Source: Acidobacteriota bacterium (lineage in GTDB: Bacteria; Acidobacteriota; Terriglobia; Bryobacterales; Bryobacteraceae). From it: 64,000 nucleotides of DNA. Made by a program: the position numbers and the translations under genes. Positions 1 to 64,000 of the stretch are shown piece after piece (positions within the stretch are counted from its first letter, which is position 1; each line of letters opens with the position of its first letter). Under the pieces are notes generated by a model. It saw only the letters and a program-made list of their open reading frames with translations. It made no database searches and had not been told where the DNA came from. The stretch is from positions 124,001 to 188,000 of the forward strand of contig JAKOTR010000054.1 in the NCBI GenBank assembly GCA_029776225.1. The letters run 5' to 3'.

Positions 1-1
1 T

Positions 2-1417
2 GATGTGGCCGATCCGGCGAGCGAAACCATCCTGCTGACGATTCCCCACCGCCAGTTCGCAAACCACAACGGCGGCCAGCTTGCTTTCGCCCCCGACGGC
101 GCGCTCATGATCGGCACGGGAGACGGAGGGGGCGGCGGCGACCCGCTCGGCAACGCGCAGAACCCCGCCTCGCTGCTCGGCAAGCTGCTGCGGATGGACG
201 TGAAACGCGGCTCGTTGAACCCTGAAATCGTGGCGATCGGCCTGCGGAATCCGTGGCGCTTCTCGTTCGACCGCGCGACCGGCGACCTCTACATCGCCGA
301 TGTCGGGCAGGGCCAGTATGAAGAGGTGAATTTCCAGCCCGCGGGCGAAACCGCTGTACGAAATTACGGCTGGAACATCATGGAGGGCTTGCACTGCTTT
401 CAGCCGGGGTGCAATCCAGCCGGCCTTACCCTGCCGGTGGCCGAATACAGCCACAACGCGGGCGACTGCTCCGTCACCGGCGGCTTTGTCTACCGCGGCA
501 CGCGCTATCCCAGCCTCCAGGGGATTTATTTCTACGGCGACTATTGCAGCGGGCGCATACGCACCCTGACCCGCGCGAACGGCGCCTGGCAAAGCGCCGT
601 CGCCTTGCAAACAAACCTCCTCATTTCCACCTTCGGCGAGGACGACTCCGGGGAACTGTACGTCGCCGACCACGGGAGCGGGGACATCTACCAGATCGCC
701 GGCGGCCCGCCCGCATTTCAAGCCGCCGGCGTGGTGAACGCCGCCAGCTACGAGCCGGGCATCACCCCGGGCGGCATCGCCGCGCTGTTCGGCTCGGGAC
801 TGACCACGGTACAGGGAATCGTCGAGGGAGGCGATCCCCTGCCCCGCCAGTTGCTCAATACCTCTGTCACGGTGAACGGCATAGCCGCTCCGCTGTTCGC
901 GGTGGCTTTCGTGAACGGGCAGGAACAGATCAATTTCCAGGTCCCCTACGAGATTCCGGCGGGCGGAAAAGCAACCGTGGTAGTGACCAACAACGGCATG
1001 GCGAGCGCGCCGGTCGAGGTTGACGTCTTTCCGGTTCAGCCAGGAATCTTTACAACCGACGGCGAGCGCGCAGCGGCGCTGCACGGCTTCACACTCGAGC
1101 CCGTTACGGCGGCGAATCCCGCCTCCCCCGGCGAGGTGATCGCGCTTTACGCGACCGGCCTGGGTCCGGTGGATAATCCGGTGGAAACGGGCGCGCTCGC
1201 GCCGCTGGCGCCGCTTTCGCGAACCGCGCTGCAGCCGCTGGTGACCATCGGCGGGCAGGACGCGGCGGTGGAGTTTGCCGGACTGGCGCCTTTATTCGCG
1301 GGTCTTTACCAGTTGAACGTGCGTGTGCCCGCGGGCGCGGCGGCGGGAGAGTTGGAGGTCGTGATCACCTCGGGAGGCCGTTCCAGCAGGCCCGCCAAGA
1401 TCCCGGTGGGCCCGTAG
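2..1417 (+). CDS. PQQ-dependent sugar dehydrogenase-like protein with Solibacter-type C-terminal domain (5' partial)
   Basis: The frame is open to the first base, so the N-terminus lies outside the window. The first ~230 visible residues match the beta-propeller of the soluble glucose/sorbosone dehydrogenase family: AFAPDGALMIGTGDGGGGGD, a later GLRNPWRFSFDRATGDLYIADVG-type blade, and ADHGSGDIYQI at the end of the fold. These enzymes oxidise aldose sugars with PQQ, normally in the periplasm. The last ~230 residues form the all-beta TIGR03437-like domain typical of Solibacter secreted proteins, recognisable by GVVNAASYEPGITPGGIAALFG and LYATGLGPVDNP-type segments (quoted in part). Its function is unknown, and attachment or cell-surface presentation is only a guess. 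The gene ends 50 bp before thiE and shows no visible functional link to it. Substrate cannot be inferred. Confidence 0.85.
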   Translation, partial: DVADPASETILLTIPHRQFANHNGGQLAFAPDGALMIGTGDGGGGGDPLGNAQNPASLLGKLLRMDVKRGSLNPEIVAIGLRNPWRFSFDRATGDLYIADVGQGQYEEVNFQPAGETAVRNYGWNIMEGLHCFQPGCNPAGLTLPVAEYSHNAGDCSVTGGFVYRGTRYPSLQGIYFYGDYCSGRIRTLTRANGAWQSAVALQTNLLISTFGEDDSGELYVADHGSGDIYQIAGGPPAFQAAGVVNAASYEPGITPGGIAALFGSGLTTVQGIVEGGDPLPRQLLNTSVTVNGIAAPLFAVAFVNGQEQINFQVPYEIPAGGKATVVVTNNGMASAPVEVDVFPVQPGIFTTDGERAAALHGFTLEPVTAANPASPGEVIALYATGLGPVDNPVETGALAPLAPLSRTALQPLVTIGGQDAAVEFAGLAPLFAGLYQLNVRVPAGAAAGELEVVITSGGRSSRPAKIPVGP

Positions 1418-1469
1418 CCCCGGGGCCGTGCCGAGGCCATGCAACCATCACTTTCCCGGCCTGCTTGCT

Positions 1470-2129
1470 ATGATGGACTCTATCGGCAGCAAGCTTACAA
1501 TTCCAAGACTTTATCCCATTTTGGACACCGAGGCGCTTTCGCGCCGGGGGTGCCCTGTAGAAACGGCCGCGGAAGCGATGCTGGAGGGAGGGGCGCGCAT
1601 TTTGCAGTTCCGCCATAAGGGCCACTATTCGCGCGCCGTCTTTGAGCAGTGCGAGCGCGTTGCCGAACTGGCCCGCCGCGCGGGCGCCCTATTTATCGTC
1701 AACGACCGCGCCGACTTCGCGCTGCTCGTCGACGCCGGCCTGCACGTGGGCCAGGACGATTTGCCGCCCTGCGACGCGCGCCGCCTGATCGGACCCGGCC
1801 GCATCCTCGGCTTCTCAACCCATAACCCCGCTCAGTTGGCCGCCGCCGCTTCCGAACCGCTCAACTACGTGGCTTTCGGTCCCGTCTTTGCAACCCGGTC
1901 GAAGCAGAACCCGGACCCCGTCGTTGGTCTGGCCGGGCTTGCGGAGGCAAAGCGGCAAATCAGCCTCCCCCTGGTGGCCATCGGCGGGATCACACGCGCC
2001 AACGCGCGCGAAGTGCTGGCCGCCGGGGCGGATTCGGTGGCCGTGATCCAAGACCTGCTGCCGGATCCCTGCGATTTCCAGAACCTTCGCGCCCGGATAG
2101 AAGAATGGCATCGACTGGTGAATCAGTAA
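1470..2129 (+). CDS. thiE: Thiamine-phosphate synthase
   Basis: ThiE joins hydroxymethylpyrimidine diphosphate to the thiazole phosphate to give thiamine phosphate in the cytoplasm. The 219-residue product has the usual TIM-barrel length and landmarks: LYPILD near the start, QFRHKG (the QxReK loop), VNDRADFAL, a GLHVGQDDLP segment, FGPVFATRSK (the GPxFxTxSK phosphate/pyrophosphate loop) and a final AIGGI...GADSVAVI phosphate-binding region. Two adjacent ATG codons (1470 and 1473) are the likely starts. An upstream in-frame start at 1428 would add residues with no family counterpart. The 3' end overlaps the next permease gene by 25 bp, which suggests cotranscription and translational coupling. 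No THI-box riboswitch was recognised upstream. Confidence 0.93.
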   Translation: MMDSIGSKLTIPRLYPILDTEALSRRGCPVETAAEAMLEGGARILQFRHKGHYSRAVFEQCERVAELARRAGALFIVNDRADFALLVDAGLHVGQDDLPPCDARRLIGPGRILGFSTHNPAQLAAAASEPLNYVAFGPVFATRSKQNPDPVVGLAGLAEAKRQISLPLVAIGGITRANAREVLAAGADSVAVIQDLLPDPCDFQNLRARIEEWHRLVNQ

Positions 2130-3511
2130 CCACGCCCGGTCTCATCAAAGGCCTGGGCCTGCTCGACGCCACAACCCTGGTGATGGGCTCAATGATCGGC
2201 TCGGGCATTTTTATTGTGACGGCCGACATTGCCCGGCAGGTCAATTCGCCTGGCCTGCTCATGATGACCTGGGTGATCACCGCCGTGCTCACCACCATCG
2301 CGGCGCTCAGCTATGGCGAGCTTGCCGCCGCCATGCCGCAGGCCGGAGGCCAGTATGTGTATCTCCGCGAAGCCTTCGGGCCGCTCAGCGGCTTCCTGTA
2401 CGGCTGGACGCTTTTTCTGGTGATCCAGACGGGCACGGTGGCCGCGGTCGCCGTGGCGTTCGCCAAGTTTGCCGGGGTCTTTTTCCCGTGGATTTCCACG
2501 CAGAACAGCCTGCTTAGCTTCGGCCGCTTCGGCATCAACACGCAGCAGCTTGTCGCGATTTCGATGCTGGTTCTGCTCACCTGGGTCAATACGCGGGGCA
2601 TCCGCACCGGCGCGGCGGTTCAGAACACGTTCACCATCGCCAAGGTAGCGGCGCTGCTCGGGCTGATCGGCTTCGGAGTGTTCGCGCGCAACCCGGAAGC
2701 CGTTCAGACCAACTTCGGCGACTTCTGGGGGAATGCCGGTTGGGGATTCGACACCGTGCGGCTGGTGGGGGTGGGGATGGTTGGCGCGCTGTTCTCTTCC
2801 GACGCCTGGAACAACGTCACCTTCACGGGGGCTGAGGTCCGCAACCCGCGGCGCAACGTGCCGCTTGCGCTGGTGCTCGGCGTCGGCCTGGTTTCCCTGC
2901 TCTACTTGGCGTGCAATCTGGTCTACCTGAGCGTGCTGCCGCTGGACGCGATCAAGAACGCTCCGGAGGACCGGGTGGCCACCGCCGCCGCCTCCGTGAT
3001 GTTCGGGCCGGTTGCGGTTCAAATCATGGCTGCCGCCATCATGGTCTCCACGTTCGGCTGTTTGAACGGGATGATCCTGGCCGGCGCGCGGGTTTACTAC
3101 GCGATGGCGCTCGACAAGCTGTTTTTCAGCCCGGTCGCGAAGCTGCACCCGCGCCGCCGCACCCCCGTCGTCTCGCTCACCGTGCAGTGCGTGTGGGCCT
3201 GCCTGCTCACCCTGAGCGGCACGTACAGCGATCTGCTCGACTATGTTATATTCGCCGTTCTGCTCTTCTATATCCTGACGATAGCCGGGATTTTCGTACT
3301 GCGCCGCACCCGGCCGGATATGGAGAGACCGTACAAGGCGTTCGGGTACCCCGTGCTGCCCGCCGCCTACATTGCGATCGCCGGGCTGATCGAGGTCGTG
3401 CTGCTGCTGTACAAGCCGAATTACACGTGGCCGGGACTGATCATCGTGCTTTTGGGCGTTCCAGTTTACCTTGTCTTGTGGCGGCTGCGCTCGAAGCCGG
3501 CAGGAGTCTGA
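2105..3511 (+). CDS. APC-superfamily amino acid permease
   Basis: This is a 468-residue, roughly 12-helix inner-membrane permease of the amino acid-polyamine-organocation family, importing or exchanging an amino acid or amine. The first helix carries the family signature MGSMIGSGIFI (residues ~26-36), where the substrate carboxylate and amino group bind around the broken helix. The conserved internal segment around AALSYGELAAAMPQAGGQYVY follows. The ATG at 2105 lies inside the end of thiE, and the stop is directly followed by the start of a second permease (no gap), so thiE and the two transporters probably form one transcript. Similarity looks closest to the LAT/YfnA-like group, but the substrate cannot be read from sequence. 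Confidence 0.9.
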   Translation: MASTGESVTTPGLIKGLGLLDATTLVMGSMIGSGIFIVTADIARQVNSPGLLMMTWVITAVLTTIAALSYGELAAAMPQAGGQYVYLREAFGPLSGFLYGWTLFLVIQTGTVAAVAVAFAKFAGVFFPWISTQNSLLSFGRFGINTQQLVAISMLVLLTWVNTRGIRTGAAVQNTFTIAKVAALLGLIGFGVFARNPEAVQTNFGDFWGNAGWGFDTVRLVGVGMVGALFSSDAWNNVTFTGAEVRNPRRNVPLALVLGVGLVSLLYLACNLVYLSVLPLDAIKNAPEDRVATAAASVMFGPVAVQIMAAAIMVSTFGCLNGMILAGARVYYAMALDKLFFSPVAKLHPRRRTPVVSLTVQCVWACLLTLSGTYSDLLDYVIFAVLLFYILTIAGIFVLRRTRPDMERPYKAFGYPVLPAAYIAIAGLIEVVLLLYKPNYTWPGLIIVLLGVPVYLVLWRLRSKPAGV

Positions 3512-5230
3512 ATGGCAACGAGTACTCTGTTTCAAAGAAAATCTCTCAGCGAGTTGCATGCGGAAGCCGAAGGCCACGCGCTGAAGCGCGAGCTCGGGCC
3601 GATGAACCTGATCGCGCTCGGCATCGGCGCCATCATCGGCGCGGGCCTGTTCTCGCTCACCGGACTGGCCGCGGCCCAGAACGCCGGTCCCGCCGTGGCC
3701 ATTTCCATGGTCGTGGCTGCCATCGGGTGCGCTTTGGCCGGGCTCTGCTACAGCGAGTTCTCCTGCATGATCCCGGTCGCCGGCAGCGCGTACACCTACG
3801 CCTACACCACGATGGGCGAGTGGCTGGCATGGATTATCGGTTGGGACCTTGTGCTCGAATACGCCGTCGGTGCGGCTACCGTCTCCATCAGTTGGTCCGG
3901 CCACGTCGTTTCGCTGCTCCATGATTTCGGCATCCACTTGCCCCCGCAGCTCGTATCCTCGCCTCTGGAAGCGCTCAGGCTGTCCGACGGAACGACGGTG
4001 CAGGGCATCATCAATTTGCCGGCGGTGTTCATTGTGCTGGTGATCTCCGCCCTGCTGATGGTGGGAATCAAAGAATCGGCCCGGACCAACGCCGTCATCG
4101 TGGTGATTAAAGTCGCGGTCGTGCTGGTGTTCATCGCCATCGGCTACTTCTACATCAACCGCGCCAACTACGAGCCCTTCATTCCTGCCAACCAGGGAGC
4201 GTTCGGGAAGTTCGGCTGGTCCGGCATCATGGCGGGGGCGGGCACCATCTTTTTCGCGTACATCGGATTCGATGCGGTCTCCACGGCGGCCCAGGAGGCA
4301 AGGAACCCGCAAAGAGACATGCCCATCGGCATCATCGGATCGCTGGCGATCTGCACGGTGCTCTACGTGCTCTTCTCGATCGTGCTCACAGGCATGGTGC
4401 CCTACCAGCAACTGAACGTCGCAGCGCCGGTGGCCGTGGCGATCGACGTCACCCAGAAGCCCTGGCTGATGACGCTGATCAAGCTTGGCATCATCGCCGG
4501 ATTCACCTCCGTCATTCTGGTCATGCTGCTGGGCCAGTCCCGCGTGTTCTACTCGATGTCGCGCGACGGGCTGGTTCCCAAGGTGTTCTCCGACATCCAC
4601 CCCAAGTTCCGCACCCCCTGGCGCTCCAACATGCTGTTCGGGCTGTTCGTCGCCGTGCTGGCTGCTTTTCTGCCTTTGCAGATAGTCGGCCACATGACCA
4701 GCATCGGGACGCTGTTCGCTTTTGTGATCGTCTGCGGCGGCGTGTGGATCATGCGGAAAACGCAGCCCCACGTGAGGCGTCCGTTCCGGACACCTCTCGT
4801 TCCGCTCGTGCCCATCCTCGGCATGGGCTGGAATCTCGCGATGATGTATTCGCTTGGCCCGGACAACTGGACGCGGCTCATTCTCTGGCTGGTGATCGGC
4901 CAGATCATTTTCTTCGTCTACGGACGCCGGCACAGCACTTTGCGGCATGGCAAGACCGTCGCTTACACGCTCCTTGACCGCGTGCTCACCTTCGCCAACA
5001 TCGGCTTCCTGGTAGGCGGAACGGTGGGCTACCTGACGCGCCCGGGGAACCTCGGCTTCCAGACCGTGATCGAGCGCGGCATCAATCTGCAGGATCCCGC
5101 TCTCGTCGCCCTGGCCCACGCGTCGTTCAACTCGATGGTGACGGGAGCCTTTGTGGGAGCCGCCGCCGGCGCGTTGTTCGGCTACCTGCTTCACAAGCTT
5201 CAGGGCGAGAAGATCCCCGTCGAGAGCTGA
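3512..5230 (+). CDS. APC-superfamily (cationic amino acid transporter-like) permease
   Basis: A 572-residue membrane transporter of the CAT/YfnA branch of the APC family. Residues ~30-45 carry the helix-1 signature IGAIIGAGLFSLTG, and GFDAVSTAAQEARNPQRDMP near residue 250 is the strongly conserved CAT motif. After about 12 helices comes a C-terminal extension (from ~residue 480) with two further hydrophobic stretches, so there may be 14 helices as in several CAT proteins. It begins one base after the stop of the preceding permease. The gene ends 10 bp before the convergent nuoN stop, and no hairpin is evident between them. Basic amino acids are the usual CAT substrates, but this is inference. 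Confidence 0.9.
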   Translation: MATSTLFQRKSLSELHAEAEGHALKRELGPMNLIALGIGAIIGAGLFSLTGLAAAQNAGPAVAISMVVAAIGCALAGLCYSEFSCMIPVAGSAYTYAYTTMGEWLAWIIGWDLVLEYAVGAATVSISWSGHVVSLLHDFGIHLPPQLVSSPLEALRLSDGTTVQGIINLPAVFIVLVISALLMVGIKESARTNAVIVVIKVAVVLVFIAIGYFYINRANYEPFIPANQGAFGKFGWSGIMAGAGTIFFAYIGFDAVSTAAQEARNPQRDMPIGIIGSLAICTVLYVLFSIVLTGMVPYQQLNVAAPVAVAIDVTQKPWLMTLIKLGIIAGFTSVILVMLLGQSRVFYSMSRDGLVPKVFSDIHPKFRTPWRSNMLFGLFVAVLAAFLPLQIVGHMTSIGTLFAFVIVCGGVWIMRKTQPHVRRPFRTPLVPLVPILGMGWNLAMMYSLGPDNWTRLILWLVIGQIIFFVYGRRHSTLRHGKTVAYTLLDRVLTFANIGFLVGGTVGYLTRPGNLGFQTVIERGINLQDPALVALAHASFNSMVTGAFVGAAAGALFGYLLHKLQGEKIPVES

Positions 5231-5240
5231 AGCGCGCGGC

Positions 5241-6668
5241 TTAAATCAGGGCCGCGACGGCGGCGCGGATCATTTCCACGAGCGGGCCGGGGTTGATCCC
5301 CAGCCAGATGAGCAGGACGGCAAGGACCGCGAGCGCGCCGCCGCCGGCCGCCGGCAGAACTGCGAACTCCGGCGCTTCCGGTTCGCGCCTCTCGTACATC
5401 ACGAACAGCACACGCAGGTAGTAGAAAAGGCCGATGGCGCTGGTCACTACCAGGATGATGATCAGCGCCCAGATGCTCGCGGCAGCGCCCGCCGCCACAA
5501 CGTAGAACTTGCCGATGAAACCGGCGGTGAGCGGCAATCCGGCGAGCGAGAGCAGCATGGCGGAGAAGACGGCGGCCAGCGCCGGTCTGCGCCAGAACAG
5601 GCCGCGGTAGTCCTCCAGGCGGTCGGCGTCGCGCTCGCGCGTGGAAAGGACGGTGACGCAGCCGAACGCGCCGAGCGTGGTCACGAAGTACGCCGTCACG
5701 TAAAAAGTTGCCGCCGCCGCGCCCTCGGATCCACCCGCCAGAAACGCCACCAGCATGTAGCCGAGATGCGCGATGGAGGAATAGGCGAGAATCCGCTTGA
5801 CGTTATCCTGAAGCAGAGCGAGAAAATTGCCGGTCACCATGGAGGCAATCGCAATAATGGCGATGACGATCATCACCGGACTGAGGCCGCGGCTCTCCGA
5901 GGAATAGAAATACCTGAGCAGCAGGGCCAGCATTCCGCCCTTGGAAACCGTGGCGACGAACGCGGTGACCGGCGCGGGCGCGCCCTCGTATACGTCGGGG
6001 GTCCAGAGGTGGAACGGAACAACGGCCAACTTAAAGCCGATGCCAGCGAGGATGAGCACCGAGCCCGGAACCACCAGCGCAAAGCTGGCGCCGCCCAGCC
6101 GCGCGGCGATCTCCCCGAAAGACATCGCGCCGAGATCGAAATAAATCAGCGCCATCCCGAACAGCAGGAACGAGGACGACGCACCCGCCAGCACCAGGTA
6201 CTTCAAACCGGCTTCAACCGGCCGTTTCCGTGCCGCCAGAAAAGCGATCAAACCGTACAGCGGAACGCTGAGGATTTCCAGGCCCAGAAAGAACGAAGCG
6301 TAATGGCTGCTGGAGGCCAGCACGGCCGAGCCGAACGCGGCTGCGGTGAGCAGAATATAAAGCTCCTCGCGGTTGATCGTCTGGAGTTCGAGATATCCGT
6401 AACTGAGCAGAACCACGGCGAGGGTGGCGGCCGCGATGAGTCCCGTGTAGAAGAGCGAATAGGCGTCGACGACGATCAGCGGCGTGACCTGGCGGGGAGC
6501 TGCGTTCGCCGCCGCCCCGAGCAGAACGAGTGAAACAACCAGACCCGCGATTGCCGCCGCCGCGGCCGCCCAGTGCGAGCGGCGGATCATGATCGACACC
6601 ATCACCGCGAGCGGAGTGAGCGCCAGCGCGATGAGCGGAGAAAGCGCGAGGAAGTCCGAACCGCTCAC
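5241..6668 (-). CDS. nuoN: NADH-quinone oxidoreductase subunit N
   Basis: NuoN is one of the three antiporter-like proton-pumping membrane subunits of complex I. The 475-residue protein is almost entirely hydrophobic and contains the Mrp-antiporter core, including GIGFKLAVVPFHLWTPDVYEGAPAP with its conserved helix-8 lysine and the HLGYMLVAF region of the discontinuous helix. The GTG at 6668 is preferred because it overlaps the nuoM stop as GTGA. The longer open frame to 6923 only reads nuoM out of frame. It is the last gene of the operon and ends 10 bp from the convergent permease. Confidence 0.96.
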   Translation of the reverse strand: MSGSDFLALSPLIALALTPLAVMVSIMIRRSHWAAAAAAIAGLVVSLVLLGAAANAAPRQVTPLIVVDAYSLFYTGLIAAATLAVVLLSYGYLELQTINREELYILLTAAAFGSAVLASSSHYASFFLGLEILSVPLYGLIAFLAARKRPVEAGLKYLVLAGASSSFLLFGMALIYFDLGAMSFGEIAARLGGASFALVVPGSVLILAGIGFKLAVVPFHLWTPDVYEGAPAPVTAFVATVSKGGMLALLLRYFYSSESRGLSPVMIVIAIIAIASMVTGNFLALLQDNVKRILAYSSIAHLGYMLVAFLAGGSEGAAAATFYVTAYFVTTLGAFGCVTVLSTRERDADRLEDYRGLFWRRPALAAVFSAMLLSLAGLPLTAGFIGKFYVVAAGAAASIWALIIILVVTSAIGLFYYLRVLFVMYERREPEAPEFAVLPAAGGGALAVLAVLLIWLGINPGPLVEMIRAAVAALI

Positions 6669-8146
6669 CGCCGCGCCTCCTGCTGCGCAACCGCCGGGCT
6701 GGGCGAAAAGGCGTCGAGTACCGGCTGCGGGTAAAGCCCCAGCCAGAGCAGCACAACCGACATAGCGCCGATTACCAGGGCCTCGCGGGCATTGAGGTCG
6801 GGCAGACGCCATTGATGTACGTTCGGCCCTTGAAACACGCGCTGCACGAGTCTCAGCGCGTAGAGTGTCGCCCCGAGCACTCCCGCCGCCGCGAGCACGG
6901 CGAGCACGCGGCTTACGGGCCATGTGCCTAAGAGCACCAGGAACTCACCGACGAAGTCGCCCAGCCCTGGCAGGCCGAGCGAACCTAGCGCGAAGAACAG
7001 CGCCGCGCCGCCCATCTTCGGCATCGTGTCCCAAAGGCCGCCCATGCGGCCCATCTCTCGCGTGTGTATGCGGTGCTGCACCGCACCGGCGATGACGAAT
7101 AGCGCGCCGGTGCTGATGCCGTGCGCCAGCATCGTGACAACCGCGCCGGTCAAGGCCAGCGGCGTGAACGCGAATACGCCGAGCAACACGAATCCGAGGT
7201 GGCTGATGCTCGTGTATGCCACAAGGCGCTTGAAATCGGTCTGACCGAAGGCAGCAATCGCGCCGTAGAGAATTCCAACCACACCTAACACCATCGCGGC
7301 CGGAGCGAATGCGCGGGCCGCGTCGGGGAACAGCGGAAGGATGAAGCGAATCAGGCCGTACCCACCGGTCTTGAGCAGCAGGCCGGCCAGGATCACGCTG
7401 CCGGCGGTGGGCGCTTCCGTATGCGCGTCGGGAAGCCACGAATGCAGCGGAACCATAGGCAGCTTGACCGCAAAGGCGATGAAGAAACCCAGCATCACCC
7501 ATGTGGCCGTGCCCGGCGGAATCGGCGTGTTCAACAGCGCGAGGTAGTCGAACGTGTAGACGCCGGTGGCACTGTGGTGCAAAAAGAAGAGCGCCAGGAT
7601 CGCAATCAGCATCAGCAGTCCGCTAAGCTGCGTGAAGATGAAAAACTTCACCGCCGCGTAGACCCTGCGCCCGTGCCCCCAGATGGCGATCAAAAAGTAC
7701 ATCGGCACTAGCATCAGCTCCCACGCGAAATAGAACAGGAACAAATCAAGCGCGAGAAACACACCGGCGATGCCCGCCAGAATCCACATCAGATTGAGAT
7801 GGAAGAACCCGACGCCTTCCCGGATTTCAGTCCACGAAACCAGCACGGAAACGATGCCGAGGAAGAAGGTGAGCGTCACGAGCAGCAGGCTGAGCCCGTC
7901 CATGCCGAGGTGGAAACTGATGCCAAATTCGGGTATCCACTCGCGGCGCCACTCGACGATCCAGACGGGGCGCCCGGCAAGGCTGAGGGTTCCGGCGTGG
8001 CGGACCCAGAGCGCGACCGCGATCGCAAAGTCGGCCGAGACCGCGGCGAGCGAAACCCAGCGCGCGGCGGGCTTGCTCCAGCGTCCGGCAAGGCCCGCCA
8101 CCGCGCCCGCGGCAATCGGAATCACAATGAGCCAGAGCAGAATCAT
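6665..8146 (-). CDS. nuoM: NADH-quinone oxidoreductase subunit M
   Basis: Second antiporter-like subunit of complex I, 493 residues. The helix-7 glutamate segment (FAWELMLVPMYFLI), the conserved VKLPMVPLHSWLPDAHTEAP lysine/histidine region and VAYTSISHLGFVLLG are all present, so the proton channel residues appear intact. The start ATG at 8146 overlaps the nuoL stop as ATGA, which rules out the longer upstream extension. Its own stop overlaps the nuoN start in the same way. This chain of 4-bp overlaps means L, M and N are translationally coupled. Confidence 0.97.
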   Translation of the reverse strand: MILLWLIVIPIAAGAVAGLAGRWSKPAARWVSLAAVSADFAIAVALWVRHAGTLSLAGRPVWIVEWRREWIPEFGISFHLGMDGLSLLLVTLTFFLGIVSVLVSWTEIREGVGFFHLNLMWILAGIAGVFLALDLFLFYFAWELMLVPMYFLIAIWGHGRRVYAAVKFFIFTQLSGLLMLIAILALFFLHHSATGVYTFDYLALLNTPIPPGTATWVMLGFFIAFAVKLPMVPLHSWLPDAHTEAPTAGSVILAGLLLKTGGYGLIRFILPLFPDAARAFAPAAMVLGVVGILYGAIAAFGQTDFKRLVAYTSISHLGFVLLGVFAFTPLALTGAVVTMLAHGISTGALFVIAGAVQHRIHTREMGRMGGLWDTMPKMGGAALFFALGSLGLPGLGDFVGEFLVLLGTWPVSRVLAVLAAAGVLGATLYALRLVQRVFQGPNVHQWRLPDLNAREALVIGAMSVVLLWLGLYPQPVLDAFSPSPAVAQQEARR

Positions 8147-10008
8147 AGAAAAAGGGCAATCGCCACAAGAACAATCACGCCGGCCGCGATTCCGGCGGCA
8201 TACCGGCGCAGCAGGCCGGTTTGCGTGCCGCTGAGCAGTTTCCAGCAGAGCGCCGCAAGAGCGGCCATGCCGTTGTAGATCGGATCGAAAACGTCCTTCC
8301 GGTTGACGCGCGCCATCCCCTCGACGGGACGCACGAAAACGCGGCCATACAGCCAGTCGAACCCCCAGCCCGCGAACCACCAGTTGTGCAGCGCCCTGCC
8401 AAGGGGAGCGGCGGCGATGGCGGCGGCATAATCGCGGCGGCGGTGGAAAAAGAAATATGCGAGGTACAAACCGAAGAGGAACGCGCCCGCGGCGGTCACG
8501 GCGGAGATGGTTTCGGTGAGCGCGCCAGTGTGATACTCAATGAACGGCGGCAGCGCCGGGGTGAGGAATGAGAAGAAACCCGGCACCCACGCTCCTGCGA
8601 TCGAGAGCACACTCAGCACCGCGAGCGGAACGATGATCGCCGCGCCGGGGCGTTTTTCGATTTCCGTCCGCGCTTCGCCGAAAAAGACCAGGAAGACGGC
8701 ACGGAAGATATACAGCGAAGTGAGGAAAACGCCCAGAATGGCCGCCAGCCACAACCCGGCGCCGCCGCCCTCCGACACCCAGGCGTCCCAGATGATGCGG
8801 TCCTTGCTGTAAAAGCCCGCGGTGATGAGCGGCAGTCCGGCAAGCGAGGCCCCGCCGATCGTAAAGGTCCAGAACGCGATCGGGAGCCGCCGGCGCAGGC
8901 CTCCCATGCGGAACATGTTGTGCTCGTGATGGAGCGCGTTGATCACGACTCCCGCGGCCATGAACAGCAGCGCCTTGAAGAACGCGTGCGTCATGAAATG
9001 GAAGATGGCCGACGCCCACGCTCCCACTCCGAGCGCAAGAAACATATAGCCGATCTGGCTGATGGTGGAATAGGCCAGGACGCGCTTGATGTCGTGCTGC
9101 GTGAGCGCACTGAAGCCGGCCAGAAGGAGAGTAGCCGCGCCGATCACCGCGACGGCCGTCATCACCGGCGGCGCCAGGATAAAGAGACGGTGGGTGCGAG
9201 CAATGAGGTACACTCCGGCGGCGACCATGGTGGCGGCATGAATCAACGCGCTGGTCGGAGTGGGGCCGGCCATCGCGTCGGGAAGCCAGGTCTGCAACGG
9301 AAGCTGCGCCGACTTGCCCACCGCTCCGCCAAGCAGCAGCGCAGCCGAGGCAACGGCAAGCCCCGAGCCGACGGGCCATTCGGCGAGCGCGCGCCGCATG
9401 ACTTCCTGGATATCGAGCGTGCGCAGATTGGTGAACAGGATAAACAGCGCGACGAGGAACGCCGTATCGCCAACGCGCGTGACGATGAACGCCTTCTGTC
9501 CGGCTGCGCCGTTGGCCGGGTCCCGATACCAGAATCCGATCAGCAGGTAACTGCACAGGCCCACGCCCTCCCAGCCGAGCAGCAGCAGCAACAGGTCGCC
9601 CGCAAGCACGAGCGTAACCATCGAGGCGACGAACAGGTTCATGTACGCGAAGAAGCGGCTGTAGCCGTCGTCACCCGCCATGAACTCGGTGGAATATACG
9701 TGAATGAGGAAGCTCACGAAGGTGACCACCAGCATCATGACGAGCGAGAGCGGATCGAGCCGCAGAACGATCTGCGGTTCGAAGCCGGAAGCCGACATCC
9801 ACGTCCAAAGCACCTGCGTATAGGCGTTGCCGCCCGGCGGATTGGAGAGGAACGCCGCCGCCACGAGCATCGACACGGCGGCCGAGGCGCCGATGGAGCC
9901 TGCGCCGAGCGCAGCCACCGCCCTGTCCGGCATGCGCCGCCCGAACAGCGCGAGAACGGCGAAACTCGCCAGCGGCAATGCCGGAACCAGCCAAAGCAGT
10001 TCGAGCAT
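8143..10008 (-). CDS. nuoL: NADH-quinone oxidoreductase subunit L
   Basis: Largest proton-pumping membrane subunit of complex I, 621 residues. Visible landmarks are LLGWEGVGLCSYLLIGFWY with the helix-5 glutamate, KSAQLPLQTWLPDAMAGPTP with the helix-7/8 lysine region, and AYSTISQIGYMFLALG. The C-terminal ~120 residues include the amphipathic lateral helix and a last membrane anchor, as expected for a full-length NuoL. It starts one base after the nuoK stop and overlaps nuoM by 4 bp. Nothing unusual in length or motifs. Confidence 0.97.
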   Translation of the reverse strand: MLELLWLVPALPLASFAVLALFGRRMPDRAVAALGAGSIGASAAVSMLVAAAFLSNPPGGNAYTQVLWTWMSASGFEPQIVLRLDPLSLVMMLVVTFVSFLIHVYSTEFMAGDDGYSRFFAYMNLFVASMVTLVLAGDLLLLLLGWEGVGLCSYLLIGFWYRDPANGAAGQKAFIVTRVGDTAFLVALFILFTNLRTLDIQEVMRRALAEWPVGSGLAVASAALLLGGAVGKSAQLPLQTWLPDAMAGPTPTSALIHAATMVAAGVYLIARTHRLFILAPPVMTAVAVIGAATLLLAGFSALTQHDIKRVLAYSTISQIGYMFLALGVGAWASAIFHFMTHAFFKALLFMAAGVVINALHHEHNMFRMGGLRRRLPIAFWTFTIGGASLAGLPLITAGFYSKDRIIWDAWVSEGGGAGLWLAAILGVFLTSLYIFRAVFLVFFGEARTEIEKRPGAAIIVPLAVLSVLSIAGAWVPGFFSFLTPALPPFIEYHTGALTETISAVTAAGAFLFGLYLAYFFFHRRRDYAAAIAAAPLGRALHNWWFAGWGFDWLYGRVFVRPVEGMARVNRKDVFDPIYNGMAALAALCWKLLSGTQTGLLRRYAAGIAAGVIVLVAIALFL

Positions 10009-10009
10009 G

Positions 10010-10303
10010 TCAGCCTTTCATCTCACTCGCCGCGTCGGTGTCCAGCGTTTTGTACAGGCGCTGAAGCCCGAGCACCAGCGCCAGCCCGACCGAGACCTCC
10101 GCCGCGGCCATCGCAAGGATGAACATGAACATTACCTGCCCGTCGGGTTGCGCCCAGCGCGCGCCCGCGACGATGAACGCCAGCCCGGCGGCGTTCAGCA
10201 TGATCTCGATCGACAGCAGAATAAAGATGATGTTACGGCGCACCAGCAGGCCGATCAGTCCCAGCGCGAACAGCACTCCTGCCAACAGCAGTCCGTCTTT
10301 CAT
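10010..10303 (-). CDS. nuoK: NADH-quinone oxidoreductase subunit K
   Basis: Small three-helix membrane subunit of complex I, 97 residues. It contains the two functionally important membrane glutamates in [13 protein letters not shown] and [12 protein letters not shown], which take part in coupling quinone reduction to proton movement. The ATG start lies 71 bp inside the 3' end of nuoJ, in a different frame, an overlap much longer than the other junctions of this operon. The conserved start region (helix 1) leaves little room for a later start. Confidence 0.96.
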
Positions 10304-10823
10304 CGAAATGGGTCTCCTTGGATTCCTGTTCCGGCTGCCTGCGCCAGCCGAGGTGATAAGCGGCCACCAGTCCCGCCAGCAACAGCATGGAAGCGAGTTC
10401 CACGCCCATCAGATAGGGCCCGTAGAGCGCAAGCCCGACTTGTTTCGGTCCGACAACGGTGCGAGGGTACTCCGGTCCGGGGCCGCGCATCACGAGGTAA
10501 ACCACCTGCGCGAACAACACCGCCGCGAGCACCGCGGGGCCCACCCAAATGCCCCCCGGGAGCCAACTGCGTTCCATGGCGACGGCGCGCTCGCCGACGT
10601 TCAGCATCATCACCACGAAGATGAAGAGCACCATGATCGCGCCGGCGTAAATGATCACTTCCAGCGCCGCGATGAACGGCGCGCCCAGCGTGTAGAAGAC
10701 CACCGCCGCCGCGAGGAGCGACACGACAAAGTAAAGCAGCGCGTGGATGGCGTTCAGCCGCGTAATCGTCATGATCGTAGCCGCCACCGCGACCGCGCCG
10801 GCAAGATAGAACATCCAAGGCAT
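10233..10823 (-). CDS. nuoJ: NADH-quinone oxidoreductase subunit J
   Basis: Membrane subunit of complex I, 196 residues with five predicted helices. The pi-bulge helix region ([20 protein letters not shown]) and the typical N-terminal [14 protein letters not shown] are present. After the last helix an extra hydrophilic tail of about 30 residues (from roughly [10 protein letters not shown]) runs into the nuoK coding region, giving a 71-bp overlap. This tail has no obvious family counterpart and may be a dispensable read-on. It starts 8 bp after the nuoI stop. Confidence 0.95.
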
Positions 10824-10831
10824 CGCTTACC

Positions 10832-11347
10832 TCACGGCAGCAGGCTCTGCAGGTCGACCGGCGGCGCCTCCCGCTCCGCCTCGCCTTTGTCCTTGCCGCC
10901 GATCTTCACGCCCGCCACTTTCCAGTAGTTGTAGCCCTCGTACTTGCCGGGGCCGCTGATCAGTAAGTCTTCCTTCTCGTACACGAGGTTTTGCCGCTTG
11001 TATTCGCTCATGTAGAAATCCGGAATCAGTTGAATGGCGTAAGTGGGACATGCTTCCTCGCAGAAGCCGCAAAAGATGCATCGCGAAAAGTTAATGCGGA
11101 AGAACTCGGGATAACGCCGGCCAGTGGAATCTTCGGTTGCCTGGAGCGCGATGCAATCCACCGGGCACGCCACCGCGCAAAGATAACAGGCCACGCAGCG
11201 CTCGCCGCCGTCGGGATCGCGGGAAAGAATGATGCGGCCGCGGTAGCGGGGAGGCAGCCGCGGCTTCTCCTCGGGGAATTGTATGGTGACGCGCTTCCGG
11301 AACGCGTGGAGAAAGACTTCCCAGATCGTGCGCAGAACGCTCAGCAT
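10832..11347 (-). CDS. nuoI: NADH-quinone oxidoreductase subunit I (two [4Fe-4S] clusters)
   Basis: TYKY-type peripheral subunit that carries clusters N6a and N6b between NuoG and NuoB. Both motifs are intact: [15 protein letters not shown] at about residues 51-65 and [15 protein letters not shown] at about 90-104. At 171 residues the length is normal. The C-terminal 40 residues (YEKEDLL...[10 protein letters not shown]) are the usual variable tail. It sits 12 bp after nuoH and 8 bp before nuoJ. Confidence 0.97.
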
Positions 11348-11359
11348 CGCAGCTCCTCT

Positions 11360-12310
11360 TCAAGCGAAGGCCAGCACCAGCGCGCCGGTCACCAGCACGT
11401 TCGCCAGCGTCAGCGGCAGCATAACTTTCCAGCCCCAGGACATAAGCTGGTCGAAGCGTGGTCTCGGCAGCGCAGCCCGCAGCAGGATGAAAAACGCGAT
11501 AAAGAAAAACACCTTGATAAGAAACCAGACAATGCCGGGCAGCACGGGTCCGAGCCATCCGCCGAAAAACAGCACCGTGATCATCGAAGAAATGAGAATG
11601 ATCCCGAGATACTCACCGACGAAGAACATGCCAAACTTCATCCCGGAATACTCGGCGTGATATCCGGCGATCAGTTCGCTTTCCGCCTCGGGCAGATCGA
11701 AGGGAAGCCGGCGGGTTTCGGCAATGCCCGCGATCATGAACAGCAGGAAGCCAAGAAACTGCGGGACGACGAACCAGAGGTTGCGCTGCGCCTCGACGAT
11801 AGCGGTGAGGCTGAACGATCCGGCGAGCACCACCACGCCCATGAGCGACAGGCCCATGAAGACCTCGTAGCTCAACATCTGCGCGGCGGCGCGCATCCCG
11901 CCCAGCAGCGAATACTTGTTGTCGGAGGACCATCCGGCCAGCACCACGCTGTAGACTCCCAGCGACGACATTCCAAGAAAGAACAGCAGCCCGATATCGA
12001 GATCCGCGACGACGATGCCCGGGGCGAACGGCACCACCGCGAACGACAACAGCACGGTGACAACGATGATGGCGGGCGCGAGTATGAAGGTCGCCTTATC
12101 GGCGAACGGCGCGGTCCAGTCCTCCTTGGTGAAAATCTTGATCATGTCCGCCAGAACCTGGAACAAGCCGAAAGGCCCGACGCGGTTCGGACCATAGCGA
12201 TCCTGCCAGAGCGCGAGCAGCCGCCGCTCGAGCCAGATGAGGCCCGCGGCGATCGTGAGCGCAACCACCAGGACGCCGAACACCACCGCTAACTGGTAAA
12301 GGCCGTTCAT
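11360..12310 (-). CDS. nuoH: NADH-quinone oxidoreductase subunit H
   Basis: NuoH forms the entrance of the quinone chamber in complex I. The 316-residue protein has eight or more helices, the [23 protein letters not shown] amphipathic region (quoted in part: [11 protein letters not shown]) and the acidic loop [20 protein letters not shown]-type segment that lines the quinone tunnel. The ATG at 12310 overlaps the nuoG stop as ATGA and is preferred over an ATG eight codons upstream. The arginine-rich first loop and conserved glutamates are present. Confidence 0.96.
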
Positions 12311-14934
12311 GGCATTCTCGAAAACTTGCCCCACGCCGGAAGGCTCAACCCTGTGAAGGGCGGTATGCCGGCGGGAACGCCCGCGACTCCTTCCGGCAGT
12401 CCGGAAATAACGAGCACGGGGAGCCGATGCGTCTTGCCGCCGATAGACACCTCCGCAGTGTCCTCGCCGAGCGCCTTCGCGTCCTCGGGAGAAAGCGCGA
12501 GATAGGGGCCGGGCGCCAGCGACGCCACCGCGGGTGCTTCCCTGCTCAGCTCCTCCGAGCCGAACACGTGGTAAACGGGCACGAGCAGGCGCTCTCCGTT
12601 GCGAGGTTGAAACGCCGGCGGCACACCCGCCTGCTGCTGCCCCGCTCCGTTCGGAACCAAAAGCCGGACGCCGGATTCGCCCCCGCGCAGCGGCCCAGCA
12701 ATCTCTTCCTGAAAGCGGTTGAGCGACTGTATGGAATTCCAGCCCGGCGCCCAGAAAAACGGAATCAGCGGAGGCGGCGGCTGCCCGGAGTAACCTTCCA
12801 TGGAGAACGCGAGCGCGGAATCCGGGTCCTCCGGCGGTTTCGGCTCGCTTACGGTGATGTTGGCGAGCATCGCCGTCCGTCCGCTATAGCGGTGCGGCTC
12901 GCGCGGAACCTTTTTCCCCACAAGCCGGAACGCCGCCGGCGGCGCGGCTTCGTGAACTCGCGCAAACCGTGGGAGCGCGCGGCCGAGAGCGCCGATCACG
13001 CCGTCGAGCCTATCCAGCGCCTCCGCCTCAATGCGCCCGGCAGCCAGCATGGCGTCGCGCAGCCAGCGCCGGCTTTCCTGAATCTCCCCATGCGGAATGA
13101 ACACCTGGAAGAAGCGCTGCGCGCGGCCTTCGTTGTTGACGAACGTTCCGGCGCTCTCCGCGAACGTAGCCGCGGGCAACACGAGGTCCGCGCGTGCGGT
13201 GGTTCCGTTCGTGAGGTGATCGAGCGCCACAACGTGTCTGGCGGACCGGAACAGCGCGTCCACAGCCTCAGCCGGGGCGCGGCGGTAGAGATCGTTTTCG
13301 AGCACGATCACGGTTTCGGCCGCGCCGCCGCGCACGGCCTCCATTGCTTCGGCGAGCGTTCCCCCGCCCATCATGGCCAGCCCCGCGCTGTTGACTTCCG
13401 GCAGAACGTAGCTGAGCGCCGCCCCGAGCGCCTGCGCCGCTCTTGCCGCCGCCTCGACGATTGCCGCGTTGTTCAGACCCGTCCCGGAAACGACCAACGG
13501 CCGCTGCGCGTTTCTAAGCGCCGCCGCGATGCGCCCTGCCGGCGAGTTTTCATCGCTTGCTTCGGCGACTTCGAATGCCAGGCGCGCGATGTCGTCCGGC
13601 GCGGCGCGGCAGACCTCGGTGGCGATGCCGTCAAGCCGCGTCGGATAGGGCGAGGCGATGTAGAACGGGCCTTTCGCACTCTGCACGGCGTCGCGCACGG
13701 CATTGTCGTTCCACACGGGAATGCGGAGCTTTTCGATGCTGCGTATCGGCTGCTGCCGCACCGACTGGCGGAGGCTCAGCGCCATGCGGGGCGCGGTGTT
13801 GGAAACGTCCTCGCCAACCACAAAGACCGCATCCGAGAGTTCGATGTCGCGCAATGAGGGCACGGAAGCCATGCCGGACTGCATGATTTCCAGAATCCGC
13901 CGCACGAGGCGGAGTTCATCGTCAGCCATTCCGGCGAAGAAATTCGCCGCGCCCACGGCTTCGCGGAGTAGGAAATTGGCCTCGAGCGAAGCGCGCGGCG
14001 AACCGATCCCGATCACTTTGCCCGCGGCCAGCAGCGTGCTCAATCGCTCGACCCCCGCGGCGCCGTCAATCACCCCGCCCTGCCACGTCACGTCGCGAAT
14101 GCGCAGCGGGCTGTTGACGAACTCATAACCGTAGCGCCCGCGGTCGCACAGGAAATAGCCGTTGATCTCCGAGTGGTAGCGGTTCACGATCCGGCGGAGC
14201 GTGCCATAGCGCGCGCCGGGGCTGGTGTTGCATCCCAGGCTGCAATGGGCGCAGATGGAGGGCGCGAATTCGAGGTCCCATTTCCGCGTGTAGTGCTGCT
14301 TGAGCGTGGCGTCGGTAAACACGCCCGTCGGGCAGACCTCAACGAGGTTGCCGCTGAACTCGCTCTCCAGCACGCCGTCCTCCCGGCGTCCGAAGTAAAC
14401 GATGTCGCGAAGCGCGAAGCAATCCAGATCGCGCCCGCCCGCGTAATCGCGGTAGAACCGCACGCAGCGGTAGCACTGGATGCAGCGGTTCATCTCATGA
14501 TTCACGAACGGACCGAGATATTGGTTGCGAAACGTGCGCTTGTCGAAGCGGTAGCGGCGATAGTCGTGGCCCGTCATCACCGTCATGTCCTGCAGATGGC
14601 ATTCGCCGCCCTCATCGCACACGGGACAGTCGTGCGGGTGGTTCATCATCAGGCCCTGGATGATGTTTCTGCGGAACTCGACGGCGTCCGGGTCGTCGAT
14701 GGAGATGCGCGTGCCCTCCGCAGCAGGCGTCATGCACGCCATGACGAGCTTGCCTTGCGTATCCTGCTCGTCCTTGAACTGCTTCACCGCGCACTGGCGG
14801 CACGCGCCCACAGAGCCCAAGGCCGGGTGCCAGCAGAAATACGGCAGGCGGAAGCCGAGCGACAGGCAAACGTCGAGCAGGTTGCGGCTGGGGTCGGCGT
14901 CGTACGGCTTGTTGTCGATGTAGATCGTTGCCAT
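12307..14934 (-). CDS. nuoG: NADH-quinone oxidoreductase subunit G
   Basis: Large peripheral electron-transfer subunit, 875 residues. The N-terminal [2Fe-2S] domain has CWHP...GACRQC. The N5 motif [18 protein letters not shown], with its histidine ligand, follows, then the N4 motif with [13 protein letters not shown] and [12 protein letters not shown] around residue 230, with a later LCDRG, indicates that the off-pathway N7 cluster is retained. The remainder is the molybdopterin-oxidoreductase-like fold without expected cofactor. The last ~200 residues (from ~690) are a less conserved extension. It starts one base after nuoF and overlaps nuoH by 4 bp. Confidence 0.96.
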
Positions 14935-14935
14935 G

Positions 14936-16213
14936 TCAGGACGGCCACGGACAGCGTTTCTCGCGTATGTGCCGCTCGAAGTCGCCGCGGAAATATTTGA
15001 GCGCGCTCTGGAGCGGTTCGGCCGCGCCCGGCGCCAGCGCGCAAAACGTGTTTCCCGGGGCGACGAATTTCGTGATCGCCTCCAGGTCGTCGAGGTCGCG
15101 GTCTTCGCCCCGCCCGTCCTCGATCGCTTGCAGAATGCGTTCCGCCCACGACAGGCCGCTCCAGCACGGCGTGCACCAGCCGCAGGATTCCTGCGCGAAA
15201 AAGTGTTCGAGGTTTAAAGTCATGCCCACCGGACACGTGGCGTCGTCGAGCACGATGATGGTGCCCGTCCCCATCCGGCTGCCGAACTTCTGCACCTCGG
15301 TGAAATCCATCTTTACGTCAAGGTGCTCGGCAGTGAGGAAGTCCGTCGAAGCGCCGCCGGGCAAAAAGCCGCGGAGTTTCAAACCATCCCGCATGCCGCC
15401 CGCGTGTTCTTCCAGGATCTCGCGCGCGGTTGTGCCCATCGGAAGCTCCCACAGCCCGGGGCGCTTCACCTTGCCGCTTGCGCCATAGAGTTTCGTGCCG
15501 CCGTCCTTGCTGCGGCTCAGCGACTTGAACCATTCCGCGCCGTTGTTGATGATGTGGGGCACGTTGGCAAGCGTCTCGACGTTATTGATGACGGTGGGCT
15601 TGCCCCACAGCCCGGATGCCACCGGAAACGGCGGCTTGGTCCGCGGGTTGGCGCGCTTGCCCTCCAGCGCATTGAGCAACCCCGTTTCCTCGCCGCACAT
15701 GTAGCGGCCCGCGCTGATGTGCAGATGCACCTCGATGTCGCATCCGCTTCCGAGGACATTCTTGCCGAGGTAACCGGCGGCATAGGCCTCACCTATCGCC
15801 CGGCGCAGGCGTTGCGCCGCCAGCACGTACTCGCCGCGCAGAAAGATGTACGCAGCGGAACCCTCGATCGCGCGAACCGCAATCGCCGCGCCCTCAATCA
15901 CGGAGTGCGGGTCGCCTTCGAGCAGCAGCCGGTCCTTGAACGTGCCGGGCTCCATCTCGTCGGCGTTCACAGCCACGTACCTCGGCTGCGGAGTACCGTC
16001 CCCGGTTGGAACGAGGCTCCACTTGAGGCCGGTCGGGAATCCCGCGCCGCCCCGCCCGCGCAGGTTGGAGTCCTTCACCTCCTCGATAAGCTCTTTCGGC
16101 GATTTCTCGAGCAGCGCCTTTCGCAGCGCCTGGTAGCCGCCCGCGCGCTCGTAGGCCTTGAGATCGACTGCCTCGCCGTCGGGACGAATTCGCGCCGTGA
16201 GCGGCTTTTCCAT
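14936..16213 (-). CDS. nuoF: NADH-quinone oxidoreductase subunit F (NADH- and FMN-binding)
   Basis: NuoF oxidises NADH with FMN and passes electrons through cluster N3. The 425-residue protein has the NADH-binding loop LRGRGGAGFPTGLKWS near residue 52, the FMN-binding region (NADEMEPGTFKDR, YICGEET-like MCGEETGLLNALEG), and the N3 ligands ESCGWCTPC plus a later cysteine in NTFCALAPG. All catalytic landmarks are intact. It starts next to the nuoE stop (no gap), so E and F are coupled. Confidence 0.97.
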   Translation of the reverse strand: MEKPLTARIRPDGEAVDLKAYERAGGYQALRKALLEKSPKELIEEVKDSNLRGRGGAGFPTGLKWSLVPTGDGTPQPRYVAVNADEMEPGTFKDRLLLEGDPHSVIEGAAIAVRAIEGSAAYIFLRGEYVLAAQRLRRAIGEAYAAGYLGKNVLGSGCDIEVHLHISAGRYMCGEETGLLNALEGKRANPRTKPPFPVASGLWGKPTVINNVETLANVPHIINNGAEWFKSLSRSKDGGTKLYGASGKVKRPGLWELPMGTTAREILEEHAGGMRDGLKLRGFLPGGASTDFLTAEHLDVKMDFTEVQKFGSRMGTGTIIVLDDATCPVGMTLNLEHFFAQESCGWCTPCWSGLSWAERILQAIEDGRGEDRDLDDLEAITKFVAPGNTFCALAPGAAEPLQSALKYFRGDFERHIREKRCPWPS

Positions 16214-16678
16214 CTACTCGTACCTCTCCAGAATCGCGTCGATGCGGGCGGGGGTGAGGTCCAGGTGCGTGTCCTCATCCACCATCATCACCGGAGCGCG
16301 GTCACACGCCCCGAGGCAGACTATGGGAAGCAGCGTGAACCGGCCGTCGCTTGTCGTCTCGCCGAAATTGATCCCCAGCCGCGCCTTGAGGTGATCGCGC
16401 ACCTTCGTGTAACCCATGATCCAGCAGCTCACGCTGTCGCAGATGAGAATCACGTGGCGTCCCACCGGCTTGCGAAAAATCAGGTTGTAAAACGTCGCCA
16501 CCGACTCGAGTTCCGCCGGCGACATTCCGAGGAGCTCCGCCACATCGGCGAGCGCTTCATCGGACACCCAACCGCGGCGCCGCTGCACAATGCGGAGCGC
16601 ATCGATCGAAGCCGCTCTCCGCTCCGGGTAACTTGCGGCTTCCTGTTCGATCTCGCGCTGTTCCTCGGGCGTCAGCAT
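16214..16678 (-). CDS. nuoE: NADH-quinone oxidoreductase subunit E ([2Fe-2S])
   Basis: Thioredoxin-fold [2Fe-2S] subunit (cluster N1a) that partners NuoF. The product is 154 residues from the ATG at 16678, 4 bp after the nuoCD stop. An ATG six codons earlier is possible but overlaps nuoCD. The N-terminal helical bundle contains RIVQRRRGWVSDEALADVAE and ESVATFYNLIFRKPVG. The cluster ligands are CDSVSC and CLGAC, matching the family Cx4C...Cx3C arrangement. Confidence 0.96.
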   Translation of the reverse strand: MLTPEEQREIEQEAASYPERRAASIDALRIVQRRRGWVSDEALADVAELLGMSPAELESVATFYNLIFRKPVGRHVILICDSVSCWIMGYTKVRDHLKARLGINFGETTSDGRFTLLPIVCLGACDRAPVMMVDEDTHLDLTPARIDAILERYE

Positions 16679-16682
16679 GGGT

Positions 16683-18431
16683 TCACCTGTCCACATCCGC
16701 CAGCACGTAGTCCATCGCGCCGAGTATCGCCACCAGGTCCGGTATCATCCGCCCGCGGCACAACAGAGGCAACATCTGCAAGTGCGGGAATGACGGCGTC
16801 CGTATGCGCGTGCGATACGAGTTCGTGCTGCCATCGCTCACCAGGTAATAGCCGTTGCTTCCCTTGCTCGCCTCGATGGGGCACATCGCTTCACCCGGCG
16901 GCAGCACCGGACCCCAGCTCACGTTGAGAAAGTGCGTGATCAGGGTTTCAATGTCGTGCATCGTGAATTTTTTGATGGGCGGCGTGGCCAGCGGATGGTC
17001 CGACATGTAAGGGCCGCCCGGCATATTGTTCACGCACTGTTCGATGATCCGCAAGCTCTGCCGCATCTCTTCGACCCGCACGATGGCGCGGTCGTAGCAG
17101 TCGCCGTTCTTGCCCGTCGGGATGTCGAATTCAAAGTCTTCGTAGCCGGAGTACGGCTGCTTCTTGCGGAAGTCCCATTCGAAACCGGTGGCGCGCAGGT
17201 TCGGCCCCGTCACACCCCATTCGATCGCCGTCTGCGTATCGTAGGCGCCCACGCCCACCGTGCGCGCCTTGAAAATGCGGTTGCCGAGCACCGCGCGGTC
17301 GTATTCCTTCAACCGCGGCGGCAGGTACTTCAGAAAGTCGCGGAAGAGCTCCTGCCATCCATTTGGCAGATCCTGCGCGACCCCGCCGATGCGGAACCAG
17401 TTGGGGTGCATCCGCGCGCCACAGATTGTCTCGACGATGGCGAACGCGCGCTCGCGGTCGTTGAAGGTGTAGAACACCGGGGACAACTGCCCGACGTCCT
17501 GCGCGAACGTGCCATACCAGACCAGGTGGTTGATGATGCGGAACAGTTCGGTCATCATCACCCGGATCACGCGCGCCCGCGGCGGCGGCACGATCCCAGC
17601 GAGTCTCTCCACCGAATTCAGATACGCCAGGTTGTTCACCACGCCGCTGAGGTAGTCGACGCGGTCCGTATACGGGATATACGTGTGCCACGTCTGGCGC
17701 TCGCCCATCTTTTCCGCGGCGCGGTGATGATAGCCGATGTCCGGCACCGCGTCGACAATCACTTCACCATCCAGTTGCAGCACGGTCCGGAACACGCCGT
17801 GGGTGCCCGGATGCTGCGGTCCGAGGTTGAGGAAGATGAAGTCGGTCTCGCCCCGCCCGCTCTGCATTCCCCAGTCCTCGGGGCGGAAGCGGAGCAGCTC
17901 CTGTTCGTACTCTTCCTTCCGCGGCGTCAACTGGTAGGGCCCCATCTCGGTGGCGCGCGCGGGATGGTCCTTGCGCAGCGGATGCCCGACCCAGCTCCGC
18001 GGCATCAGAATGCGCTCCAGGTGCGGATGGCCCTCGACGACGATGCCGAACATGTCCCACAGCTCGCGCTCGTACCAGTTGGCCGAGGGCCAAATGCCGG
18101 TGATCGTTCCCACAGACAGCGAGGATTCCGAAAGCGCCGTCTTGATGCGCACGTACTCGTTGCGCTCGAAGGAGAACAGCACATAGACGACCGTGAAGTC
18201 GCTCGGCGGCTGGCCTTCCCGGTTTACGCGTTCGCGCTCGTCGATGGCGGTGAGGTCGTAGAGCATCCGGTAAGGCCGCTCGACATCGAACTTCAGCCAG
18301 CGCAGCGTCTCCTGCACGTTCTCCCGCGGCGTCCAGAACGTCGGGATGCCGTCGGCCGTCGCCTGCCTGGTAATCTGCGCCGCGCCGAATTTCTCTTCCA
18401 GCAAGTCGAGGATGGATGCGCTCGCAATCAT
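16683..18431 (-). CDS. nuoCD: NADH-quinone oxidoreductase fused subunits C and D
   Basis: A single 582-residue frame contains NuoC (30-kDa subunit, residues ~1-190, with [12 protein letters not shown] and HP...ILMP...GHPLRKDHP) followed directly by NuoD (49-kDa subunit, from ~200, with [27 protein letters not shown] and the C-terminal DPVL-less variant DYVLADVDR). NuoD forms the quinone site with NuoB, and its early histidine (in GPQHPGTHG) is present. Fusion of C and D is known from enterobacteria and several other lineages, so it is unusual but not new. It starts 4 bp before the end of nuoB. Confidence 0.96.
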
Positions 18432-19075
18432 GGCCGCGGCAAGCCCTCGTCCGGCGAAGCGAGCACGGTCATGCGCTGCCGCTCCGCCCTTTTCAGATCG
18501 CGATTGGCGGGCAGCGCGGGCCGTTCGATGCCCTGCGGCCCGATGACCCAGCTCAGCGGCCGTTTTTCCTTACCCACCGCGTCCCGCAACAGCAGCAGGC
18601 CTTCCATGAACGTGTCCGGCCGGGGCGGGCAGCCCTGCACATAAACGTCCACCGGCAGAAACTTGTCCACGCCCTGAACGACGCTGTAAACGTCGTACAT
18701 ACCCCCGGAATTCGCGCAGGAGCCCATCGAAATGACCCAGCGCGGCTCCATCATCTGCTCGTACAGCCGCTGGATCACCGGGGCCATTTTGATGAACACG
18801 GTGCCTGCGATCACCATGACGTCGGCCTCGCGCGGGGTGCCGCGGATCACTTCAGCTCCGAAGCGGGCGAGATCGTACTTGCTCGTGAGGCTCGTGGCCA
18901 TTTCGACGTAGCAGCAGGAAAGCCCGAAATTGAACGGCCACATCGAGTTCTTGCGTCCCCAGGCAACGAGCTGCTCGAGTTTCGCGACGATGACATTGCG
19001 CCGGACGGCTTCCTCCATCGGTCCGGTGTCCGGCCGGACGACACCCTCGCCCGCTCTCGTTATGCGCCAGTTCAT
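18428..19075 (-). CDS. nuoB: NADH-quinone oxidoreductase subunit B (terminal cluster N2)
   Basis: PSST-type subunit carrying cluster N2, the final electron donor to quinone. The 215-residue protein has the tandem cysteine motif [16 protein letters not shown] and GCPPRPD, so all four N2 ligands are visible. The ATG at 19075 lies 4 bp after the nuoA stop. The longer open frame upstream reads nuoA out of frame and is rejected. About 30 residues precede the conserved core, and the last ~35 residues are charged. Confidence 0.95.
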
Positions 19076-19079
19076 TCCG

Positions 19080-19448
19080 CTAGTTCGTATGCCGCTGTGT
19101 GACGTTCCAGTCGAGCGCCCCCACCCGCCAGAGATACCCGAGCACGATGGCGAGAACACCCACAAAGACTGCCAGTTCCCCATAGCCGGCCCAGCCCAGC
19201 TCGCGGCCGGCCACAGCCCACGTAAAGATGAAGACGGCCTCCAGGTCGAAGATAACGAAGAACATCGCGATGAGATAAAACCTGGCGGAGAGGCGTACGC
19301 GCGCGCTTCCCTGGGAGGCGACGCCCGATTCGTAAGGAACGCCCGTGGCCGGGTCCTCATGCCGCTCGCCGAGAAGCCAGGACACGACGAGCATTCCCGC
19401 AACCAAGGCAATCACCGCCAGGAAATAGATCCCCAGAGGCCAGAACAC
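19080..19448 (-). CDS. nuoA: NADH-quinone oxidoreductase subunit A
   Basis: First gene of the complex I operon: a 122-residue, three-helix membrane subunit that contacts NuoH and the quinone chamber. It has the family loop [25 protein letters not shown] (quoted in part: [16 protein letters not shown]) and the conserved [13 protein letters not shown] membrane motif with its acidic residues. The ATG at 19448 is preceded by a purine-rich GAGGGGGAGCGG that can serve as ribosome-binding site. It is divergent from the AI-2E-family transporter gene across about 210 bp. Confidence 0.96.
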
Positions 19449-19477
19449 CGCTCCCCCTCTTGAATGAACTTAGCTCC

Positions 19478-19483
19478 ATTCTA
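19478..19483 (-). promoter_or_regulatory. Candidate -10 element of the nuo operon
   Basis: On the minus strand the sequence TAGAAT stands about 30 bp upstream of the nuoA start, inside the divergent gap, and is preceded by the extended context GAG. No convincing -35 was found at 16-18 bp, so this is a weak prediction. On the opposite strand TATAAT occurs at 19535-19540, which could serve the divergent transporter gene. Confidence 0.3.
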
Positions 19484-19658
19484 CTCGAACACTGGTTCCC
19501 ACGTGGCGCGGCGAGGGTGAGCCGGTCGAGCGGGTATAATCGGATCAGTGCGGAACCGTCCGCCCGAAGCGCTGCTGGTCAACGGCTTTACAACCGATTC
19601 AGCACCGCGCAGCGCCTGAGGTTGAAACCTGCCGGCGGAGCCGTCGTATGAAGGCGTC

Positions 19659-20663
19659 ATGGCCAACGGCAAACGTTTTGTCCTACTGGCGTTCGCCCTC
19701 GGACTGCTGCTTTACGTTTCCTGGGTCCTTCGCAATACTCTCCTGCTGATCTACGTGAGCGCGATTTTCGCGGTGGTGTTGAGCCCCGCGGTCGACTGGG
19801 TGAGCCGGCTCGGAATCGGCCGCTGGCACCCCGGACGCGCCATCTCGATGCTGCTTATCATCGGCGTCGTCCTGACTGTGACGGTTGTGTTTTTGGTGCT
19901 CGCCCTGCCTCCGGTGATCTCCGATATCCAGCAATTGGTCGAACAACTGCCCAGCCAGTTACAGCAGCTCCAGGAATATCTCGGCACAATACCGTTCCTC
20001 GGGCAGGCCGATTTCGAGACCGTGGGACGAGTTGCCACCTCTCTGGTCGGGGGGCTGAAAGGGTTCGTATCCACCACCGCCAACGCGGTCGTCTCCATCA
20101 TCGCGGTCGTCTTGTTGACTGCTTATCTGATCCTGGACGGAGAGCGCACCTTCCACTGGATGCTTTCGCTGCTGCCGCCGGAAGTTTCTCCCCGCCTTGG
20201 GCAGACGCTGGTGCGCGCCGCCAGGCGGATGCGCGGCTGGCTCGTGGGCCAGGCGATGCTCATGCTGATTCTGGGATCGGCGAGTCTGATCGCCTTCGGC
20301 CTCATGGGAGTGCGGTATTACTACCTGCTGGCGGTTTTCGCCGGCGTCGCGAACATCATCCCGCAGCTCGGGCCGATTCTGACCGTCATCATCGCCGGAC
20401 TCGTGGCCGCCATCGATTCGTTCGCGAAACTGCTCGGCGTGGTAATTTTCTATTTCGCCTACCAGCAGGTCGAAAACGCCTTCCTGACGCCGAGGATCAT
20501 GAAGCGGCAGGTGGAACTCTCGTCCACGGCCGTGATTGTCGCGCTGCTGATTGGAGCCGAACTGGGCGGCATCGCGGGCGCGCTCATATCCGTTCCCTCC
20601 GCCGTGCTGGCCGCGGAACTTGCCGACGAATACCTCGTGCACCGGCCGGACCGGCAGGGCTGA
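19659..20663 (+). CDS. AI-2E family transporter (PerM/TqsA-like)
   Basis: A 334-residue inner-membrane protein with about eight helices of the UPF0118/AI-2E exporter family, whose members export autoinducer-2 or act as Na+/H+ antiporters. Two N-terminal hydrophobic hairpins are followed by a mid-protein soluble stretch (residues ~80-140: QLVEQLPSQLQQLQEY). The conserved C-terminal block has GVANIIPQLGPIL and FYFAYQQVENAFLTPRIM, the strongest family signature. The gene stands alone between the divergent nuo operon and the DUF1848 gene. Substrate is unknown, and the family name should not be taken as proof of AI-2 transport. Confidence 0.88.
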   Translation: MANGKRFVLLAFALGLLLYVSWVLRNTLLLIYVSAIFAVVLSPAVDWVSRLGIGRWHPGRAISMLLIIGVVLTVTVVFLVLALPPVISDIQQLVEQLPSQLQQLQEYLGTIPFLGQADFETVGRVATSLVGGLKGFVSTTANAVVSIIAVVLLTAYLILDGERTFHWMLSLLPPEVSPRLGQTLVRAARRMRGWLVGQAMLMLILGSASLIAFGLMGVRYYYLLAVFAGVANIIPQLGPILTVIIAGLVAAIDSFAKLLGVVIFYFAYQQVENAFLTPRIMKRQVELSSTAVIVALLIGAELGGIAGALISVPSAVLAAELADEYLVHRPDRQG

Positions 20664-20696
20664 TGCGGCGCCGCCGTGCTAGGCTAATAGCGCAGA

Positions 20697-21584
20697 GTGA
20701 TCGTTTCCGCGAGCTACAAGACTGACATTCCCGCTTTTTATGGCGAATGGTTTATCAACCGCCTCAAGGCGGGTTACTGTTGCGTGCGGAACCCTTACGG
20801 GAGCGGCTCCTTTCGCGTCTCTCTGCGGCCCGAAGACGTCGACGGAATTGTTTTCTGGACCAGGAACATCGGGCCGTTCCTTCCGCGGCTGCCGGAAGTC
20901 CGCCGGCGCGGCATTCCGTTTGTCGTGCAGTACACGATCAATGCCTATCCGCGGGCGCTGGACGCCGCGGTGCCGGACGCGGGCCGTTCAATCGAGCACA
21001 TGAAGGCGCTGCACGGCGAGTACGGCCCTCGCGTCGCCGTCTGGCGCTACGACACCATCGTTTCTTCCTCGATTACGCCGCCCGATTTCCACCTGCGGAA
21101 TTTCGAGCGGATCGCGCGCGAGCTGGAAGGGATTACCGACGAAGTGGTGGTCTCTTTCGCGCAGATTTACCGCAAGACCAGGCTGAATATGGACCGCGCG
21201 GCGCGCAAAGCCGGCTTCACCTGGGACGACCCGCCCGCCGCCGCCAAACGCATCCTGCTCTCCGCGCTCGCCGAATGCGCGCGCTCCCGGGGCATGAAGC
21301 TGACCGTCTGCGGCCAGCGCGAGTTTCTTTCGGATGGCATCGCGGACGCGCGCTGCATCGACCCTGACCGGCTGAGCGACGTGGCCGGGCGCCCGATCCG
21401 CGTGCCGGCCCGCGCCCACAGGAAGGACTGCGGCTGCTACCAGTCGCGCGATATCGGCGAATACGATACCTGCCCCCACGGCTGCGTCTACTGCTACGCG
21501 GTGGGCAGCCACGACCGCGCCCGCCGGCGGTATCGCGCCCACATCCCCACCGGCGAGTTTCTCTTCTCCGAGGTTTCTTCGTGA
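20697..21584 (+). CDS. DUF1848 family protein with radical SAM-like cysteine motif
   Basis: A 295-residue protein of the DUF1848 family, from a GTG start (MIVSASYKTDIPAFYG, the usual family beginning). The fold appears to be a TIM barrel: FWTRNIGPFLPRLPE, PFVVQYTINAYPRALD and VAVWRYDTIVSS resemble barrel strands. The cysteines lie at the C-terminus, first CGCYQSRDIGEYDTC and then CPHGCVYCYA, a Cx3Cx2C arrangement like radical SAM enzymes but at the wrong end of the protein. Iron-sulfur binding is therefore likely, and the reaction is unknown. The stop overlaps the next start as GTGA, which links it tightly to the following unknown gene. Confidence 0.8.
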   Translation: MIVSASYKTDIPAFYGEWFINRLKAGYCCVRNPYGSGSFRVSLRPEDVDGIVFWTRNIGPFLPRLPEVRRRGIPFVVQYTINAYPRALDAAVPDAGRSIEHMKALHGEYGPRVAVWRYDTIVSSSITPPDFHLRNFERIARELEGITDEVVVSFAQIYRKTRLNMDRAARKAGFTWDDPPAAAKRILLSALAECARSRGMKLTVCGQREFLSDGIADARCIDPDRLSDVAGRPIRVPARAHRKDCGCYQSRDIGEYDTCPHGCVYCYAVGSHDRARRRYRAHIPTGEFLFSEVSS

Positions 21585-22237
21585 CACAGCCCGTGCCGCT
21601 CGAGTCCCGCGCGATCGAGGCGCTTCTGGAATCCCCTTCCTGGCACGAGCGAAAAGCGCTTACGGCCTTGTTTGGACGCGATGCGGAGCGCGCCGCCGCG
21701 TTCGAATACAGTTGCGGGCCGGACCAACGGCGCCCGGAATTCGCGTTTGTGGCAGAAACTGGCGCGCGCAGGCGGGCGCTCGTGATGCTAAAGCCTCCGG
21801 CCTCGCCCGCCGCTCTCGTGATCTTCGACTTCGCGCCCGCGCTCCGGCAGAGCGCGCCGCTGAATCTGAAACGGTTCCGTGCGAAAACCGACATTCTGAA
21901 ACCGGAGGGCCCGTTCCTGTGTGTGATCCAGTTCAGCGCGAACGAAACGGCGCCCGCCGCCGTGGAGTTCACGGGGAGCGTCGATCTGGAAGGCGCCCGC
22001 ATAGGCGACTGGATTGTTTTGTTTCACAATGAGCCTGATAGCGCACGCGAACCCCAGTTTTTCTTCGTAGACCGTGAAGGTCACGTCAAATGCCTCATCG
22101 CGGGGCTGGCGCCGGGAGCATGGGAACTCTGGCACAACGGTTTCGTCAAGGAACCATCCCTCGAAGTGAGCCCGCGCGCCGGCACACTCTACTTTGAAGG
22201 CGCCGCCGGCAGCTACTTCTTCCGCCGCTACCGGTAG
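21581..22237 (+). CDS. Hypothetical protein coupled to the DUF1848 gene
   Basis: A 218-residue protein with a GTG start overlapping the DUF1848 stop by 4 bp. No family was recognised. There is no signal peptide and no strong hydrophobic segment. The second half is rich in predicted beta strands and aromatic residues (GDWIVLFHNEPDSAREPQFF, LAPGAWELWHNG, GTLYFEGAAGSYFF), which resembles a beta-sandwich binding domain. The first ~60 residues look helical. Codon use matches the neighbours. Translational coupling suggests a shared role with the DUF1848 protein, but no reaction can be proposed. Confidence 0.65.
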   Translation: MTQPVPLESRAIEALLESPSWHERKALTALFGRDAERAAAFEYSCGPDQRRPEFAFVAETGARRRALVMLKPPASPAALVIFDFAPALRQSAPLNLKRFRAKTDILKPEGPFLCVIQFSANETAPAAVEFTGSVDLEGARIGDWIVLFHNEPDSAREPQFFFVDREGHVKCLIAGLAPGAWELWHNGFVKEPSLEVSPRAGTLYFEGAAGSYFFRRYR

Positions 22238-22336
22238 AATCCCCGCGCAGCGGCTCCGTTTCTCGTGAAGGATCAAACGCCAGCGAGGATTGCAAGTTTT
22301 CCCCGATGATATGCTGAAGGCGGATTTCAGGGGGGT

Positions 22337-24274
22337 GTGTTTGCTCTCCAGACCGGAGGATACGGTATAGCCACGAACCACTGGTCCCGTTTCAAGCCGT
22401 ATGCCTGGGCGATTCTGGGCACCACGATTGCGGTCATTCTCCGGCTGCTGCTGGTTCCGGTGCTCGGCAATCCGCTTTTCTACGGAATTCTGTATGTTGC
22501 CGTAGTGGCGTCAGCGGTCTACGGAGGGCTCGGGCCCGCGATTGTAGCCACGATGCTCGGCGCCGTGACGGCCGACCTTTTTACCGTGCCGCCGCACTGG
22601 AAGCTCCAGATTCACAGCGCTGAGGACCAGCTCAGCCTGGCCATATACCTTCTCATCTCGGCGGCTTTGATCGCTTTCGCCGAAAGGCAGCGCCGGACAC
22701 GCGCGCAGCGGGCAGCCGCAGCCGAGCGCGCCGAGAACGAGGCGGTTCGCGTCAGTGAACAGCGCTTCCGGCGGCTCGTGGAAGTGAGTTCGCAAACCGT
22801 GTGGATGGCGAACGCGGAAGGCGAACCTTACGCCGTGTTGTCTTCCTTGTGCCCTACGTCGGGACGGGAAGAAGAAAAACGACTTGTCCCCTCAAACTGG
22901 CTTGATGCCGTCCATCCCGAGGACCGGCCGCGTGTAGTGGAAGCGTGGCGGATGGCCGTTGCCTCGGCTGCACCTTTCAAAGACGAGCTGCGCTTCAAGA
23001 ACGCCAGCGGCGAATACCGCTACATCTCCTGCCATGCCGCCCCGGTTTTCAATGAGGATGGCTCCATCCGCGAATGGATCGGCATGAGCGCCGACATCAC
23101 AGACCGCAGGCGGGCGGAGCGGGCGCTTGCCGAGGCCATGCAGCGGCTTGACGCCCACATGGACAACTCTCCTCTGGCGGTGGTCGAGTTCGATCCGCAG
23201 TTTCGCATCACGCGGTGGTCCGCAGAGGCTTACAAAATGTTTGGCTGGCGCGCGGACGAAGTGATGGGCCGGGCCATCCATGAGATCCGATGGGTTCACG
23301 AAGACGACGTCGAGGCCGTCAACCGCGTGGCCAGGAGCATGACGGAAGGCAGACGTCCCCGGAACCTGCAAGTCAGCCGGAATTACCGCAAGGACGGCTC
23401 GGTGCTGGAATGCGAATGGTACAACTCCGCGATCTACGACAAAGAAGGCAACCTGAGCTCCATACTATCCCAGGTCCTCGATATCACCGGCCGGAAGCGC
23501 GCAGAGGAGAAGTTAAGGCAGTCGCAGAAGATGGAAAGCATTGCCGTGCTTGCCGGCGGGCTGGCGCACGATTTCAACAACCTGCTTGTCGGCATTATCG
23601 GTAACGCCAGCCTTGCACTGGAAATGCTCGAACCCGGCAGCCCGGCCGAGGACCTGATCCAGCGGATCATCAAGACCGGAGAGCGGGCAGCGCACCTGAC
23701 CAGCCAGATGCTGGCTTACTCCGGCAAGGGCCGGTTCGTCGTGGAGCCGGTAAACCTATCCGCCCTGGTTCGGGAGGTGGCCGCACTCGTGAGGCCGTCG
23801 ACGCCGAAAGGAATTGCGATCAGCCTCGACCTGGATCCGGAACTCCCCGGAATCCGCGCTGACCGCGGCCAGATGCATCAGGTCGTCATGAACCTCCTCA
23901 TCAACGCGACGGAGGCCATCGGCGAGCGCGGCGGTTCGGTCGAATTGCGAACAGGCGTCCTGGAATCCGGTGAAGGCCGCAAAGGCGAGATGGAAGCCCT
24001 GGATCTTCCGCCCGGCAAGTACGTTTTCTTGGAGGTTTGTGACACCGGTCTGGGAATGGATGCGGCCACGAAAGCGAAAATCTTCGAGCCTTTCTTTACG
24101 ACGAAATTCACGGGCCGCGGCCTGGGGCTTGCGGCCGTTTCCGGTATCGTCAGGGGGCACGAAGGCGCTATCAAAGTGATTTCGAGCCCGGGGAAGGGTT
24201 CCTGTTTCAGAGTTCTTTTGCCCGCCGAGGTGAGCGCTGGGAACGCCCAAATTCCGGCGCCGGAATCTGCATAG
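22337..24274 (+). CDS. Membrane PAS-domain sensor histidine kinase
   Basis: A 645-residue histidine kinase. Residues ~24-115 form four closely spaced helices like the KdpD-type DUF4118 membrane domain. Two PAS domains follow (~140-255 and ~265-390, each ending in a PAC-type VLDITGRKR or SADITDRRR). The H-box has the phosphorylated histidine at about 411 in LAGGLAHDFNNLL, and the ATPase domain has VMNLLINATEAIGE and GRGLGLAAVSGIV. The HDFNNLL form is typical of hybrid-type or two-step phosphorelay kinases, but no receiver domain and no response regulator is encoded next to it, so it is an orphan. The GTG at 22337 is preceded by a G-run that may act as ribosome-binding site. Confidence 0.88.
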   Translation: MFALQTGGYGIATNHWSRFKPYAWAILGTTIAVILRLLLVPVLGNPLFYGILYVAVVASAVYGGLGPAIVATMLGAVTADLFTVPPHWKLQIHSAEDQLSLAIYLLISAALIAFAERQRRTRAQRAAAAERAENEAVRVSEQRFRRLVEVSSQTVWMANAEGEPYAVLSSLCPTSGREEEKRLVPSNWLDAVHPEDRPRVVEAWRMAVASAAPFKDELRFKNASGEYRYISCHAAPVFNEDGSIREWIGMSADITDRRRAERALAEAMQRLDAHMDNSPLAVVEFDPQFRITRWSAEAYKMFGWRADEVMGRAIHEIRWVHEDDVEAVNRVARSMTEGRRPRNLQVSRNYRKDGSVLECEWYNSAIYDKEGNLSSILSQVLDITGRKRAEEKLRQSQKMESIAVLAGGLAHDFNNLLVGIIGNASLALEMLEPGSPAEDLIQRIIKTGERAAHLTSQMLAYSGKGRFVVEPVNLSALVREVAALVRPSTPKGIAISLDLDPELPGIRADRGQMHQVVMNLLINATEAIGERGGSVELRTGVLESGEGRKGEMEALDLPPGKYVFLEVCDTGLGMDAATKAKIFEPFFTTKFTGRGLGLAAVSGIVRGHEGAIKVISSPGKGSCFRVLLPAEVSAGNAQIPAPESA

Positions 24275-24301
24275 AGCCTCTGCGAGCCGTCTGGAACTTG
24301 A

Positions 24302-25258
24302 CTACGCCGGGGAACAATCTTCTTCCTGCAAAGAGCGTTCGACTTCGATTGCCGCTCTGCATCCGGCGGCGGCGGCGGTGATCGCCTGGCGGTAAACGCG
24401 GTCCTGAACGTCTCCGGCGTGGAAGACGCCGGGAACGCTCGTGCGCGCGCCGCCCTTGGAAATGATGTAGCCGTCCGCATCGAGTTCGATGTGGCCTCGG
24501 AACACGGCGGTGTTCGGCACGTGGCCGATAGCCAGAAACAGACCGTCCACCGGCACTTCCCACCGCTTGCCGGTTTTCACGTCGCGCAGCAGCACGCCCG
24601 TAACGAGTCCCTTCTGCACGTCGAAGATGTCATCGACCACGGCGTTCGTGATCCACTCGATCTTCGGATTCTTCCGAGCGCGTTCGAGCATGATCTTGGA
24701 GGCACGGAACTCCTCGCGCCGGTGAACGATGGTGACTTTCTCGCCGAAGCGGGTGAGAAAATTGGCCTCCTCCATCGCGGAATCGCCGCCGCCGACCACC
24801 ATGATCTTCTTGCCGCGGAAGAAAAACCCATCGCAGGTGGCGCAGGAACTCACGCCGCGGCCGATCAGCTTCTGCTCGGATTCCAGCCCCAGCCAGCGCG
24901 CCGACGCCCCCGAAGCGATAATGACCCTGCGCGCTTCCATCCATTCGCCTTCGATGTTGAGGCGGAATGGGCGGCGCGAGAAATCGACTTCAATCACCGA
25001 CCCGGTTATGTATTCGGCGCCGAAACTCTGCGCCTGCTTCTTCATGTTCTCGACCAGCACCGGACCGTCGATTCCTTCGGGAAACCCCGGGTAATTCTCG
25101 ACCAGCGAGGTGATGGAGAGTTGCCCGCCCGGCTGGTTTCCCTCTACGACAAGGGGCTTCAGATTCGCTCGTGCCGTATAGATCGCCGCGGTGTTGCCCG
25201 CACAGCCGGAGCCGATGATGATCACATTCCGCATAGCAGTCTTCTGATGATCTTTCAT
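24302..25258 (-). CDS. trxB: Thioredoxin reductase
   Basis: A flavoenzyme that uses NADPH to reduce thioredoxin. The 318-residue protein has the FAD-binding IIGSGCAGNTAAIYTARA near the start, the redox-active CATC in SSCATCDGFFF at mid-protein, the NADPH-binding MVVGGGDSAMEEANFL, and a C-terminal FHAGDVQDRVYRQAITAA FAD motif. The starts at 25258 (ATG) and 25234 (ATG) are both possible, and the former adds eight residues before the conserved core. It lies 26 bp after feoB on the same strand and may be cotranscribed, although GACAAT six bases before the ATG could be a private -10. Confidence 0.94.
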   Translation of the reverse strand: MKDHQKTAMRNVIIIGSGCAGNTAAIYTARANLKPLVVEGNQPGGQLSITSLVENYPGFPEGIDGPVLVENMKKQAQSFGAEYITGSVIEVDFSRRPFRLNIEGEWMEARRVIIASGASARWLGLESEQKLIGRGVSSCATCDGFFFRGKKIMVVGGGDSAMEEANFLTRFGEKVTIVHRREEFRASKIMLERARKNPKIEWITNAVVDDIFDVQKGLVTGVLLRDVKTGKRWEVPVDGLFLAIGHVPNTAVFRGHIELDADGYIISKGGARTSVPGVFHAGDVQDRVYRQAITAAAAGCRAAIEVERSLQEEDCSPA

Positions 25259-25284
25259 GCTAGCATTGTCCGCGCCTCTGGCCG

Positions 25285-27183
25285 TTACGCCAGCAGCGCG
25301 TTCGTGATGCGGTAGGCCAGAAAGGCGCCGGCCCAGGCCAGAGCGCTCATGTACGCAAACTGGATCAGGGGCCATTTCCACCCGGCCGTTTCCCGCCGGA
25401 CCACCGCAATCGTCGACATGCATTGCATCGCGAAAGCGAAGAACACCAGCAGCGAAACCGCGCCGGCGGGCGAGAGGTCCTGCCGCAGCGCCTGTTGCAG
25501 CCCGAGCGAACCGGCGTCCGGCTCCATCCCGTAGATCGTGCCCAGCGTGCCCACAATGACCTCGCGCGCGGCGAGCGAAGTGATCAGGCCGATGCCGATC
25601 TTCCAGTTGAAGCCCAGCGGCTCGATCACCGGCTCCACCGCCCGCCCGATGGACCCGGCCAGGCTCTGCTCGATCGGCGGCGCCATTCCTCCGGAAAGCG
25701 GCAGGTGCGCCAGCACCCACAGCACGACGGCAACCCCCAAAATCACCGTCCCGGCGCGGCGCAAAAAGATCTTCGAGCGGTCAAGCAGGCGCAGGCCCAA
25801 CGACCGCAGCGTCGGACGGCGGTACGGCGGCATCTCCAGGACGAAGGCGGAGCGTTCGCTCTTCAGAATCGACGACTTCAGCAGGCGCGCTGTCGCCACG
25901 GCAGCGGCAAACCCGAGCACGTAGAGGCCGAGCATGGCGGCGGCGCGCGTTCCGAGCAGCGGCCCAAGCAGTGGGCGCTCCGGCAGGAACGCCGCGATAA
26001 TCAGCGTGTAGACGGGAAGCCGCGCCGAGCACGTCATCAGCGGCGCGATCAAAATGGTGGCGATCCGGTCGCGTTTATTCTCGATCGTGCGTGTCGCCAG
26101 AATGGCCGGGACGGCGCACGCATAGGCCGATAGTAGCGGAATGAACGATTTCCCCTGCAGTCCCACGCGGGCCATCGTGCGGTCCGCGATGAGCGCCGCC
26201 CGCGCCAGGTATCCGGAATCCTCCAGAATGCCGATGAAAAGGAAAAGCAAAAGGATCTGGGGCAGAAACACCAGAACCGAACCCACGCCCCTCCACACGC
26301 CCTCAAGCAGCAGGGAACGCAAAACCGAAGGGGGCATCAGCTCGCCGACCTGCGCCCCGGACCAGGTCACCAGCCACTGCACGCCGTCCATCATCGGGCG
26401 CGCCCAGGAGAAAATCGACTGGAAAACCAGCACCACGACCACCCCGAAGATGAGCGGTCCGATCACCGGGTGGAGGAAGATCGCGTCGAGCTTGCGCGTC
26501 ATTTCCGGCGGGCCCGGGGGCTGGTACGATGCCCGCTGTCCCACGCGGGCGGCCCAGGCGCGGCATTTGGGAATGTCCTCAATGGCAGGCAGTTCCGCCG
26601 GCGACGGCGCCGTTCCGTGCTCCGCAAGAAACCGCCAGATCGGCTCAAGTCCTTCGCCCCGCATGGCGCTGGCCAGGATGACGGGCGCGCCGAGCTGTTG
26701 GCTGAGCGCCTCCGTGTCAACTTCCCCGCCCCGCTCCCTGAGATCGTCGGCCATGTTGAGGACCACCAGCGTCGGCAGGCCGAGCGCCAGAATCGGAGCG
26801 GCGAGCACAAGATGGCGGCTCAGGTTCGTCGAATCCAGGATCAGCAGCACCCCGTCTGGACGGGGCACCCCCGGCATGTTGCCGGTAAGCACGTCGCGCG
26901 CGACCCGCTCGTCCTCCGAACGCGGCGTAAGGCTATAGATGCCCGGAAGGTCGATGATCGTGACCTCGCGGCCGTCCTCCAGGCGCGCACGGCCGTCGCG
27001 CCGCTCCACAGTCACGCCGGGATAGTTGGCGACTTTCTGCCGCAGGCCAGTTATCCTATTGAAAAGAGTGGATTTTCCGGAATTGGGAGGGCCGACAATC
27101 GCGATACTCCGCGTTCCGGATCCGTTTGTCGTTGCGCGGTTCTGCAGGACGCCGGCAATGGTGCAGCGATCGCAGTCGGACAT
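25285..27183 (-). CDS. feoB: Ferrous iron transport protein B
   Basis: FeoB imports Fe(II) across the inner membrane using a cytosolic GTPase domain. In the 632-residue product the G1 loop GPPNSGKST is at residues 31-39. G3 DLPGIYSL and G4 NMAD follow, then the helical spacer, and from ~240 two 'gate' domains with about ten helices. At 632 residues it is shorter than the ~770-residue E. coli protein but within range for the family. The ATG at 27183 is one base after the feoA stop; an earlier in-frame start at 27243 would overlap feoA. The N-terminus MSDCDRC carries a CxxC that could bind a metal. Confidence 0.94.
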   Translation of the reverse strand: MSDCDRCTIAGVLQNRATTNGSGTRSIAIVGPPNSGKSTLFNRITGLRQKVANYPGVTVERRDGRARLEDGREVTIIDLPGIYSLTPRSEDERVARDVLTGNMPGVPRPDGVLLILDSTNLSRHLVLAAPILALGLPTLVVLNMADDLRERGGEVDTEALSQQLGAPVILASAMRGEGLEPIWRFLAEHGTAPSPAELPAIEDIPKCRAWAARVGQRASYQPPGPPEMTRKLDAIFLHPVIGPLIFGVVVVLVFQSIFSWARPMMDGVQWLVTWSGAQVGELMPPSVLRSLLLEGVWRGVGSVLVFLPQILLLFLFIGILEDSGYLARAALIADRTMARVGLQGKSFIPLLSAYACAVPAILATRTIENKRDRIATILIAPLMTCSARLPVYTLIIAAFLPERPLLGPLLGTRAAAMLGLYVLGFAAAVATARLLKSSILKSERSAFVLEMPPYRRPTLRSLGLRLLDRSKIFLRRAGTVILGVAVVLWVLAHLPLSGGMAPPIEQSLAGSIGRAVEPVIEPLGFNWKIGIGLITSLAAREVIVGTLGTIYGMEPDAGSLGLQQALRQDLSPAGAVSLLVFFAFAMQCMSTIAVVRRETAGWKWPLIQFAYMSALAWAGAFLAYRITNALLA

Positions 27184-27184
27184 G

Positions 27185-27457
27185 CTAGTCCGCCGCCGCG
27201 GCGGATGGCGCCGGGCGTATCCGGAGGCGCGCGGCGGTCTCACACCTCAGGGCGATTTCCGAACCGTCCACGCGAAAGACACGCGGATCGCCTCCGGGCG
27301 CGCTCCGCGCCGCAGTTACGGCGTTACCGGGGACAAACCCGAGTTCCATCAGCCGGCGGGACACATCATCGGGAAGATCGAGGCAGTCCAAAACGCCCTG
27401 TTCGCCCTCGCGCAACTCGACGAGGGTCGAAGGCCGGCTGGTGAAACTGGGTTGCAT
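27185..27457 (-). CDS. feoA: Ferrous iron transport protein A
   Basis: A small cytoplasmic SH3-like protein (90 residues) needed for FeoB function. Recognisable features are LRRLMELGFVPG-type text (SRRLMELGFVPGNAV) followed by FRVDGSEIALRCETAARLRI, the typical FeoA ending. The C-terminal dozen residues are Ala/Pro rich. It is the first gene of a feoA-feoB(-trxB) unit, with a promoter and Fur-box-like element directly upstream and a start codon that probably coincides with the transcription start. Confidence 0.93.
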   Translation of the reverse strand: MQPSFTSRPSTLVELREGEQGVLDCLDLPDDVSRRLMELGFVPGNAVTAARSAPGGDPRVFRVDGSEIALRCETAARLRIRPAPSAAAAD

Positions 27458-27459
27458 GA

Positions 27460-27495
27460 ATTATCAGTATCGAACCTGGGCGGCTATTCTGTCAA
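27460..27495 (-). promoter_or_regulatory. feo promoter with Fur-box-like repeats
   Basis: Minus strand: TTGACA (27495-27490), 18 bp, then GATACT (27471-27466) as -10, eight bases before the feoA ATG. GATACT is immediately followed by GATAAT (27465-27460), giving two adjacent hexamers that match the GATAAT units of the classical Fur box at 11 of 12 positions. Binding there would cover the -10 element, consistent with iron-dependent repression. Fur itself is not encoded in the window, so the regulator is inferred. Confidence 0.6.
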
Positions 27496-27527
27496 GATCT
27501 ACCTGCAACAGATTTGCAACTAGACCC

Positions 27528-28151
27528 TCACGGCAGCGCCAGCGGGCTCCGGCGCTCCTCCCCAAAAGCGGGTTGCCGGCTCAGAAAATCCAGAAAAGCC
27601 CGCCCCCGCTTGCGGCCGTTGTTCAGCCGGTACTCCAGTCTCTGGAGGAATACCAGCACGCCCAGAATATCGGCATCGCGTATGGAATGAATTCCGGACC
27701 GCTCGGCGACCGCCTGGCGGAACTGCTCCAGCCCCTGCTGGACGCGGTCGTGAATGCCGGCGGCCAGGAGGTTGGCTGGCCGGTCTTCATAGTAGAGGCC
27801 GCTCTGGCGCGTGCGGTAGGTGCGCACCAGAGAATCCAGGGCCTCGCGCACGTCGAAGTCCACCACCCCGGGAACGTTCACGCCCGCGGCGAATTCGCGC
27901 ATGGCCACGGCCAGCAGCGGCTCCTGGCTGCGCAGGAATTCGTCCGTGATGCGGATGTCGAGGTTCGGAATGGTTTCGGGATCGATTTCCGGGGGCTTCT
28001 CGTGGATGCGGGCTTCCTGAAGGTAAGGACAATCCAGCGGGCAGGCGATGCTGTTCTCGCGCTCTGTGCCGCAGCACAACGAGCAGATCTCGCCGCTGAC
28101 TCCAGGGCACGATCGCCGGGGCCGGCGCTTTTCGCAGATCTTGCAAGTCAT
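27528..28151 (-). CDS. Cysteine-rich (zinc-ribbon-like) protein of unknown function
   Basis: A 207-residue protein counted from the ATG at 28151. ATG codons at 28172 and 28169 would add up to seven residues. The first 45 residues hold about ten cysteines: CKIC, a single C, CSLCCGTER, then CPLDCPYL, a pattern that should bind one or two zinc ions or an iron-sulfur cluster. The rest is predicted helical and charged, with no membrane segment. The CSLCCGxxR...CPxDCxYL arrangement looks like a conserved family, but I cannot name it. It is divergent from the 51-residue gene at 28178 with only 26 bp between the start codons. Confidence 0.7.
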   Translation of the reverse strand: MTCKICEKRRPRRSCPGVSGEICSLCCGTERENSIACPLDCPYLQEARIHEKPPEIDPETIPNLDIRITDEFLRSQEPLLAVAMREFAAGVNVPGVVDFDVREALDSLVRTYRTRQSGLYYEDRPANLLAAGIHDRVQQGLEQFRQAVAERSGIHSIRDADILGVLVFLQRLEYRLNNGRKRGRAFLDFLSRQPAFGEERRSPLALP

Positions 28152-28177
28152 AATAGAAACTACTGCCATCATCGCAT

Positions 28178-28333
28178 ATGCCCCGAACCGATCTCTTTCT
28201 CAAGGTTGAAATCGAGCACGACGCCGACGAGCGGCCCGAACACCTCGCCGAAGAAATCTGCCGCGCTGTGCAGAAGATTTACGGCGTGCGCCTGGCCGAA
28301 CTCTCCAGCTACGTGACTCACCCCGATTCGTAG
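28178..28333 (+). CDS. Small conserved-looking protein (51 aa)
   Basis: A short complete frame from ATG (MPRTDLFLKVEIEH...) to TAG, too small for usual length cut-offs. The product is acidic and soluble, with alternating strand/helix character (LFLKVEIEHD, then EEICRAVQKIYGVRLAELSSY), like a small ferredoxin-fold or ACT-size unit. Codon use is normal for the genome, with G/C at third positions. It is divergent from the cysteine-rich gene and lies 43 bp upstream of the methyltransferase gene. Function unknown. Confidence rests on composition and position only. Confidence 0.55.
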   Translation: MPRTDLFLKVEIEHDADERPEHLAEEICRAVQKIYGVRLAELSSYVTHPDS

Positions 28334-28376
28334 CGAGAGATCAAAAGAATACTTTGAGCGGCTAAAATGGGCCGAA

Positions 28377-29102
28377 GTGGAGGAACTTCCCCGGCTCTAC
28401 ACGGAACTCGCCGAGTGGTGGAACTTACTCTCGCCGCCTTCGCACTATGCGGAAGAGGCCGAGGATCTGCTTTCGATGCTGCTCCCGGCCGTGGATCCGC
28501 CGCCGCGAACCCTCCTCGAACTTGGCTGCGGCGGAGGCAGTCTTGCCTTCCATCTCAAAGGGCGCCTGAAACTCACATTGACCGACGTGTCGCCGCAAAT
28601 GCTCGCCGTTTGCCGCGCCAATAATCCCGAATGCGAGCACATCGCCGGCGACATGCGGACTCTGGAACTGGGGCGCGAGTTCGACCTCGTCCTTATCCAC
28701 GACGCGATCATGTATGCCGCCGATCCTGCGTCGGTCCGTGCTGCGATTCGGACCGCCTACCGGCACCTTCGTGCGGGCGGAGCGGCGGCGATTCTGCCCG
28801 ATTTTGTGAAGGAAACGTTCGAGCCCACGACGTCAACCGGCGGTGAGGATGGCCCGGACGGCCGCGGGCTTCGCTACCTGGAGTGGATCTGGGACCCCTG
28901 CCCCACGGACGACACCTACGAAGCCGCCTACGCCTTCCTGCTGCGCGAACGGGACGGCACGGTGCGGGCCGAAAGCGACCGGCACCGGTTGGGCCTGTTC
29001 TCACGGGCGGCGTGGCTGCGATGGCTCGAGGAAGCGGGATTCTCCGCTGCCTCGCGCCGCGACCCGTGGGGCCGCGAGGTCTTCATCGCACGCAAACTGT
29101 AG
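28377..29102 (+). CDS. Class I SAM-dependent methyltransferase
   Basis: A 241-residue cytoplasmic methyltransferase. Motif I is LLELGCGGGSLAFHL (residues ~44-58), motif II has LTLTDVSPQMLAVCR, and post-I segments FDLVLIHDAIMYA and LRAGGAAAILPDFV follow in order. The C-terminal part (ETFEPTTSTGGEDGPDGRGL) is typical of small-molecule methyltransferases that carry a four-stranded insertion. Its substrate cannot be inferred. The GTG at 28377 has no Shine-Dalgarno; TAAAAT at 28363-28368 is eight bases upstream, suggesting a leaderless or near-leaderless message. Confidence 0.85.
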   Translation: MEELPRLYTELAEWWNLLSPPSHYAEEAEDLLSMLLPAVDPPPRTLLELGCGGGSLAFHLKGRLKLTLTDVSPQMLAVCRANNPECEHIAGDMRTLELGREFDLVLIHDAIMYAADPASVRAAIRTAYRHLRAGGAAAILPDFVKETFEPTTSTGGEDGPDGRGLRYLEWIWDPCPTDDTYEAAYAFLLRERDGTVRAESDRHRLGLFSRAAWLRWLEEAGFSAASRRDPWGREVFIARKL

Positions 29103-29106
29103 CAAG

Positions 29107-29133
29107 GCGGCCCGGAACAATGCCCCGGGCCGC
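29107..29133. terminator. Hairpin between convergent genes
   Basis: Perfect 9-bp inverted repeat GCGGCCCGG (29107-29115) / CCGGGCCGC (29125-29133) with a 9-nt loop. It sits between the methyltransferase stop and the convergent oxidoreductase stop, so it can act as a bidirectional terminator. No T-run follows. Confidence 0.55.
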
Positions 29134-29143
29134 ACCGGCGCGC

Positions 29144-30454
29144 TCAGACTTTCTCGGGAACCACGAAGGGCGTGCGGTACTGGCGGGTGAACATCGCCGT
29201 CGCTTCCTCGTCCCCTGGGCAAGTGTAGGTGGCCTCGTCGAACCGGATGCTCCGGCCGAGGCGGTACGAAATATTCGCCAGGTGAACCAGCGCCGCCGAA
29301 ATCGCTCCTTCCTCGATGGGCGCGTCGAGGTCTTCGTATTTGCGGCTCCGGACCGCCTGAATGAAGTTGGCCCACGGGCTTCCGCCCTGCGTGAGACTGG
29401 GGCCTGGCTCCTGGTCCGGACCCAGGAAGCTGTAGTACTTGTTGTAGCCTTCTACAACCACGTACCCCTTCGACCCGTACCAGATGTTGCCGATGGTGTT
29501 CCGGTCCTTTCTGCCCGGCGCGTCGTTGATGCCGGCTTCATGATTGCTGATCCAGTGCCGGACCGTGAACTCCAGCATCTTCTTTTTCCCGCCGGCGCCG
29601 TTGAATTCAAACAGCGCGGTGATGGTGTTGGGCGTCTCCTGATCGTCGTCGAACATGAAGTGCCCGCCGATTGCGGTGACCTTCGTCGGGTACGTTACGC
29701 CGAGCCCCCAGCGGGCATTGTCCATTTCGTGGATGCCCTGGTTGCCCATGTCGCCGTTGCCGTAATCCCAGAACCAGTGCCAGTTATAGTGGAAGCGGTT
29801 TCTCGTGAACGGGCGCACCGGTGCGGGTCCGAGCCAGAGATCGTAGTGCACTCCGGACGGCACGGGCTCGACCGGGGTCCGGCCGATCGTGTCGCGCCAC
29901 TTGAAGCAGATGCCCCTGGCAAGGTACACCTCGCCGATGAGTCCTTCCCGCATCTGCCTCACCGCTTCCTTCACCGCAACGCCCGAGCGGCTGTTCGTGC
30001 CGTGCTGCACGATGCGGTTGTACTTTTTTCGCGCGGCAACGATCTGCTTGGACTCAAACATGTTGTGCGAGCAAGGTTTTTCGACATAAACGTCCTTGCC
30101 CGCCTGCATCGACCAGATCGCCTGAAGCGTGTGGCTATGGTTCGGCGTGGCGATCGAGACGGCGTCGATAGATTTATCTTCAAGAAGCTTGCGGATATCA
30201 ACGTACGTCGCCGGGCGCTTCTTGGTAAGCTTCTCGACAAGCTGCACGCTCTGGTTGAGGATGCTCTCGTCGATATCGCACAGCGCGGCGATTTCCACGT
30301 TCGGCATTCTGGCGTATTGCTGTATGTGGGCTCTGCCCTGGCCTCTGAGGCCTACGCAGGCCACACGTACCGTATCGTTCGCGCTTGGAAGCGAGCTCGC
30401 ACGCAGGCTGCCCGTTACAGCCGCCGTGCCCATCAAGAAATGTCTGCGGTTCAT
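29144..30454 (-). CDS. Gfo/Idh/MocA family oxidoreductase with secretion signal
   Basis: A 436-residue NAD(P)-binding sugar or polyol dehydrogenase. The N-terminus MNRRHFLMGTAAVTGSL resembles a twin-arginine signal with an RRHFL motif, so export in folded form is likely, as is common for this family in Acidobacteria and Planctomycetes. The Rossmann segment VACVGLRGQGRAHI starts near residue 30, VEKPCSHN carries the conserved EKP lysine, and the C-terminal domain has WFWDYGNGDMGNQGIHEMD. A Shine-Dalgarno AGGAG lies 8 bases before the ATG. Substrate unknown; it stands alone as a single gene. Confidence 0.88.
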   Translation of the reverse strand: MNRRHFLMGTAAVTGSLRASSLPSANDTVRVACVGLRGQGRAHIQQYARMPNVEIAALCDIDESILNQSVQLVEKLTKKRPATYVDIRKLLEDKSIDAVSIATPNHSHTLQAIWSMQAGKDVYVEKPCSHNMFESKQIVAARKKYNRIVQHGTNSRSGVAVKEAVRQMREGLIGEVYLARGICFKWRDTIGRTPVEPVPSGVHYDLWLGPAPVRPFTRNRFHYNWHWFWDYGNGDMGNQGIHEMDNARWGLGVTYPTKVTAIGGHFMFDDDQETPNTITALFEFNGAGGKKKMLEFTVRHWISNHEAGINDAPGRKDRNTIGNIWYGSKGYVVVEGYNKYYSFLGPDQEPGPSLTQGGSPWANFIQAVRSRKYEDLDAPIEEGAISAALVHLANISYRLGRSIRFDEATYTCPGDEEATAMFTRQYRTPFVVPEKV

Positions 30455-30492
30455 CTGATGTCTCCTGTCGATAGTCGCACCGGATGTTAAAT

Positions 30493-30501
30493 ACTATAGC
30501 A
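30493..30501 (-). promoter_or_regulatory. Extended -10 promoter of the Gfo/Idh gene
   Basis: On the minus strand TGCTATAGT (TGn followed by TATAGT) lies about 40 bp upstream of the ATG, fitting an extended -10 promoter. The expected -35 position shows only a poor GGATCA. Leader length and ribosome site are normal. Confidence 0.4.
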
Positions 30502-30614
30502 ATGCTGGCCGGGAATGATCCGGTTGCAAAGCCTGCCCGACTATGATCGGCTGAAAGAGACGGGCCGGTTCCCCAAACGCGCGAAAGGACCGGCACGCCG
30601 GAGGGCTGGACGTT

Positions 30615-31112
30615 ATGGAAAAGGCGATGTTTGCCGCCGGGTGTTTCTGGGGAGTCGAAGAGACGTTCCGCCGCATAGACGGCGTCACCTCCACCAGGGT
30701 AGGTTACGCCGGCGGCTGGGTTCCCAATCCTACTTACGAAGAGGTCTGCACCGGCCACACCGGCCATGCCGAGACCGTAGAAATCGAATTCGACCCGGCG
30801 CGCGTCAGCTACACGGACTTGCTGCGCGTCTTCTGGGAAATGCACGACCCCACAACGCCCAACCGCCAGGGGCCGGATATCGGCACGCAGTACCGTTCCG
30901 TGATCTTTTTCCACACGCCGGAGCAGGAGGCCGCCGCAAGAGCCTCAAAAGCCGCGCTGGAGCGCTCGGGGCGGTATCGCAATCCCATCGTGACTGAAAT
31001 CGTTCCCGCCCCGCCGTTCTATCCCGCGGAGGAATACCATCAGCGGTATCTGGAAAAGCGCGGCCTCGCCGCCCATTGCCACAGTCCGGTCTCCGAGCCG
31101 CCGCGGGGTTAA
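30615..31112 (+). CDS. msrA: Peptide-methionine (S)-S-oxide reductase
   Basis: MsrA repairs oxidised methionine in proteins. The 165-residue protein has the catalytic GCFWG with the nucleophilic cysteine at residue 10, GYAGG near residue 33, the [16 protein letters not shown] segment, [13 protein letters not shown], and the C-terminal [12 protein letters not shown]. There are no further cysteines in the last 40 residues, so resolving may occur through thioredoxin directly. The stop lies 50 bp before a DinB-family gene, with a separate ribosome site. Confidence 0.95.
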
Positions 31113-31162
31113 GCTGGTCATAGGGGCGTTCCTGCCCGGCCCGCCCTATTCGGAGGTACAAC

Positions 31163-31675
31163 ATGGAACCCCAGCAAGCGTTGTTCCTGCGCGATTTCCT
31201 GGTTCCGCGGTTTGAGGAAGAGATACGGGAAACCGCCCGCGTGCTCGCTGCCGTCCCGGAAATCCACCGCGAATACCGGCCCGACCCGAAGTCGCGGAGC
31301 GCGCTGGAACTCGCCTGGCACATCGTCAGTTCCGAAATCTGGTACTTGGAAGGCATCGTGCAAGGCCACTTTGCACCCGAGCCGGCACGCCTGCCGCGGC
31401 ACATACGCAGCATTCAGGACATCATCGAGCTGCACCGGACAAGCGTGCCCGAACTGCTCGGCCAGGTGCGGCAACTCAAGGAAGCGGAACTTCTGCGGCA
31501 AGTGCCGGTCAACTCGCAGAACCATCCCGCGGTCGTCTATCTGATGAATTTGATCCGGCACACCGCCCACCATCGCGGGCAGCTATGCTCCTACCTGCGG
31601 CCGATGGGCGCGAAAGTGCCCACGGTCTACGGCGACATGGGAGACGAACCGGCGCCCGCGCCGGCGCGATACTGA
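31163..31675 (+). CDS. DinB family protein
   Basis: A 170-residue four-helix-bundle protein of the DinB/YfiT-like superfamily, often metal-dependent hydrolases or thiol S-transferases. Likely metal ligands are the histidine in LELAWHIVSSE (residue ~52) and the pair in NLIRHTAHHRGQL near residue 135, which fits the usual three-histidine site. The ATG has a good Shine-Dalgarno (GGAGG) 6 bases upstream. A second, unrelated-looking DinB gene lies at 42638. Substrate unknown. Confidence 0.82.
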   Translation: MEPQQALFLRDFLVPRFEEEIRETARVLAAVPEIHREYRPDPKSRSALELAWHIVSSEIWYLEGIVQGHFAPEPARLPRHIRSIQDIIELHRTSVPELLGQVRQLKEAELLRQVPVNSQNHPAVVYLMNLIRHTAHHRGQLCSYLRPMGAKVPTVYGDMGDEPAPAPARY

Positions 31676-31677
31676 GC

Positions 31678-31698
31678 CGGGCGGCCTGAAACCGCCCG
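31678..31698. terminator. Hairpin between convergent genes
   Basis: Perfect 7-bp inverted repeat CGGGCGG (31678-31684) / CCGCCCG (31692-31698) with a 7-nt loop. It fills the gap between the DinB stop and the stop of the convergent ATPase gene. Confidence 0.45.
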
Positions 31699-31699
31699 A

Positions 31700-32452
31700 T
31701 CACCTCATCTTGGTAATGCGGTAATCGCGCATTGCCGGCAGGCGCACGAGTTCGCACATTTCAAACAGCCTGGAGCGCGCCCGCTCGCCAATTTTATCGG
31801 CCAGCGTGGCACGGTACTCCACCTGCGCAACGCCGGCAGTGCGCTGGACGATAGCATCGCCGGCATCGGGATCGGGCAGATTCGTCGTCGCCAGCAGCGG
31901 TTTGCGCTCATTGCAGCGCTGCGTGACGATCGAAGTCATGATGTCCTGAACCCACTCGGTCGCCCGCTGGGAGCCGATATCGTCGAGCAGCAGCACGGGA
32001 GCCTGCAGGCAACATTCGTACGCGCTGCGATCGCCCGCGCCCGCCTCGGCGTTCCACCCCGCTCTGATGCGCTCCAGCAGGTTGCTGTAGTCGAAGAACA
32101 GCCCTTCAAAGCCCTTGGCGATCAACGCCCGGAGAACGGCTACCGCCAGGTGGGTCTTGCCCGTACCTGTCGGCCCCATCAGCAGCAGGCCGGGCTTCGG
32201 ACCGAAGGGAAACTCCCGGATGTACGCTTTCACCCTCACCAGAATCCGGCTCAGGTGGTCATACGCGATGGGATTATCGCTCGGGAGGACGAAGTTATCG
32301 AAGGAGGCGTTGCGGTACAGCGGCGGGATGTTGGCGTTGGCCTCCAAATCCGGCTGCTGCGCCTCCAGCGCACACGCGCAACGCTCCGCACCCGAGATGC
32401 CGTCGCGCTCCACGATAATCCATCCCGTTCCTCCGCACTTCTCGCACGCCAT
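31700..32452 (-). CDS. DnaC/IstB-type ATP-binding protein with N-terminal zinc motif
   Basis: A 250-residue AAA+ ATPase related to the helicase loaders DnaC/DnaI and to IS21 IstB. The Walker A motif is GPTGTGKTHLA, Walker B LLLDDIG, and sensor 1 ATTNLP; an arginine finger is plausible in the AGVAQVEYRATL region. The N-terminus has CEKCGGTGW followed by RCACA, a CxxC...CxC zinc-binding pattern like DnaI. There is no adjacent transposase or inverted repeat, so IS21 origin is unlikely. A replication role (helicase loading) is the best guess. ATG at 32452 is chosen, since the cysteine motif begins at residue 3. Confidence 0.8.
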   Translation of the reverse strand: MACEKCGGTGWIIVERDGISGAERCACALEAQQPDLEANANIPPLYRNASFDNFVLPSDNPIAYDHLSRILVRVKAYIREFPFGPKPGLLLMGPTGTGKTHLAVAVLRALIAKGFEGLFFDYSNLLERIRAGWNAEAGAGDRSAYECCLQAPVLLLDDIGSQRATEWVQDIMTSIVTQRCNERKPLLATTNLPDPDAGDAIVQRTAGVAQVEYRATLADKIGERARSRLFEMCELVRLPAMRDYRITKMR

Positions 32453-32499
32453 CGGCCCCATTATCCATCACGCAGCCGCAGGGAAGCGATTAGAGCACG

Positions 32500-32982
32500 C
32501 TATTCGATCTCGGCGAGCACCTCGCCCGCCGCCACGGTGGCCCCCTCGCGAACCGGCAGAAGCGCCACGCGCCCGGCCTTCGGCGCCTTCATCTCGTTCT
32601 GCATTTTCATGGCTTCCACCACGAGGAGCCCTTCTCCCGCCTCGACGGCGTCGCCCTGCGCCACGAGCAGCCGGACCACCTTCCCCGGCATCGGCGAAAC
32701 CACCTTTTGCCGCCCTTCCCGCTGAACGCCGCCGGGGGCGCGGCTCAACTTCCGCGGATCGCTCACTTCCAGCACGAAGCGGCGGCCGCGTATGTGGACG
32801 GCCAGGCCCTCCTCGACCGCCTCGACGCGCGCCTCGAAGCTCCTGGTCCCCAGCAGCACAGAGTACAGCCCCGGCTCAACCTCGATCACCGAGGCGCGGC
32901 GGCCGTCCGCGATCCAGTCTTGCCCGTCGCGCTCGATGCGAAGCGGGCGCGATTTGCCGCCGCTGCGAACGTGCAGAATCAT
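32500..32982 (-). CDS. Biotin carboxyl carrier (biotin/lipoyl attachment) protein
   Basis: A 160-residue protein whose last 75 residues form a biotinyl domain with the attachment motif VVEAMKMQNEMKAP (lysine at ~126), preceded by the PMPGKVVRLLVAQGDAV hammerhead strand pair. The first ~80 residues (MILHVRSGGKSRPLRIERDG...) resemble the BT domain that joins biotin carboxylase to carboxyltransferase in acyl-CoA carboxylases such as propionyl-CoA carboxylase. The ATG overlaps the biotin carboxylase stop as ATGA, so the two chains are made together. Together they would equal one long alpha subunit split in two. Confidence 0.88.
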   Translation of the reverse strand: MILHVRSGGKSRPLRIERDGQDWIADGRRASVIEVEPGLYSVLLGTRSFEARVEAVEEGLAVHIRGRRFVLEVSDPRKLSRAPGGVQREGRQKVVSPMPGKVVRLLVAQGDAVEAGEGLLVVEAMKMQNEMKAPKAGRVALLPVREGATVAAGEVLAEIE

Positions 32983-34484
32983 CGGAATAGCCTCTCCCTG
33001 CCCTGCGTGCGCCAGCGGCTCGGCGCCTCTGTGCACGGCGGCGGCATGACTTCCCCGTGGGTGATGGTATGAATGGCGGCCACCATCGCGGCGACGTGCT
33101 CGATGTCGGGATCGCCGTCCTCCGCGGGAAACGCCTTGCGCCGCATGAAATCGTCGATGAAGCCGGTGTGCAGCAGCCCCTGCCGGTAGAGCTCGTCGGC
33201 AAAGACGTGGCGGTAGAATTCGAGCGTGGTCTTGATGCCGTCCACCGAATACTCGTCGAGCGCGCGAACCATCCTCTGCACCGCCTGTTCGCGTGTCCGC
33301 CCCCAGACGGCCAGTTTCGCCAGCAGGGGATCGTAGTCGATCGGCACGGTCCAGCCCACATAGACGCCCGCATCCAGCCGGATGCCCGGACCGTACGGGC
33401 GGCGCAGCGCGGTGACCCGGCCGGGCGACGGGAAAAAGTTGTTGTACGGGTCCTCGGCGTAGATGCGGCACTCGATGGCGTGCCCGCGCCAGGCCACATC
33501 CTGCTGGCGGATATCGAGTTCCTCGCCGGCCGCGAGGCGCAGTTGCAAGTGCACGAGGTCGTATCCGGTGACCAGCTCGGTGACGGGGTGTTCCACCTGC
33601 AACCGCGTGTTCATCTCAAGGAAATAGAAATTGCGGTCGCGGTCCAGGAGGAATTCCACCGTGCCGGCGTTGACGTACCCCGCCGCCCGCGCCGCGCGCA
33701 GAGCCGCTTCCCCCATCGCCTCCCGCAGCCCGGGATGGCACTCCACCAGCGGCGATGGGCACTCCTCGATCACCTTCTGATGTCTCCGCTGTATCGAGCA
33801 CTCGCGCTCCCCGAGGTGAATCATGTTGCCGTAGCGGTCCGCCAGGATCTGGATTTCGACATGGCGCGGCTGCTCGATCAGCTTTTCGACGTAGACTTCG
33901 TCGCTGCGGAAAGCGCGCCCGGCTTCGCTGGCGGCATCGCGAAAGGCGGATTCGAGTTCGGCCTCGGAGTCCACGCGTCGCAGCCCCTTTCCCCCTCCGC
34001 CCAGCGCGGCTTTCAAGAACACGGGATAGCCGAAGCGCGCCGCCGCTTCCCGCGCCTCGGCCACGCTGCCCACAGCCTTCTCGGTTCCGGGGACGACGGG
34101 CACTCCCGCGGACATAGCAAGCCGCCGCGCGGCCGTTTTCGATCCGACGGCGCGAATGACGCTCGAAGGCGGCCCCACGAAGACGATGCCCGCCTGCTCG
34201 CAAGCCTCGGCGAAGTCGGCGTCCTCGCTCAGGAAACCGTAACCGGGATGGATGGCTTCCGCGCCAGTGGCGCGCGCGGCGTCAAGGATGCGATCGATCC
34301 GCAGGTAGCTCTCCCGCGACGGCGAAGGACCGATGTGCACGGCTTCATCGGCCATTCGCACGTGCAGCGCGGTGCGGTCGGCATCGGAAAAGACTGCGAC
34401 GCTCGCGACATTCAGCTCGCGGAGAGCGCGGATGACACGCACCGCGATCTCTCCGCGATTGGCAACCAGGACTTTACGGAACAT
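32979..34484 (-). CDS. Biotin carboxylase subunit of an acyl-CoA carboxylase
   Basis: A 501-residue ATP-grasp enzyme that carboxylates biotin with bicarbonate and ATP. Landmarks in order: MFRKVLVANRGEIAVRVIRA at the N-terminus, IHPGYGFLSED, the glycine-rich ATP loop KAALGGGGKGLR, ECSIQRRHQKVIEE, FLEMNTRLQVEHPVTE and HAIECRIYAEDP. The C-terminal 50 residues extend beyond bacterial AccC (about 450) and resemble acyl-CoA carboxylase alpha chains. It is followed by its biotin carrier, but no carboxyltransferase beta subunit is nearby, so the substrate acyl-CoA (acetyl-, propionyl- or methylcrotonyl-) is undetermined. Confidence 0.92.
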   Translation of the reverse strand: MFRKVLVANRGEIAVRVIRALRELNVASVAVFSDADRTALHVRMADEAVHIGPSPSRESYLRIDRILDAARATGAEAIHPGYGFLSEDADFAEACEQAGIVFVGPPSSVIRAVGSKTAARRLAMSAGVPVVPGTEKAVGSVAEAREAAARFGYPVFLKAALGGGGKGLRRVDSEAELESAFRDAASEAGRAFRSDEVYVEKLIEQPRHVEIQILADRYGNMIHLGERECSIQRRHQKVIEECPSPLVECHPGLREAMGEAALRAARAAGYVNAGTVEFLLDRDRNFYFLEMNTRLQVEHPVTELVTGYDLVHLQLRLAAGEELDIRQQDVAWRGHAIECRIYAEDPYNNFFPSPGRVTALRRPYGPGIRLDAGVYVGWTVPIDYDPLLAKLAVWGRTREQAVQRMVRALDEYSVDGIKTTLEFYRHVFADELYRQGLLHTGFIDDFMRRKAFPAEDGDPDIEHVAAMVAAIHTITHGEVMPPPCTEAPSRWRTQGRERLFR

Positions 34485-34581
34485 TCAACGGCTTCGCCAG
34501 CCTTTACTTGCGATTGTAGCGCGCCGCCTGGCGGAAGGCCGGGCTCGCCGTTATCGGCCTTGTTGCCCGGTTGCGGGCAGC

Positions 34582-35310
34582 TTACAACCTGCCGAACTTC
34601 TCGACGGCTTTCGAAAGCGACTTGAATTGCTCGATGAAGGGATACGTGGAGTGCTCGGTGAAATCGAGTTCCTGCGCCTTCTTGAGCACCTCGGCCGCGT
34701 TCTTGCGCGGCACCACGACCACGCCGTCTTCGTCAGCCACGATGATATCGCCGGGGTTGACGGTCACGCCGTCGCAGGTCACCGGCACGTTGGCCACCGC
34801 GCGGTAGTGCCCGATGGTCGTCCCCGGAGCCACGCCGCGGCTGAAGACCGGGAATTGCAGCCTCCTGAGCTGCGGGGTGTCGCGGATCGATGCATCGACC
34901 ACCGCGCCCACGACGCCGCGATACTTCAGGGTGGTCCCCATCAACCCGCCGAGCGCGCCATACCTCAGGCCGTCTTCCGCCACAAGCACGAAAACCGATC
35001 CGGCCGGGGCAGTGTCGATCGCATTGATCATCGCCTGCGTCGCCGCGGAACCCTCCTTATGCTCTTCCCTCTTCAGGAGGACTGTCACCGCAGGCCCCGC
35101 GAACCTGGTCGGAAACAGCGGGCGCATGTCGCCGCCCATGTAATTCTGCGTGCCATAGAGTTGCTCGATGGCGTCGGCAATCGATGCCACTTCCGTGTTG
35201 CGGAAACCTTCAATCAGCGCGTCCTGCTGCGGCTGAGCAAACATCCAGCCCACGAACAAAAGCGCGGCAAGCGCCGGAATCGTCCAGATGAACCATTTCT
35301 TCTTTGTCAT
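34582..35310 (-). CDS. RraA-family (HMG/CHA aldolase-like) protein with N-terminal signal/anchor
   Basis: A 242-residue protein. Residues ~5-25 (KKKWFIWTIPALAALLFVGW) form a signal peptide or membrane anchor. The rest is the RraA fold shared by ribonuclease E inhibitor RraA and 4-hydroxy-4-methyl-2-oxoglutarate aldolases. The metal/oxaloacetate site is recognisable as GALGGLMGTTLKYRGVVG followed by DASIRD (the G-x20-R-x-D pattern), and GDIIVADEDGVVVVP is the family C-terminal signature. Catalytic residues seem intact, so an aldolase or decarboxylase activity is possible. Export of an RraA-like enzyme is unusual. A GGAG ribosome site precedes the ATG. Confidence 0.82.
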   Translation of the reverse strand: MTKKKWFIWTIPALAALLFVGWMFAQPQQDALIEGFRNTEVASIADAIEQLYGTQNYMGGDMRPLFPTRFAGPAVTVLLKREEHKEGSAATQAMINAIDTAPAGSVFVLVAEDGLRYGALGGLMGTTLKYRGVVGAVVDASIRDTPQLRRLQFPVFSRGVAPGTTIGHYRAVANVPVTCDGVTVNPGDIIVADEDGVVVVPRKNAAEVLKKAQELDFTEHSTYPFIEQFKSLSKAVEKFGRL

Positions 35311-35525
35311 ATTGATTGCTCCGTGAAAAGTGAATTCAATTTACCGCATCTGCATGGCGCCCGGAGCGTCGTCCGCTTTCCGGCCGCGGCGGGGCAATGG
35401 CCCCCGGTTGATAAAGACCACAACGCCAGTCCTCGATGTTTACCACACCCCCGGCGGCCCCTGCATTCCTCCTCCACTTCCTGTAGACTCTTATTCCGAA
35501 CGGAAATTCAGGAGGATCGCGCGTC

Positions 35526-38500
35526 ATGAAGCGAAGTGCCCGCCTTTGCCTATTATTCCTCGTGACTTTCAGCCTGATCGCACAAGCTGCGCCCGCGGTG
35601 AAGGTCTGGGAGGAAAAGACGAACATCCCCACTTACCTTGCCGGCCCGCCCGAGCCCAACCCGATCTTTTATTTCGGGCGGCAATCGCAGGGCGCCGAGG
35701 GCCGTGTATATCCCTATCCCCTCTACGACATCCTGACCCACAAGAAAGTGGACAAGCAGTACACGATGGTCTACCTCGAAAACGAGTATGTGAGGATCGG
35801 CGTGCTGCCTGAGATTGGCGGCCGCGTCTTCGAGGGGGTAGATAAAACCAACGGCTATCATTTCTTTTACCGCCAGCACGTCATCAAGCCGGCCCTGATC
35901 GGACTGATCGGCGCGTGGATCTCAGGCGGCATCGAGTGGAACATCCCGCACCACCATCGCGCCACGACCTTCATCCCGGTACAGTACCGCATCGAAGAGC
36001 ACCCCGACGGCAGCAAGACGGTGTGGGTGGGCGAGCTGGAGGTGCGGCACCGCATGCGTTGGGCCGTCGGCTACACGCTGCGGCCCGGAAAGGCCTACCT
36101 GGAAGTTTCCCTGCGCATAGTCAACCGGACGCCGGTGGTGAACACGATGTTGTGCTTCGCCAACGTGGCGGTGCACACCAACGAGAATTATCAGGTCATT
36201 TTCCCGCCCCGCACGCAATTCGGCACGCACCACCACAAGCGCGAATTCACCACCTGGCCCATCGCCAACGGCCGCTATGGCGGCGCGGAGTTCAACGGAG
36301 TGGACGTGAGCTGGTACAAAAACCACATCGCCTCGAACTCGATCTTTGCCTGGAATTACGAGGACGATTTCCTGGCCGGCTACGACCACGGCAAACAGGC
36401 GGGCACGATGAGCGTCGCCGACCACAACATCGTCCCCGGCAAGAAGCTATGGACCTGGGGCAACGGCCCGCGCGGCCGCATCTGGGACCGTCTCCTCACC
36501 GACGATGACGGCCCATACATCGAGCTGATGGTGGGCGCCTATTCGGACAACCAGCCCGACTACAGTTGGCTTCAGCCCTTCGATACGAAGTCGTTTGAAA
36601 TGTACTTCTATCCCTTCCGCGACATCGGAGGCGTGAAGAATGCCAACCTGGACGCCGCCGTCAACCTGGAGATCAAGGACGGCACAGCGCAACTGGGCTT
36701 CTACACGACGTCGGCCCACCCGTCCGCAACCATGAGGCTGACCGCCGGCAGCAAGGTGCTCTTCGAACAGAAGGCCCCGATCAACCCCGCCAAGCCGTTC
36801 ACCACGAAGGTCAACCTGCCCGCAGGCATCGACCAGTACAGCTTGCGCGCGTCGATTTCGGCCAACGGAAAGGAGCTGGTTTCCTATTCGCCGATCCGGC
36901 TGGAAAAGCTGCCGATGCCGGAACCCGTCACGCCGCCGCCCCCGCCGCAGGAGATCAAGACGAACGAGGAGCTTTACCTGACCGGTCTCCGCATCGAGCA
37001 GTTCCATAACCCCGATCTCGATCCCGAACCGTATTGGGAAGAAGCTCTCCGCCGCGACCCGGGCGACGTGCGGGTGAACACCGCGCTCGGCATCAACTAT
37101 TTGAAAAAGGCCCGCTTCGCGGACGCGGAAAAACACTTCCGTAAGGCCATCGAACGGCTCACCTACAAGTACACAACGCCGAAAGACGCCGAGCCGATCT
37201 ACTATCTCGGGCTGGCGCTCAAGATGCAAGGCAAGACCGACGAGGCGTTCACCAATCTCTACAAAGCCACCTGGAACCTGCACTGGCGCGGCCAGGGTTA
37301 TTATTCGCTGGCGGAAATTGCCGCCGCGCGGGGCGACATGAACGCGGCGCTTAATTTCGTCGACCGCTCGATCGAATCGAACGCGCTGAACATCCGGGCT
37401 CTGAGCCTGAAGGCCGCCGTGCTGCGCCACCTCGACCGGCCCAAAGATGCCTTGCAGGTGGTGGCGGAAGCAGAGCGCAAGATCGACCCGCTCGATGTCC
37501 GCCTGATGGCGGAACGCTGGCTGGCGTCCAAGAGCCCCGACGCCGCACAGCGGCTCGCCAGGACGATGAACGATGCCCCGGCCACCGCGGTGGAGACAGC
37601 GGCCGAGTACCTCGCCGCCGGCCTCTGGCAGGATGGCACCGACGTGCTGCTCCAGGCCGTTTCCGCCGCTCCCGACAAATCGAAGATCAACGCGATGGTT
37701 TATTACTACCTCGCCTACTTCGCGGAAAAGCTCGGGCAGCAGTCCAAGGCGGCGGAATACTACCGCCTGGCCGCCTCCATGCCCCCCGATTACGTGTTCC
37801 CGTTCGAATTGGAGGCGATCGAGGTGCTCCGGCAGGCCATGAAAGCCAATCCGCGCGATGCCCGGGCGCCCTACTACCTGGGCAACCTGCTGTTTGATTT
37901 GCAGCCCGAGGAAGCCATCCGGCTGTGGGAGACCTCGGCGTCGCTCGATCCTTCCTTCCCCATCGTGCACCGCAATCTGGCCATCGCTTACTCGCACCGG
38001 AACAGCGGCAACTCGCTGGATAAGGCGATCGCGCACCTGGAAAAGGCGGTCTCGCTCGAGCGCAAGTATCCGCTCCACTTCGCCGAGCTCGATGAGCTGT
38101 ACGAGGCGGCGGGTGTCGCGCCCGAGAAACGCCTCGCGCTGCTCGAAAAGAACCACAGCGTGGTCACCGGGCGGGACGACGCCCTGAACCGCGAGATCAG
38201 CCTGAAGGTGGCGGCGGGCAAGTACGACGAGGCCATCCAGTATCTGACCGGGCGGCGGTTCGCGGTTTGGGAAGGCGCCAACCTGAACGTCACCGAGCAG
38301 TGGATCAACGCCCATCTGCTGCGCGGCCAACAACGTCTGGCCGCAAAGAACTACCGGGGGGCGCTGGCCGATTTCCAAGCCGCCGCCAACGTGCCGGACA
38401 ACCTTCCGCTGGAAGGAATGAGCGGCGGCCGCGAAGCCGAAATCGCATACTGGACGGGCGTCGCTTATGCCGGGCTCGGCGATCAGGCTCAGGCCAGGCA

Positions 38501-38891
38501 GGCGTGGGAAAAAGCGGCCGGCCAGCAGACCATGGCTCCCCGCTCGCGCCGGGCGCGGGGCCGCGGAGTGTCGCCGATGACGGTGCAGCTTTACTATCGC
38601 GCGCTGGCCATGCAGAAGCTGGGCCGGACGGAGGAAGCCGCGGCGGCCTTCAAGAACCTGATCGAAATAGCTCAGGGCGCCATCAAGGAGAACGGTTCCG
38701 CCCCCGACCCGGGTGCTTCGTTCCGCGAGCACCAGAACTACCGGTCCGCGGCGGCAACGGCTCATTACGTGGCGGCGCTCGGCCACCTTGGCCTGAACGA
38801 TCGCGACAAGGCCCGCCAGCAACTCGCCCAGGCGCTGCGCTTCCGACCGGATCACCCCTTCGCGAAGGCCACACTGGCCGAGCTGAACTGA
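35526..38891 (+). CDS. Secreted DUF5107 domain protein with TPR repeats
   Basis: A 1121-residue secreted protein. Residues 1-22 are a signal peptide (LCLLFLVTFSLIAQAAPA). Residues ~25-450 match the DUF5107 domain, a galactose-mutarotase-like beta-sandwich found in polysaccharide-utilisation proteins: YVRIGVLPEIGGRVFEGVDK, GIEWNIPHHHRATTF and QFGTHHHKREFTTWP. A beta linker leads into about ten tetratricopeptide units from ~500 to the end (e.g. ALGINYLKKARFADAEKHFR). The role is probably carbohydrate binding or processing with a protein-interaction scaffold. A fucosidase gene lies downstream on the opposite strand. A strong Shine-Dalgarno AGGAGGA precedes the ATG. Confidence 0.85.
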   Translation: MKRSARLCLLFLVTFSLIAQAAPAVKVWEEKTNIPTYLAGPPEPNPIFYFGRQSQGAEGRVYPYPLYDILTHKKVDKQYTMVYLENEYVRIGVLPEIGGRVFEGVDKTNGYHFFYRQHVIKPALIGLIGAWISGGIEWNIPHHHRATTFIPVQYRIEEHPDGSKTVWVGELEVRHRMRWAVGYTLRPGKAYLEVSLRIVNRTPVVNTMLCFANVAVHTNENYQVIFPPRTQFGTHHHKREFTTWPIANGRYGGAEFNGVDVSWYKNHIASNSIFAWNYEDDFLAGYDHGKQAGTMSVADHNIVPGKKLWTWGNGPRGRIWDRLLTDDDGPYIELMVGAYSDNQPDYSWLQPFDTKSFEMYFYPFRDIGGVKNANLDAAVNLEIKDGTAQLGFYTTSAHPSATMRLTAGSKVLFEQKAPINPAKPFTTKVNLPAGIDQYSLRASISANGKELVSYSPIRLEKLPMPEPVTPPPPPQEIKTNEELYLTGLRIEQFHNPDLDPEPYWEEALRRDPGDVRVNTALGINYLKKARFADAEKHFRKAIERLTYKYTTPKDAEPIYYLGLALKMQGKTDEAFTNLYKATWNLHWRGQGYYSLAEIAAARGDMNAALNFVDRSIESNALNIRALSLKAAVLRHLDRPKDALQVVAEAERKIDPLDVRLMAERWLASKSPDAAQRLARTMNDAPATAVETAAEYLAAGLWQDGTDVLLQAVSAAPDKSKINAMVYYYLAYFAEKLGQQSKAAEYYRLAASMPPDYVFPFELEAIEVLRQAMKANPRDARAPYYLGNLLFDLQPEEAIRLWETSASLDPSFPIVHRNLAIAYSHRNSGNSLDKAIAHLEKAVSLERKYPLHFAELDELYEAAGVAPEKRLALLEKNHSVVTGRDDALNREISLKVAAGKYDEAIQYLTGRRFAVWEGANLNVTEQWINAHLLRGQQRLAAKNYRGALADFQAAANVPDNLPLEGMSGGREAEIAYWTGVAYAGLGDQAQARQAWEKAAGQQTMAPRSRRARGRGVSPMTVQLYYRALAMQKLGRTEEAAAAFKNLIEIAQGAIKENGSAPDPGASFREHQNYRSAAATAHYVAALGHLGLNDRDKARQQLAQALRFRPDHPFAKATLAELN

Positions 38892-38900
38892 ACATCCCCA

Positions 38901-38930
38901 CCGTGAAGCGGGCTCAAGCCCGCTTCACGG
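38901..38930. terminator. Strong hairpin downstream of the DUF5107 gene
   Basis: Perfect 13-bp inverted repeat CCGTGAAGCGGGC (38901-38913) / GCCCGCTTCACGG (38918-38930) with loop TCAA. It starts 10 bp after the DUF5107 stop and ends 7 bp before the stop of the convergent small gene, so it may terminate both. No T-run follows. Confidence 0.7.
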
Positions 38931-38936
38931 ACAGGA

Positions 38937-39119
38937 TCACGCTTTATACCTTCTGGCGCCGATGGCGCCCACGGCAAGCAGGCCGAATCCTATCAAAAGG
39001 AAAGCTCCCGGATCGGTCAGAGTCTGCGCGGACTGAAACACCAAGGCCGGTTCCCCTCCCCAAGCAAAGGAAACAAACAAAAAGAGAACCCCTGGAATAC
39101 GAACCAACCCTTTATGCAT
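38937..39119 (-). CDS. 60-residue PEP-CTERM-like sorting-signal peptide
   Basis: A complete small frame with an N-terminal hydrophobic signal (VLFLFVSFAWG, residues ~11-21), about 13 intervening residues, then LTDPGAFLLIGFGLLAVG and a basic end ARRYKA. The C-terminal tripartite layout (PEP-like motif, hydrophobic helix, Arg-rich tail) matches exosortase substrates, with TDPG replacing the usual PEPG/PEPS. The mature chain would be only about a dozen residues. A G-rich ribosome site (GGGGGA) stands about 10 bases upstream. No exosortase gene is in the window. It could be a relic C-terminus that acquired its own signal. Confidence 0.6.
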   Translation of the reverse strand: MHKGLVRIPGVLFLFVSFAWGGEPALVFQSAQTLTDPGAFLLIGFGLLAVGAIGARRYKA

Positions 39120-39194
39120 CCCGCCGCATCCCCCTGATACACCAATGGTACGGCCTTCGAGGCGGGAAGATCAAGATTTGTTAACCTACGGCCC

Positions 39195-40697
39195 TCACCG
39201 CGCGCCGGCGATCTTGAACACGTAAGCCTCCCGCGCCGGCAAACGCGCTGAAACTGCGTCCGGCACCTGGATCCGCAGTTGCCTGCCGTTGATGGAAGCA
39301 GACAACGTCTGGCCGGATTCCAGCAGAGTCACGCGCACGCCGGAGGGGGCTTCGACGTCGTCGATGACGACTTCCCCGAGAGGCCGTCGCGGCACGATCG
39401 CGTAGACGGCATCGTCCTTTGCCGTGAAGAACGCTTCGATGCGGGCGAAGCCGGGCGGGGGCTCGTCCACCAGCTTCCCGATGTCGTACTCGGCGCGGTA
39501 CGTCTTCTGTTCGAGCTTCTGAATCTCGCCCCGCCCCCACTGCCGCGAACGCCGCCACGGGCGCGTGCCGTAAATCGCCTCACCGTTGGGCCCAAGCCAC
39601 TCGCCCATTTCGAGCAACCGCAGCTCCATGATTTCCGGGATGCGCCCGTCGGCCATGGGTCCGATGTCGAGCAGCAGGTTGCCGCCCCGGCTCACGATAT
39701 CGATCAGCATCAGCAGAAGCCGGCGGGTCGTGTGATAGTCCGCGGCAGTCTCCATGCGGTTGTACCCGTAGGACTGCCCCATGCCGCGGCTCTCTTCCCA
39801 CGGATGCCCGCCCTCGAGCATGCCTGCCGTGTATTCCGTGGTGTAGTAGCCGCCGTGGCGGTGGCGCGTCTCCTTGCCCCAGCGGTCATTGATCACCACT
39901 TCGTCGCGGACGGGCGACTCGTTGAACAGCCACGCCAGCAGTTCCGGCGACCTCCATTCCTCGCTCGGCATGTCCCATTCGCCGTCGGAAAAAATGATGC
40001 TCGGCTTCGCGTGCGTGACCACGTCCTTGAATTGCGGAAACATATGCTCGGCGACGTAGCGCTTGCGGTCCGAAAGCCACAGCGGGTTGTACCATTCATA
40101 AAGCGAATAGTAAAAGCCCATCCGCAGGCCCTTGCGGCGTCCCGCCTCCGACAACTCGGCCAGCAGGTCACGCCGGGGCCCGATGTCGACGCTGTTCCAC
40201 GGCCGTCCCCAAACGCGGTTGGCGTCCTCGCTTTTCCATAGCGTGAATCCGTCATGATGTTTCGAGGTCAGCACGACGTACTTCGCCCCGGCGCGAACAA
40301 ACACGGAGGCCCAGTGATCGGGGTCGAACAGTTCGGCGCGGAACATCGGCGCGAAATCCGGATACGCGAAGTCGCGTCCGTAGACGCGCTGGTGAAATTG
40401 CCAGGTGTGCACGCCCCGTCCGGACGGCCCTGTGGCCTTCATTCCGTTGGTCAGCGAATGCCAGTACCACTCGGAGTAGGGCGTTTCACCTTTCACGTTG
40501 ATGGGAGCGTACGCCGGCACCGAGTAGACGCCCCAGTGGATGAAGATGCCGAATTTGGCGTCTGTGAACCACCGCGGCGTCGGGCGCGCGTCGAGGGAAG
40601 CCCAGTTAGCCTCGTACCGGGTTGGGGCGGCCATACTCCTGGGTCCCAGAACCAGAGGAGCGGAAGCAAGGCTGCGCAGCAAGTCTCGTCGTAGCAT
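39195..40697 (-). CDS. Alpha-L-fucosidase (GH29)
   Basis: A 500-residue secreted glycoside hydrolase that removes terminal fucose. The N-terminus MLRRDLLRSLASAPLVLG is a signal peptide, possibly of twin-arginine type. GH29 landmarks: FTDAKFGIFIHWGVYSVPAY near residue 45, YWHSL, KYVVLTSKHHDGFTLWKS (residues ~139-156), LRMGFYYSLYEWY, and the catalytic nucleophile Asp at ~238 in IIFSDGEWD. A C-terminal beta-sandwich follows from ~390. Neighbouring genes (DUF5107, Gfo/Idh) suggest scavenging of fucosylated polysaccharides, but no transporter is linked to it. Confidence 0.93.
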   Translation of the reverse strand: MLRRDLLRSLASAPLVLGPRSMAAPTRYEANWASLDARPTPRWFTDAKFGIFIHWGVYSVPAYAPINVKGETPYSEWYWHSLTNGMKATGPSGRGVHTWQFHQRVYGRDFAYPDFAPMFRAELFDPDHWASVFVRAGAKYVVLTSKHHDGFTLWKSEDANRVWGRPWNSVDIGPRRDLLAELSEAGRRKGLRMGFYYSLYEWYNPLWLSDRKRYVAEHMFPQFKDVVTHAKPSIIFSDGEWDMPSEEWRSPELLAWLFNESPVRDEVVINDRWGKETRHRHGGYYTTEYTAGMLEGGHPWEESRGMGQSYGYNRMETAADYHTTRRLLLMLIDIVSRGGNLLLDIGPMADGRIPEIMELRLLEMGEWLGPNGEAIYGTRPWRRSRQWGRGEIQKLEQKTYRAEYDIGKLVDEPPPGFARIEAFFTAKDDAVYAIVPRRPLGEVVIDDVEAPSGVRVTLLESGQTLSASINGRQLRIQVPDAVSARLPAREAYVFKIAGAR

Positions 40698-40741
40698 GGT
40701 ACGCCGCTTATCGTATCAGGAACAGCCGGACACGGATAGCG

Positions 40742-41191
40742 CTACCTGACAGGGATCAAACGCGGAGTCCTGACGCCGCAGGCGCACAGGCCATACACGA
40801 CCCGCGTGGCGGGCGGCCGGATGCCGCATTCCGCTTTCCAGTGCAGACCCGAATGCGCATCGCATTCCCAGGCGATGAGCACGCCGTCGGGATCCCGGAC
40901 CTGCTCGAACACCGGAAGCTGAAAGGCGTGCCAGAGAAAGTCGCGGTCCCGTTCGTCGAGCAAACGGCGGTAGGAGTGGTTGTAAACGATTACGCGCCGG
41001 ATGGATTTCGGAATCGTACGCACGCCCGTGCGGACCTCGCAGGCAAGGCGTTCGAGCGCCTCAAGAGGCCCTGCGATCACGCGAGGGGGAACGCCGACGA
41101 GCCTGCGCCAGCCGCCGGGGAGCAGAACCACCTGCCCGGAACCGGCTGCCTCCGTGGCATAACGGCCGCTCAGCGTCAGTGCAACTCGCAT
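40742..41191 (-). CDS. Hypothetical protein (149 aa)
   Basis: Counted from the ATG at 41191 (MRVALTLSGRYATEAAG). No family was recognised. The product is soluble, has several conserved-looking aromatic and acidic positions (FLWHAFQLPVFEQVRDPDG) and ends with three cysteines and a basic tail (CDAHSGLHW...CGIRPP...CACG), which might bind a metal. TATATA (41197-41202) lies five bases before the ATG and no Shine-Dalgarno is present, so the transcript is probably leaderless. A longer open frame to 41380 exists but lacks a plausible start signal. Confidence 0.55.
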   Translation of the reverse strand: MRVALTLSGRYATEAAGSGQVVLLPGGWRRLVGVPPRVIAGPLEALERLACEVRTGVRTIPKSIRRVIVYNHSYRRLLDERDRDFLWHAFQLPVFEQVRDPDGVLIAWECDAHSGLHWKAECGIRPPATRVVYGLCACGVRTPRLIPVR

Positions 41192-41229
41192 GGGCTTATA
41201 TACGGAGTGCGCCCGGCCGGCAAAAACTC

Positions 41230-41583
41230 TCAGTTTCTCCTGCGAAGCGGGCTGGCTGCGGAAAAACGGGAAGGCGCTTCCGCCCTCTTGCGATCGCCTG
41301 CCTGGCTCTCCCCGCCGCTCCGCCCGTAGCGGTTCAGAATCGAAGCGCAGGCCTGAAGCAGGCCGGCCACGGCGATCCACACCTGCCAGTGCGAGAACAG
41401 TCCGCCGGAAATCGCGAACTCACCGGCCATGTTGAGGTCGGACGCAAGCCTCCATATCCCGAGCGCAAGCGCCATGAGCGCCGCGGGCGTTAGCAGCGCC
41501 GCGGCCACGGCCGCCAACTGGCGGCTAAGATCCAGAGTCCGGCGGAGAGCAGGCCCCATCCGCACGCGAATCCTGATTCTCAT
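41230..41583 (-). CDS. Small hypothetical membrane protein (117 aa)
   Basis: Two hydrophobic segments can be seen: QLAAVAAALLTPAALMALAL (residues ~22-41) and WQVWIAVAGLLQACASIL (~65-82). The N-terminus is Arg-rich, and the tail is basic and disordered (RKRAEAPSRF). With a cytoplasmic Arg-rich start, both ends would face the cytoplasm. A later start at 41559 (MGPALRRTLDL) is equally possible. No family was recognised. It lies 38 bp upstream of the 149-residue gene on the same strand. Confidence 0.55.
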   Translation of the reverse strand: MRIRIRVRMGPALRRTLDLSRQLAAVAAALLTPAALMALALGIWRLASDLNMAGEFAISGGLFSHWQVWIAVAGLLQACASILNRYGRSGGESQAGDRKRAEAPSRFSAASPLRRRN

Positions 41584-41636
41584 CGAGCACTCGGAACAAT
41601 ACGTTCAATGTAGCACGACCTCGCGGGCGGCCAAAC

Positions 41637-42590
41637 CTATTCGACGATCGCTTCGATTGTGCGCGGCGCGTTGCCTTCGAAGCGGTTATTCACGAAAATG
41701 AACGCCTCGCGGCGGTCGCGTCGCGCCAACTCGATCAGGTCGCGAATCGCCTGGCGGCCCTCGGGATTCGGGTCTTTGATCTCTTCGTACGGCGAGAACA
41801 GCCGCACCGCTTCCTCATACGAGCGCCCGCGCCGCAGCAGAGCCCGGCAGACAGTGTAACCGGCCGTGTAGGCGTCGGGCAGCCGCAACTGGACGCCGAG
41901 TTCGGGCATGCGTGTCCAGGCATTGAAAACGTGCGCGACGCCGTGGCTGCGCAGCAGGTGGAAATAGTCGGGGCCGAGGAATTCCGGATTCCGGATTTCC
42001 ACCGAGTAGCGGAACTGCCGCGGGAGCAGGGCGAGAAACCGGTCGAGGTCGCGGACGAACTCGCGCACGTGCGAATAAGCGGTGCGCGGAAACGCGCCGA
42101 ATTCCAAGATCAGAACGGCCACCCGCGCCCGGTACGGCTCCAGCAGCGCCAGGAACTGCTCCTTAAACAGCTCCACGTCGAGAAACGACGTGTTCACCAG
42201 GCCCCCGCGGGGGCCGTACCGCGCGTGTGACGGAAACACTTTCGCCGTAATTTGTTCCGGCGCCTTGAAGGCGAAAACAAGCTGCTCCGGCGCGGACTGG
42301 AACAACCGCCGCCAGTACGCTTCCGAAGGGAACTGGTAGAAGGTGAAATCGCCGCAGACCGCCGGGAACGTGCGCGCGTACTCCGCCAGGCACTCGGCTT
42401 CGAAGCGCTTCTGCGCAAACACCCCGCGCGACATGTAGCGCTCGCGGCTGTAAATCTGCCCCAGCCAGCCTTCGTACTTCCAGGAGCTCGTCCCTATCCA
42501 GACGCCTTCTGAGGCCAGGCGGCGCAAGGCTTCGGCGAGCCTGGCGCGGTCGAACGGCGGGCGCTCGTCAAAAAGGGGCGCGGTCGGCAT
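41637..42590 (-). CDS. DUF72 (YecE-like) family protein
   Basis: A 317-residue TIM-barrel protein of the DUF72 family, related to AP-endonuclease-like barrels but of unknown activity. Typical features: WIGTSSWKYEGWLGQIY near residue 31, FTFYQFPSEAYWRRL, FAFKAPEQIT, the FKEQFLALLEPYRARVAVLILEFG block, YSVEIRNPEFL, and FIFVNNRFEGNAPRTIEAI at the end. The ATG at 42590 is used; a TTG one codon earlier is less likely. It is divergent from the DinB gene at 42638 across 47 bp. Confidence 0.88.
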   Translation of the reverse strand: MPTAPLFDERPPFDRARLAEALRRLASEGVWIGTSSWKYEGWLGQIYSRERYMSRGVFAQKRFEAECLAEYARTFPAVCGDFTFYQFPSEAYWRRLFQSAPEQLVFAFKAPEQITAKVFPSHARYGPRGGLVNTSFLDVELFKEQFLALLEPYRARVAVLILEFGAFPRTAYSHVREFVRDLDRFLALLPRQFRYSVEIRNPEFLGPDYFHLLRSHGVAHVFNAWTRMPELGVQLRLPDAYTAGYTVCRALLRRGRSYEEAVRLFSPYEEIKDPNPEGRQAIRDLIELARRDRREAFIFVNNRFEGNAPRTIEAIVE

Positions 42591-42637
42591 CAAACGGTTC
42601 CCTGCGATTATGATAGTAACGTCATCGAGGGGACTTT

Positions 42638-43126
42638 ATGAGCGAGATTCAGGAATTACTGGAGCGTTTCCGCCGCGGAGCAGAGCTGGTCGCGACCGCC
42701 ATGACCGGCGCGGCCGGTCCGGAACTGGATTTTGTGCCTGAACCCGGCAAATGGAGCGTGCGGCAGATCGTCGCGCACCTGGCCGACTCCGAAATCGTAG
42801 CGGCCGACCGCTTCCGCCGCATCATCGCCGAGGAGAACCCCACCCTGATCAGCTACGATCAGGATGCCTGGGCCAGAAACCTGAACTATGCGCGCCGCCG
42901 CACCTCGGATTCGCTCGAAACCTTCAGGCGGCTGCGCGCGGAAAACTGGGAGCTTCTCAAGGACCTGCCCGAGAGTGCGTTCGAGCGCAAAGCCACGCAC
43001 AGCGAGCGCGGAACCATCACCCTGCTGGACCTGCTCAAAATTTACGCCGCCCACCCCGAAGCCCACGCGCGGCAGCTTATGGAGGTGCGGAACCGTTACA
43101 AGGAGGCTAAGAAACAGCACGCCTGA
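42638..43126 (+). CDS. DinB family protein
   Basis: A 162-residue four-helix-bundle protein. WSVRQIVAHLADSEIVAADRF (quoted in part: VRQIVAHLADSE) places a metal-binding histidine near residue 47, and YAAHPEAHARQLMEVR near the C-terminus supplies two more, matching the three-histidine site of the DinB/YfiT superfamily. The GGGGACTTT ribosome region precedes the ATG. TATGAT at 42609-42614 is a reasonable -10. Likely a metal-dependent hydrolase or thiol transferase; the substrate is unknown. Confidence 0.85.
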   Translation: MSEIQELLERFRRGAELVATAMTGAAGPELDFVPEPGKWSVRQIVAHLADSEIVAADRFRRIIAEENPTLISYDQDAWARNLNYARRRTSDSLETFRRLRAENWELLKDLPESAFERKATHSERGTITLLDLLKIYAAHPEAHARQLMEVRNRYKEAKKQHA

Positions 43127-43181
43127 CGGTTTCGCCCGCTGCTTGCGCCCGCTTTTCCGGATCTGAGACACTCTTGAAGTC

Positions 43182-43934
43182 ATGCGGTGCTTGCGCCTTC
43201 TGCTGGCGGCGGTGGCCGGGCTGGCGGCCCAGCCTCCGGCGTCTGTTCCGGAGAGCGAGATCCTGTTCTACAGGGCGGAGTGGCGCCTGATTCACGCGGG
43301 CAACGTCCGGCTCACGTGGGAAGCGTCCGACTCCATCTCCGCTCCGGGCTGGCACACCGACCTGGAGATCGAAACGGCGGGCCTTGTTTCGCGGCTCTAC
43401 CGCGTCAACAACCGGTACAACTCGGTGCACAACGTCGAACTTTGCGTCGAGAGCACCTTCTTGAAGACCCACGAGGGCAGCCGCCGGCGCGAGACGCGCG
43501 TCACCTTCGACGGCGAGCGTGGGAAGGCAAGCCTCGAGGAGCGCGACCTGGTCAAGAATACCGTAACCACCAAGGAAATCGAAATCTCGCCGTGCGAGCA
43601 CGACGTGATCGGGGCGCTGTACCACCTCCGCACGCTCAAGCTCGAGCCGGGCCAGTCCGCGGAGATCCCGATCAGCGACGGCAAGAAAGCCGTGCTGGCG
43701 AAAGTCGAGGCGCAGGAGCGCGAGACGATAAAGACCGACCTCGGAAAATTCCAAACCATCCGGTACGAAGCGTTTTTGTTTAACAACGTGCTGTACCGCA
43801 GAAGCGGCAGACTGTTCGTGTGGCTCACCGACGACGACCGCAAGCTGCCGGTCCAGATCAGGGTCCGGCTGCCGTTTTACATCGGGACGGTGACGCTGCA
43901 GCTCGTGAAAGACGGAACCGGCAAGTCCGGATAA
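43182..43934 (+). CDS. DUF3108 domain protein, secreted
   Basis: A 250-residue protein with a short signal peptide (LRLLLAAVAGLAAQ) and a beta-rich DUF3108 domain. Typical family segments are EILFYRAEWRLIHAGNVRLTWE near the start, IETAGLVSRLYRVNNRYNS, and a C-terminal RLFVWLTDDDRKLPVQIRVR followed by GTVTLQLV. The family is periplasmic and poorly understood, often linked with cell-envelope or lipid-associated roles. The gene is 12 bp upstream of the SGNH hydrolase, so the two probably share a transcript and act in the same compartment. Confidence 0.85.
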   Translation: MRCLRLLLAAVAGLAAQPPASVPESEILFYRAEWRLIHAGNVRLTWEASDSISAPGWHTDLEIETAGLVSRLYRVNNRYNSVHNVELCVESTFLKTHEGSRRRETRVTFDGERGKASLEERDLVKNTVTTKEIEISPCEHDVIGALYHLRTLKLEPGQSAEIPISDGKKAVLAKVEAQERETIKTDLGKFQTIRYEAFLFNNVLYRRSGRLFVWLTDDDRKLPVQIRVRLPFYIGTVTLQLVKDGTGKSG

Positions 43935-43946
43935 CAGAGGAGAAGC

Positions 43947-45008
43947 ATGAAGCGGATTCGATTCATTTGCGCAGCCTGGCTGCTGGCGGCGTCCCTCGCG
44001 CAGGGGCAGCAGCCGCTTTCCAACAAGGAGGCGTTCGAGCTTTACGGGCGCACGGTGGAGCTGATGGAATCCACCGCGGTGGCGATTCCCGAACTCGCCC
44101 GCGCCGGGGCTCCGGTGACGGAGAACGCGCGGCAGGCGCTGAGCACGCTTCGCGGCCTCAACCGGCAGAACGTTGGCGTCACCTACACGTTCCTGACGAA
44201 CGTGCGGGCTTACCTGGCGCTCTACGACGTTGTGCTCAAGCCCTCTCCCTTCCCCGAAGCGGCTGCCAAGCAATTCAACGAACTGCGCGGAGCGCTGATC
44301 CGCATCGAGGACAATTTCCGCGCGCTGCTCGACCAGCGCGAACGGGAGATCGCCAATCCCGACCGCGACCAGCTCTCCCGCTACGCCGAAGCCAACAGCA
44401 GACTCGGCCCGCCGCAACCCGGAAGGCCCCGGGTGGTCTTCCTCGGCGATTCCATCACCGACGGCTGGCGTCTTAACGAGTATTTCCCCGACCGCGACTT
44501 CGTTAACCGCGGCATCAGCGGGCAGATCACCGGCCAGATGCTGGGCCGCATGAAGGCCGACGTGATCGACCTCGCCCCGGCGGCGGTACTCGTGCTCGCG
44601 GGGACCAACGACATCGCGCGCGGAATCCCCCTCAGCGTCATTCAGAATAACCTCACGATGATCGCCGACCTCGCGCAAGCGCACAAAATCACGCCGCTGT
44701 TCGCTTCCGTCCTGCCGGTAAGCGATTACCACAAGGACCAAAACCCGGCCTACGAGATGACGAAGCGCCGCCCGCCGGCCACCATCCGGGCGCTGAACGC
44801 CTGGATCCAGAACTTCTGCCGCCAGCGGAACTACATCTACGTCGATTACTACTCGGCGCTGGTGGACGAGAAGGGATTCCTGAGGGCCGATGCGGCGGGC
44901 GACGGCCTTCATCCCAACAGCACGGGCTACCGCCTGATGGCGCCCGTCGCGCTCGCGGCGATCGATAAGGCGCTCGCGTCCCTGCCCCGCGACGGCAAGC
45001 GCCGCTAG
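43947..45008 (+). CDS. Secreted SGNH/GDSL-family hydrolase
   Basis: A 353-residue protein with a signal peptide (ICAAWLLAASLAQG), an N-terminal helical region of about 130 residues unknown to me, and a C-terminal SGNH esterase domain. The nucleophile serine is at ~169 in VVFLGDSITDGW (block I). Block II is NRGISGQ, block III LAGTNDIARG and block V DGLHPNSTGYRLM, so all catalytic residues are present. Substrates of this family include acyl esters and acetylated polysaccharides. GGAGAAGC is the ribosome site. The last 164 bp are repeated, in degraded form, 30 bp downstream. Confidence 0.9.
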   Translation: MKRIRFICAAWLLAASLAQGQQPLSNKEAFELYGRTVELMESTAVAIPELARAGAPVTENARQALSTLRGLNRQNVGVTYTFLTNVRAYLALYDVVLKPSPFPEAAAKQFNELRGALIRIEDNFRALLDQREREIANPDRDQLSRYAEANSRLGPPQPGRPRVVFLGDSITDGWRLNEYFPDRDFVNRGISGQITGQMLGRMKADVIDLAPAAVLVLAGTNDIARGIPLSVIQNNLTMIADLAQAHKITPLFASVLPVSDYHKDQNPAYEMTKRRPPATIRALNAWIQNFCRQRNYIYVDYYSALVDEKGFLRADAAGDGLHPNSTGYRLMAPVALAAIDKALASLPRDGKRR

Positions 45009-45035
45009 CCGGAGAGAATCCCCGGCGGCGCCCGC

Positions 45036-45164
45036 CGATTACTCCTCGGCACTCGTGGACGATGCGGGCTTCCTGAGGGCCGACGCGGCGGGCGACGGCC
45101 TCCATCCCAACAGCACGGGCTACCGCCTGACGGCGCCTGTTGCACCGCGACGGCAAGCGCCGCT
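45036..45164 (+). pseudogene. Degenerate duplicate of the 3' end of the SGNH hydrolase gene
   Basis: This 129-bp stretch matches 44843-45006, the 3' end of the preceding gene, with 12 differences in about 107 aligned bases and one internal deletion of about 35 bp near the end. The block V coding sequence (GDGLHPNSTGYR) is still readable, in a different frame from the parent gene, but no upstream part of the gene is present. It looks like the tail of a tandem copy that was deleted, or a local duplication. Confidence 0.85.
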
Positions 45165-45229
45165 CCCCCCCAGCACCTGCTCCCACAATGGGCTGAGGCC
45201 ACCTCCGGCGAAAGGCGTACCCCCGCCTG

Positions 45230-45256
45230 CCGGGGGCGCGGTGCCACCGCCCCCGG
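45230..45256. repeat. GC-rich hairpin
   Basis: Perfect 9-bp inverted repeat CCGGGGGCG (45230-45238) / CGCCCCCGG (45248-45256) with a 9-nt loop, downstream of the SGNH gene and its decayed copy. It may terminate that transcript. Confidence 0.5.
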
Positions 45257-45568
45257 AGGAAGAGCCGCCAGCCGAGGATAGCGCCCAGACGATCCTTACC
45301 GGCGACCGGCAGCAAAATCCCAGGCGGCACCCGGTCTTGGCTGGCGTTGCCGCGCGTGTTGGGTTTCGCAACCCAGCGAAGTCTTAAAAAGTGTTCAGGG
45401 CACCCGATGTGTGATTTAACCCAACAGTGGGCGCAGACTGCCCAACCTGCCCCATTTGTAAAATTCCCAGCGGCCCCCAGGCAGCCGCCGCGAGAGGCCA
45501 ATCTGCATTGCGAAACGCAATTGTCGGGCCCGGATTCGACAACAGTGCGGAAAGGATTCTAACAAAAG

Positions 45569-45586
45569 AGGATAATCGGGTATCCT
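45569..45586. promoter_or_regulatory. Inverted repeat AGGATA-N6-TATCCT
   Basis: Perfect 6-bp palindromic arms (45569-45574 and 45581-45586) immediately upstream of the AT-rich TTTATATAGG. The size and spacing fit a dimeric regulator site. No regulator can be assigned. Confidence 0.35.
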
Positions 45587-45608
45587 TTATATAGGTATGG
45601 CATTTCAC

Positions 45609-45648
45609 AACAATGCTCACGAAGCGGGAAACGCTGGTGAGTATTGTT
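45609..45648. promoter_or_regulatory. 12-bp stem in the leader of the redox operon
   Basis: AACAATGCTCAC (45609-45620) pairs with GTGAGTATTGTT (45637-45648) across 16 nt, with a single G-U wobble. In RNA this would make a stable stem about 110 nt upstream of the first gene. The TTGTTACAAC that ends it is itself a small palindrome. Confidence 0.45.
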
Positions 45649-45687
45649 ACAACAGATATAAACCTCTGATTTATCGGAACTTACACG

Positions 45688-45717
45688 CCGTCGCAACAGT
45701 TGTTACCCACGACGGCC
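45688..45717. promoter_or_regulatory. 7-bp stem close to the redox operon start
   Basis: GCCGTCG (45688-45694) / CGACGGC (45711-45717) with a 16-nt loop containing CAACAG and TTGTTAC. The same two heptamer-like words also occur together at 45644-45655, in the opposite order, suggesting repeated binding sites. Confidence 0.4.
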
Positions 45718-45760
45718 TCCGAAGTGCCCTAATACGGGTGGAAAGCAAGGAGGCCGCACC

Positions 45761-46426
45761 ATGGTAGCTTTACTGGTTCTGGCAACGTTCGTTGTGTTTA
45801 TCACCGTTGATGTCTTACTGCACCGCGAAAAGTACAAGTTCCGCGTGGCAGAAACCGAAACTCCGCAGGCGAAAGACGGGCCCCTACCGGTCGTAGCCGG
45901 TGTCACCCTGCCCGAGGCGCTGGCCTATCACCCCGGCCACGCATGGGCCCTGGATGCCGGTAACGGCAGGATAAGAATAGGCTTAGACGAATTCGCCGCC
46001 AGCCTGCTGGGCTCCATCGAGAAGGTGGAGGTCCCCCAACGCGGACGCTGGTTCCGGCAAGGGGAAAAGGGCTGGTCGGTGATCACCCCCCAGGGCGAAG
46101 CGACGATGCTTGCGCCCGCGGAGGGCGAGATCGTGGCCGTAAACGATAAAGCCCTAGCCGACCCGGCGGTTATCACGAAAGACCCCTACGGCGCCGGCTG
46201 GCTTCTGGAAATCTTCTCTCCGGACACTCAGGTCAGCTTCCGGAATCTGCTCACGGGCGCCTTGGCAAAGAGGTGGATGGAGCAGTCGATGATGGAGCTG
46301 CGCCAGGCCCTCGCCCCGATGGCCACCATGACCGCCCTGGACGGTGGAAGGATATCTCCGCAATTGGGCACTGAATTGCCACAGGAAAAATGGCGTGAGG
46401 TGACCCGGCACTTCTTCCGTTCCTGA
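45761..46426 (+). CDS. Membrane-anchored GcvH-like protein lacking the lipoyl lysine
   Basis: A 221-residue protein. Residues 2-20 form a membrane helix followed by the basic stretch HREKYKFR, so the rest should face the cytoplasm. Residues ~50-150 clearly follow glycine-cleavage H protein: HPGHAWA, IGLDEFAASLLGSIEKVEVP, APAEGEIVAVND and DPYGAGWLLEI. Aligned to E. coli GcvH through APVSGEIVAVN, the lipoylated lysine of ESVKA falls on Gln111 (TPQGEA), so it should not carry lipoate. The C-terminal 70 residues (helical, Met-rich) are extra. AAGGAGG is an excellent ribosome site 7 bases before the ATG. It heads an operon with ferredoxin and NrfD-like genes; a structural or electron-transfer adaptor role is inferred. 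Confidence 0.82.
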   Translation: MVALLVLATFVVFITVDVLLHREKYKFRVAETETPQAKDGPLPVVAGVTLPEALAYHPGHAWALDAGNGRIRIGLDEFAASLLGSIEKVEVPQRGRWFRQGEKGWSVITPQGEATMLAPAEGEIVAVNDKALADPAVITKDPYGAGWLLEIFSPDTQVSFRNLLTGALAKRWMEQSMMELRQALAPMATMTALDGGRISPQLGTELPQEKWREVTRHFFRS

Positions 46427-46440
46427 TTAGGAGATCTTGA

Positions 46441-47202
46441 ATGCGCGCACTACTTTTCGATACTACGCGGTGTGTCGGGTGCGGCTCGTGCATGGTTGCC
46501 TGCCGTGAGAGCAACGGCCTTCCGGAGACGGATGCGCCGGACCTCACGGAGAACCAGTTCACCGTGCTCAAGACCGTTCCCGGCAACGACGGCGACGTAA
46601 CGTACAGGCGATTGTGCATGCACTGCCAGGACCCGACGTGCGCGTCGGTGTGCCCCGTGGGCGCGCTGAAAAAGACGCCCAACGGCCCGGTGGTCTACGA
46701 GCCCGAAATTTGCCTCGGCTGCCGGTACTGCATCCAGGCATGCCCATTCGGCGTGCCTCGTTACGAGTGGTCGTCGCTGGCCCCGCGTGTGCGCAAATGT
46801 ACGTTCTGCGCGGACCGGCTGGCCGCGGGCAAGATCAATGCCTGCGCCGAAGCGTGCCCGACCGGCGCGACGCAGGCCGGCGAGCGCGAAGAATTGCTTA
46901 AAGAAGCGCGGGCGCGCCTGGCAGCCGAACCGGAGAAATACGTTCAGAAGATTTATGGGGAACACGATGCGGGGGGCACGTCGGTCCTGATGCTCTCCTC
47001 GGTGCCCTTCACGCAGCTCGGGCTGCCGGACAATCTGCCCGCCGAGCCGCTGCCGCTGCTGACCTTCCGGGTCCTGTCGAAAATCCCGACCCTCGCCGGG
47101 GCCGGCAGTTGCGTGCTGGCCGGGCTGTGGTGGCTGACCAATAGGAAGGCGGAGGTTGCGAAGGCCGAAGGCCGCGCGCCGCGGAAGGGGGAGCGGCGAT
47201 GA
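46441..47202 (+). CDS. Ferredoxin-like protein with four [4Fe-4S] motifs and a C-terminal membrane anchor
   Basis: A 253-residue HybA/DmsB/NrfC-type electron-transfer subunit. Sixteen cysteines form four cluster motifs: C11/14/17/21 (CVGCGSCMVAC), C59/62/67/71 (CMHC...CASVC), C91/94/97/101 (CLGCRYCIQAC) and C120/123/135/139 (CTFC...CAEAC). A hydrophobic helix near residues 215-237 anchors it. There is no twin-arginine signal, unlike E. coli HybA, so the clusters face the cytoplasm. It lies 14 bp after the GcvH-like gene and overlaps the NrfD-like gene as ATGA, forming a ferredoxin/quinone module with no catalytic subunit nearby. Confidence 0.9.
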   Translation: MRALLFDTTRCVGCGSCMVACRESNGLPETDAPDLTENQFTVLKTVPGNDGDVTYRRLCMHCQDPTCASVCPVGALKKTPNGPVVYEPEICLGCRYCIQACPFGVPRYEWSSLAPRVRKCTFCADRLAAGKINACAEACPTGATQAGEREELLKEARARLAAEPEKYVQKIYGEHDAGGTSVLMLSSVPFTQLGLPDNLPAEPLPLLTFRVLSKIPTLAGAGSCVLAGLWWLTNRKAEVAKAEGRAPRKGERR

Positions 47203-48353
47203 CGAGAGTTCGGGCGATTTTCTGGCGCGTGGTGGCGCTGGCGATCCTGTCGGCGGGCGCCTACAGCACTTGGGTGCGATTCACGCAGGGGCTCGGCGCC
47301 TCGACCAATCTGAGCGACGAGTATCCCTGGGGATTGTGGATCGGCTTCGACATTCTCTGCGGCGTGGGACTGGCCGCCGGGGGATTCGCCATCACGTCGG
47401 CGGTCTATATTCTGCATTTGGAGAAACTCCGGCCGCTGGTGCGGCCTACCGTGCTGACGGCGTTTCTCGGATACTTGCTGGTGATTTGCGGCCTGCTGTT
47501 CGATCTTGGCAGGCCCTGGAACATCTGGCGGGCGGTGGTCTGGTGGAATCCGCGCTCGGTGATGTTTGAAGTCGCCTGGTGCGTGATGCTGTACACGACG
47601 GTGCTGGCGCTGGAGTTCTCGCCGGTTCTTTTTGAGAGGCTCCGGTGGGAGCGCGCGCTCAAGGTAGTCAAGATCATCGTCGTACCGCTGGTGGGGCTGG
47701 GCTTCATTCTCTCGACGCTCCATCAGTCCTCGCTCGGAAGCCTCTACCTGATTCTGCCCACGAAGCTCCATCCGCTCTGGTATTCGCCGCTGTTGCCGGT
47801 GTTGTTCTGGATCTCGGCGGTCGCCGCCGGCCTGGCGATGGTGATCTTTGAGAGCGGCATGAGCGCGCGGGCGTTCGGACGGGCGCTCGAGTTCCATCTG
47901 CTCCAGGGCGTCGCCAAGGTGATGGTGCTGTTCTTGGGGCTGTTCTTGATGGTGCGCCTGTTCGACCTCGGCGCGCGCGGCGTCCTCGGAACGGCGTTCA
48001 CCGGCAGCTACGAAATGGCGATGTTCTGGGTGGAGACCGCCCTGCTCGCCGTGCCGATGGTGCTGGCGGCGTTCCGGAAAATCCGGGCCAACCCGCAGGC
48101 GCTCTTTGCATGTTCCGTGATGGCGGTCGGGGGCTTTCTGGTGAACCGGCTGAACGTTGCGGTGACCGGCCTGGAGGCGTCCGCCGGCGGTCGCTACGTG
48201 CCCTCGTGGATGGAGGTTTCCATCACGCTGTCGCTTGTGGTCGTAGGTTTGGCCGCTTTCCGGTACGCGGCGCAGTATCTGCCGGTATTTCACTCCTTGA
48301 AGTCGGAGGAAGTAAAGGAGGAATTGCCCACCCAGGTGTATGCGCAGCCTTAG
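47199..48353 (+). CDS. NrfD/HybB-family membrane quinone-interacting protein
   Basis: A 384-residue protein with about ten membrane helices of the NrfD/PsrC/HybB family, which exchanges electrons between a partner ferredoxin and the quinone pool. Typical HybB features are YPWGLWIGFDILCGVGLAAGGF near the start, FLGYLLVICGLLFDLGRPWNIW, HPLWYSPLLPVLFWISA and a late GGRYVPSWMEVSIT. These proteins bind no haem but form the quinone site. The stop overlaps the histidine kinase start by 14 bp, so the sensor is translated from the same message. Confidence 0.9.
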   Translation: MTRVRAIFWRVVALAILSAGAYSTWVRFTQGLGASTNLSDEYPWGLWIGFDILCGVGLAAGGFAITSAVYILHLEKLRPLVRPTVLTAFLGYLLVICGLLFDLGRPWNIWRAVVWWNPRSVMFEVAWCVMLYTTVLALEFSPVLFERLRWERALKVVKIIVVPLVGLGFILSTLHQSSLGSLYLILPTKLHPLWYSPLLPVLFWISAVAAGLAMVIFESGMSARAFGRALEFHLLQGVAKVMVLFLGLFLMVRLFDLGARGVLGTAFTGSYEMAMFWVETALLAVPMVLAAFRKIRANPQALFACSVMAVGGFLVNRLNVAVTGLEASAGGRYVPSWMEVSITLSLVVVGLAAFRYAAQYLPVFHSLKSEEVKEELPTQVYAQP

Positions 48354-49941
48354 CGCGAAGCTGATTGCGGGGTTGGTGACGGGCCTGGCCGGCGTGCTCT
48401 TCTGGCTGGGCCTGGCCAACCTCCGTGTACTGCGCCAGAACCTGGAATCCACCGCGCTGCTGGCCGAGCAACGGATGGCCAGCGTGATCTTCCACTCCAC
48501 GCGGAACAGCATGCTGCGGAACGACCGCGAGCAGTTGCTCCAGATCGTTCAGTCGATCGGCGAGGAGCCGGCAGTGCGGCGGATCCGCATCCTGTCCAAG
48601 ACCGGCGAAATCCGGGTCTCGACGCTCCCCGAGGAAGTCGGCCAGATGCTGGACCAGAGGGCGGAGGCCTGTTACCTGTGCCACGCCACTTCGCAGCCGC
48701 TCACCAAACCGGACGCCAATCAGACTTACCGCTTTTACCGGATGAACGGCGAGCGCGTGATCGGGCTGATCCGCCCGATTGAAAACGAGCCGGCGTGTTC
48801 CGACGCCGCCTGCCATGCCCACCCGCCCTCGCAGCGCATTCTCGGCGTGCTCGACGTGGTGCTGTCGCTTGCCTCCGTAGACCAGGAGCTTGCCGCGCAC
48901 GAACGCCGCATGATCGCGCAGGTCACACTTTCCGCTGGCCTGATGATGGCGATGGCTTCGCTGCTGGTGTGGTTGCTGGTCAGCCGTCCCATCCGCCGCC
49001 TCATCGCCGGCGTGAAAATCCTCGGCTCGCGCCAGTTGAGCTACCGGTTCCGGCTCAAGCGCCGGGACGAAATCGGCGAGCTGGCCGCCGCGTTCGACAA
49101 CATGGCCGAGGAACTCCAGCAGGCCAATGACACCCTCGAAGAGCGCATACGCCGCAAGACCGCGGAGCTCGAAGCAGCGCAGGAGAAACTGATCCATTCG
49201 GAAAAGCTGGCCTCGCTCGGGGAACTCTCAGCCGCCGTAGCTCACGAGATCAACAACCCACTGGCCGGCATCGCTACCTACGCGCGTTTGCTCGAGAAGA
49301 AACTGGCCCCGCCGAAACCCGCGCTGGAGTGGATCCAGATCATCCAGCGGGAGAGTAAGCGCTGCGGCGAGATCGTCAACAACCTGCTGGTGTTCGCCCG
49401 CAAGCACAACACCGAGATGGCGCCCGCCGCCGTGAAAACAATCGTCGACCGCACGGTGGCGGTGGTGCAGCACAAGCTGCAGATGCACTCGGTTGAGTTG
49501 GAAACCGATGTGGCCGAACTGCCTTCCATCTATTGCGACGCCTCGCAGATCCAGCAGGTGCTGATCGCGATCATCATGAATGCCGTGGACGCGATCGCGA
49601 GCCAGGGTCCCAAGGGCGGCAACGTGCGCATCCGGGCGGCGATGCACGATGAAGCGCGGGTGGATATCGCCGTGACCAACGACGGTCCGCCCATACCGAA
49701 GGAAGTGCTGCCGCACATCTTCGAGCCTTTCTTCAGCACCAAACCGGCGGCTTCGGGCGTCGGGCTCGGGCTCGCCGTCGCATATGGAATTGTGAAGCGG
49801 CACGGAGGGGAGATCCAGGTGGAAACCGGCCCGGAGACGACATTCCACGTCATCCTGCCGGTCGGAGCGCCCCCCGGCGAAGCCAAGAAAACGGAGATTA
49901 CCGATGTCGGAAGAGAAACTGTCCATACTGATCGTCGATGA
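48340..49941 (+). CDS. Histidine kinase with c-type-heme motifs in its periplasmic domain
   Basis: A 533-residue membrane sensor kinase. TM1 is at ~7-27 and TM2 at ~192-214, enclosing a periplasmic domain of about 165 residues with CYLCH (111-115, a perfect CxxCH heme-attachment motif) and CSDAACH (153-159, Cx4CH, a less usual form). A HAMP linker and coiled coil follow. The H-box has His302 in SAAVAHEINNPLAG, and the ATPase domain has IMNAVDAI and GVGLGLAVAYGIV. It overlaps the next regulator gene by 38 bp. A heme-based sensor of redox potential or a small gas is the obvious inference; Geobacter heme-PAS sensors are a precedent. Confidence 0.9.
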   Translation: MRSLSAKLIAGLVTGLAGVLFWLGLANLRVLRQNLESTALLAEQRMASVIFHSTRNSMLRNDREQLLQIVQSIGEEPAVRRIRILSKTGEIRVSTLPEEVGQMLDQRAEACYLCHATSQPLTKPDANQTYRFYRMNGERVIGLIRPIENEPACSDAACHAHPPSQRILGVLDVVLSLASVDQELAAHERRMIAQVTLSAGLMMAMASLLVWLLVSRPIRRLIAGVKILGSRQLSYRFRLKRRDEIGELAAAFDNMAEELQQANDTLEERIRRKTAELEAAQEKLIHSEKLASLGELSAAVAHEINNPLAGIATYARLLEKKLAPPKPALEWIQIIQRESKRCGEIVNNLLVFARKHNTEMAPAAVKTIVDRTVAVVQHKLQMHSVELETDVAELPSIYCDASQIQQVLIAIIMNAVDAIASQGPKGGNVRIRAAMHDEARVDIAVTNDGPPIPKEVLPHIFEPFFSTKPAASGVGLGLAVAYGIVKRHGGEIQVETGPETTFHVILPVGAPPGEAKKTEITDVGRETVHTDRR

Positions 49942-51262
49942 CGAGGAGGTCGTCCGCGACTCGCTCGTACACTGGTTTACCGAGGAGGGCTACGATGTCG
50001 ACTCCTCGGCCAGCGCGCCGGACGCGCTGTCGAAACTGGCCGGACGCGAATTTGATCTCGTGATCGCCGATATCCGAATGCCCGGTATGGATGGCATCGA
50101 GCTGCTGGAAAAGATCCGCTCCGAGCAGCTCGACACAAGCGTGATCGTCATGACCGGCTACGCTTCGGTGGAAACGGCCGTGCGCGCCCTCAAGCACGGC
50201 GCTTTCGACTACATCACCAAGCCCTTCGACCCGGACGACCTTTCGGTGGTGGTGCGCAACGCGCTGGAGCAGCACAGGCTGAAACGCGAGAACCGCATGC
50301 TGCGGCAGCAGCTCACCGAGGAGGCCTCGCTCAACGAACTAATCGGCGGGAGCGACGCCATGCGCCGCGTGCGCGAGCAGATCGAAACCGTAGCCGGCGT
50401 CGATTCCACCGTGCTGATTGAGGGCGAAAGCGGCACCGGCAAGGAACTGGTGGCTCGGGCCATCCACCGCCTGAGCCCCCGCCGGTACAACCCCATGGTG
50501 GTGGTCCATTGCGGCGCGCTGACGGAAACGCTCATCGAAAGCGAGCTGTTCGGACACGAAAAGGGCGCGTTCACCGGCGCGCAGTACCGCAAGAAAGGCA
50601 AATTCGAAGCCGCCATGGGAGGCACCGTCTTCCTGGACGAGATCGCCGATATCAGCCTGAAAACTCAGACCGATCTGCTGCGGGTCCTCCAGGAGCGGGA
50701 AATCGTGCGGGTAGGCGGAACGCAAGCGATCAAGGTGGATTTCCGCGTGATCGCCGCGTCGAACCGCAACCTTGCGGAGATCGTGAAGGAGGGCAAGTTC
50801 CGCTCGGACCTCTTCTACCGCCTGAACGTCTTCACGATCCATCTGCCGCCCCTGCGCGAACGGCACGGCGACATCCCCCTACTCGCTACCCATTTCCTGG
50901 ATAAGTACAGCACCCAGATGAACCGCAAGTTCACCGGCTTCGACCGCGCGGCGATGGACATGCTCATCGCCCACAACTGGCCGGGGAACGTGCGGGAACT
51001 GGAGAATATCGTGGAGCGCGCCGTGGTCGTGGGGCACGAGCCGCTGATCCGGGCGCACGATCTGGCGCTGCCCCGCCCCGCGGAAGGCGCCGAGGACCTG
51101 AGTCTCGAAAGCGTGGAGCGCCGGCACATCGTGCGCGTGCTCGAAGACTTCGGCTGGAACCAGACTCAGGCCGCCAAAGCGCTGGGCATCGATCGCGTGA
51201 CCTTGTACCACAAGATCCGCAGGTATGGCCTGAAGCCGCCCGCCAAAGCGGCCCGCGTCTGA
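49904..51262 (+). CDS. NtrC-family sigma54-dependent response regulator
   Basis: A 452-residue cytoplasmic activator. The receiver domain (1-120) has the acidic pair DDEE, phosphorylation site Asp56 in VIADIRMPG, and the KPF lysine near 106. The AAA+ domain has Walker A GESGTGKE (174-181), the sigma54-contacting loop GAFTGA (221-226), Walker B GTVFLDEI and the arginine-containing RLNVFTIHLPPLRER. A Fis-type HTH closes it (NQTQAAKALGIDRVTLYHKI). It is co-encoded with the heme kinase, its likely partner. A sigma54 promoter at 51861, before the radical SAM gene, is a probable target. Confidence 0.94.
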   Translation: MSEEKLSILIVDDEEVVRDSLVHWFTEEGYDVDSSASAPDALSKLAGREFDLVIADIRMPGMDGIELLEKIRSEQLDTSVIVMTGYASVETAVRALKHGAFDYITKPFDPDDLSVVVRNALEQHRLKRENRMLRQQLTEEASLNELIGGSDAMRRVREQIETVAGVDSTVLIEGESGTGKELVARAIHRLSPRRYNPMVVVHCGALTETLIESELFGHEKGAFTGAQYRKKGKFEAAMGGTVFLDEIADISLKTQTDLLRVLQEREIVRVGGTQAIKVDFRVIAASNRNLAEIVKEGKFRSDLFYRLNVFTIHLPPLRERHGDIPLLATHFLDKYSTQMNRKFTGFDRAAMDMLIAHNWPGNVRELENIVERAVVVGHEPLIRAHDLALPRPAEGAEDLSLESVERRHIVRVLEDFGWNQTQAAKALGIDRVTLYHKIRRYGLKPPAKAARV

Positions 51263-51283
51263 TCCCGCCGAGGCGGAGCGGAA

Positions 51284-51799
51284 GTGATTCTGGTTCCTGT
51301 GGGTGAGTTCCCGGAGTGGCTGCTGGCGCGGCTTTCGCGCCGCACCCGCATCCCGCTCGGCCCCCCGCGCGTGGATCCGGCCGTCGCCTGGAACCCGGGC
51401 CGGGGGCAATATGATTCCAACCGGCTGCTGGCCGAGCTGAAGGCGCACTACGACGGCGTGGTGATCGGCGCTACCGCGTGCGACCTCTTCATCCCGGTCC
51501 TGACGTTCGTGTTCGGCGAGGCGGAGATGCGGGGGCGCGCCGCCATCTTTTCGATTCACCGGTTGCGAGAGGAGTTTTACGGCCTGCCGGAGAACGCCAG
51601 GCTGCTCGAAAGCCGTGCGTTGCGTGAACTGCTGCACGAACTCGGACACCTCAGAGGCCTGGCGCACTGTCAGGACTGGTCCTGCATCATGAGTTCGGCG
51701 CACTCGGTCGAGCGCGTCGACACCCGCGGCGATAAGTTCTGCCACGACTGCCGCCTCAAGCTGGAAGCCGCCGGAGCAGCGCATGGCGTGCCGGCTTGA
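51284..51799 (+). CDS. Archaemetzincin-like zinc metalloprotease
   Basis: A 171-residue protein with the archaemetzincin signature HELGHLRGLAHC (residues 118-129), then Cx4C...M (C134, M136) and CHDC (153-156). This matches HExxHxxGxxHCx4CxM...CxxC, apart from one residue less before the final CxxC. The first three histidines bind the catalytic zinc and the four cysteines a structural zinc. No signal peptide is visible, so it should be cytoplasmic, like other members of the family. It starts 21 bp after the NtrC-type gene (GTG start) and is likely cotranscribed. The target protein is unknown. Confidence 0.88.
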   Translation: MILVPVGEFPEWLLARLSRRTRIPLGPPRVDPAVAWNPGRGQYDSNRLLAELKAHYDGVVIGATACDLFIPVLTFVFGEAEMRGRAAIFSIHRLREEFYGLPENARLLESRALRELLHELGHLRGLAHCQDWSCIMSSAHSVERVDTRGDKFCHDCRLKLEAAGAAHGVPA

Positions 51800-51860
51800 G
51801 TTAAGGGGCGTTGCAGCGGCTTGTGTGCGCTGCGCGGGCCACACCCCGGCTTTCCGGAAG

Positions 51861-51876
51861 TGGCCTTTGAATTGCT
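51861..51876 (+). promoter_or_regulatory. Sigma54 (-24/-12) promoter
   Basis: TGGCctttgaaTTGCT fits the consensus TGGCAC-N5-TTGCW closely, and the invariant GG and GC are exactly ten bases apart (51862-51863 and 51874-51875). Transcription should start near 51886, about 25 bases before the radical SAM start. An inverted repeat GCAGCG / CGCTGC (51813-51818, 51828-51833) upstream could bind the activator. The NtrC-type gene ends 600 bp upstream. Confidence 0.7.
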
Positions 51877-51910
51877 CCGTGTACAGTGAGCAAAGAGGAG
51901 AAAAGGGCCC

Positions 51911-52960
51911 GTGAGGAATTTCGACGAAGCTCCGTTTCTGGTGATCTGGGAGGTGACGCGCGCCTGCGACCTTGCCTGCGTCCACTGCCGCGCCTCGGCC
52001 GATCCCGTGCGGCACCCGTTGGAACTCACCACCGAGGAAGGCTTCCGCCTGCTGGAAACCATCCGGGAGTTCGGCGACCCGATCATGATCTTCACCGGCG
52101 GCGACCCGCTCAAGCGGCCGGACCTTTTCCAGCTTCTGGAAAAGAGCGTCCAGCTCGGGCTGCGCACTACTCTTTCACCGAGTCCCACCCCGCTGCTCAC
52201 CGCGGACGCTATCGCGGGCTTCAAGCGCGTGGGAGTGGCCCGCATCTCGATTTCCGTGGACGGCTGGGATGCCGCTTCCCACGACAATTTCCGGCAGGTT
52301 CCGGGCTCGTTCGACCGCGCCATCTTCGCTCTCGAAGAAGCCCGGCGCATCGGGCTTTCCACCCAGATCAACACCACCGTCAGCCGGCACAACTACCGCC
52401 GCCTGGGCGAAATCGCCGATCTGGTTGACCGCACCGGCTCGGATATGTGGGACGTCTTTTTCCTCGTGCCGACCGGGCGCGGCGCCTCGCAGCAGGAACT
52501 TAACGCCGAAGAGTTCGAGGAAGTTTTCAACTTCCTTTACGAGCGCTCGAAAACCTCCCGCGCCGTGATCAAGACCACCGAGGCGATGCACTACCGGCGG
52601 TACTTGATGCAGCGGCGCAAGGCGGAGGGAGGCAGCAACGGCAAGAAGCATCCCGGCGACAACCCCCTGAACCGCATGGCAGGCATCAACAGCGGCCGCG
52701 GCTTCGTTTTCATCTCGAGGACCGGCGAGATTTACCCGAGCGGGTTTTTGCCGATCTCCTCGGGCAACGTGCGGCGGCACTCGCTGGTGGATGTCTACCG
52801 CAACGGGGCGCTGTTCCGCGTGCTGCGCGACAGCTCGTGCTTGAAAGGAAAGTGCGGCCTTTGCCAGTACCGCAACCTCTGCGGCGGCTCGCGTTCGCGC
52901 GCCTACGCCCTCACGGGCGATTACCTGGCCGAAGAGCCGCGGTGCATCCATCAACCCTGA
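51911..52960 (+). CDS. Radical SAM/SPASM-like enzyme
   Basis: A 349-residue radical SAM protein. The catalytic [4Fe-4S] motif is CDLACVHC (C19, C23, C26), followed by FTGGDPLKRPDLFQL, SISVDGWDAASHD and the SAM-binding QINTTVSRHN region. The C-terminus has CLKGKCGLCQYRNLCGGS and a final cysteine in EEPRC, a SPASM/twitch-like auxiliary cluster region. The layout resembles the TIGR04053/NirJ/AhbD-like group acting on peptides or tetrapyrroles, but the substrate is unknown. The GTG start has an AGAGGAG site and is driven from a sigma54 promoter. The archaemetzincin gene lies 111 bp upstream, and arsR-arsM follow with their own promoter. Confidence 0.88.
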   Translation: MRNFDEAPFLVIWEVTRACDLACVHCRASADPVRHPLELTTEEGFRLLETIREFGDPIMIFTGGDPLKRPDLFQLLEKSVQLGLRTTLSPSPTPLLTADAIAGFKRVGVARISISVDGWDAASHDNFRQVPGSFDRAIFALEEARRIGLSTQINTTVSRHNYRRLGEIADLVDRTGSDMWDVFFLVPTGRGASQQELNAEEFEEVFNFLYERSKTSRAVIKTTEAMHYRRYLMQRRKAEGGSNGKKHPGDNPLNRMAGINSGRGFVFISRTGEIYPSGFLPISSGNVRRHSLVDVYRNGALFRVLRDSSCLKGKCGLCQYRNLCGGSRSRAYALTGDYLAEEPRCIHQP

Positions 52961-52993
52961 GGCAGCGTTTCTCCTGAGTCGAATTTTTCGGTC

Positions 52994-53029
52994 TTGCTGA
53001 CTTCGATATTTCTGCTATTGTAGAAATAT
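52994..53029 (+). promoter_or_regulatory. arsR promoter and overlapping ArsR operator
   Basis: TTGCTG (52994-52999), 16 bp, TATTGT (53016-53021) form a sigma70-like promoter. The perfect inverted repeat ATATTTCT (53006-53013) / AGAAATAT (53022-53029) with an 8-bp spacer straddles the -10 and reaches into the arsR ATG at 53028. The arrangement fits ArsR autorepression, and the transcription start should fall at the ATG itself (leaderless message). Confidence 0.7.
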
Positions 53030-53393
53030 GAAAGTGAGGCAGGCCGACGTCGCCCGCTACGCGGATATGTTCGCCGCCATCGGCGCCGAACCCAGGCTCC
53101 GCATCCTGCGCCTGCTGCTCTCCGCTCATCCCGACGGTATGGTGGCCGGCGACATACAGGCCGAGCTGGAGATTCCCGGCTCCACGCTCTCCCATCACCT
53201 GGAGAAGCTGAAGAACGAGAATCTCATCTCGGTACGGCGCGACCGGCAATTCCTCTGGTACTCGGCCAACACCGAAACGCTGACGGAACTGCTGGCCTTT
53301 TTGTACTCCGAATGCTGTTCCCGAAGCTGCGCCGTGCGGCCGGAAAGCATTGTGGTCCCCCTGAAACCCTCGACTAAGAAAGGCAACCCATGA
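53028..53393 (+). CDS. arsR: ArsR-family transcriptional repressor (arsenite-responsive)
   Basis: A 121-residue winged-helix repressor. The DNA-recognition helix lies in [20 protein letters not shown] (about 52-71). The C-terminal YSECCSRSC places Cys96, Cys97 and Cys101 together, like the C-terminal As(III) site described for Acidithiobacillus ArsR, rather than the CxCxxC of plasmid R773 ArsR. Arsenite or antimonite binding would release it from the operator. The stop overlaps the arsM start as ATGA, and the operator overlaps its own promoter, so the pair is autoregulated. Confidence 0.92.
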
Positions 53394-54205
53394 ATTCCGA
53401 GATCAAACAAGTTGTGAAGGAGAAATACGGGCAGGCGGCTTTGCGCGTCGTCAGCGGCGGTTCCACCTCGTGCTGCGGCGGATTCGCATCCGACTGCAAC
53501 CCGATCACCTCGAACCTGTACGGAAGCGAAGTGTCGCAGATTCCCGAGCAGGCCGTGCTTGCCTCGCTCGGCTGCGGCAATCCGACCGCGCTGGCCGAGC
53601 TCAAGCCCGGCGAGACGGTGCTCGATCTCGGCTCCGGCGGCGGCATCGATGTGCTGCTCTCGGCTCGCCGCGTGGGCCCAACCGGAAAAGCCTACGGGCT
53701 CGATATGACAGACGAGATGCTGGCGCTGGCGCGCGAAAACCAGCGCAAATCGGGCCTGACGAATGTCGAGTTTCTGAAAGGCGAAATCGAGAACATTCCC
53801 CTGCCCGACAACTCGGTCGATGTGATCATCTCCAACTGCGTGATCAATCTCTCGGCGGACAAGGACCGCGTGCTGGCGGAGGCATTCCGCGTGCTTCGTC
53901 CGGGCGGCCGGCTGGCGATATCCGATATCGTCACGCGAGGTGAGATCCCGGCCGAAATCCGGCGCAACGTGGAACTGTGGATCGGCTGTTTGGCCGGGGC
54001 GCTCGACGAATCCGAGTACGTCAACAAGCTCGCGGCGGCGGGCTTTACCGAGATCGGCGTCGAGCCTACCCGAATCTACCGCGCTGAGGACGCCCGCGAG
54101 TTCCTCACCGCCAGTGGAATCGACGTCGAGGCCGCCGCCCCGCAAATCGACGGAAAGTTCATGAGCGCGTTCGTGCGCGCGCGCAAACCGTTGAACGTTC
54201 GTTGA
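53390..54205 (+). CDS. arsM: Arsenite S-adenosylmethionine methyltransferase
   Basis: ArsM methylates As(III) to mono- and dimethyl species. The 271-residue protein has the family's SAM fold: [20 protein letters not shown] (residues ~77-96), [12 protein letters not shown] and [13 protein letters not shown]. The three As-binding cysteines are recognisable as Cys62 (SLGCGNP), Cys150 (SNCVINLS) and Cys200 (WIGCLAGA). An additional N-terminal CCGGF pair (28-29) is typical of bacterial ArsM. It is translationally coupled to arsR and has no efflux gene partner in the window, so methylation is the only arsenic defence seen here. Confidence 0.94.
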
Positions 54206-54232
54206 ACCCGGCACGGGTCCAGTTGCTACAAT
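54190..54232 (+). promoter_or_regulatory. phoB promoter with 11-bp-spaced repeats
   Basis: TGCTACAAT (extended -10; hexamer 54227-54232) stands six bases before the phoB GTG. Upstream, GTTGAAC occurs twice (54190-54196 and 54201-54207), exactly 11 bp apart as in Pho boxes, though the sequence only loosely resembles the box before pstS. Autoregulation by PhoB is possible. Confidence 0.4.
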
Positions 54233-54238
54233 TCGGTC

Positions 54239-54946
54239 GTGCGGCACCGCATCATCATCATCGAGGATGAAGCGGACATCGTGGAGATGGTGCGGTATAA
54301 CTTCCGCAAGGAAGGCTTCGAAATCGAGAGCTTCAGCCGGGGGCGCGAGGGGCTGGAGCGGCTTCGCCGGAACCCTCCCGATCTGCTGCTGCTCGACATC
54401 ATGCTCCCCGATGAGGACGGCTTTTCCATCTGCCGCCAGTTGCGCGCCGACCCGCGCCTGAAGGAACTTCCGGTGATTTTTCTGACCGCGCGCGGGGAGG
54501 AGATCGACCGCATCGTCGGCCTGGAGATCGGCGCCGACGATTACGTCGTGAAACCGTTCAGCCCGCGCGAGCTGATCGCGCGCGTGAGGGCGATTCTGCG
54601 GCGGCGTGTGCGCCCGGTTGAGCCCGCCGATGTAATCGAAATCCGCGGGCTGCGGCTGGATGCGCGCACGCAGGAAGTCACGGTTCGAGGAAATCCCGTC
54701 GAGCTGAGCCCGCTGGAGTTCAAGCTGCTTCACTTTTTGGCTTCGCACCCGCGGCAGGTCTTCAGCCGCGAGCGCCTGCTCGATGAAGTGTGGGGCCGCG
54801 ATTACGCGGTCACGCCGCGGACGGTGGACGTTCACATCCGCCGGCTGCGCGAAAAGATCGAAGCGCAGCCCGACAACCCCGAGTACATCGGAACCGTGCG
54901 CGGCGCCGGCTACCGTCTGCTGGCCGAGGCGCCGCAGGAAGTCTGA
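54239..54946 (+). CDS. phoB: PhoB-type response regulator
   Basis: A 235-residue OmpR/PhoB-family regulator. The receiver has the acidic pair EDEAD, phosphoryl-acceptor Asp53 in LLLDIMLPDEDG and the lysine in VVKPFSPREL. The C-terminal winged helix runs from ~137, with the recognition region RTVDVHIRRLREKIE and GTVRGAGYRL at the wing. It precedes a PhoR-like kinase by 3 bp and lies 1.95 kb upstream of the pst operon, which supports a phosphate role. The GTG start lacks a Shine-Dalgarno. Confidence 0.9.
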   Translation: MRHRIIIIEDEADIVEMVRYNFRKEGFEIESFSRGREGLERLRRNPPDLLLLDIMLPDEDGFSICRQLRADPRLKELPVIFLTARGEEIDRIVGLEIGADDYVVKPFSPRELIARVRAILRRRVRPVEPADVIEIRGLRLDARTQEVTVRGNPVELSPLEFKLLHFLASHPRQVFSRERLLDEVWGRDYAVTPRTVDVHIRRLREKIEAQPDNPEYIGTVRGAGYRLLAEAPQEV

Positions 54947-54949
54947 TCC

Positions 54950-56725
54950 GTGCCTTTGAGCAGCCCCATCTTTCGCAAGCTGCTGCTCAGCGCCTTCGTG
55001 TTGGTCGCGGTGACGCTGGGACCGCTGGGCTTTTATCTCACGCAAGACGCCGTGGCGCGGCATCGCGAGAGCACGCGGAGGCAGCTTGCGGCCGAGGCGC
55101 GCATCCTCGCCGGGGAGATGGATAAGGTCGAGCCCGCGCAGTTGGCCGCGTGGACGCAAGACGCGGCGCGGCGCTCGGAGTCCCGCATCACCGTGATCGA
55201 TCCCAAAGGCAACGTGATCGCCGATTCGGAATACGACCAGGCGCGGATGGAAGATCATGCCGGCCGTCCGGAAGTGAGTGAGGCGCGCCAGGGCAAGACC
55301 GGGTTCGCCGTCCGGAGGAGCGGCACGTTGGGCGTGGAAATGAGCTACGCCGCCGTGCCGGTCACCTATCGCGGGCAGCCGGGATACGTGCTGCGGACGG
55401 CGCTCCCGATGCGCGAGGTGGCCGACGCCGCCGCCGCGGTGCGCTGGCGGATTCTGGCCGCATCGCTGCTGGCGGCGCTCATTGCGCTCGCGATGGCCTA
55501 CTGGTTTTCCCGCACCTTCACGCGCCGCATCCGCCGTCTTCAGGCATTTGCCGACAGCCTCCTCGGCGCCCGCACGGCGGAAAGCCTCGCGCCCGACAGC
55601 GACGACGAACTCGGCGCCCTGGCCGGCTCGCTCAGCCGCACCGCCGACCAGCTCCGGGATTTGTTCGACAAGCTGAGCATGGAATCCAGCCGCCGCGAAG
55701 CGATTCTTGCCAGCATGATGGAGGGCGTGCTGGCGGTGGATCACGAGCTGCGGGTCACTTTCTGCAATGAGGCTTTCGCCCGGGCGGTGGGAGCGCGAAT
55801 GCCGGTGCCATCGCACCTGCCGGTGCTCGAGCTCGTGCGCGATCCCGCTTTTCTCGACCTGCTCAGCCGCGTGCTGGCGACGAACCAGACGTTCAAACAC
55901 CGCCTCCAGCTTGCCGCCGCCGAAGGCCGGGTTTTCGAGGTGCAGGCGGCGCCGCTCACGGCCGGAACGCGGCGCGGCGCGATCGCCATTCTGCACGACA
56001 TCACGGATCTCGAACGCCTGGAGCGCGTGCGCCGGGATTTCGTCGGCAACGTCTCGCACGAGCTGCGGACGCCTCTGACGGCGATCCGAGGGTACGCCGA
56101 GACGCTGCTCGAAGGCGCGCTCGAGGACCAGGAGAACAACCGCAAGTTCCTGGAGATCATTCGCGCCCATGCCATCCGGCTGAACAACATCGCCTCGGAC
56201 CTGCTCGTGCTCTCGGAATTGGAGTCGGGCCAGCCGGCAACGCCGCCGGAGGCCGTCTCAATCCGCGAGGCTCTGGAATCCGCTCTGCGGACGGTAGAGT
56301 CCGAGGCTCACATACGGAACGTCGCGCTGAAACCGGGAAGGCTGGAGGACGCCGCGGTGGCGGGCTACCGCATTCGCCTCGAACAGGCGTTCGTCAACCT
56401 GCTCGATAATGCGGTGAAGTTCAACCGCCCGGGAGGTGAAGTGCGAATCGAAACGGGCCGGACGCCCGAAGGCGCAGCGCAGGTGATCATCTCCGACACC
56501 GGCATCGGCATCCCCTCGGACGACCTGCCGCGAATCTTTGAGCGCTTCTACCGCGTGGACAAAGCGCGTTCGCGCGATGTCGGCGGCACCGGGCTGGGCC
56601 TCTCGATCGTGAAACACGTCATCGAGCGCATGAACGGAACGGTAACGGTGGAAAGCAAGCTGGGCAAGGGGTCCGTGTTCACCGTTACTCTTCCGGCGCT
56701 GGACAGCGCGGCCGCGCAGAGTTAG
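54950..56725 (+). CDS. phoR: PhoR-type phosphate sensor histidine kinase
   Basis: A 591-residue membrane kinase. TM1 (~10-30) and TM2 (~167-186) enclose a periplasmic domain of about 135 residues, longer than in E. coli PhoR, which has hardly any. HAMP (~187-240) and a PAS domain (~250-355) follow. The H-box has His370 in VGNVSHELRTPL, and the ATPase domain has VNLLDNAVKF and GTGLGLSIVKHVI. Gene order phoB-phoR-pstSCAB-phoU implies that it reports phosphate limitation through PstSCAB and PhoU. The GTG start is 3 bp after phoB. Confidence 0.92.
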   Translation: MPLSSPIFRKLLLSAFVLVAVTLGPLGFYLTQDAVARHRESTRRQLAAEARILAGEMDKVEPAQLAAWTQDAARRSESRITVIDPKGNVIADSEYDQARMEDHAGRPEVSEARQGKTGFAVRRSGTLGVEMSYAAVPVTYRGQPGYVLRTALPMREVADAAAAVRWRILAASLLAALIALAMAYWFSRTFTRRIRRLQAFADSLLGARTAESLAPDSDDELGALAGSLSRTADQLRDLFDKLSMESSRREAILASMMEGVLAVDHELRVTFCNEAFARAVGARMPVPSHLPVLELVRDPAFLDLLSRVLATNQTFKHRLQLAAAEGRVFEVQAAPLTAGTRRGAIAILHDITDLERLERVRRDFVGNVSHELRTPLTAIRGYAETLLEGALEDQENNRKFLEIIRAHAIRLNNIASDLLVLSELESGQPATPPEAVSIREALESALRTVESEAHIRNVALKPGRLEDAAVAGYRIRLEQAFVNLLDNAVKFNRPGGEVRIETGRTPEGAAQVIISDTGIGIPSDDLPRIFERFYRVDKARSRDVGGTGLGLSIVKHVIERMNGTVTVESKLGKGSVFTVTLPALDSAAAQS

Positions 56726-56848
56726 TCCAGAGTTTTTGATCCAGTAAGTCACCTTGCCGAAGATGCTCCGGCGCGTTCACAGGAACATGGTTTTGCCGCC
56801 TGACACTGCTGTAAAAAGAACGGCCCAGTCGCCAATTCTTCACGATCC

Positions 56849-56866
56849 TGTAACCGTTTTGTAACA
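56849..56866 (+). promoter_or_regulatory. Pho box upstream of pstS
   Basis: The direct repeat TGTAAC (56849-56854 and 56860-56865), 11 bp apart within CTGTAACCGTTTTGTAACAG, has the layout of a PhoB-binding Pho box. A -10-like ACAATA lies 10-15 bp downstream. The box sits about 30 bp before the pstS ATG in a 171-bp gap, and the PhoB gene is encoded nearby. Confidence 0.7.
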
Positions 56867-56896
56867 GAGAGACTTGACAATAAAAACAGGACGCCG

Positions 56897-57904
56897 ATGA
56901 AGACTTTCCCGCATGCTCTTTGGGCGTTCGTTGTGTCCACGTCCGTGGCGGCTCAGACCCTGATCAACGGCACCGGGGCTACATTCCCGTATCCCATCTA
57001 CTCAAGATGGTTTAGCGAATACAACAAGCTCCATCCGGAGATCCGCATCAACTATCAGCCGATCGGGTCGGGGGGCGCCATCAGGCAACTGGCATTCGGT
57101 ACAGTCGATTTCGGCGCGTCCGATCAGCCTATGACGGACGCGCAGCTCGCAAAGGCCCGCATCAAACCTCTGCATTTCCCGGCCGTGCTGGGCGCCATCG
57201 TGGTCACGTACAACGTTCCCGAAGTCAAGGGCGAGTTGAAGCTTACGCCGGAGGCGCTCGCGGGCATGTTCCTCGGAAAAATCCGGAAATGGAACGACCC
57301 GGAGATCGCGCGCGCAAACCCGGAAACGAAGCTGCCCGCCGCCGATATCGTCGTGGTTCACCGCTCGGACGGCAGCGGCACGACGTATGTCTGGACCGAC
57401 TACCTTGCCAAAACGAATGCGGAATGGAAAAGCCGGGTGGGTTCCGGAACGGCGGTCAACTGGCCCACGGGACTGGGCGCGAAAGGCAATGACGGAGTCG
57501 CCGGACTCGTGAAGCAGACGCCCTATTCGATCGGGTACGTCGAGCTGACCTACGCCATCCAGAACAAAATGCCTTACGCCCGCGTGCGCAATGCCGCCGG
57601 GGAGTTCGTCAGGCCCGAACTCGCCACCGTAACCGCGGCAGCCGCCGGCGCCGCAGCAAACATGCCGGACGATTTCCGCGTTTCGATCACAAACGCCCCG
57701 GGCAAGCAGGCGTATCCGATCTCCAGCTTCACGTGGCTGCTGATCCCGGAAAGAATTCAGGATCCGGCAAAGAGAAAGGCGCTCATCGATTTCCTGCGCT
57801 GGATGCTCGGTCCGGGGCAAAAGATGGCGGAACCGCTGTCATACGCGCCTCTACCCGCTCCGGTCGTAGCCAAGGAGTTAAAGGCGATTTCCAGGATTCA
57901 GTAG
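56897..57904 (+). CDS. pstS: Phosphate ABC transporter substrate-binding protein
   Basis: A 335-residue periplasmic phosphate-binding protein. Signal peptide MKTFPHALWAFVVSTSVAA is followed by the mature start TLINGTGATFPYPIYSRWF. Phosphate-binding loops are GTGATFP, GSGGAIR, FGASDQPM and HRSDGSGTTYVW, and SIGYVELTYA is also typical. It is not an apparent lipoprotein (no lipobox). As the first gene of pstSCAB-phoU, next to the Pho box, it should be the most induced under phosphate starvation. Confidence 0.96.
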   Translation: MKTFPHALWAFVVSTSVAAQTLINGTGATFPYPIYSRWFSEYNKLHPEIRINYQPIGSGGAIRQLAFGTVDFGASDQPMTDAQLAKARIKPLHFPAVLGAIVVTYNVPEVKGELKLTPEALAGMFLGKIRKWNDPEIARANPETKLPAADIVVVHRSDGSGTTYVWTDYLAKTNAEWKSRVGSGTAVNWPTGLGAKGNDGVAGLVKQTPYSIGYVELTYAIQNKMPYARVRNAAGEFVRPELATVTAAAAGAAANMPDDFRVSITNAPGKQAYPISSFTWLLIPERIQDPAKRKALIDFLRWMLGPGQKMAEPLSYAPLPAPVVAKELKAISRIQ

Positions 57905-57905
57905 C

Positions 57906-58838
57906 ATGGGCAGCCGCGTTGCCACAATCGAACATCTTCCCCGGGCAAAAACACCGCGCACCTTCTTCCGCCGGCTGCGCGCGGGAGACCACATCGCCTG
58001 GGCCATCACGGCCCTTGCAGCAGCCGCCGTGCTGGCGATTACCCTGCTGCTCGTCTGGGAGCTTTACAGCAGCTCGGCATTGGCGCGGACGAAGTTCGGC
58101 TGGAGTTTTCTGATCGGGCGGACCTGGGACCCGGTGGCCGGAGAATTCGGCGCGCTCCCGTTCCTCTACGGGACGGTGGTGACGTCGGCGCTGGCGCTGG
58201 CGATGGCGGTCCCGCTGGGAGTGGGCGCCGCAATCTTTCTTGCCGAACTCGCGCCGCCGCGCATCTCCGACGGGTTGACGTTCATCGTCGAGCTGCTCGC
58301 AGCGGTGCCGAGCGTCATCTACGGCCTGCTCGGAATTTTCGTGCTGGCGCCCTTGATGCGGCGGGCGGGCGCTCCGTACGGTGTGGGCATCATGACGGCC
58401 GCGGTGGTGCTCGCCATCATGATCCTGCCGTTCATCGTTTCGATTTCGCGGGAGGCGCTGCTTTCGGTGCCGCGCGAGCAGCGGGAGGCGGCGCTGGCGC
58501 TCGGCGCGACGCGGTGGGAAGCCACCTGGCAGGTGGTCGTGCCATACGCCCGGCTCGGCATCTTCGGCTCCGTCTTCCTCGCCCTAGCCCGCGCTCTTGG
58601 CGAAACCATGGCGGTAACGATGGTGATCGGCAACACCCCGCAGATCGGCGCCTCGCTGCTTGAGCCCGGATACTCGATCGCAGCAGTAATCGCCAACGAG
58701 TTCACCGAGGCGGTCGAGGACCTGCACCTGAGCGCGCTGATCGAACTCGGTTTAGTCCTGTTCGGCCTCACGCTGGTGCTGAACGCCCTGGCGCGGCTGC
58801 TGATTGTGATGACAAAACGCAAGGGAGCGGAGCAATGA
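57906..58838 (+). CDS. pstC: Phosphate ABC transporter permease PstC
   Basis: A 310-residue inner-membrane permease with six main helices. The ABC-permease EAA loop is [25 protein letters not shown]. Other typical text is GAAIFLAELAPPRISD, EMTAAVPSVIYGLLGIFVL-like ELLAAVPSVIYGLLGIF, and GNTPQIGASLLEPGYSI. A 40-residue N-terminal cytoplasmic stretch precedes the first helix. It starts one base after the pstS stop and overlaps pstA by 4 bp. Confidence 0.95.
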   Translation: MGSRVATIEHLPRAKTPRTFFRRLRAGDHIAWAITALAAAAVLAITLLLVWELYSSSALARTKFGWSFLIGRTWDPVAGEFGALPFLYGTVVTSALALAMAVPLGVGAAIFLAELAPPRISDGLTFIVELLAAVPSVIYGLLGIFVLAPLMRRAGAPYGVGIMTAAVVLAIMILPFIVSISREALLSVPREQREAALALGATRWEATWQVVVPYARLGIFGSVFLALARALGETMAVTMVIGNTPQIGASLLEPGYSIAAVIANEFTEAVEDLHLSALIELGLVLFGLTLVLNALARLLIVMTKRKGAEQ

Positions 58839-59671
58839 CGCGGCGCAAGATCACCAACGCGGTAATGTTCGGCCTCACCGGACTCTGCGCGCTGCTGACC
58901 ATCTCCGTGCTGTTCTTCATTCTCGGATACCTGGTTTACTACGGCGGCCGCTCGCTGAGCTGGGATTTTTTCACCCAACTGCCGGCGCCGCCGAACGAGC
59001 CCGGCGGCGGCATGGCCAACGCGATCGTCGGGACGGGCAAGCTGTTGCTGCTCACGGCGCTGATCGGCGTCCCCATCGGGTTTGCCGCCGGCGTCTACCT
59101 GGCCGAGTTCGGCGGGCGGACGTTTTCCAGCATCGTGCGCTACACGGCGGACCTGCTGAACGGCGTGCCGTCCATCGTAATCGGAATCGTCGCCTATGCG
59201 CTTGTGGTTGTCCCGATGAAACGCTTTTCGCTGCTTGCGGGCGCGGTGGCTTTGAGCATCATCGTGATCCCGATCACCATCCGCACCACCGAGCAATTTC
59301 TCCGCGCCGTGCCCCACTCGCTGCGCGAGGCGGCGCTTGCGCTCGGCGCGCGGAAATGGCAGACCGTGGCGACCGTGGTCATTCCTGCGGCGTTCCGCGG
59401 CGTGCTCACAGGCACGATTCTCGGAATGGCGCGCGTCGCCGGCGAGACAGCGCCCCTGCTGTTCACCAGTTTCAGCAACCAGTTCTGGAACCGCGGCCTC
59501 GACGAGCCGGCGGCAACTCTTCCGGTCATGATTTTCAATTACGCGATTTCGCCCTATGAGGAGTGGCGGCGGCAGGCGTGGGCGGCGGCCCTGGTGCTGC
59601 TCACCTTGATGCTCGCCGCGAACCTGGCGGCGCGGCTGGTGCTGTCGCCAAGGGGGGCACGGCATGGTTGA
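58835..59671 (+). CDS. pstA: Phosphate ABC transporter permease PstA
   Basis: A 278-residue inner-membrane permease, partner of PstC. The EAA loop is [20 protein letters not shown], and [17 protein letters not shown] and [18 protein letters not shown] are also conserved. Six helices are visible. The ATG overlaps pstC (ATGA), and the 3' end overlaps pstB by 8 bp, so the transporter genes are translationally chained. Confidence 0.95.
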
Positions 59672-60461
59672 CAATCTCGAGATAGTCCGCGAGGCCCGGC
59701 CGCATGCGGCCGCCGGTCCGAAACTGGTGGTCTCCGGGCTGAACTTTTACTATGGCGACAAACAGGTGCTGCACGACATCAGCCTGGCCATCCCGCCAAA
59801 CCAGATCACCGCGCTGATCGGGCCTTCCGGCTGCGGCAAATCGACCTTCCTGCGCACCCTCAACCGGATGCACGAAACGATTCGTAACACCCGTGCGGAA
59901 GGCCAGGTGCTCCTGGACGGCGAAGATATCATGGCGATGGACGTGGTCCAGTTACGCCGCCGCGTCGGCATGGTGTTCCAGAGGTCGAACCCGTTCCCCA
60001 AATCGATCTTCGATAACGTCGCCTACGGTCTGCGCGTGAACGGATGGATGCGGAAACGTCCGCTCGCCGAAGCCGTCGAGCACAGCCTGCGGCGGGCGGC
60101 GCTTTGGGACGAGGTGAAGGACCTGCTGCACGAATCCGCATATAAGCTCTCGGGAGGACAGCAGCAACGGCTGTGCATCGCGCGGGCGCTGGCTGTCGAT
60201 CCCGAGGTCCTGCTGCTGGACGAGCCGTGCTCGGCGCTGGATCCCATCGCCACCGCCAAGATCGAAGAGCTGATGTTCAGCCTCAAGGAGACCTGCACCC
60301 TCGTCATCGTGACGCACAACATGCAGCAGGCCGCGCGCGTCGCCGAGCATACCGGCTTCTTTCTGCACGGCAAACTGATAGAATTCAACCGGACCGAAGT
60401 GATTTTCAAACGGCCCCGCTGCAAGGAAACGGAAGACTACATCACCGGGCGGTTTGGCTGA
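59664..60461 (+). CDS. pstB: Phosphate ABC transporter ATP-binding protein
   Basis: The 265-residue ATPase that drives phosphate uptake. Walker A is GPSGCGKST, the Q-loop lies in [16 protein letters not shown], the ABC signature is [15 protein letters not shown], and Walker B is [12 protein letters not shown] with the H-loop in [11 protein letters not shown]. About 18 extra residues precede the conserved [11 protein letters not shown] start. Its final base is shared with the first base of phoU. Confidence 0.97.
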
Positions 60462-61120
60462 TGCGCCAATTTGTCGAAGCCCTTGAAGAGTTGCAGGGAC
60501 GCCTGCTGGAGATGGCCGGGCTGGTCGAATCGGCCATACACCTGAGCGTGCGCTCGGTGGCGGAGCGGGACGAAGCGCTGGCCCGCGAAGTGCTCAAGAA
60601 CGAGGCTCGCGTCAATCACATGGAGATCGAGATTGACGATTGCGCCGTGCGCCTGCTGGCCTTGTACCAGCCGATGGCGCGCGACCTGCGGTTCCTCACC
60701 GCCGCGATCAAAATCAACAGCGATCTGGAGCGCATGGGCGACCTGGCGGTGAACATTGTCGAGCGCTCCCTGTCGCTCATGCGGCAGCCCGCGATCAACC
60801 CGCTCATCGATATGCCGCAACTGGCCCGGCTGGTGGAGTCCATGGTGCACCGGAGCCTGGATTCTTTCGTCAAGAGGGATGCGGGGCTGGCGCGCGAGGT
60901 GCTGCTCTCCGACGACGCGGTGGACGATCTGCGCGACGCGATCTTCCAGGAACTGATCAGCTTCATGCAAGCCGACCCGTCTACGATCACGCGCGCGCTC
61001 GACTTGATGTCCATCGCGCGCAACCTCGAACGGATTGCCGACCACGCCACCAATATTGCCGAAGATGTGCTGTTTCTAGTGCAGGGAGTGGATGTGCGGC
61101 ACCACGCGGAAATTCAGTAA
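60461..61120 (+). CDS. phoU: Phosphate signalling protein PhoU
   Basis: A 219-residue cytoplasmic protein with two three-helix bundles. It restrains PstSCAB and PhoR when phosphate is plentiful. Each bundle ends with a metal-binding E/DxxxD-type motif: KINSDLERMGDLAVNI and SIARNLERIADHATNIAEDV. The ATG at 60461 overlaps the pstB stop by one base; the longer open frame starting inside pstB is rejected. It is the last gene of the pst operon and is followed at once by a strong hairpin. Confidence 0.95.
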   Translation: MRQFVEALEELQGRLLEMAGLVESAIHLSVRSVAERDEALAREVLKNEARVNHMEIEIDDCAVRLLALYQPMARDLRFLTAAIKINSDLERMGDLAVNIVERSLSLMRQPAINPLIDMPQLARLVESMVHRSLDSFVKRDAGLAREVLLSDDAVDDLRDAIFQELISFMQADPSTITRALDLMSIARNLERIADHATNIAEDVLFLVQGVDVRHHAEIQ

Positions 61121-61149
61121 GCCGGCGGCGGTCCCAGTCGCCGCCGGCT
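61120..61149 (+). terminator. Terminator-like hairpin after phoU
   Basis: Perfect 11-bp inverted repeat AGCCGGCGGCG (61120-61130) / CGCCGCCGGCT (61139-61149), with an 8-nt loop, beginning on the last base of the phoU stop codon. No T-run follows, but the stem is very stable. Confidence 0.65.
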
Positions 61150-61354
61150 GAAAGTGAGCAGCTACTGCATCGTCCCCGGCGGTCGTCAACCGCCGTGCCT
61201 CAGCCCCTGGCATTCCCGGCGAACGGTCAAAAGAGCCGTTTTCGCACCTGCCCGTCCAGGCTCCACCGCGCCGTCATCGCGGCTCGGTGTTGCGTATATC
61301 AATTTGGATTCGCCAGCGCGGCGAAAGGTGCACAAAATTTTCTACGCCCGTTTA

Positions 61355-61372
61355 CGGCGCCGGGAGGCGCCG
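61355..61372 (-). terminator. Hairpin downstream of the small cytochrome gene
   Basis: CGGCGCC (61355-61361) / GGCGCCG (61366-61372) with a GGGA loop, four bases after the stop of the minus-strand cytochrome gene. On that strand it is followed by an AT-rich GAAAATTTTG stretch, so it is a reasonable terminator. Confidence 0.5.
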
Positions 61373-61375
61373 GGC

Positions 61376-61582
61376 TTACTTCTTATAGCCTTCGAGCGTC
61401 TTGTGCTCCTTGTAGTACTTACCGGCGTCGTTCAGCTCCGCGGAATTGGCCTTCACGTGGCAGAACGTGCAAGGCTTCTTTTCCTTTTTCGTGTACTCGG
61501 CGGTAGCAAACGAGGTTGTGGCGGAAAAGAAGAATCCCAGGGAGAGGAGTGCCGCTGGAATTGAAAACTTCAACAATCGCAT
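61376..61582 (-). CDS. Very small secreted mono-heme cytochrome c-like protein
   Basis: A 68-residue protein. Residues 1-27 (LKFSIPAALLSLGFFFSATTSFA) are a signal peptide, leaving a mature chain of about 40 residues. It holds one heme-attachment motif CTFCH in KKPCTFCHVKANSAELND and a Lys/Tyr-rich tail. No distal methionine is visible, so the sixth iron ligand may be missing or a histidine/lysine. This is far smaller than typical class I cytochromes. It has its own sigma70 promoter and terminator and no clear partner gene. Confidence 0.75.
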   Translation of the reverse strand: MRLLKFSIPAALLSLGFFFSATTSFATAEYTKKEKKPCTFCHVKANSAELNDAGKYYKEHKTLEGYKK

Positions 61583-61649
61583 AAGTCAAATACCTCCGGG
61601 CATAAATATGGACGCATCGGCCAAGGCCTATGTTGCAGAGTTCCAGTTG

Positions 61650-61679
61650 ATTATATCTTTTTTTCATGGCGATTCTCAA
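61650..61679 (-). promoter_or_regulatory. Sigma70 promoter of the small cytochrome gene
   Basis: On the minus strand TTGAGA (61679-61674), an 18-bp spacer rich in A, and a perfect TATAAT (61655-61650), about 68 bp upstream of the cytochrome ATG. It is the best match to a housekeeping promoter in the window. Confidence 0.7.
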
Positions 61680-61869
61680 CAGTTTTTGGTCGTCGTGTCG
61701 GGTTTGCAATGGCGAACCCGTTTGTTGAACCCCGCCGCTCCCAAAGGCTACACTGAGGGCAGACGGGGACGGAGGCGATGCCGGGTTCCAAAGTTCCGCA
61801 ATTTCTTCTTCTTACAGGCGCACGGGCCGGGACCGGCCGCGCCGCCGTTGCGTCTTGGGGGAACGGAAG

Positions 61870-62283
61870 GTGAGACTAATCAAGCTGGCGCTGATGGCGC
61901 TGTCGGGCGTCGCCGTTATTGCTGCCCTCCGGGGAGTGCGCGAGGCGCGCCCCAGGGTCCGGTGGCCTCGCCGCCAGGGGCAACGGCCGGGCGCCGGCGC
62001 CTGGTCGTTCGATCACCGGTTCACGGCGCTGCCCGCGGGCCGCAACCTGCGCGTCGAACTGGCCACGCCCGCGATCGTCCACTGGACGGTTGACCAGTGG
62101 GACACCGCGCACGACACGCGCACGGCTCCCGAGAACGGGATCCATGTGGCGGAATTGCCCACAGCATCGTTGAAGAGCGGCACACGCATCCAGTTCACGT
62201 TCTTCTGGCCCGAAGTCAACCGCTGGGAAGGCGAGGACTTTGAGGTGACCGTCGAAGAAGAGGTGGCTCGCCACGCGAGCTGA
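61870..62283 (+). CDS. Stand-alone domain resembling the C-terminus of GH15 glucoamylases
   Basis: A 137-residue protein from a GTG start. Residues ~3-20 (LIKLALMALSGVAVIAAL) are a signal or anchor, followed by a basic Pro/Arg-rich linker. The last ~90 residues (FDHRFTALPAGRNLRVELATPAIVHW..., quoted in part: PAGRNLRVELATPAIVHW; GIHVAELPTASLKSGTRI; FTFFWPEVNRWEGEDF) recall the beta-sandwich that ends bacterial glucoamylases, recognised from memory of that family. No catalytic domain is present. It could be a carbohydrate-binding or surface module. The upstream gap of 286 bp back to the cytochrome gene holds that gene's promoter and nothing else evident. Confidence 0.6.
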   Translation: MRLIKLALMALSGVAVIAALRGVREARPRVRWPRRQGQRPGAGAWSFDHRFTALPAGRNLRVELATPAIVHWTVDQWDTAHDTRTAPENGIHVAELPTASLKSGTRIQFTFFWPEVNRWEGEDFEVTVEEEVARHAS

Positions 62284-62377
62284 AGCCCACCGAACGGATC
62301 GGTCCCGCCTGCCGATGTCGAAACACGTGCGGAGATGTTCCTCGCACGCAGAGGCCACTCGCCACGCAAGCTGAAGC
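62267..62377 (+). repeat. Short direct repeat around a stop codon
   Basis: CTCGCCACGCGAGCTGAAGC (62267-62286) is repeated with a single mismatch at 62358-62377, a shift of 91 bp. The first copy contains the TGA of the preceding gene. It looks like a small local duplication. Confidence 0.6.
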
Positions 62378-62401
62378 GTTTCGTTGCCGCCTCCTGCGCA
62401 G

Positions 62402-62422
62402 GCTTCCCGTTGCGCGGGAAGC
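62402..62422. terminator. Hairpin between convergent genes
   Basis: Perfect 8-bp inverted repeat GCTTCCCG (62402-62409) / CGGGAAGC (62415-62422) with a 5-nt loop. It lies six bases before the purE stop (minus strand) and downstream of the glucoamylase-like domain gene (plus strand), so it may serve both. Confidence 0.55.
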
Positions 62423-62428
62423 TGTCCG

Positions 62429-62941
62429 TTAACCCTCTCGCGCGGCGACCTCTGGCAAAGTCTGTTCGAGAACGCTCTTGGCCTGCTGCTCGCGGTACGC
62501 GCGCAGCTTTTCGCGCAGCTCGGGGCGGCGCCCCGCCAGGATTGCGATTGCCAGCAGCGCGGCGTTCGTCGCGCCCGCCTTGCCGATCGCCAGCGTCCCC
62601 ACCGGGACTCCGGCGGGCATCTGAACCGTCGAAAGGAGCGAGTCCAGTCCTTTCAGCGACGCGCTCTCGATGGGAACTCCGAGCACCGGCAGCACGGTGT
62701 GCGCGGCCACGACGCCGGCCAGGTGAGCCGCGCCGCCCGCAGCGGCGATCAGCACCTCGATCCCTCGCTCCTCGGCGGAAGCGGCGTATTTCGCCGTCGC
62801 TTCCGGAGTGCGATGCGCGGAGAGGACGCGGGCCTCGTAGGGGACTCCGAAGCGCGCCAGCGTCTCCGCCGCGTGGCGCATCGTCTCCCAGTCCGACTTG
62901 CTGCCCATGAGAATGCCGACCAGAGTTCCCGCTTCGACCAT
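62429..62941 (-). CDS. purE: 5-(carboxyamino)imidazole ribonucleotide mutase
   Basis: PurE moves the carboxyl group of N5-CAIR to give CAIR in purine synthesis. The 170-residue protein has the substrate-binding [13 protein letters not shown] near the start, the catalytic-histidine loop [26 protein letters not shown] and the LGVPIES segment, all typical of class I (bacterial) PurE. A purK gene is not adjacent. TAATCT eight bases before the ATG might be a -10 for a leaderless message. Start at ATG 62941 agrees with the family. Confidence 0.95.
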
Positions 62942-62965
62942 AACTTCACAGATTAACCGAACGGG

Positions 62966-63496
62966 CTACTCGTTGGGCGGCTCTGCGTCCAGGGGAAGTT
63001 GGAGAAGCTCGCGCACGAGCTGCTGCTCTTCGGGGCTGAAGCGGTTGCGAAAGGCGGGGCTTTCCAGGCGGCGTTTGCGGCGGTCCTCATCAAGCCCCCT
63101 GAGGGCCCTTGCGGCGCGCCGGATTTCCCGCTGCCGGTCCTCCGGCAATTCGGTGAAGCGGCGGAACAATTGCCGTGTCTGCTCCTGCCGCTCGGGCGGA
63201 AGCGAGCGGAACAGGCTGAGCTGGCGGCGCAGCCGTTCGCGCTGTTCGGGAGGCATGGCGTTGTAGCGCTCAAGCCGCTGTTCGATCTGCCGCCGCCGCT
63301 GCGGAGGCAGTTTTTCCAGCGCGCGCCGCCGCTCCTCGGGCGACATGCGCTCCAGGCGGTCCAGCACGGTCACAGGGCCGCTCCGCATGATTTTCGGCGG
63401 CGCAGCCGGACGGGCGCGGCGCTGCTGGGCAACCGCCGGTTCCGCCATCAGATTCCAGCCCAGCGCAGCGGCGAATAATAACAAGAAACCGCGCAT
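62966..63496 (-). CDS. DUF3106 domain protein, secreted
   Basis: A 176-residue protein with a signal peptide (FLLLFAAALGWNLMAEPAVA) and an extremely Arg/Glu/Gln-rich helical body that repeats the pattern L-x-x-(L/M)-(S/P)-P-E-(E/Q)-R (RLERMSPEERRR, RYNAMPPEQRERL, LFRSLPPERQEQ, RFTELPEDRQRE). This is the DUF3106 signature. Similar proteins often lie next to ECF sigma/anti-sigma genes and may act as periplasmic sensors like CpxP/ZraP-type proteins. It starts 4 bp after the anti-sigma gene, so they are probably cotranscribed. Confidence 0.85.
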   Translation of the reverse strand: MRGFLLLFAAALGWNLMAEPAVAQQRRARPAAPPKIMRSGPVTVLDRLERMSPEERRRALEKLPPQRRRQIEQRLERYNAMPPEQRERLRRQLSLFRSLPPERQEQTRQLFRRFTELPEDRQREIRRAARALRGLDEDRRKRRLESPAFRNRFSPEEQQLVRELLQLPLDAEPPNE

Positions 63497-63500
63497 AACC

Positions 63501-63920
63501 TTACCAAATACTCAACTGACGCAGCATTTCCGCGTCTTCGAGCGCCAGTTCGAGGCGATCCGGATCCAGTGTGTCCGCCTGCATGACCGGCGCGGGCGCC
63601 CGCGTCAGCAGCAGCCCGATAGCGAGCGCGGCAATTCCGGCCAGGGAGAGAGCGGGCCGCAGGTGCAGCCGCCACCACGCGGGACGGCTCTCCGCCTCCA
63701 GCTTTTCAAAGAGCCGGCGGTTGAAACCGGGCGAGACCGGAGGCGCAGCCCACTCGTCCAGCGCCGCCAACATTGCCCGTTGGGATTCCACCCAGCGGGT
63801 GCAATCCTCGCAGACAGCCACATGCTCGTCGAGAGCGGCGGCCGCGCGCGGGTCCAGCCTGCCTGCACAGTAGTCCATCAGGACCGCCGCGTCCTCCCGC
63901 GCCCGAACCTGGCATTCCAT
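63501..63920 (-). CDS. Zinc-finger (zf-HC2-like) membrane anti-sigma factor
   Basis: A 139-residue protein from the ATG at 63920, with a good AAGGAG site. The N-terminal anti-sigma zinc finger is visible as CAGRLDPRAAAALDEHVAVC followed by EDC (HxxxCxxC). A single membrane helix LSLAGIAALAIGLLL stands near residue 95, and a short periplasmic tail follows. It should bind and silence the ECF sigma factor encoded directly upstream until released. The downstream DUF3106 protein might be the periplasmic signal partner. Confidence 0.82.
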   Translation of the reverse strand: MECQVRAREDAAVLMDYCAGRLDPRAAAALDEHVAVCEDCTRWVESQRAMLAALDEWAAPPVSPGFNRRLFEKLEAESRPAWWRLHLRPALSLAGIAALAIGLLLTRAPAPVMQADTLDPDRLELALEDAEMLRQLSIW

Positions 63921-63936
63921 CGCCTTCTCCTTTCCC

Positions 63937-64000
63937 TCAGTACGCCATATGCGCCAAACGGGCGCGCAGCGTCTCATAAGCCCGGAACAGCAGCGATTTT
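63937..64000 (-). CDS. C-terminal end of an ECF RNA polymerase sigma factor (partial)
   Basis: The last 20 codons of a gene that enters from the right edge: KSLLFRAYETLRARLAHMAY, then TGA at 63939-63937. The K-S-L-L-x-R-A-x-x-x-L-R-x-R-L pattern is the recognition end of sigma region 4 in ECF factors. It lies 16 bp upstream of the anti-sigma gene, the classical sigma/anti-sigma arrangement. Confidence 0.7.
   Translation of the reverse strand, partial: KSLLFRAYETLRARLAHMAY

Follow-up and report, generated by a model that had tools for sequence, protein, structure and literature searches.

The heme-motif histidine kinase and the NtrC-type response regulator encoded at this locus appear, from comparison of related genomes, to have their well-conserved target mainly in the promoter of their own operon. 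We consider it moderately probable that the pair autoregulates this operon from positions 45713 to 45728, that the radical SAM gene behind the operon was appended to it and is reached by read-through, and that the promoter-like site at 51861 to 51876, in front of the radical SAM gene, is a secondary internal promoter. What began as a single promoter-like match thereby becomes a testable regulon with a defined operon promoter and operator, conserved across the order and partly beyond it.

The window, that is, the whole stretch of 64,000 nucleotides analyzed here, belongs to a genome of 5.18 Mb in 115 contigs. It contains the six genes of the operon and, behind them, the radical SAM gene:

45761 to 46426, plus strand, GcvH-like protein with a hydrophobic N-terminus, first gene of the operon (Pfam GCV_H)
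46441 to 47202, plus strand, HmcB/HybA-like 4Fe-4S protein (Pfam; NCBIfam match below the cut-off)
47199 to 48353, plus strand, NrfD/HmcC-like membrane subunit (Pfam NrfD; NCBIfam match below the cut-off)
48340 to 49941, plus strand, sensor histidine kinase with two c-type heme motifs, CYLCH and CSDAACH (Pfam HAMP, HisKA and HATPase; motifs)
49904 to 51262, plus strand, NtrC-type response regulator with GAFTGA (Pfam; motif)
51284 to 51799, plus strand, archaemetzincin-family (peptidase M54) gene that closes the conserved operon (Pfam M54; operon conservation)
51911 to 52960, plus strand, radical SAM/SPASM gene of the TIGR04053 family (NCBIfam, 450 bits versus a cut-off of 395)

The initial annotation regarded the regulator as the likely activator, and the protein has what this role calls for: receiver, sigma-54 AAA+ and Fis-type HTH domains were found together with the GAFTGA motif. 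Both heme motifs (CxxCH and CxxxxCH) are present in 17 of the 18 recognized kinases, the window's included; we know of no signal sensed by this kinase. The Fe-S and NrfD proteins resemble Hmc/Hyb-type modules, with HmcB and HmcC as their best NCBIfam matches, but the equivalog cut-offs are not reached (251.9 versus 420 and 318.9 versus 550). What sets them apart from Hmc/Hyb modules is their linkage to the GcvH-like protein, to the kinase and its two heme motifs, and to the regulator and archaemetzincin. By the NCBIfam names, AhbD heme b synthase and NirJ are relatives of the TIGR04053 family to which the radical SAM protein conforms; the window's protein stays below the cut-offs for both. Directly 3' of the radical SAM gene (53028 to 54205) lie an ArsR-type repressor gene and an arsenite-methyltransferase-like (ArsM-like) gene, followed by pho/pst genes, the latter named by eye.

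Two features upstream of the first gene carry the argument for autoregulation:

45596 to 45612, no strand assigned, candidate regulator operator TATGGCATTTCACAACA, a degenerate TGTTG-N7-CAACA (12.8 bits with the matrix that was also applied outside the order)
45713 to 45728, plus strand, operon sigma-54 promoter CGGCCTCCGAAGTGCC (matrix score 1.1, which is low; all 53 operons conserve its position and core)

Comparison across the order shows the class of both features at the level of sequence. From 58 operon sources, five without a GcvH match were dropped, leaving 53. In another step, three of 40 regions sought did not exist. The core [TC]GG-N9-TG[CT] stands near -90 to -20 in all 53 operons, the window's included, compared with 0 to 2 of the 53 at each of eight other spacings; any GG-N10-GC in the promoter region was found in 49 of 53. 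The window's own promoter has CGG in place of TGG. The TGTTG-N7-CAACA operator rose above the 95% shuffle level in 52 of 53 operons when held out, a test in which relatives remain in training and the motif was seeded from the consensus visible in the same 53 regions, a circularity that holding out and the loci beyond the order lessen. Its information amounts to 17.1 bits, versus 7.0 to 7.7 bits in five shuffled sets, and at least 16 bits were reached in 37 of 53 operons versus nine of 228 control genes (the matrix having 49 of the 53 as its training set). For the window, TATGGCATTTCACAACA scored 13.0 bits (p 0.005 against shuffles) after exclusion of the window operon and of L208-L210 from training. 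A scan of the window's own genome for TGTNG-N7-CNACA as a regulon was set aside; its 55 places, versus 20 for the reversed pattern, were too many.

The gene order is conserved as well. Twenty further loci from the order were compared: 18 have the histidine kinase, response regulator and archaemetzincin genes side by side, and 13 of these 18 contain the complete set of six. None of the 20 has a radical SAM relative clustered with the operon, some of the contigs ending soon past it. Outside the order, NrfD matches at 1e-60 occur in 120 of 396 genomes of the phylum, possibly representing more than one kind of NrfD. Among 20 of the best-matching loci there, 16 contain the Fe-S, NrfD, kinase, regulator and archaemetzincin genes, two are cut by contig ends, and L323 and L324, whose starts were wrongly placed, differ. 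Five of the 20 lacked a GcvH match, leaving 15 scanned loci; with the matrix fixed beforehand, the operator exceeded the shuffle level in 10 of these, and the sigma-54 core was present in 11 (in eight cases between -46 and -81 relative to a reliable start) versus 1 to 3 of 15 at other spacings. L308, L309 and L311 have neither operator nor core at the expected place.

We hypothesize that the kinase, presumably using heme as its sensor, phosphorylates the regulator and that the two proteins activate their own six-gene operon from 45713 to 45728, the regulator binding an upstream operator near 45596 to 45612. The TIGR04053 radical SAM gene would have joined the 3' end of the operon, behind the archaemetzincin gene, in the window's genus; appended there, it would be expressed with the operon by read-through. 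A radical SAM gene 3' of the operon is found in the window and in its same-genus relative (genome G001, locus L032), which preserves the order kinase, regulator, archaemetzincin, radical SAM. In that genome the archaemetzincin frame (1930 to 2442) even overlaps the radical SAM start at 2426. The site at 51861 to 51876 may, as a secondary internal promoter, raise radical SAM transcription on its own.

How does this arrangement compare with known systems? An excerpt of the Desulfovibrio vulgaris regulome study (PMC4641369) gives tGGcacg / tTGCt as the consensus for sigma-54 promoters and proposes autoregulation of DVU1949 with a conserved upstream motif. As far as this excerpt goes, the window resembles those systems in the GG-N10-GC core, in that consensus and in the combination of RpoN with a GAFTGA activator, and we propose autoregulation for the operon here. 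It differs from them in organism group, genes and operator motif, and in that the site before the radical SAM gene lacks both a recognizable operator and conservation among the nearest relatives. Literature searches gave no match for TIGR04053, none for archaemetzincin together with sigma-54, none for Bryobacterales with transcription and two-component terms, and no paper matching the GcvH/NrfD/kinase/sigma-54 combination with GcvH; no title among the matches concerned an operon of GcvH-like, NrfD, kinase and regulator genes. The string 'acidobacteri' does not occur in the main text of PMC12316311.

The region in front of the radical SAM gene contains the following features:

51813 to 51833, no strand assigned, inverted repeat GCAGCG-N9-CGCTGC, half-sites 51813 to 51818 and 51828 to 51833
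51861 to 51876, plus strand, candidate internal sigma-54 promoter TGGCCTTTGAATTGCT, top matrix score in the window
51894 to 51900, plus strand, ribosome-binding-site-like AGAGGAG, 10 nt 5' of the GTG

The letters and distances had been read correctly. TGGC-N7-TTGCT with the exact GG-N10-GC spacing is present; it ends 34 nt before the GTG start at 51911, for which AGAGGAG makes a good ribosome site. The inverted repeat exists, 27 nt upstream of the -24 element. Between the end of the activator gene at 51262 and the site are 598 nt, which include the archaemetzincin gene. The gap between archaemetzincin and radical SAM genes, which contains the site, measures 111 nt; in a homology search against the other fetched loci it gave only short, chance-level matches. 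Neither terminator-like nor sigma-70 sites were found in 51700 to 51960. The genome encodes RpoN (PF04552 match, 3.0e-58 in the genome profile search).

The most serious rival explanation, to which we give somewhat less than an even chance, is that 51861 to 51876 is a chance match without function and that read-through from the operon is the sole source of radical SAM transcripts. The initial annotation had called the pattern rare by chance, which is overstated, since 0.45 matches are expected per window and at least one appeared in 37 of 100 shuffles. We scored promoters with a sigma-54 matrix made by hand after the published consensus and not fitted to data. The site, the best match to it in the whole window, gives the radical SAM gene a score of 13.7 at -60 to -25, the sole one above 7.1 among the 61 called genes of the window. 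A score of at least 13.6 was reached by five of 807 control genes in related loci, which puts the chance level at about 0.4 genes per 61, an upper figure because some controls possibly have true sigma-54 promoters. Against a chance match speak this single hit, the good ribosome site and the position in a short gap ahead of a gene in whose family sigma-54 promoters recur at such a distance. The site is notable by its placement and not by the rarity of its pattern; it is well placed, and a chance origin is possible from the window alone. Counts of TGGC-N7-TTGCW by spacing in the whole genome were dropped as a means of deciding on the site, as forward counts (83 at N7, 68 at N8 and 50 at N6) and those for the reversed patterns (108, 116 and 50) did not decide.

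Close relatives also speak for a chance match, as does the lack of a recognizable operator before this gene. No sigma-54 site precedes the radical SAM gene in the same-genus genome, where there is no gap between the genes, and none was found in the three next-closest orthologues (L004, L098 and L099); in a sister group such sites are frequent. In a quick tree, in which many forks are weakly supported and some branches are long (L008 included), the window copy and L003, L098, L004, L099 and L008 make up a supported six-row group, where only L008 besides the window copy has a site, a weak one. The site is at best a secondary internal promoter, and we put the odds of its being active at about even because of the five control genes with such scores and because promoters of this type are common in the family but not in the window's branch.

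In the family at large, the sigma-54 promoters predicted before TIGR04053 genes are, by the constancy of their spacing, in our judgment real. Of 257 genomes from the order, 117 have radical SAM matches (E <= 1e-90, distant paralogues included). Among 96 non-redundant upstream regions (at least 52% identity, the window's included), 39 score at least 8 at -60 to -25 with GG-N10-GC, compared with 0 to 4 of 96 for spacers N7-N9 and N11-N13 and with 23 of the 807 control genes. Gene calls and starts in the related loci come from a simple codon-usage script rather than a gene finder, and partial radical SAM matches in G162, G186, G192 and G196 were left out. After removal of eight rows under 50% identity from 105, we classed 97 orthologues: 41 have a sigma-54 promoter (counting L096, which scores 8.7, has an internal stop and is probably a chance case), 35 the palindrome GTGAC-N4-GTCAC, six both and 15 neither. 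Seventeen of the 41, the window copy among them, reach a score of 13.7. The palindrome resembles a Crp/Fnr-type site. The promoters of this family are thus of palindrome or sigma-54 type, the window copy having a candidate of the latter, and control of one radical SAM family seems to differ within a single bacterial order. The tree gathers 47 rows in one supported group (SH-aLRT 99) with 38 sigma-54, four both, four none and one palindrome; 38 of the 41 sigma-54-class orthologues lie within it, and the window copy lies outside. Across 25 compared loci, the radical SAM gene mostly has different neighbors, a RIC-like one occurring in four.

A second TIGR04053-like copy, 67% identical, exists in the window's genome (L095; G000:C62:42494-55540). 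It has the GTGAC-N4-GTCAC palindrome and is divergent from a ScdA/hemerythrin (RIC-like) gene, with a Crp-family gene about 5 kb away. Of the six orthologues that carry both signals, L111, L115 and L161 and less clearly L107 have the GG of their -24 element within the palindrome, where the right half begins; this overlap possibly links the two promoter types.

Might the regulator also act on radical SAM genes elsewhere? Operator-like matches of at least 5 bits at -115 to -60 of sigma-54-class copies were found in 11 of 31 cases with the operon in the genome versus 0 of 12 without it (Fisher p 0.019), "operon present" meaning a regulator match at 1e-160 or an NrfD match at 1e-40, with L002, L096, L107 and L195 left out. 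The best match had 21.6 bits. Such matches occurred at 1.7% in shuffles, in one of 35 palindrome-class and in 0 of 15 unclassed copies. All 11 hits come from one 27-row part of the tree, and since they are related to each other, so that ancestry confounds the association, the operator-like sites before these unlinked copies support a shared regulon but fall short of proof. The operon's NrfD was not found at 1e-40 in 12 of 20 queried genomes, some of them incomplete assemblies, and all 12 have a sigma-54-class radical SAM promoter; some of these promoters therefore probably answer to another activator.

A wider reading joins these observations. In it, a self-activating sigma-54 redox circuit would span the Acidobacteriota, made up of the kinase with its two heme motifs in the periplasm, the NtrC-type regulator, electron-transfer proteins of the membrane that resemble Hmc, the GcvH-like protein and the archaemetzincin. 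This circuit would have recruited the radical SAM gene both through an operator in trans before unlinked copies and through fusion to the operon's 3' end in the window's genus, and in parallel the radical SAM promoter would have been converted in place from a Crp/Fnr type to a -24/-12 type. We regard this joint reading as doubtful.

We consider it improbable that the adjacent NtrC-type regulator activates 51861 to 51876 as a dedicated target, perhaps from the repeat at 51813 to 51833. Adjacency, the GAFTGA motif and the trans association just described favor such a role. However, the TGTTG-N7-CAACA operator was not found before the window's radical SAM gene (best match -0.5 bits in the 240 nt upstream of the site, p 0.33), the association is confounded by ancestry, and the 12 genomes in which NrfD was not found weigh against it. 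The repeat, previously suggested as the binding site of the NtrC-type protein, resembles neither TGTTG-N7-CAACA nor the TGGGKSAWWTSMCCCA element found before other family members, and was rejected as an operator after scans with both; an operator of another type may lie upstream of the site. The initial annotation had presented TGGCCTTTGAATTGCT as a concrete target of the two-component pair. The comparison does not support this claim, given that the site has no such operator, the same-genus relative has no site, and the window copy falls outside the sigma-54 group. We caution that a -24/-12 site of textbook appearance beside an activator gene is not necessarily that activator's conserved target.

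That some other activator uses 51861 to 51876, for example a PAS-domain sigma-54 activator encoded elsewhere in the genome (L296:2575-3981, G000:C83), is very unlikely: although the TGGGKSAWWTSMCCCA palindrome (at least 14 of 16 positions) precedes 26 of 41 sigma-54-class orthologues, before the window's radical SAM gene it is absent (best 10 of 16), the contact motif of the PAS activator is GAFTDA, not GAFTGA, and by eye there is no GG-N10-GC between that gene and the element copy upstream of it. Autoregulation of the operon with read-through into the radical SAM gene remains our preferred reading.

Besides the sigma-54 class, the TGGGKSAWWTSMCCCA element was found in three of six orthologues with both signals, one of 35 of the palindrome class and one of 15 unclassed; the upstream regions counted here by class are also those in which its consensus had been recognized by eye. 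Of its 26 copies in the sigma-54 class, 23 lie 55 to 80 nt 5' of the -24 element or at 76 to 80. The window's genome has two exact copies, one of which (TGGGTGATTTCACCCA) begins 66 nt 5' of the PAS/sigma-54-AAA/HTH gene; the extra copies of the element pointed to this candidate activator, not to the window's radical SAM gene. Several of these copies have neighbors with no evident link (L233, L242, L243 and L298). Others stand before small DUF1858-like and CoA-ligase-like genes (L237-L240, where the DUF1858 match of L237 is below its cut-off, L238 was scanned for the ligase and the other names were given by eye), before cytochrome-like and Fe-S genes (L229) and before hypC/hypD/hypE-like genes (L297; named by eye).
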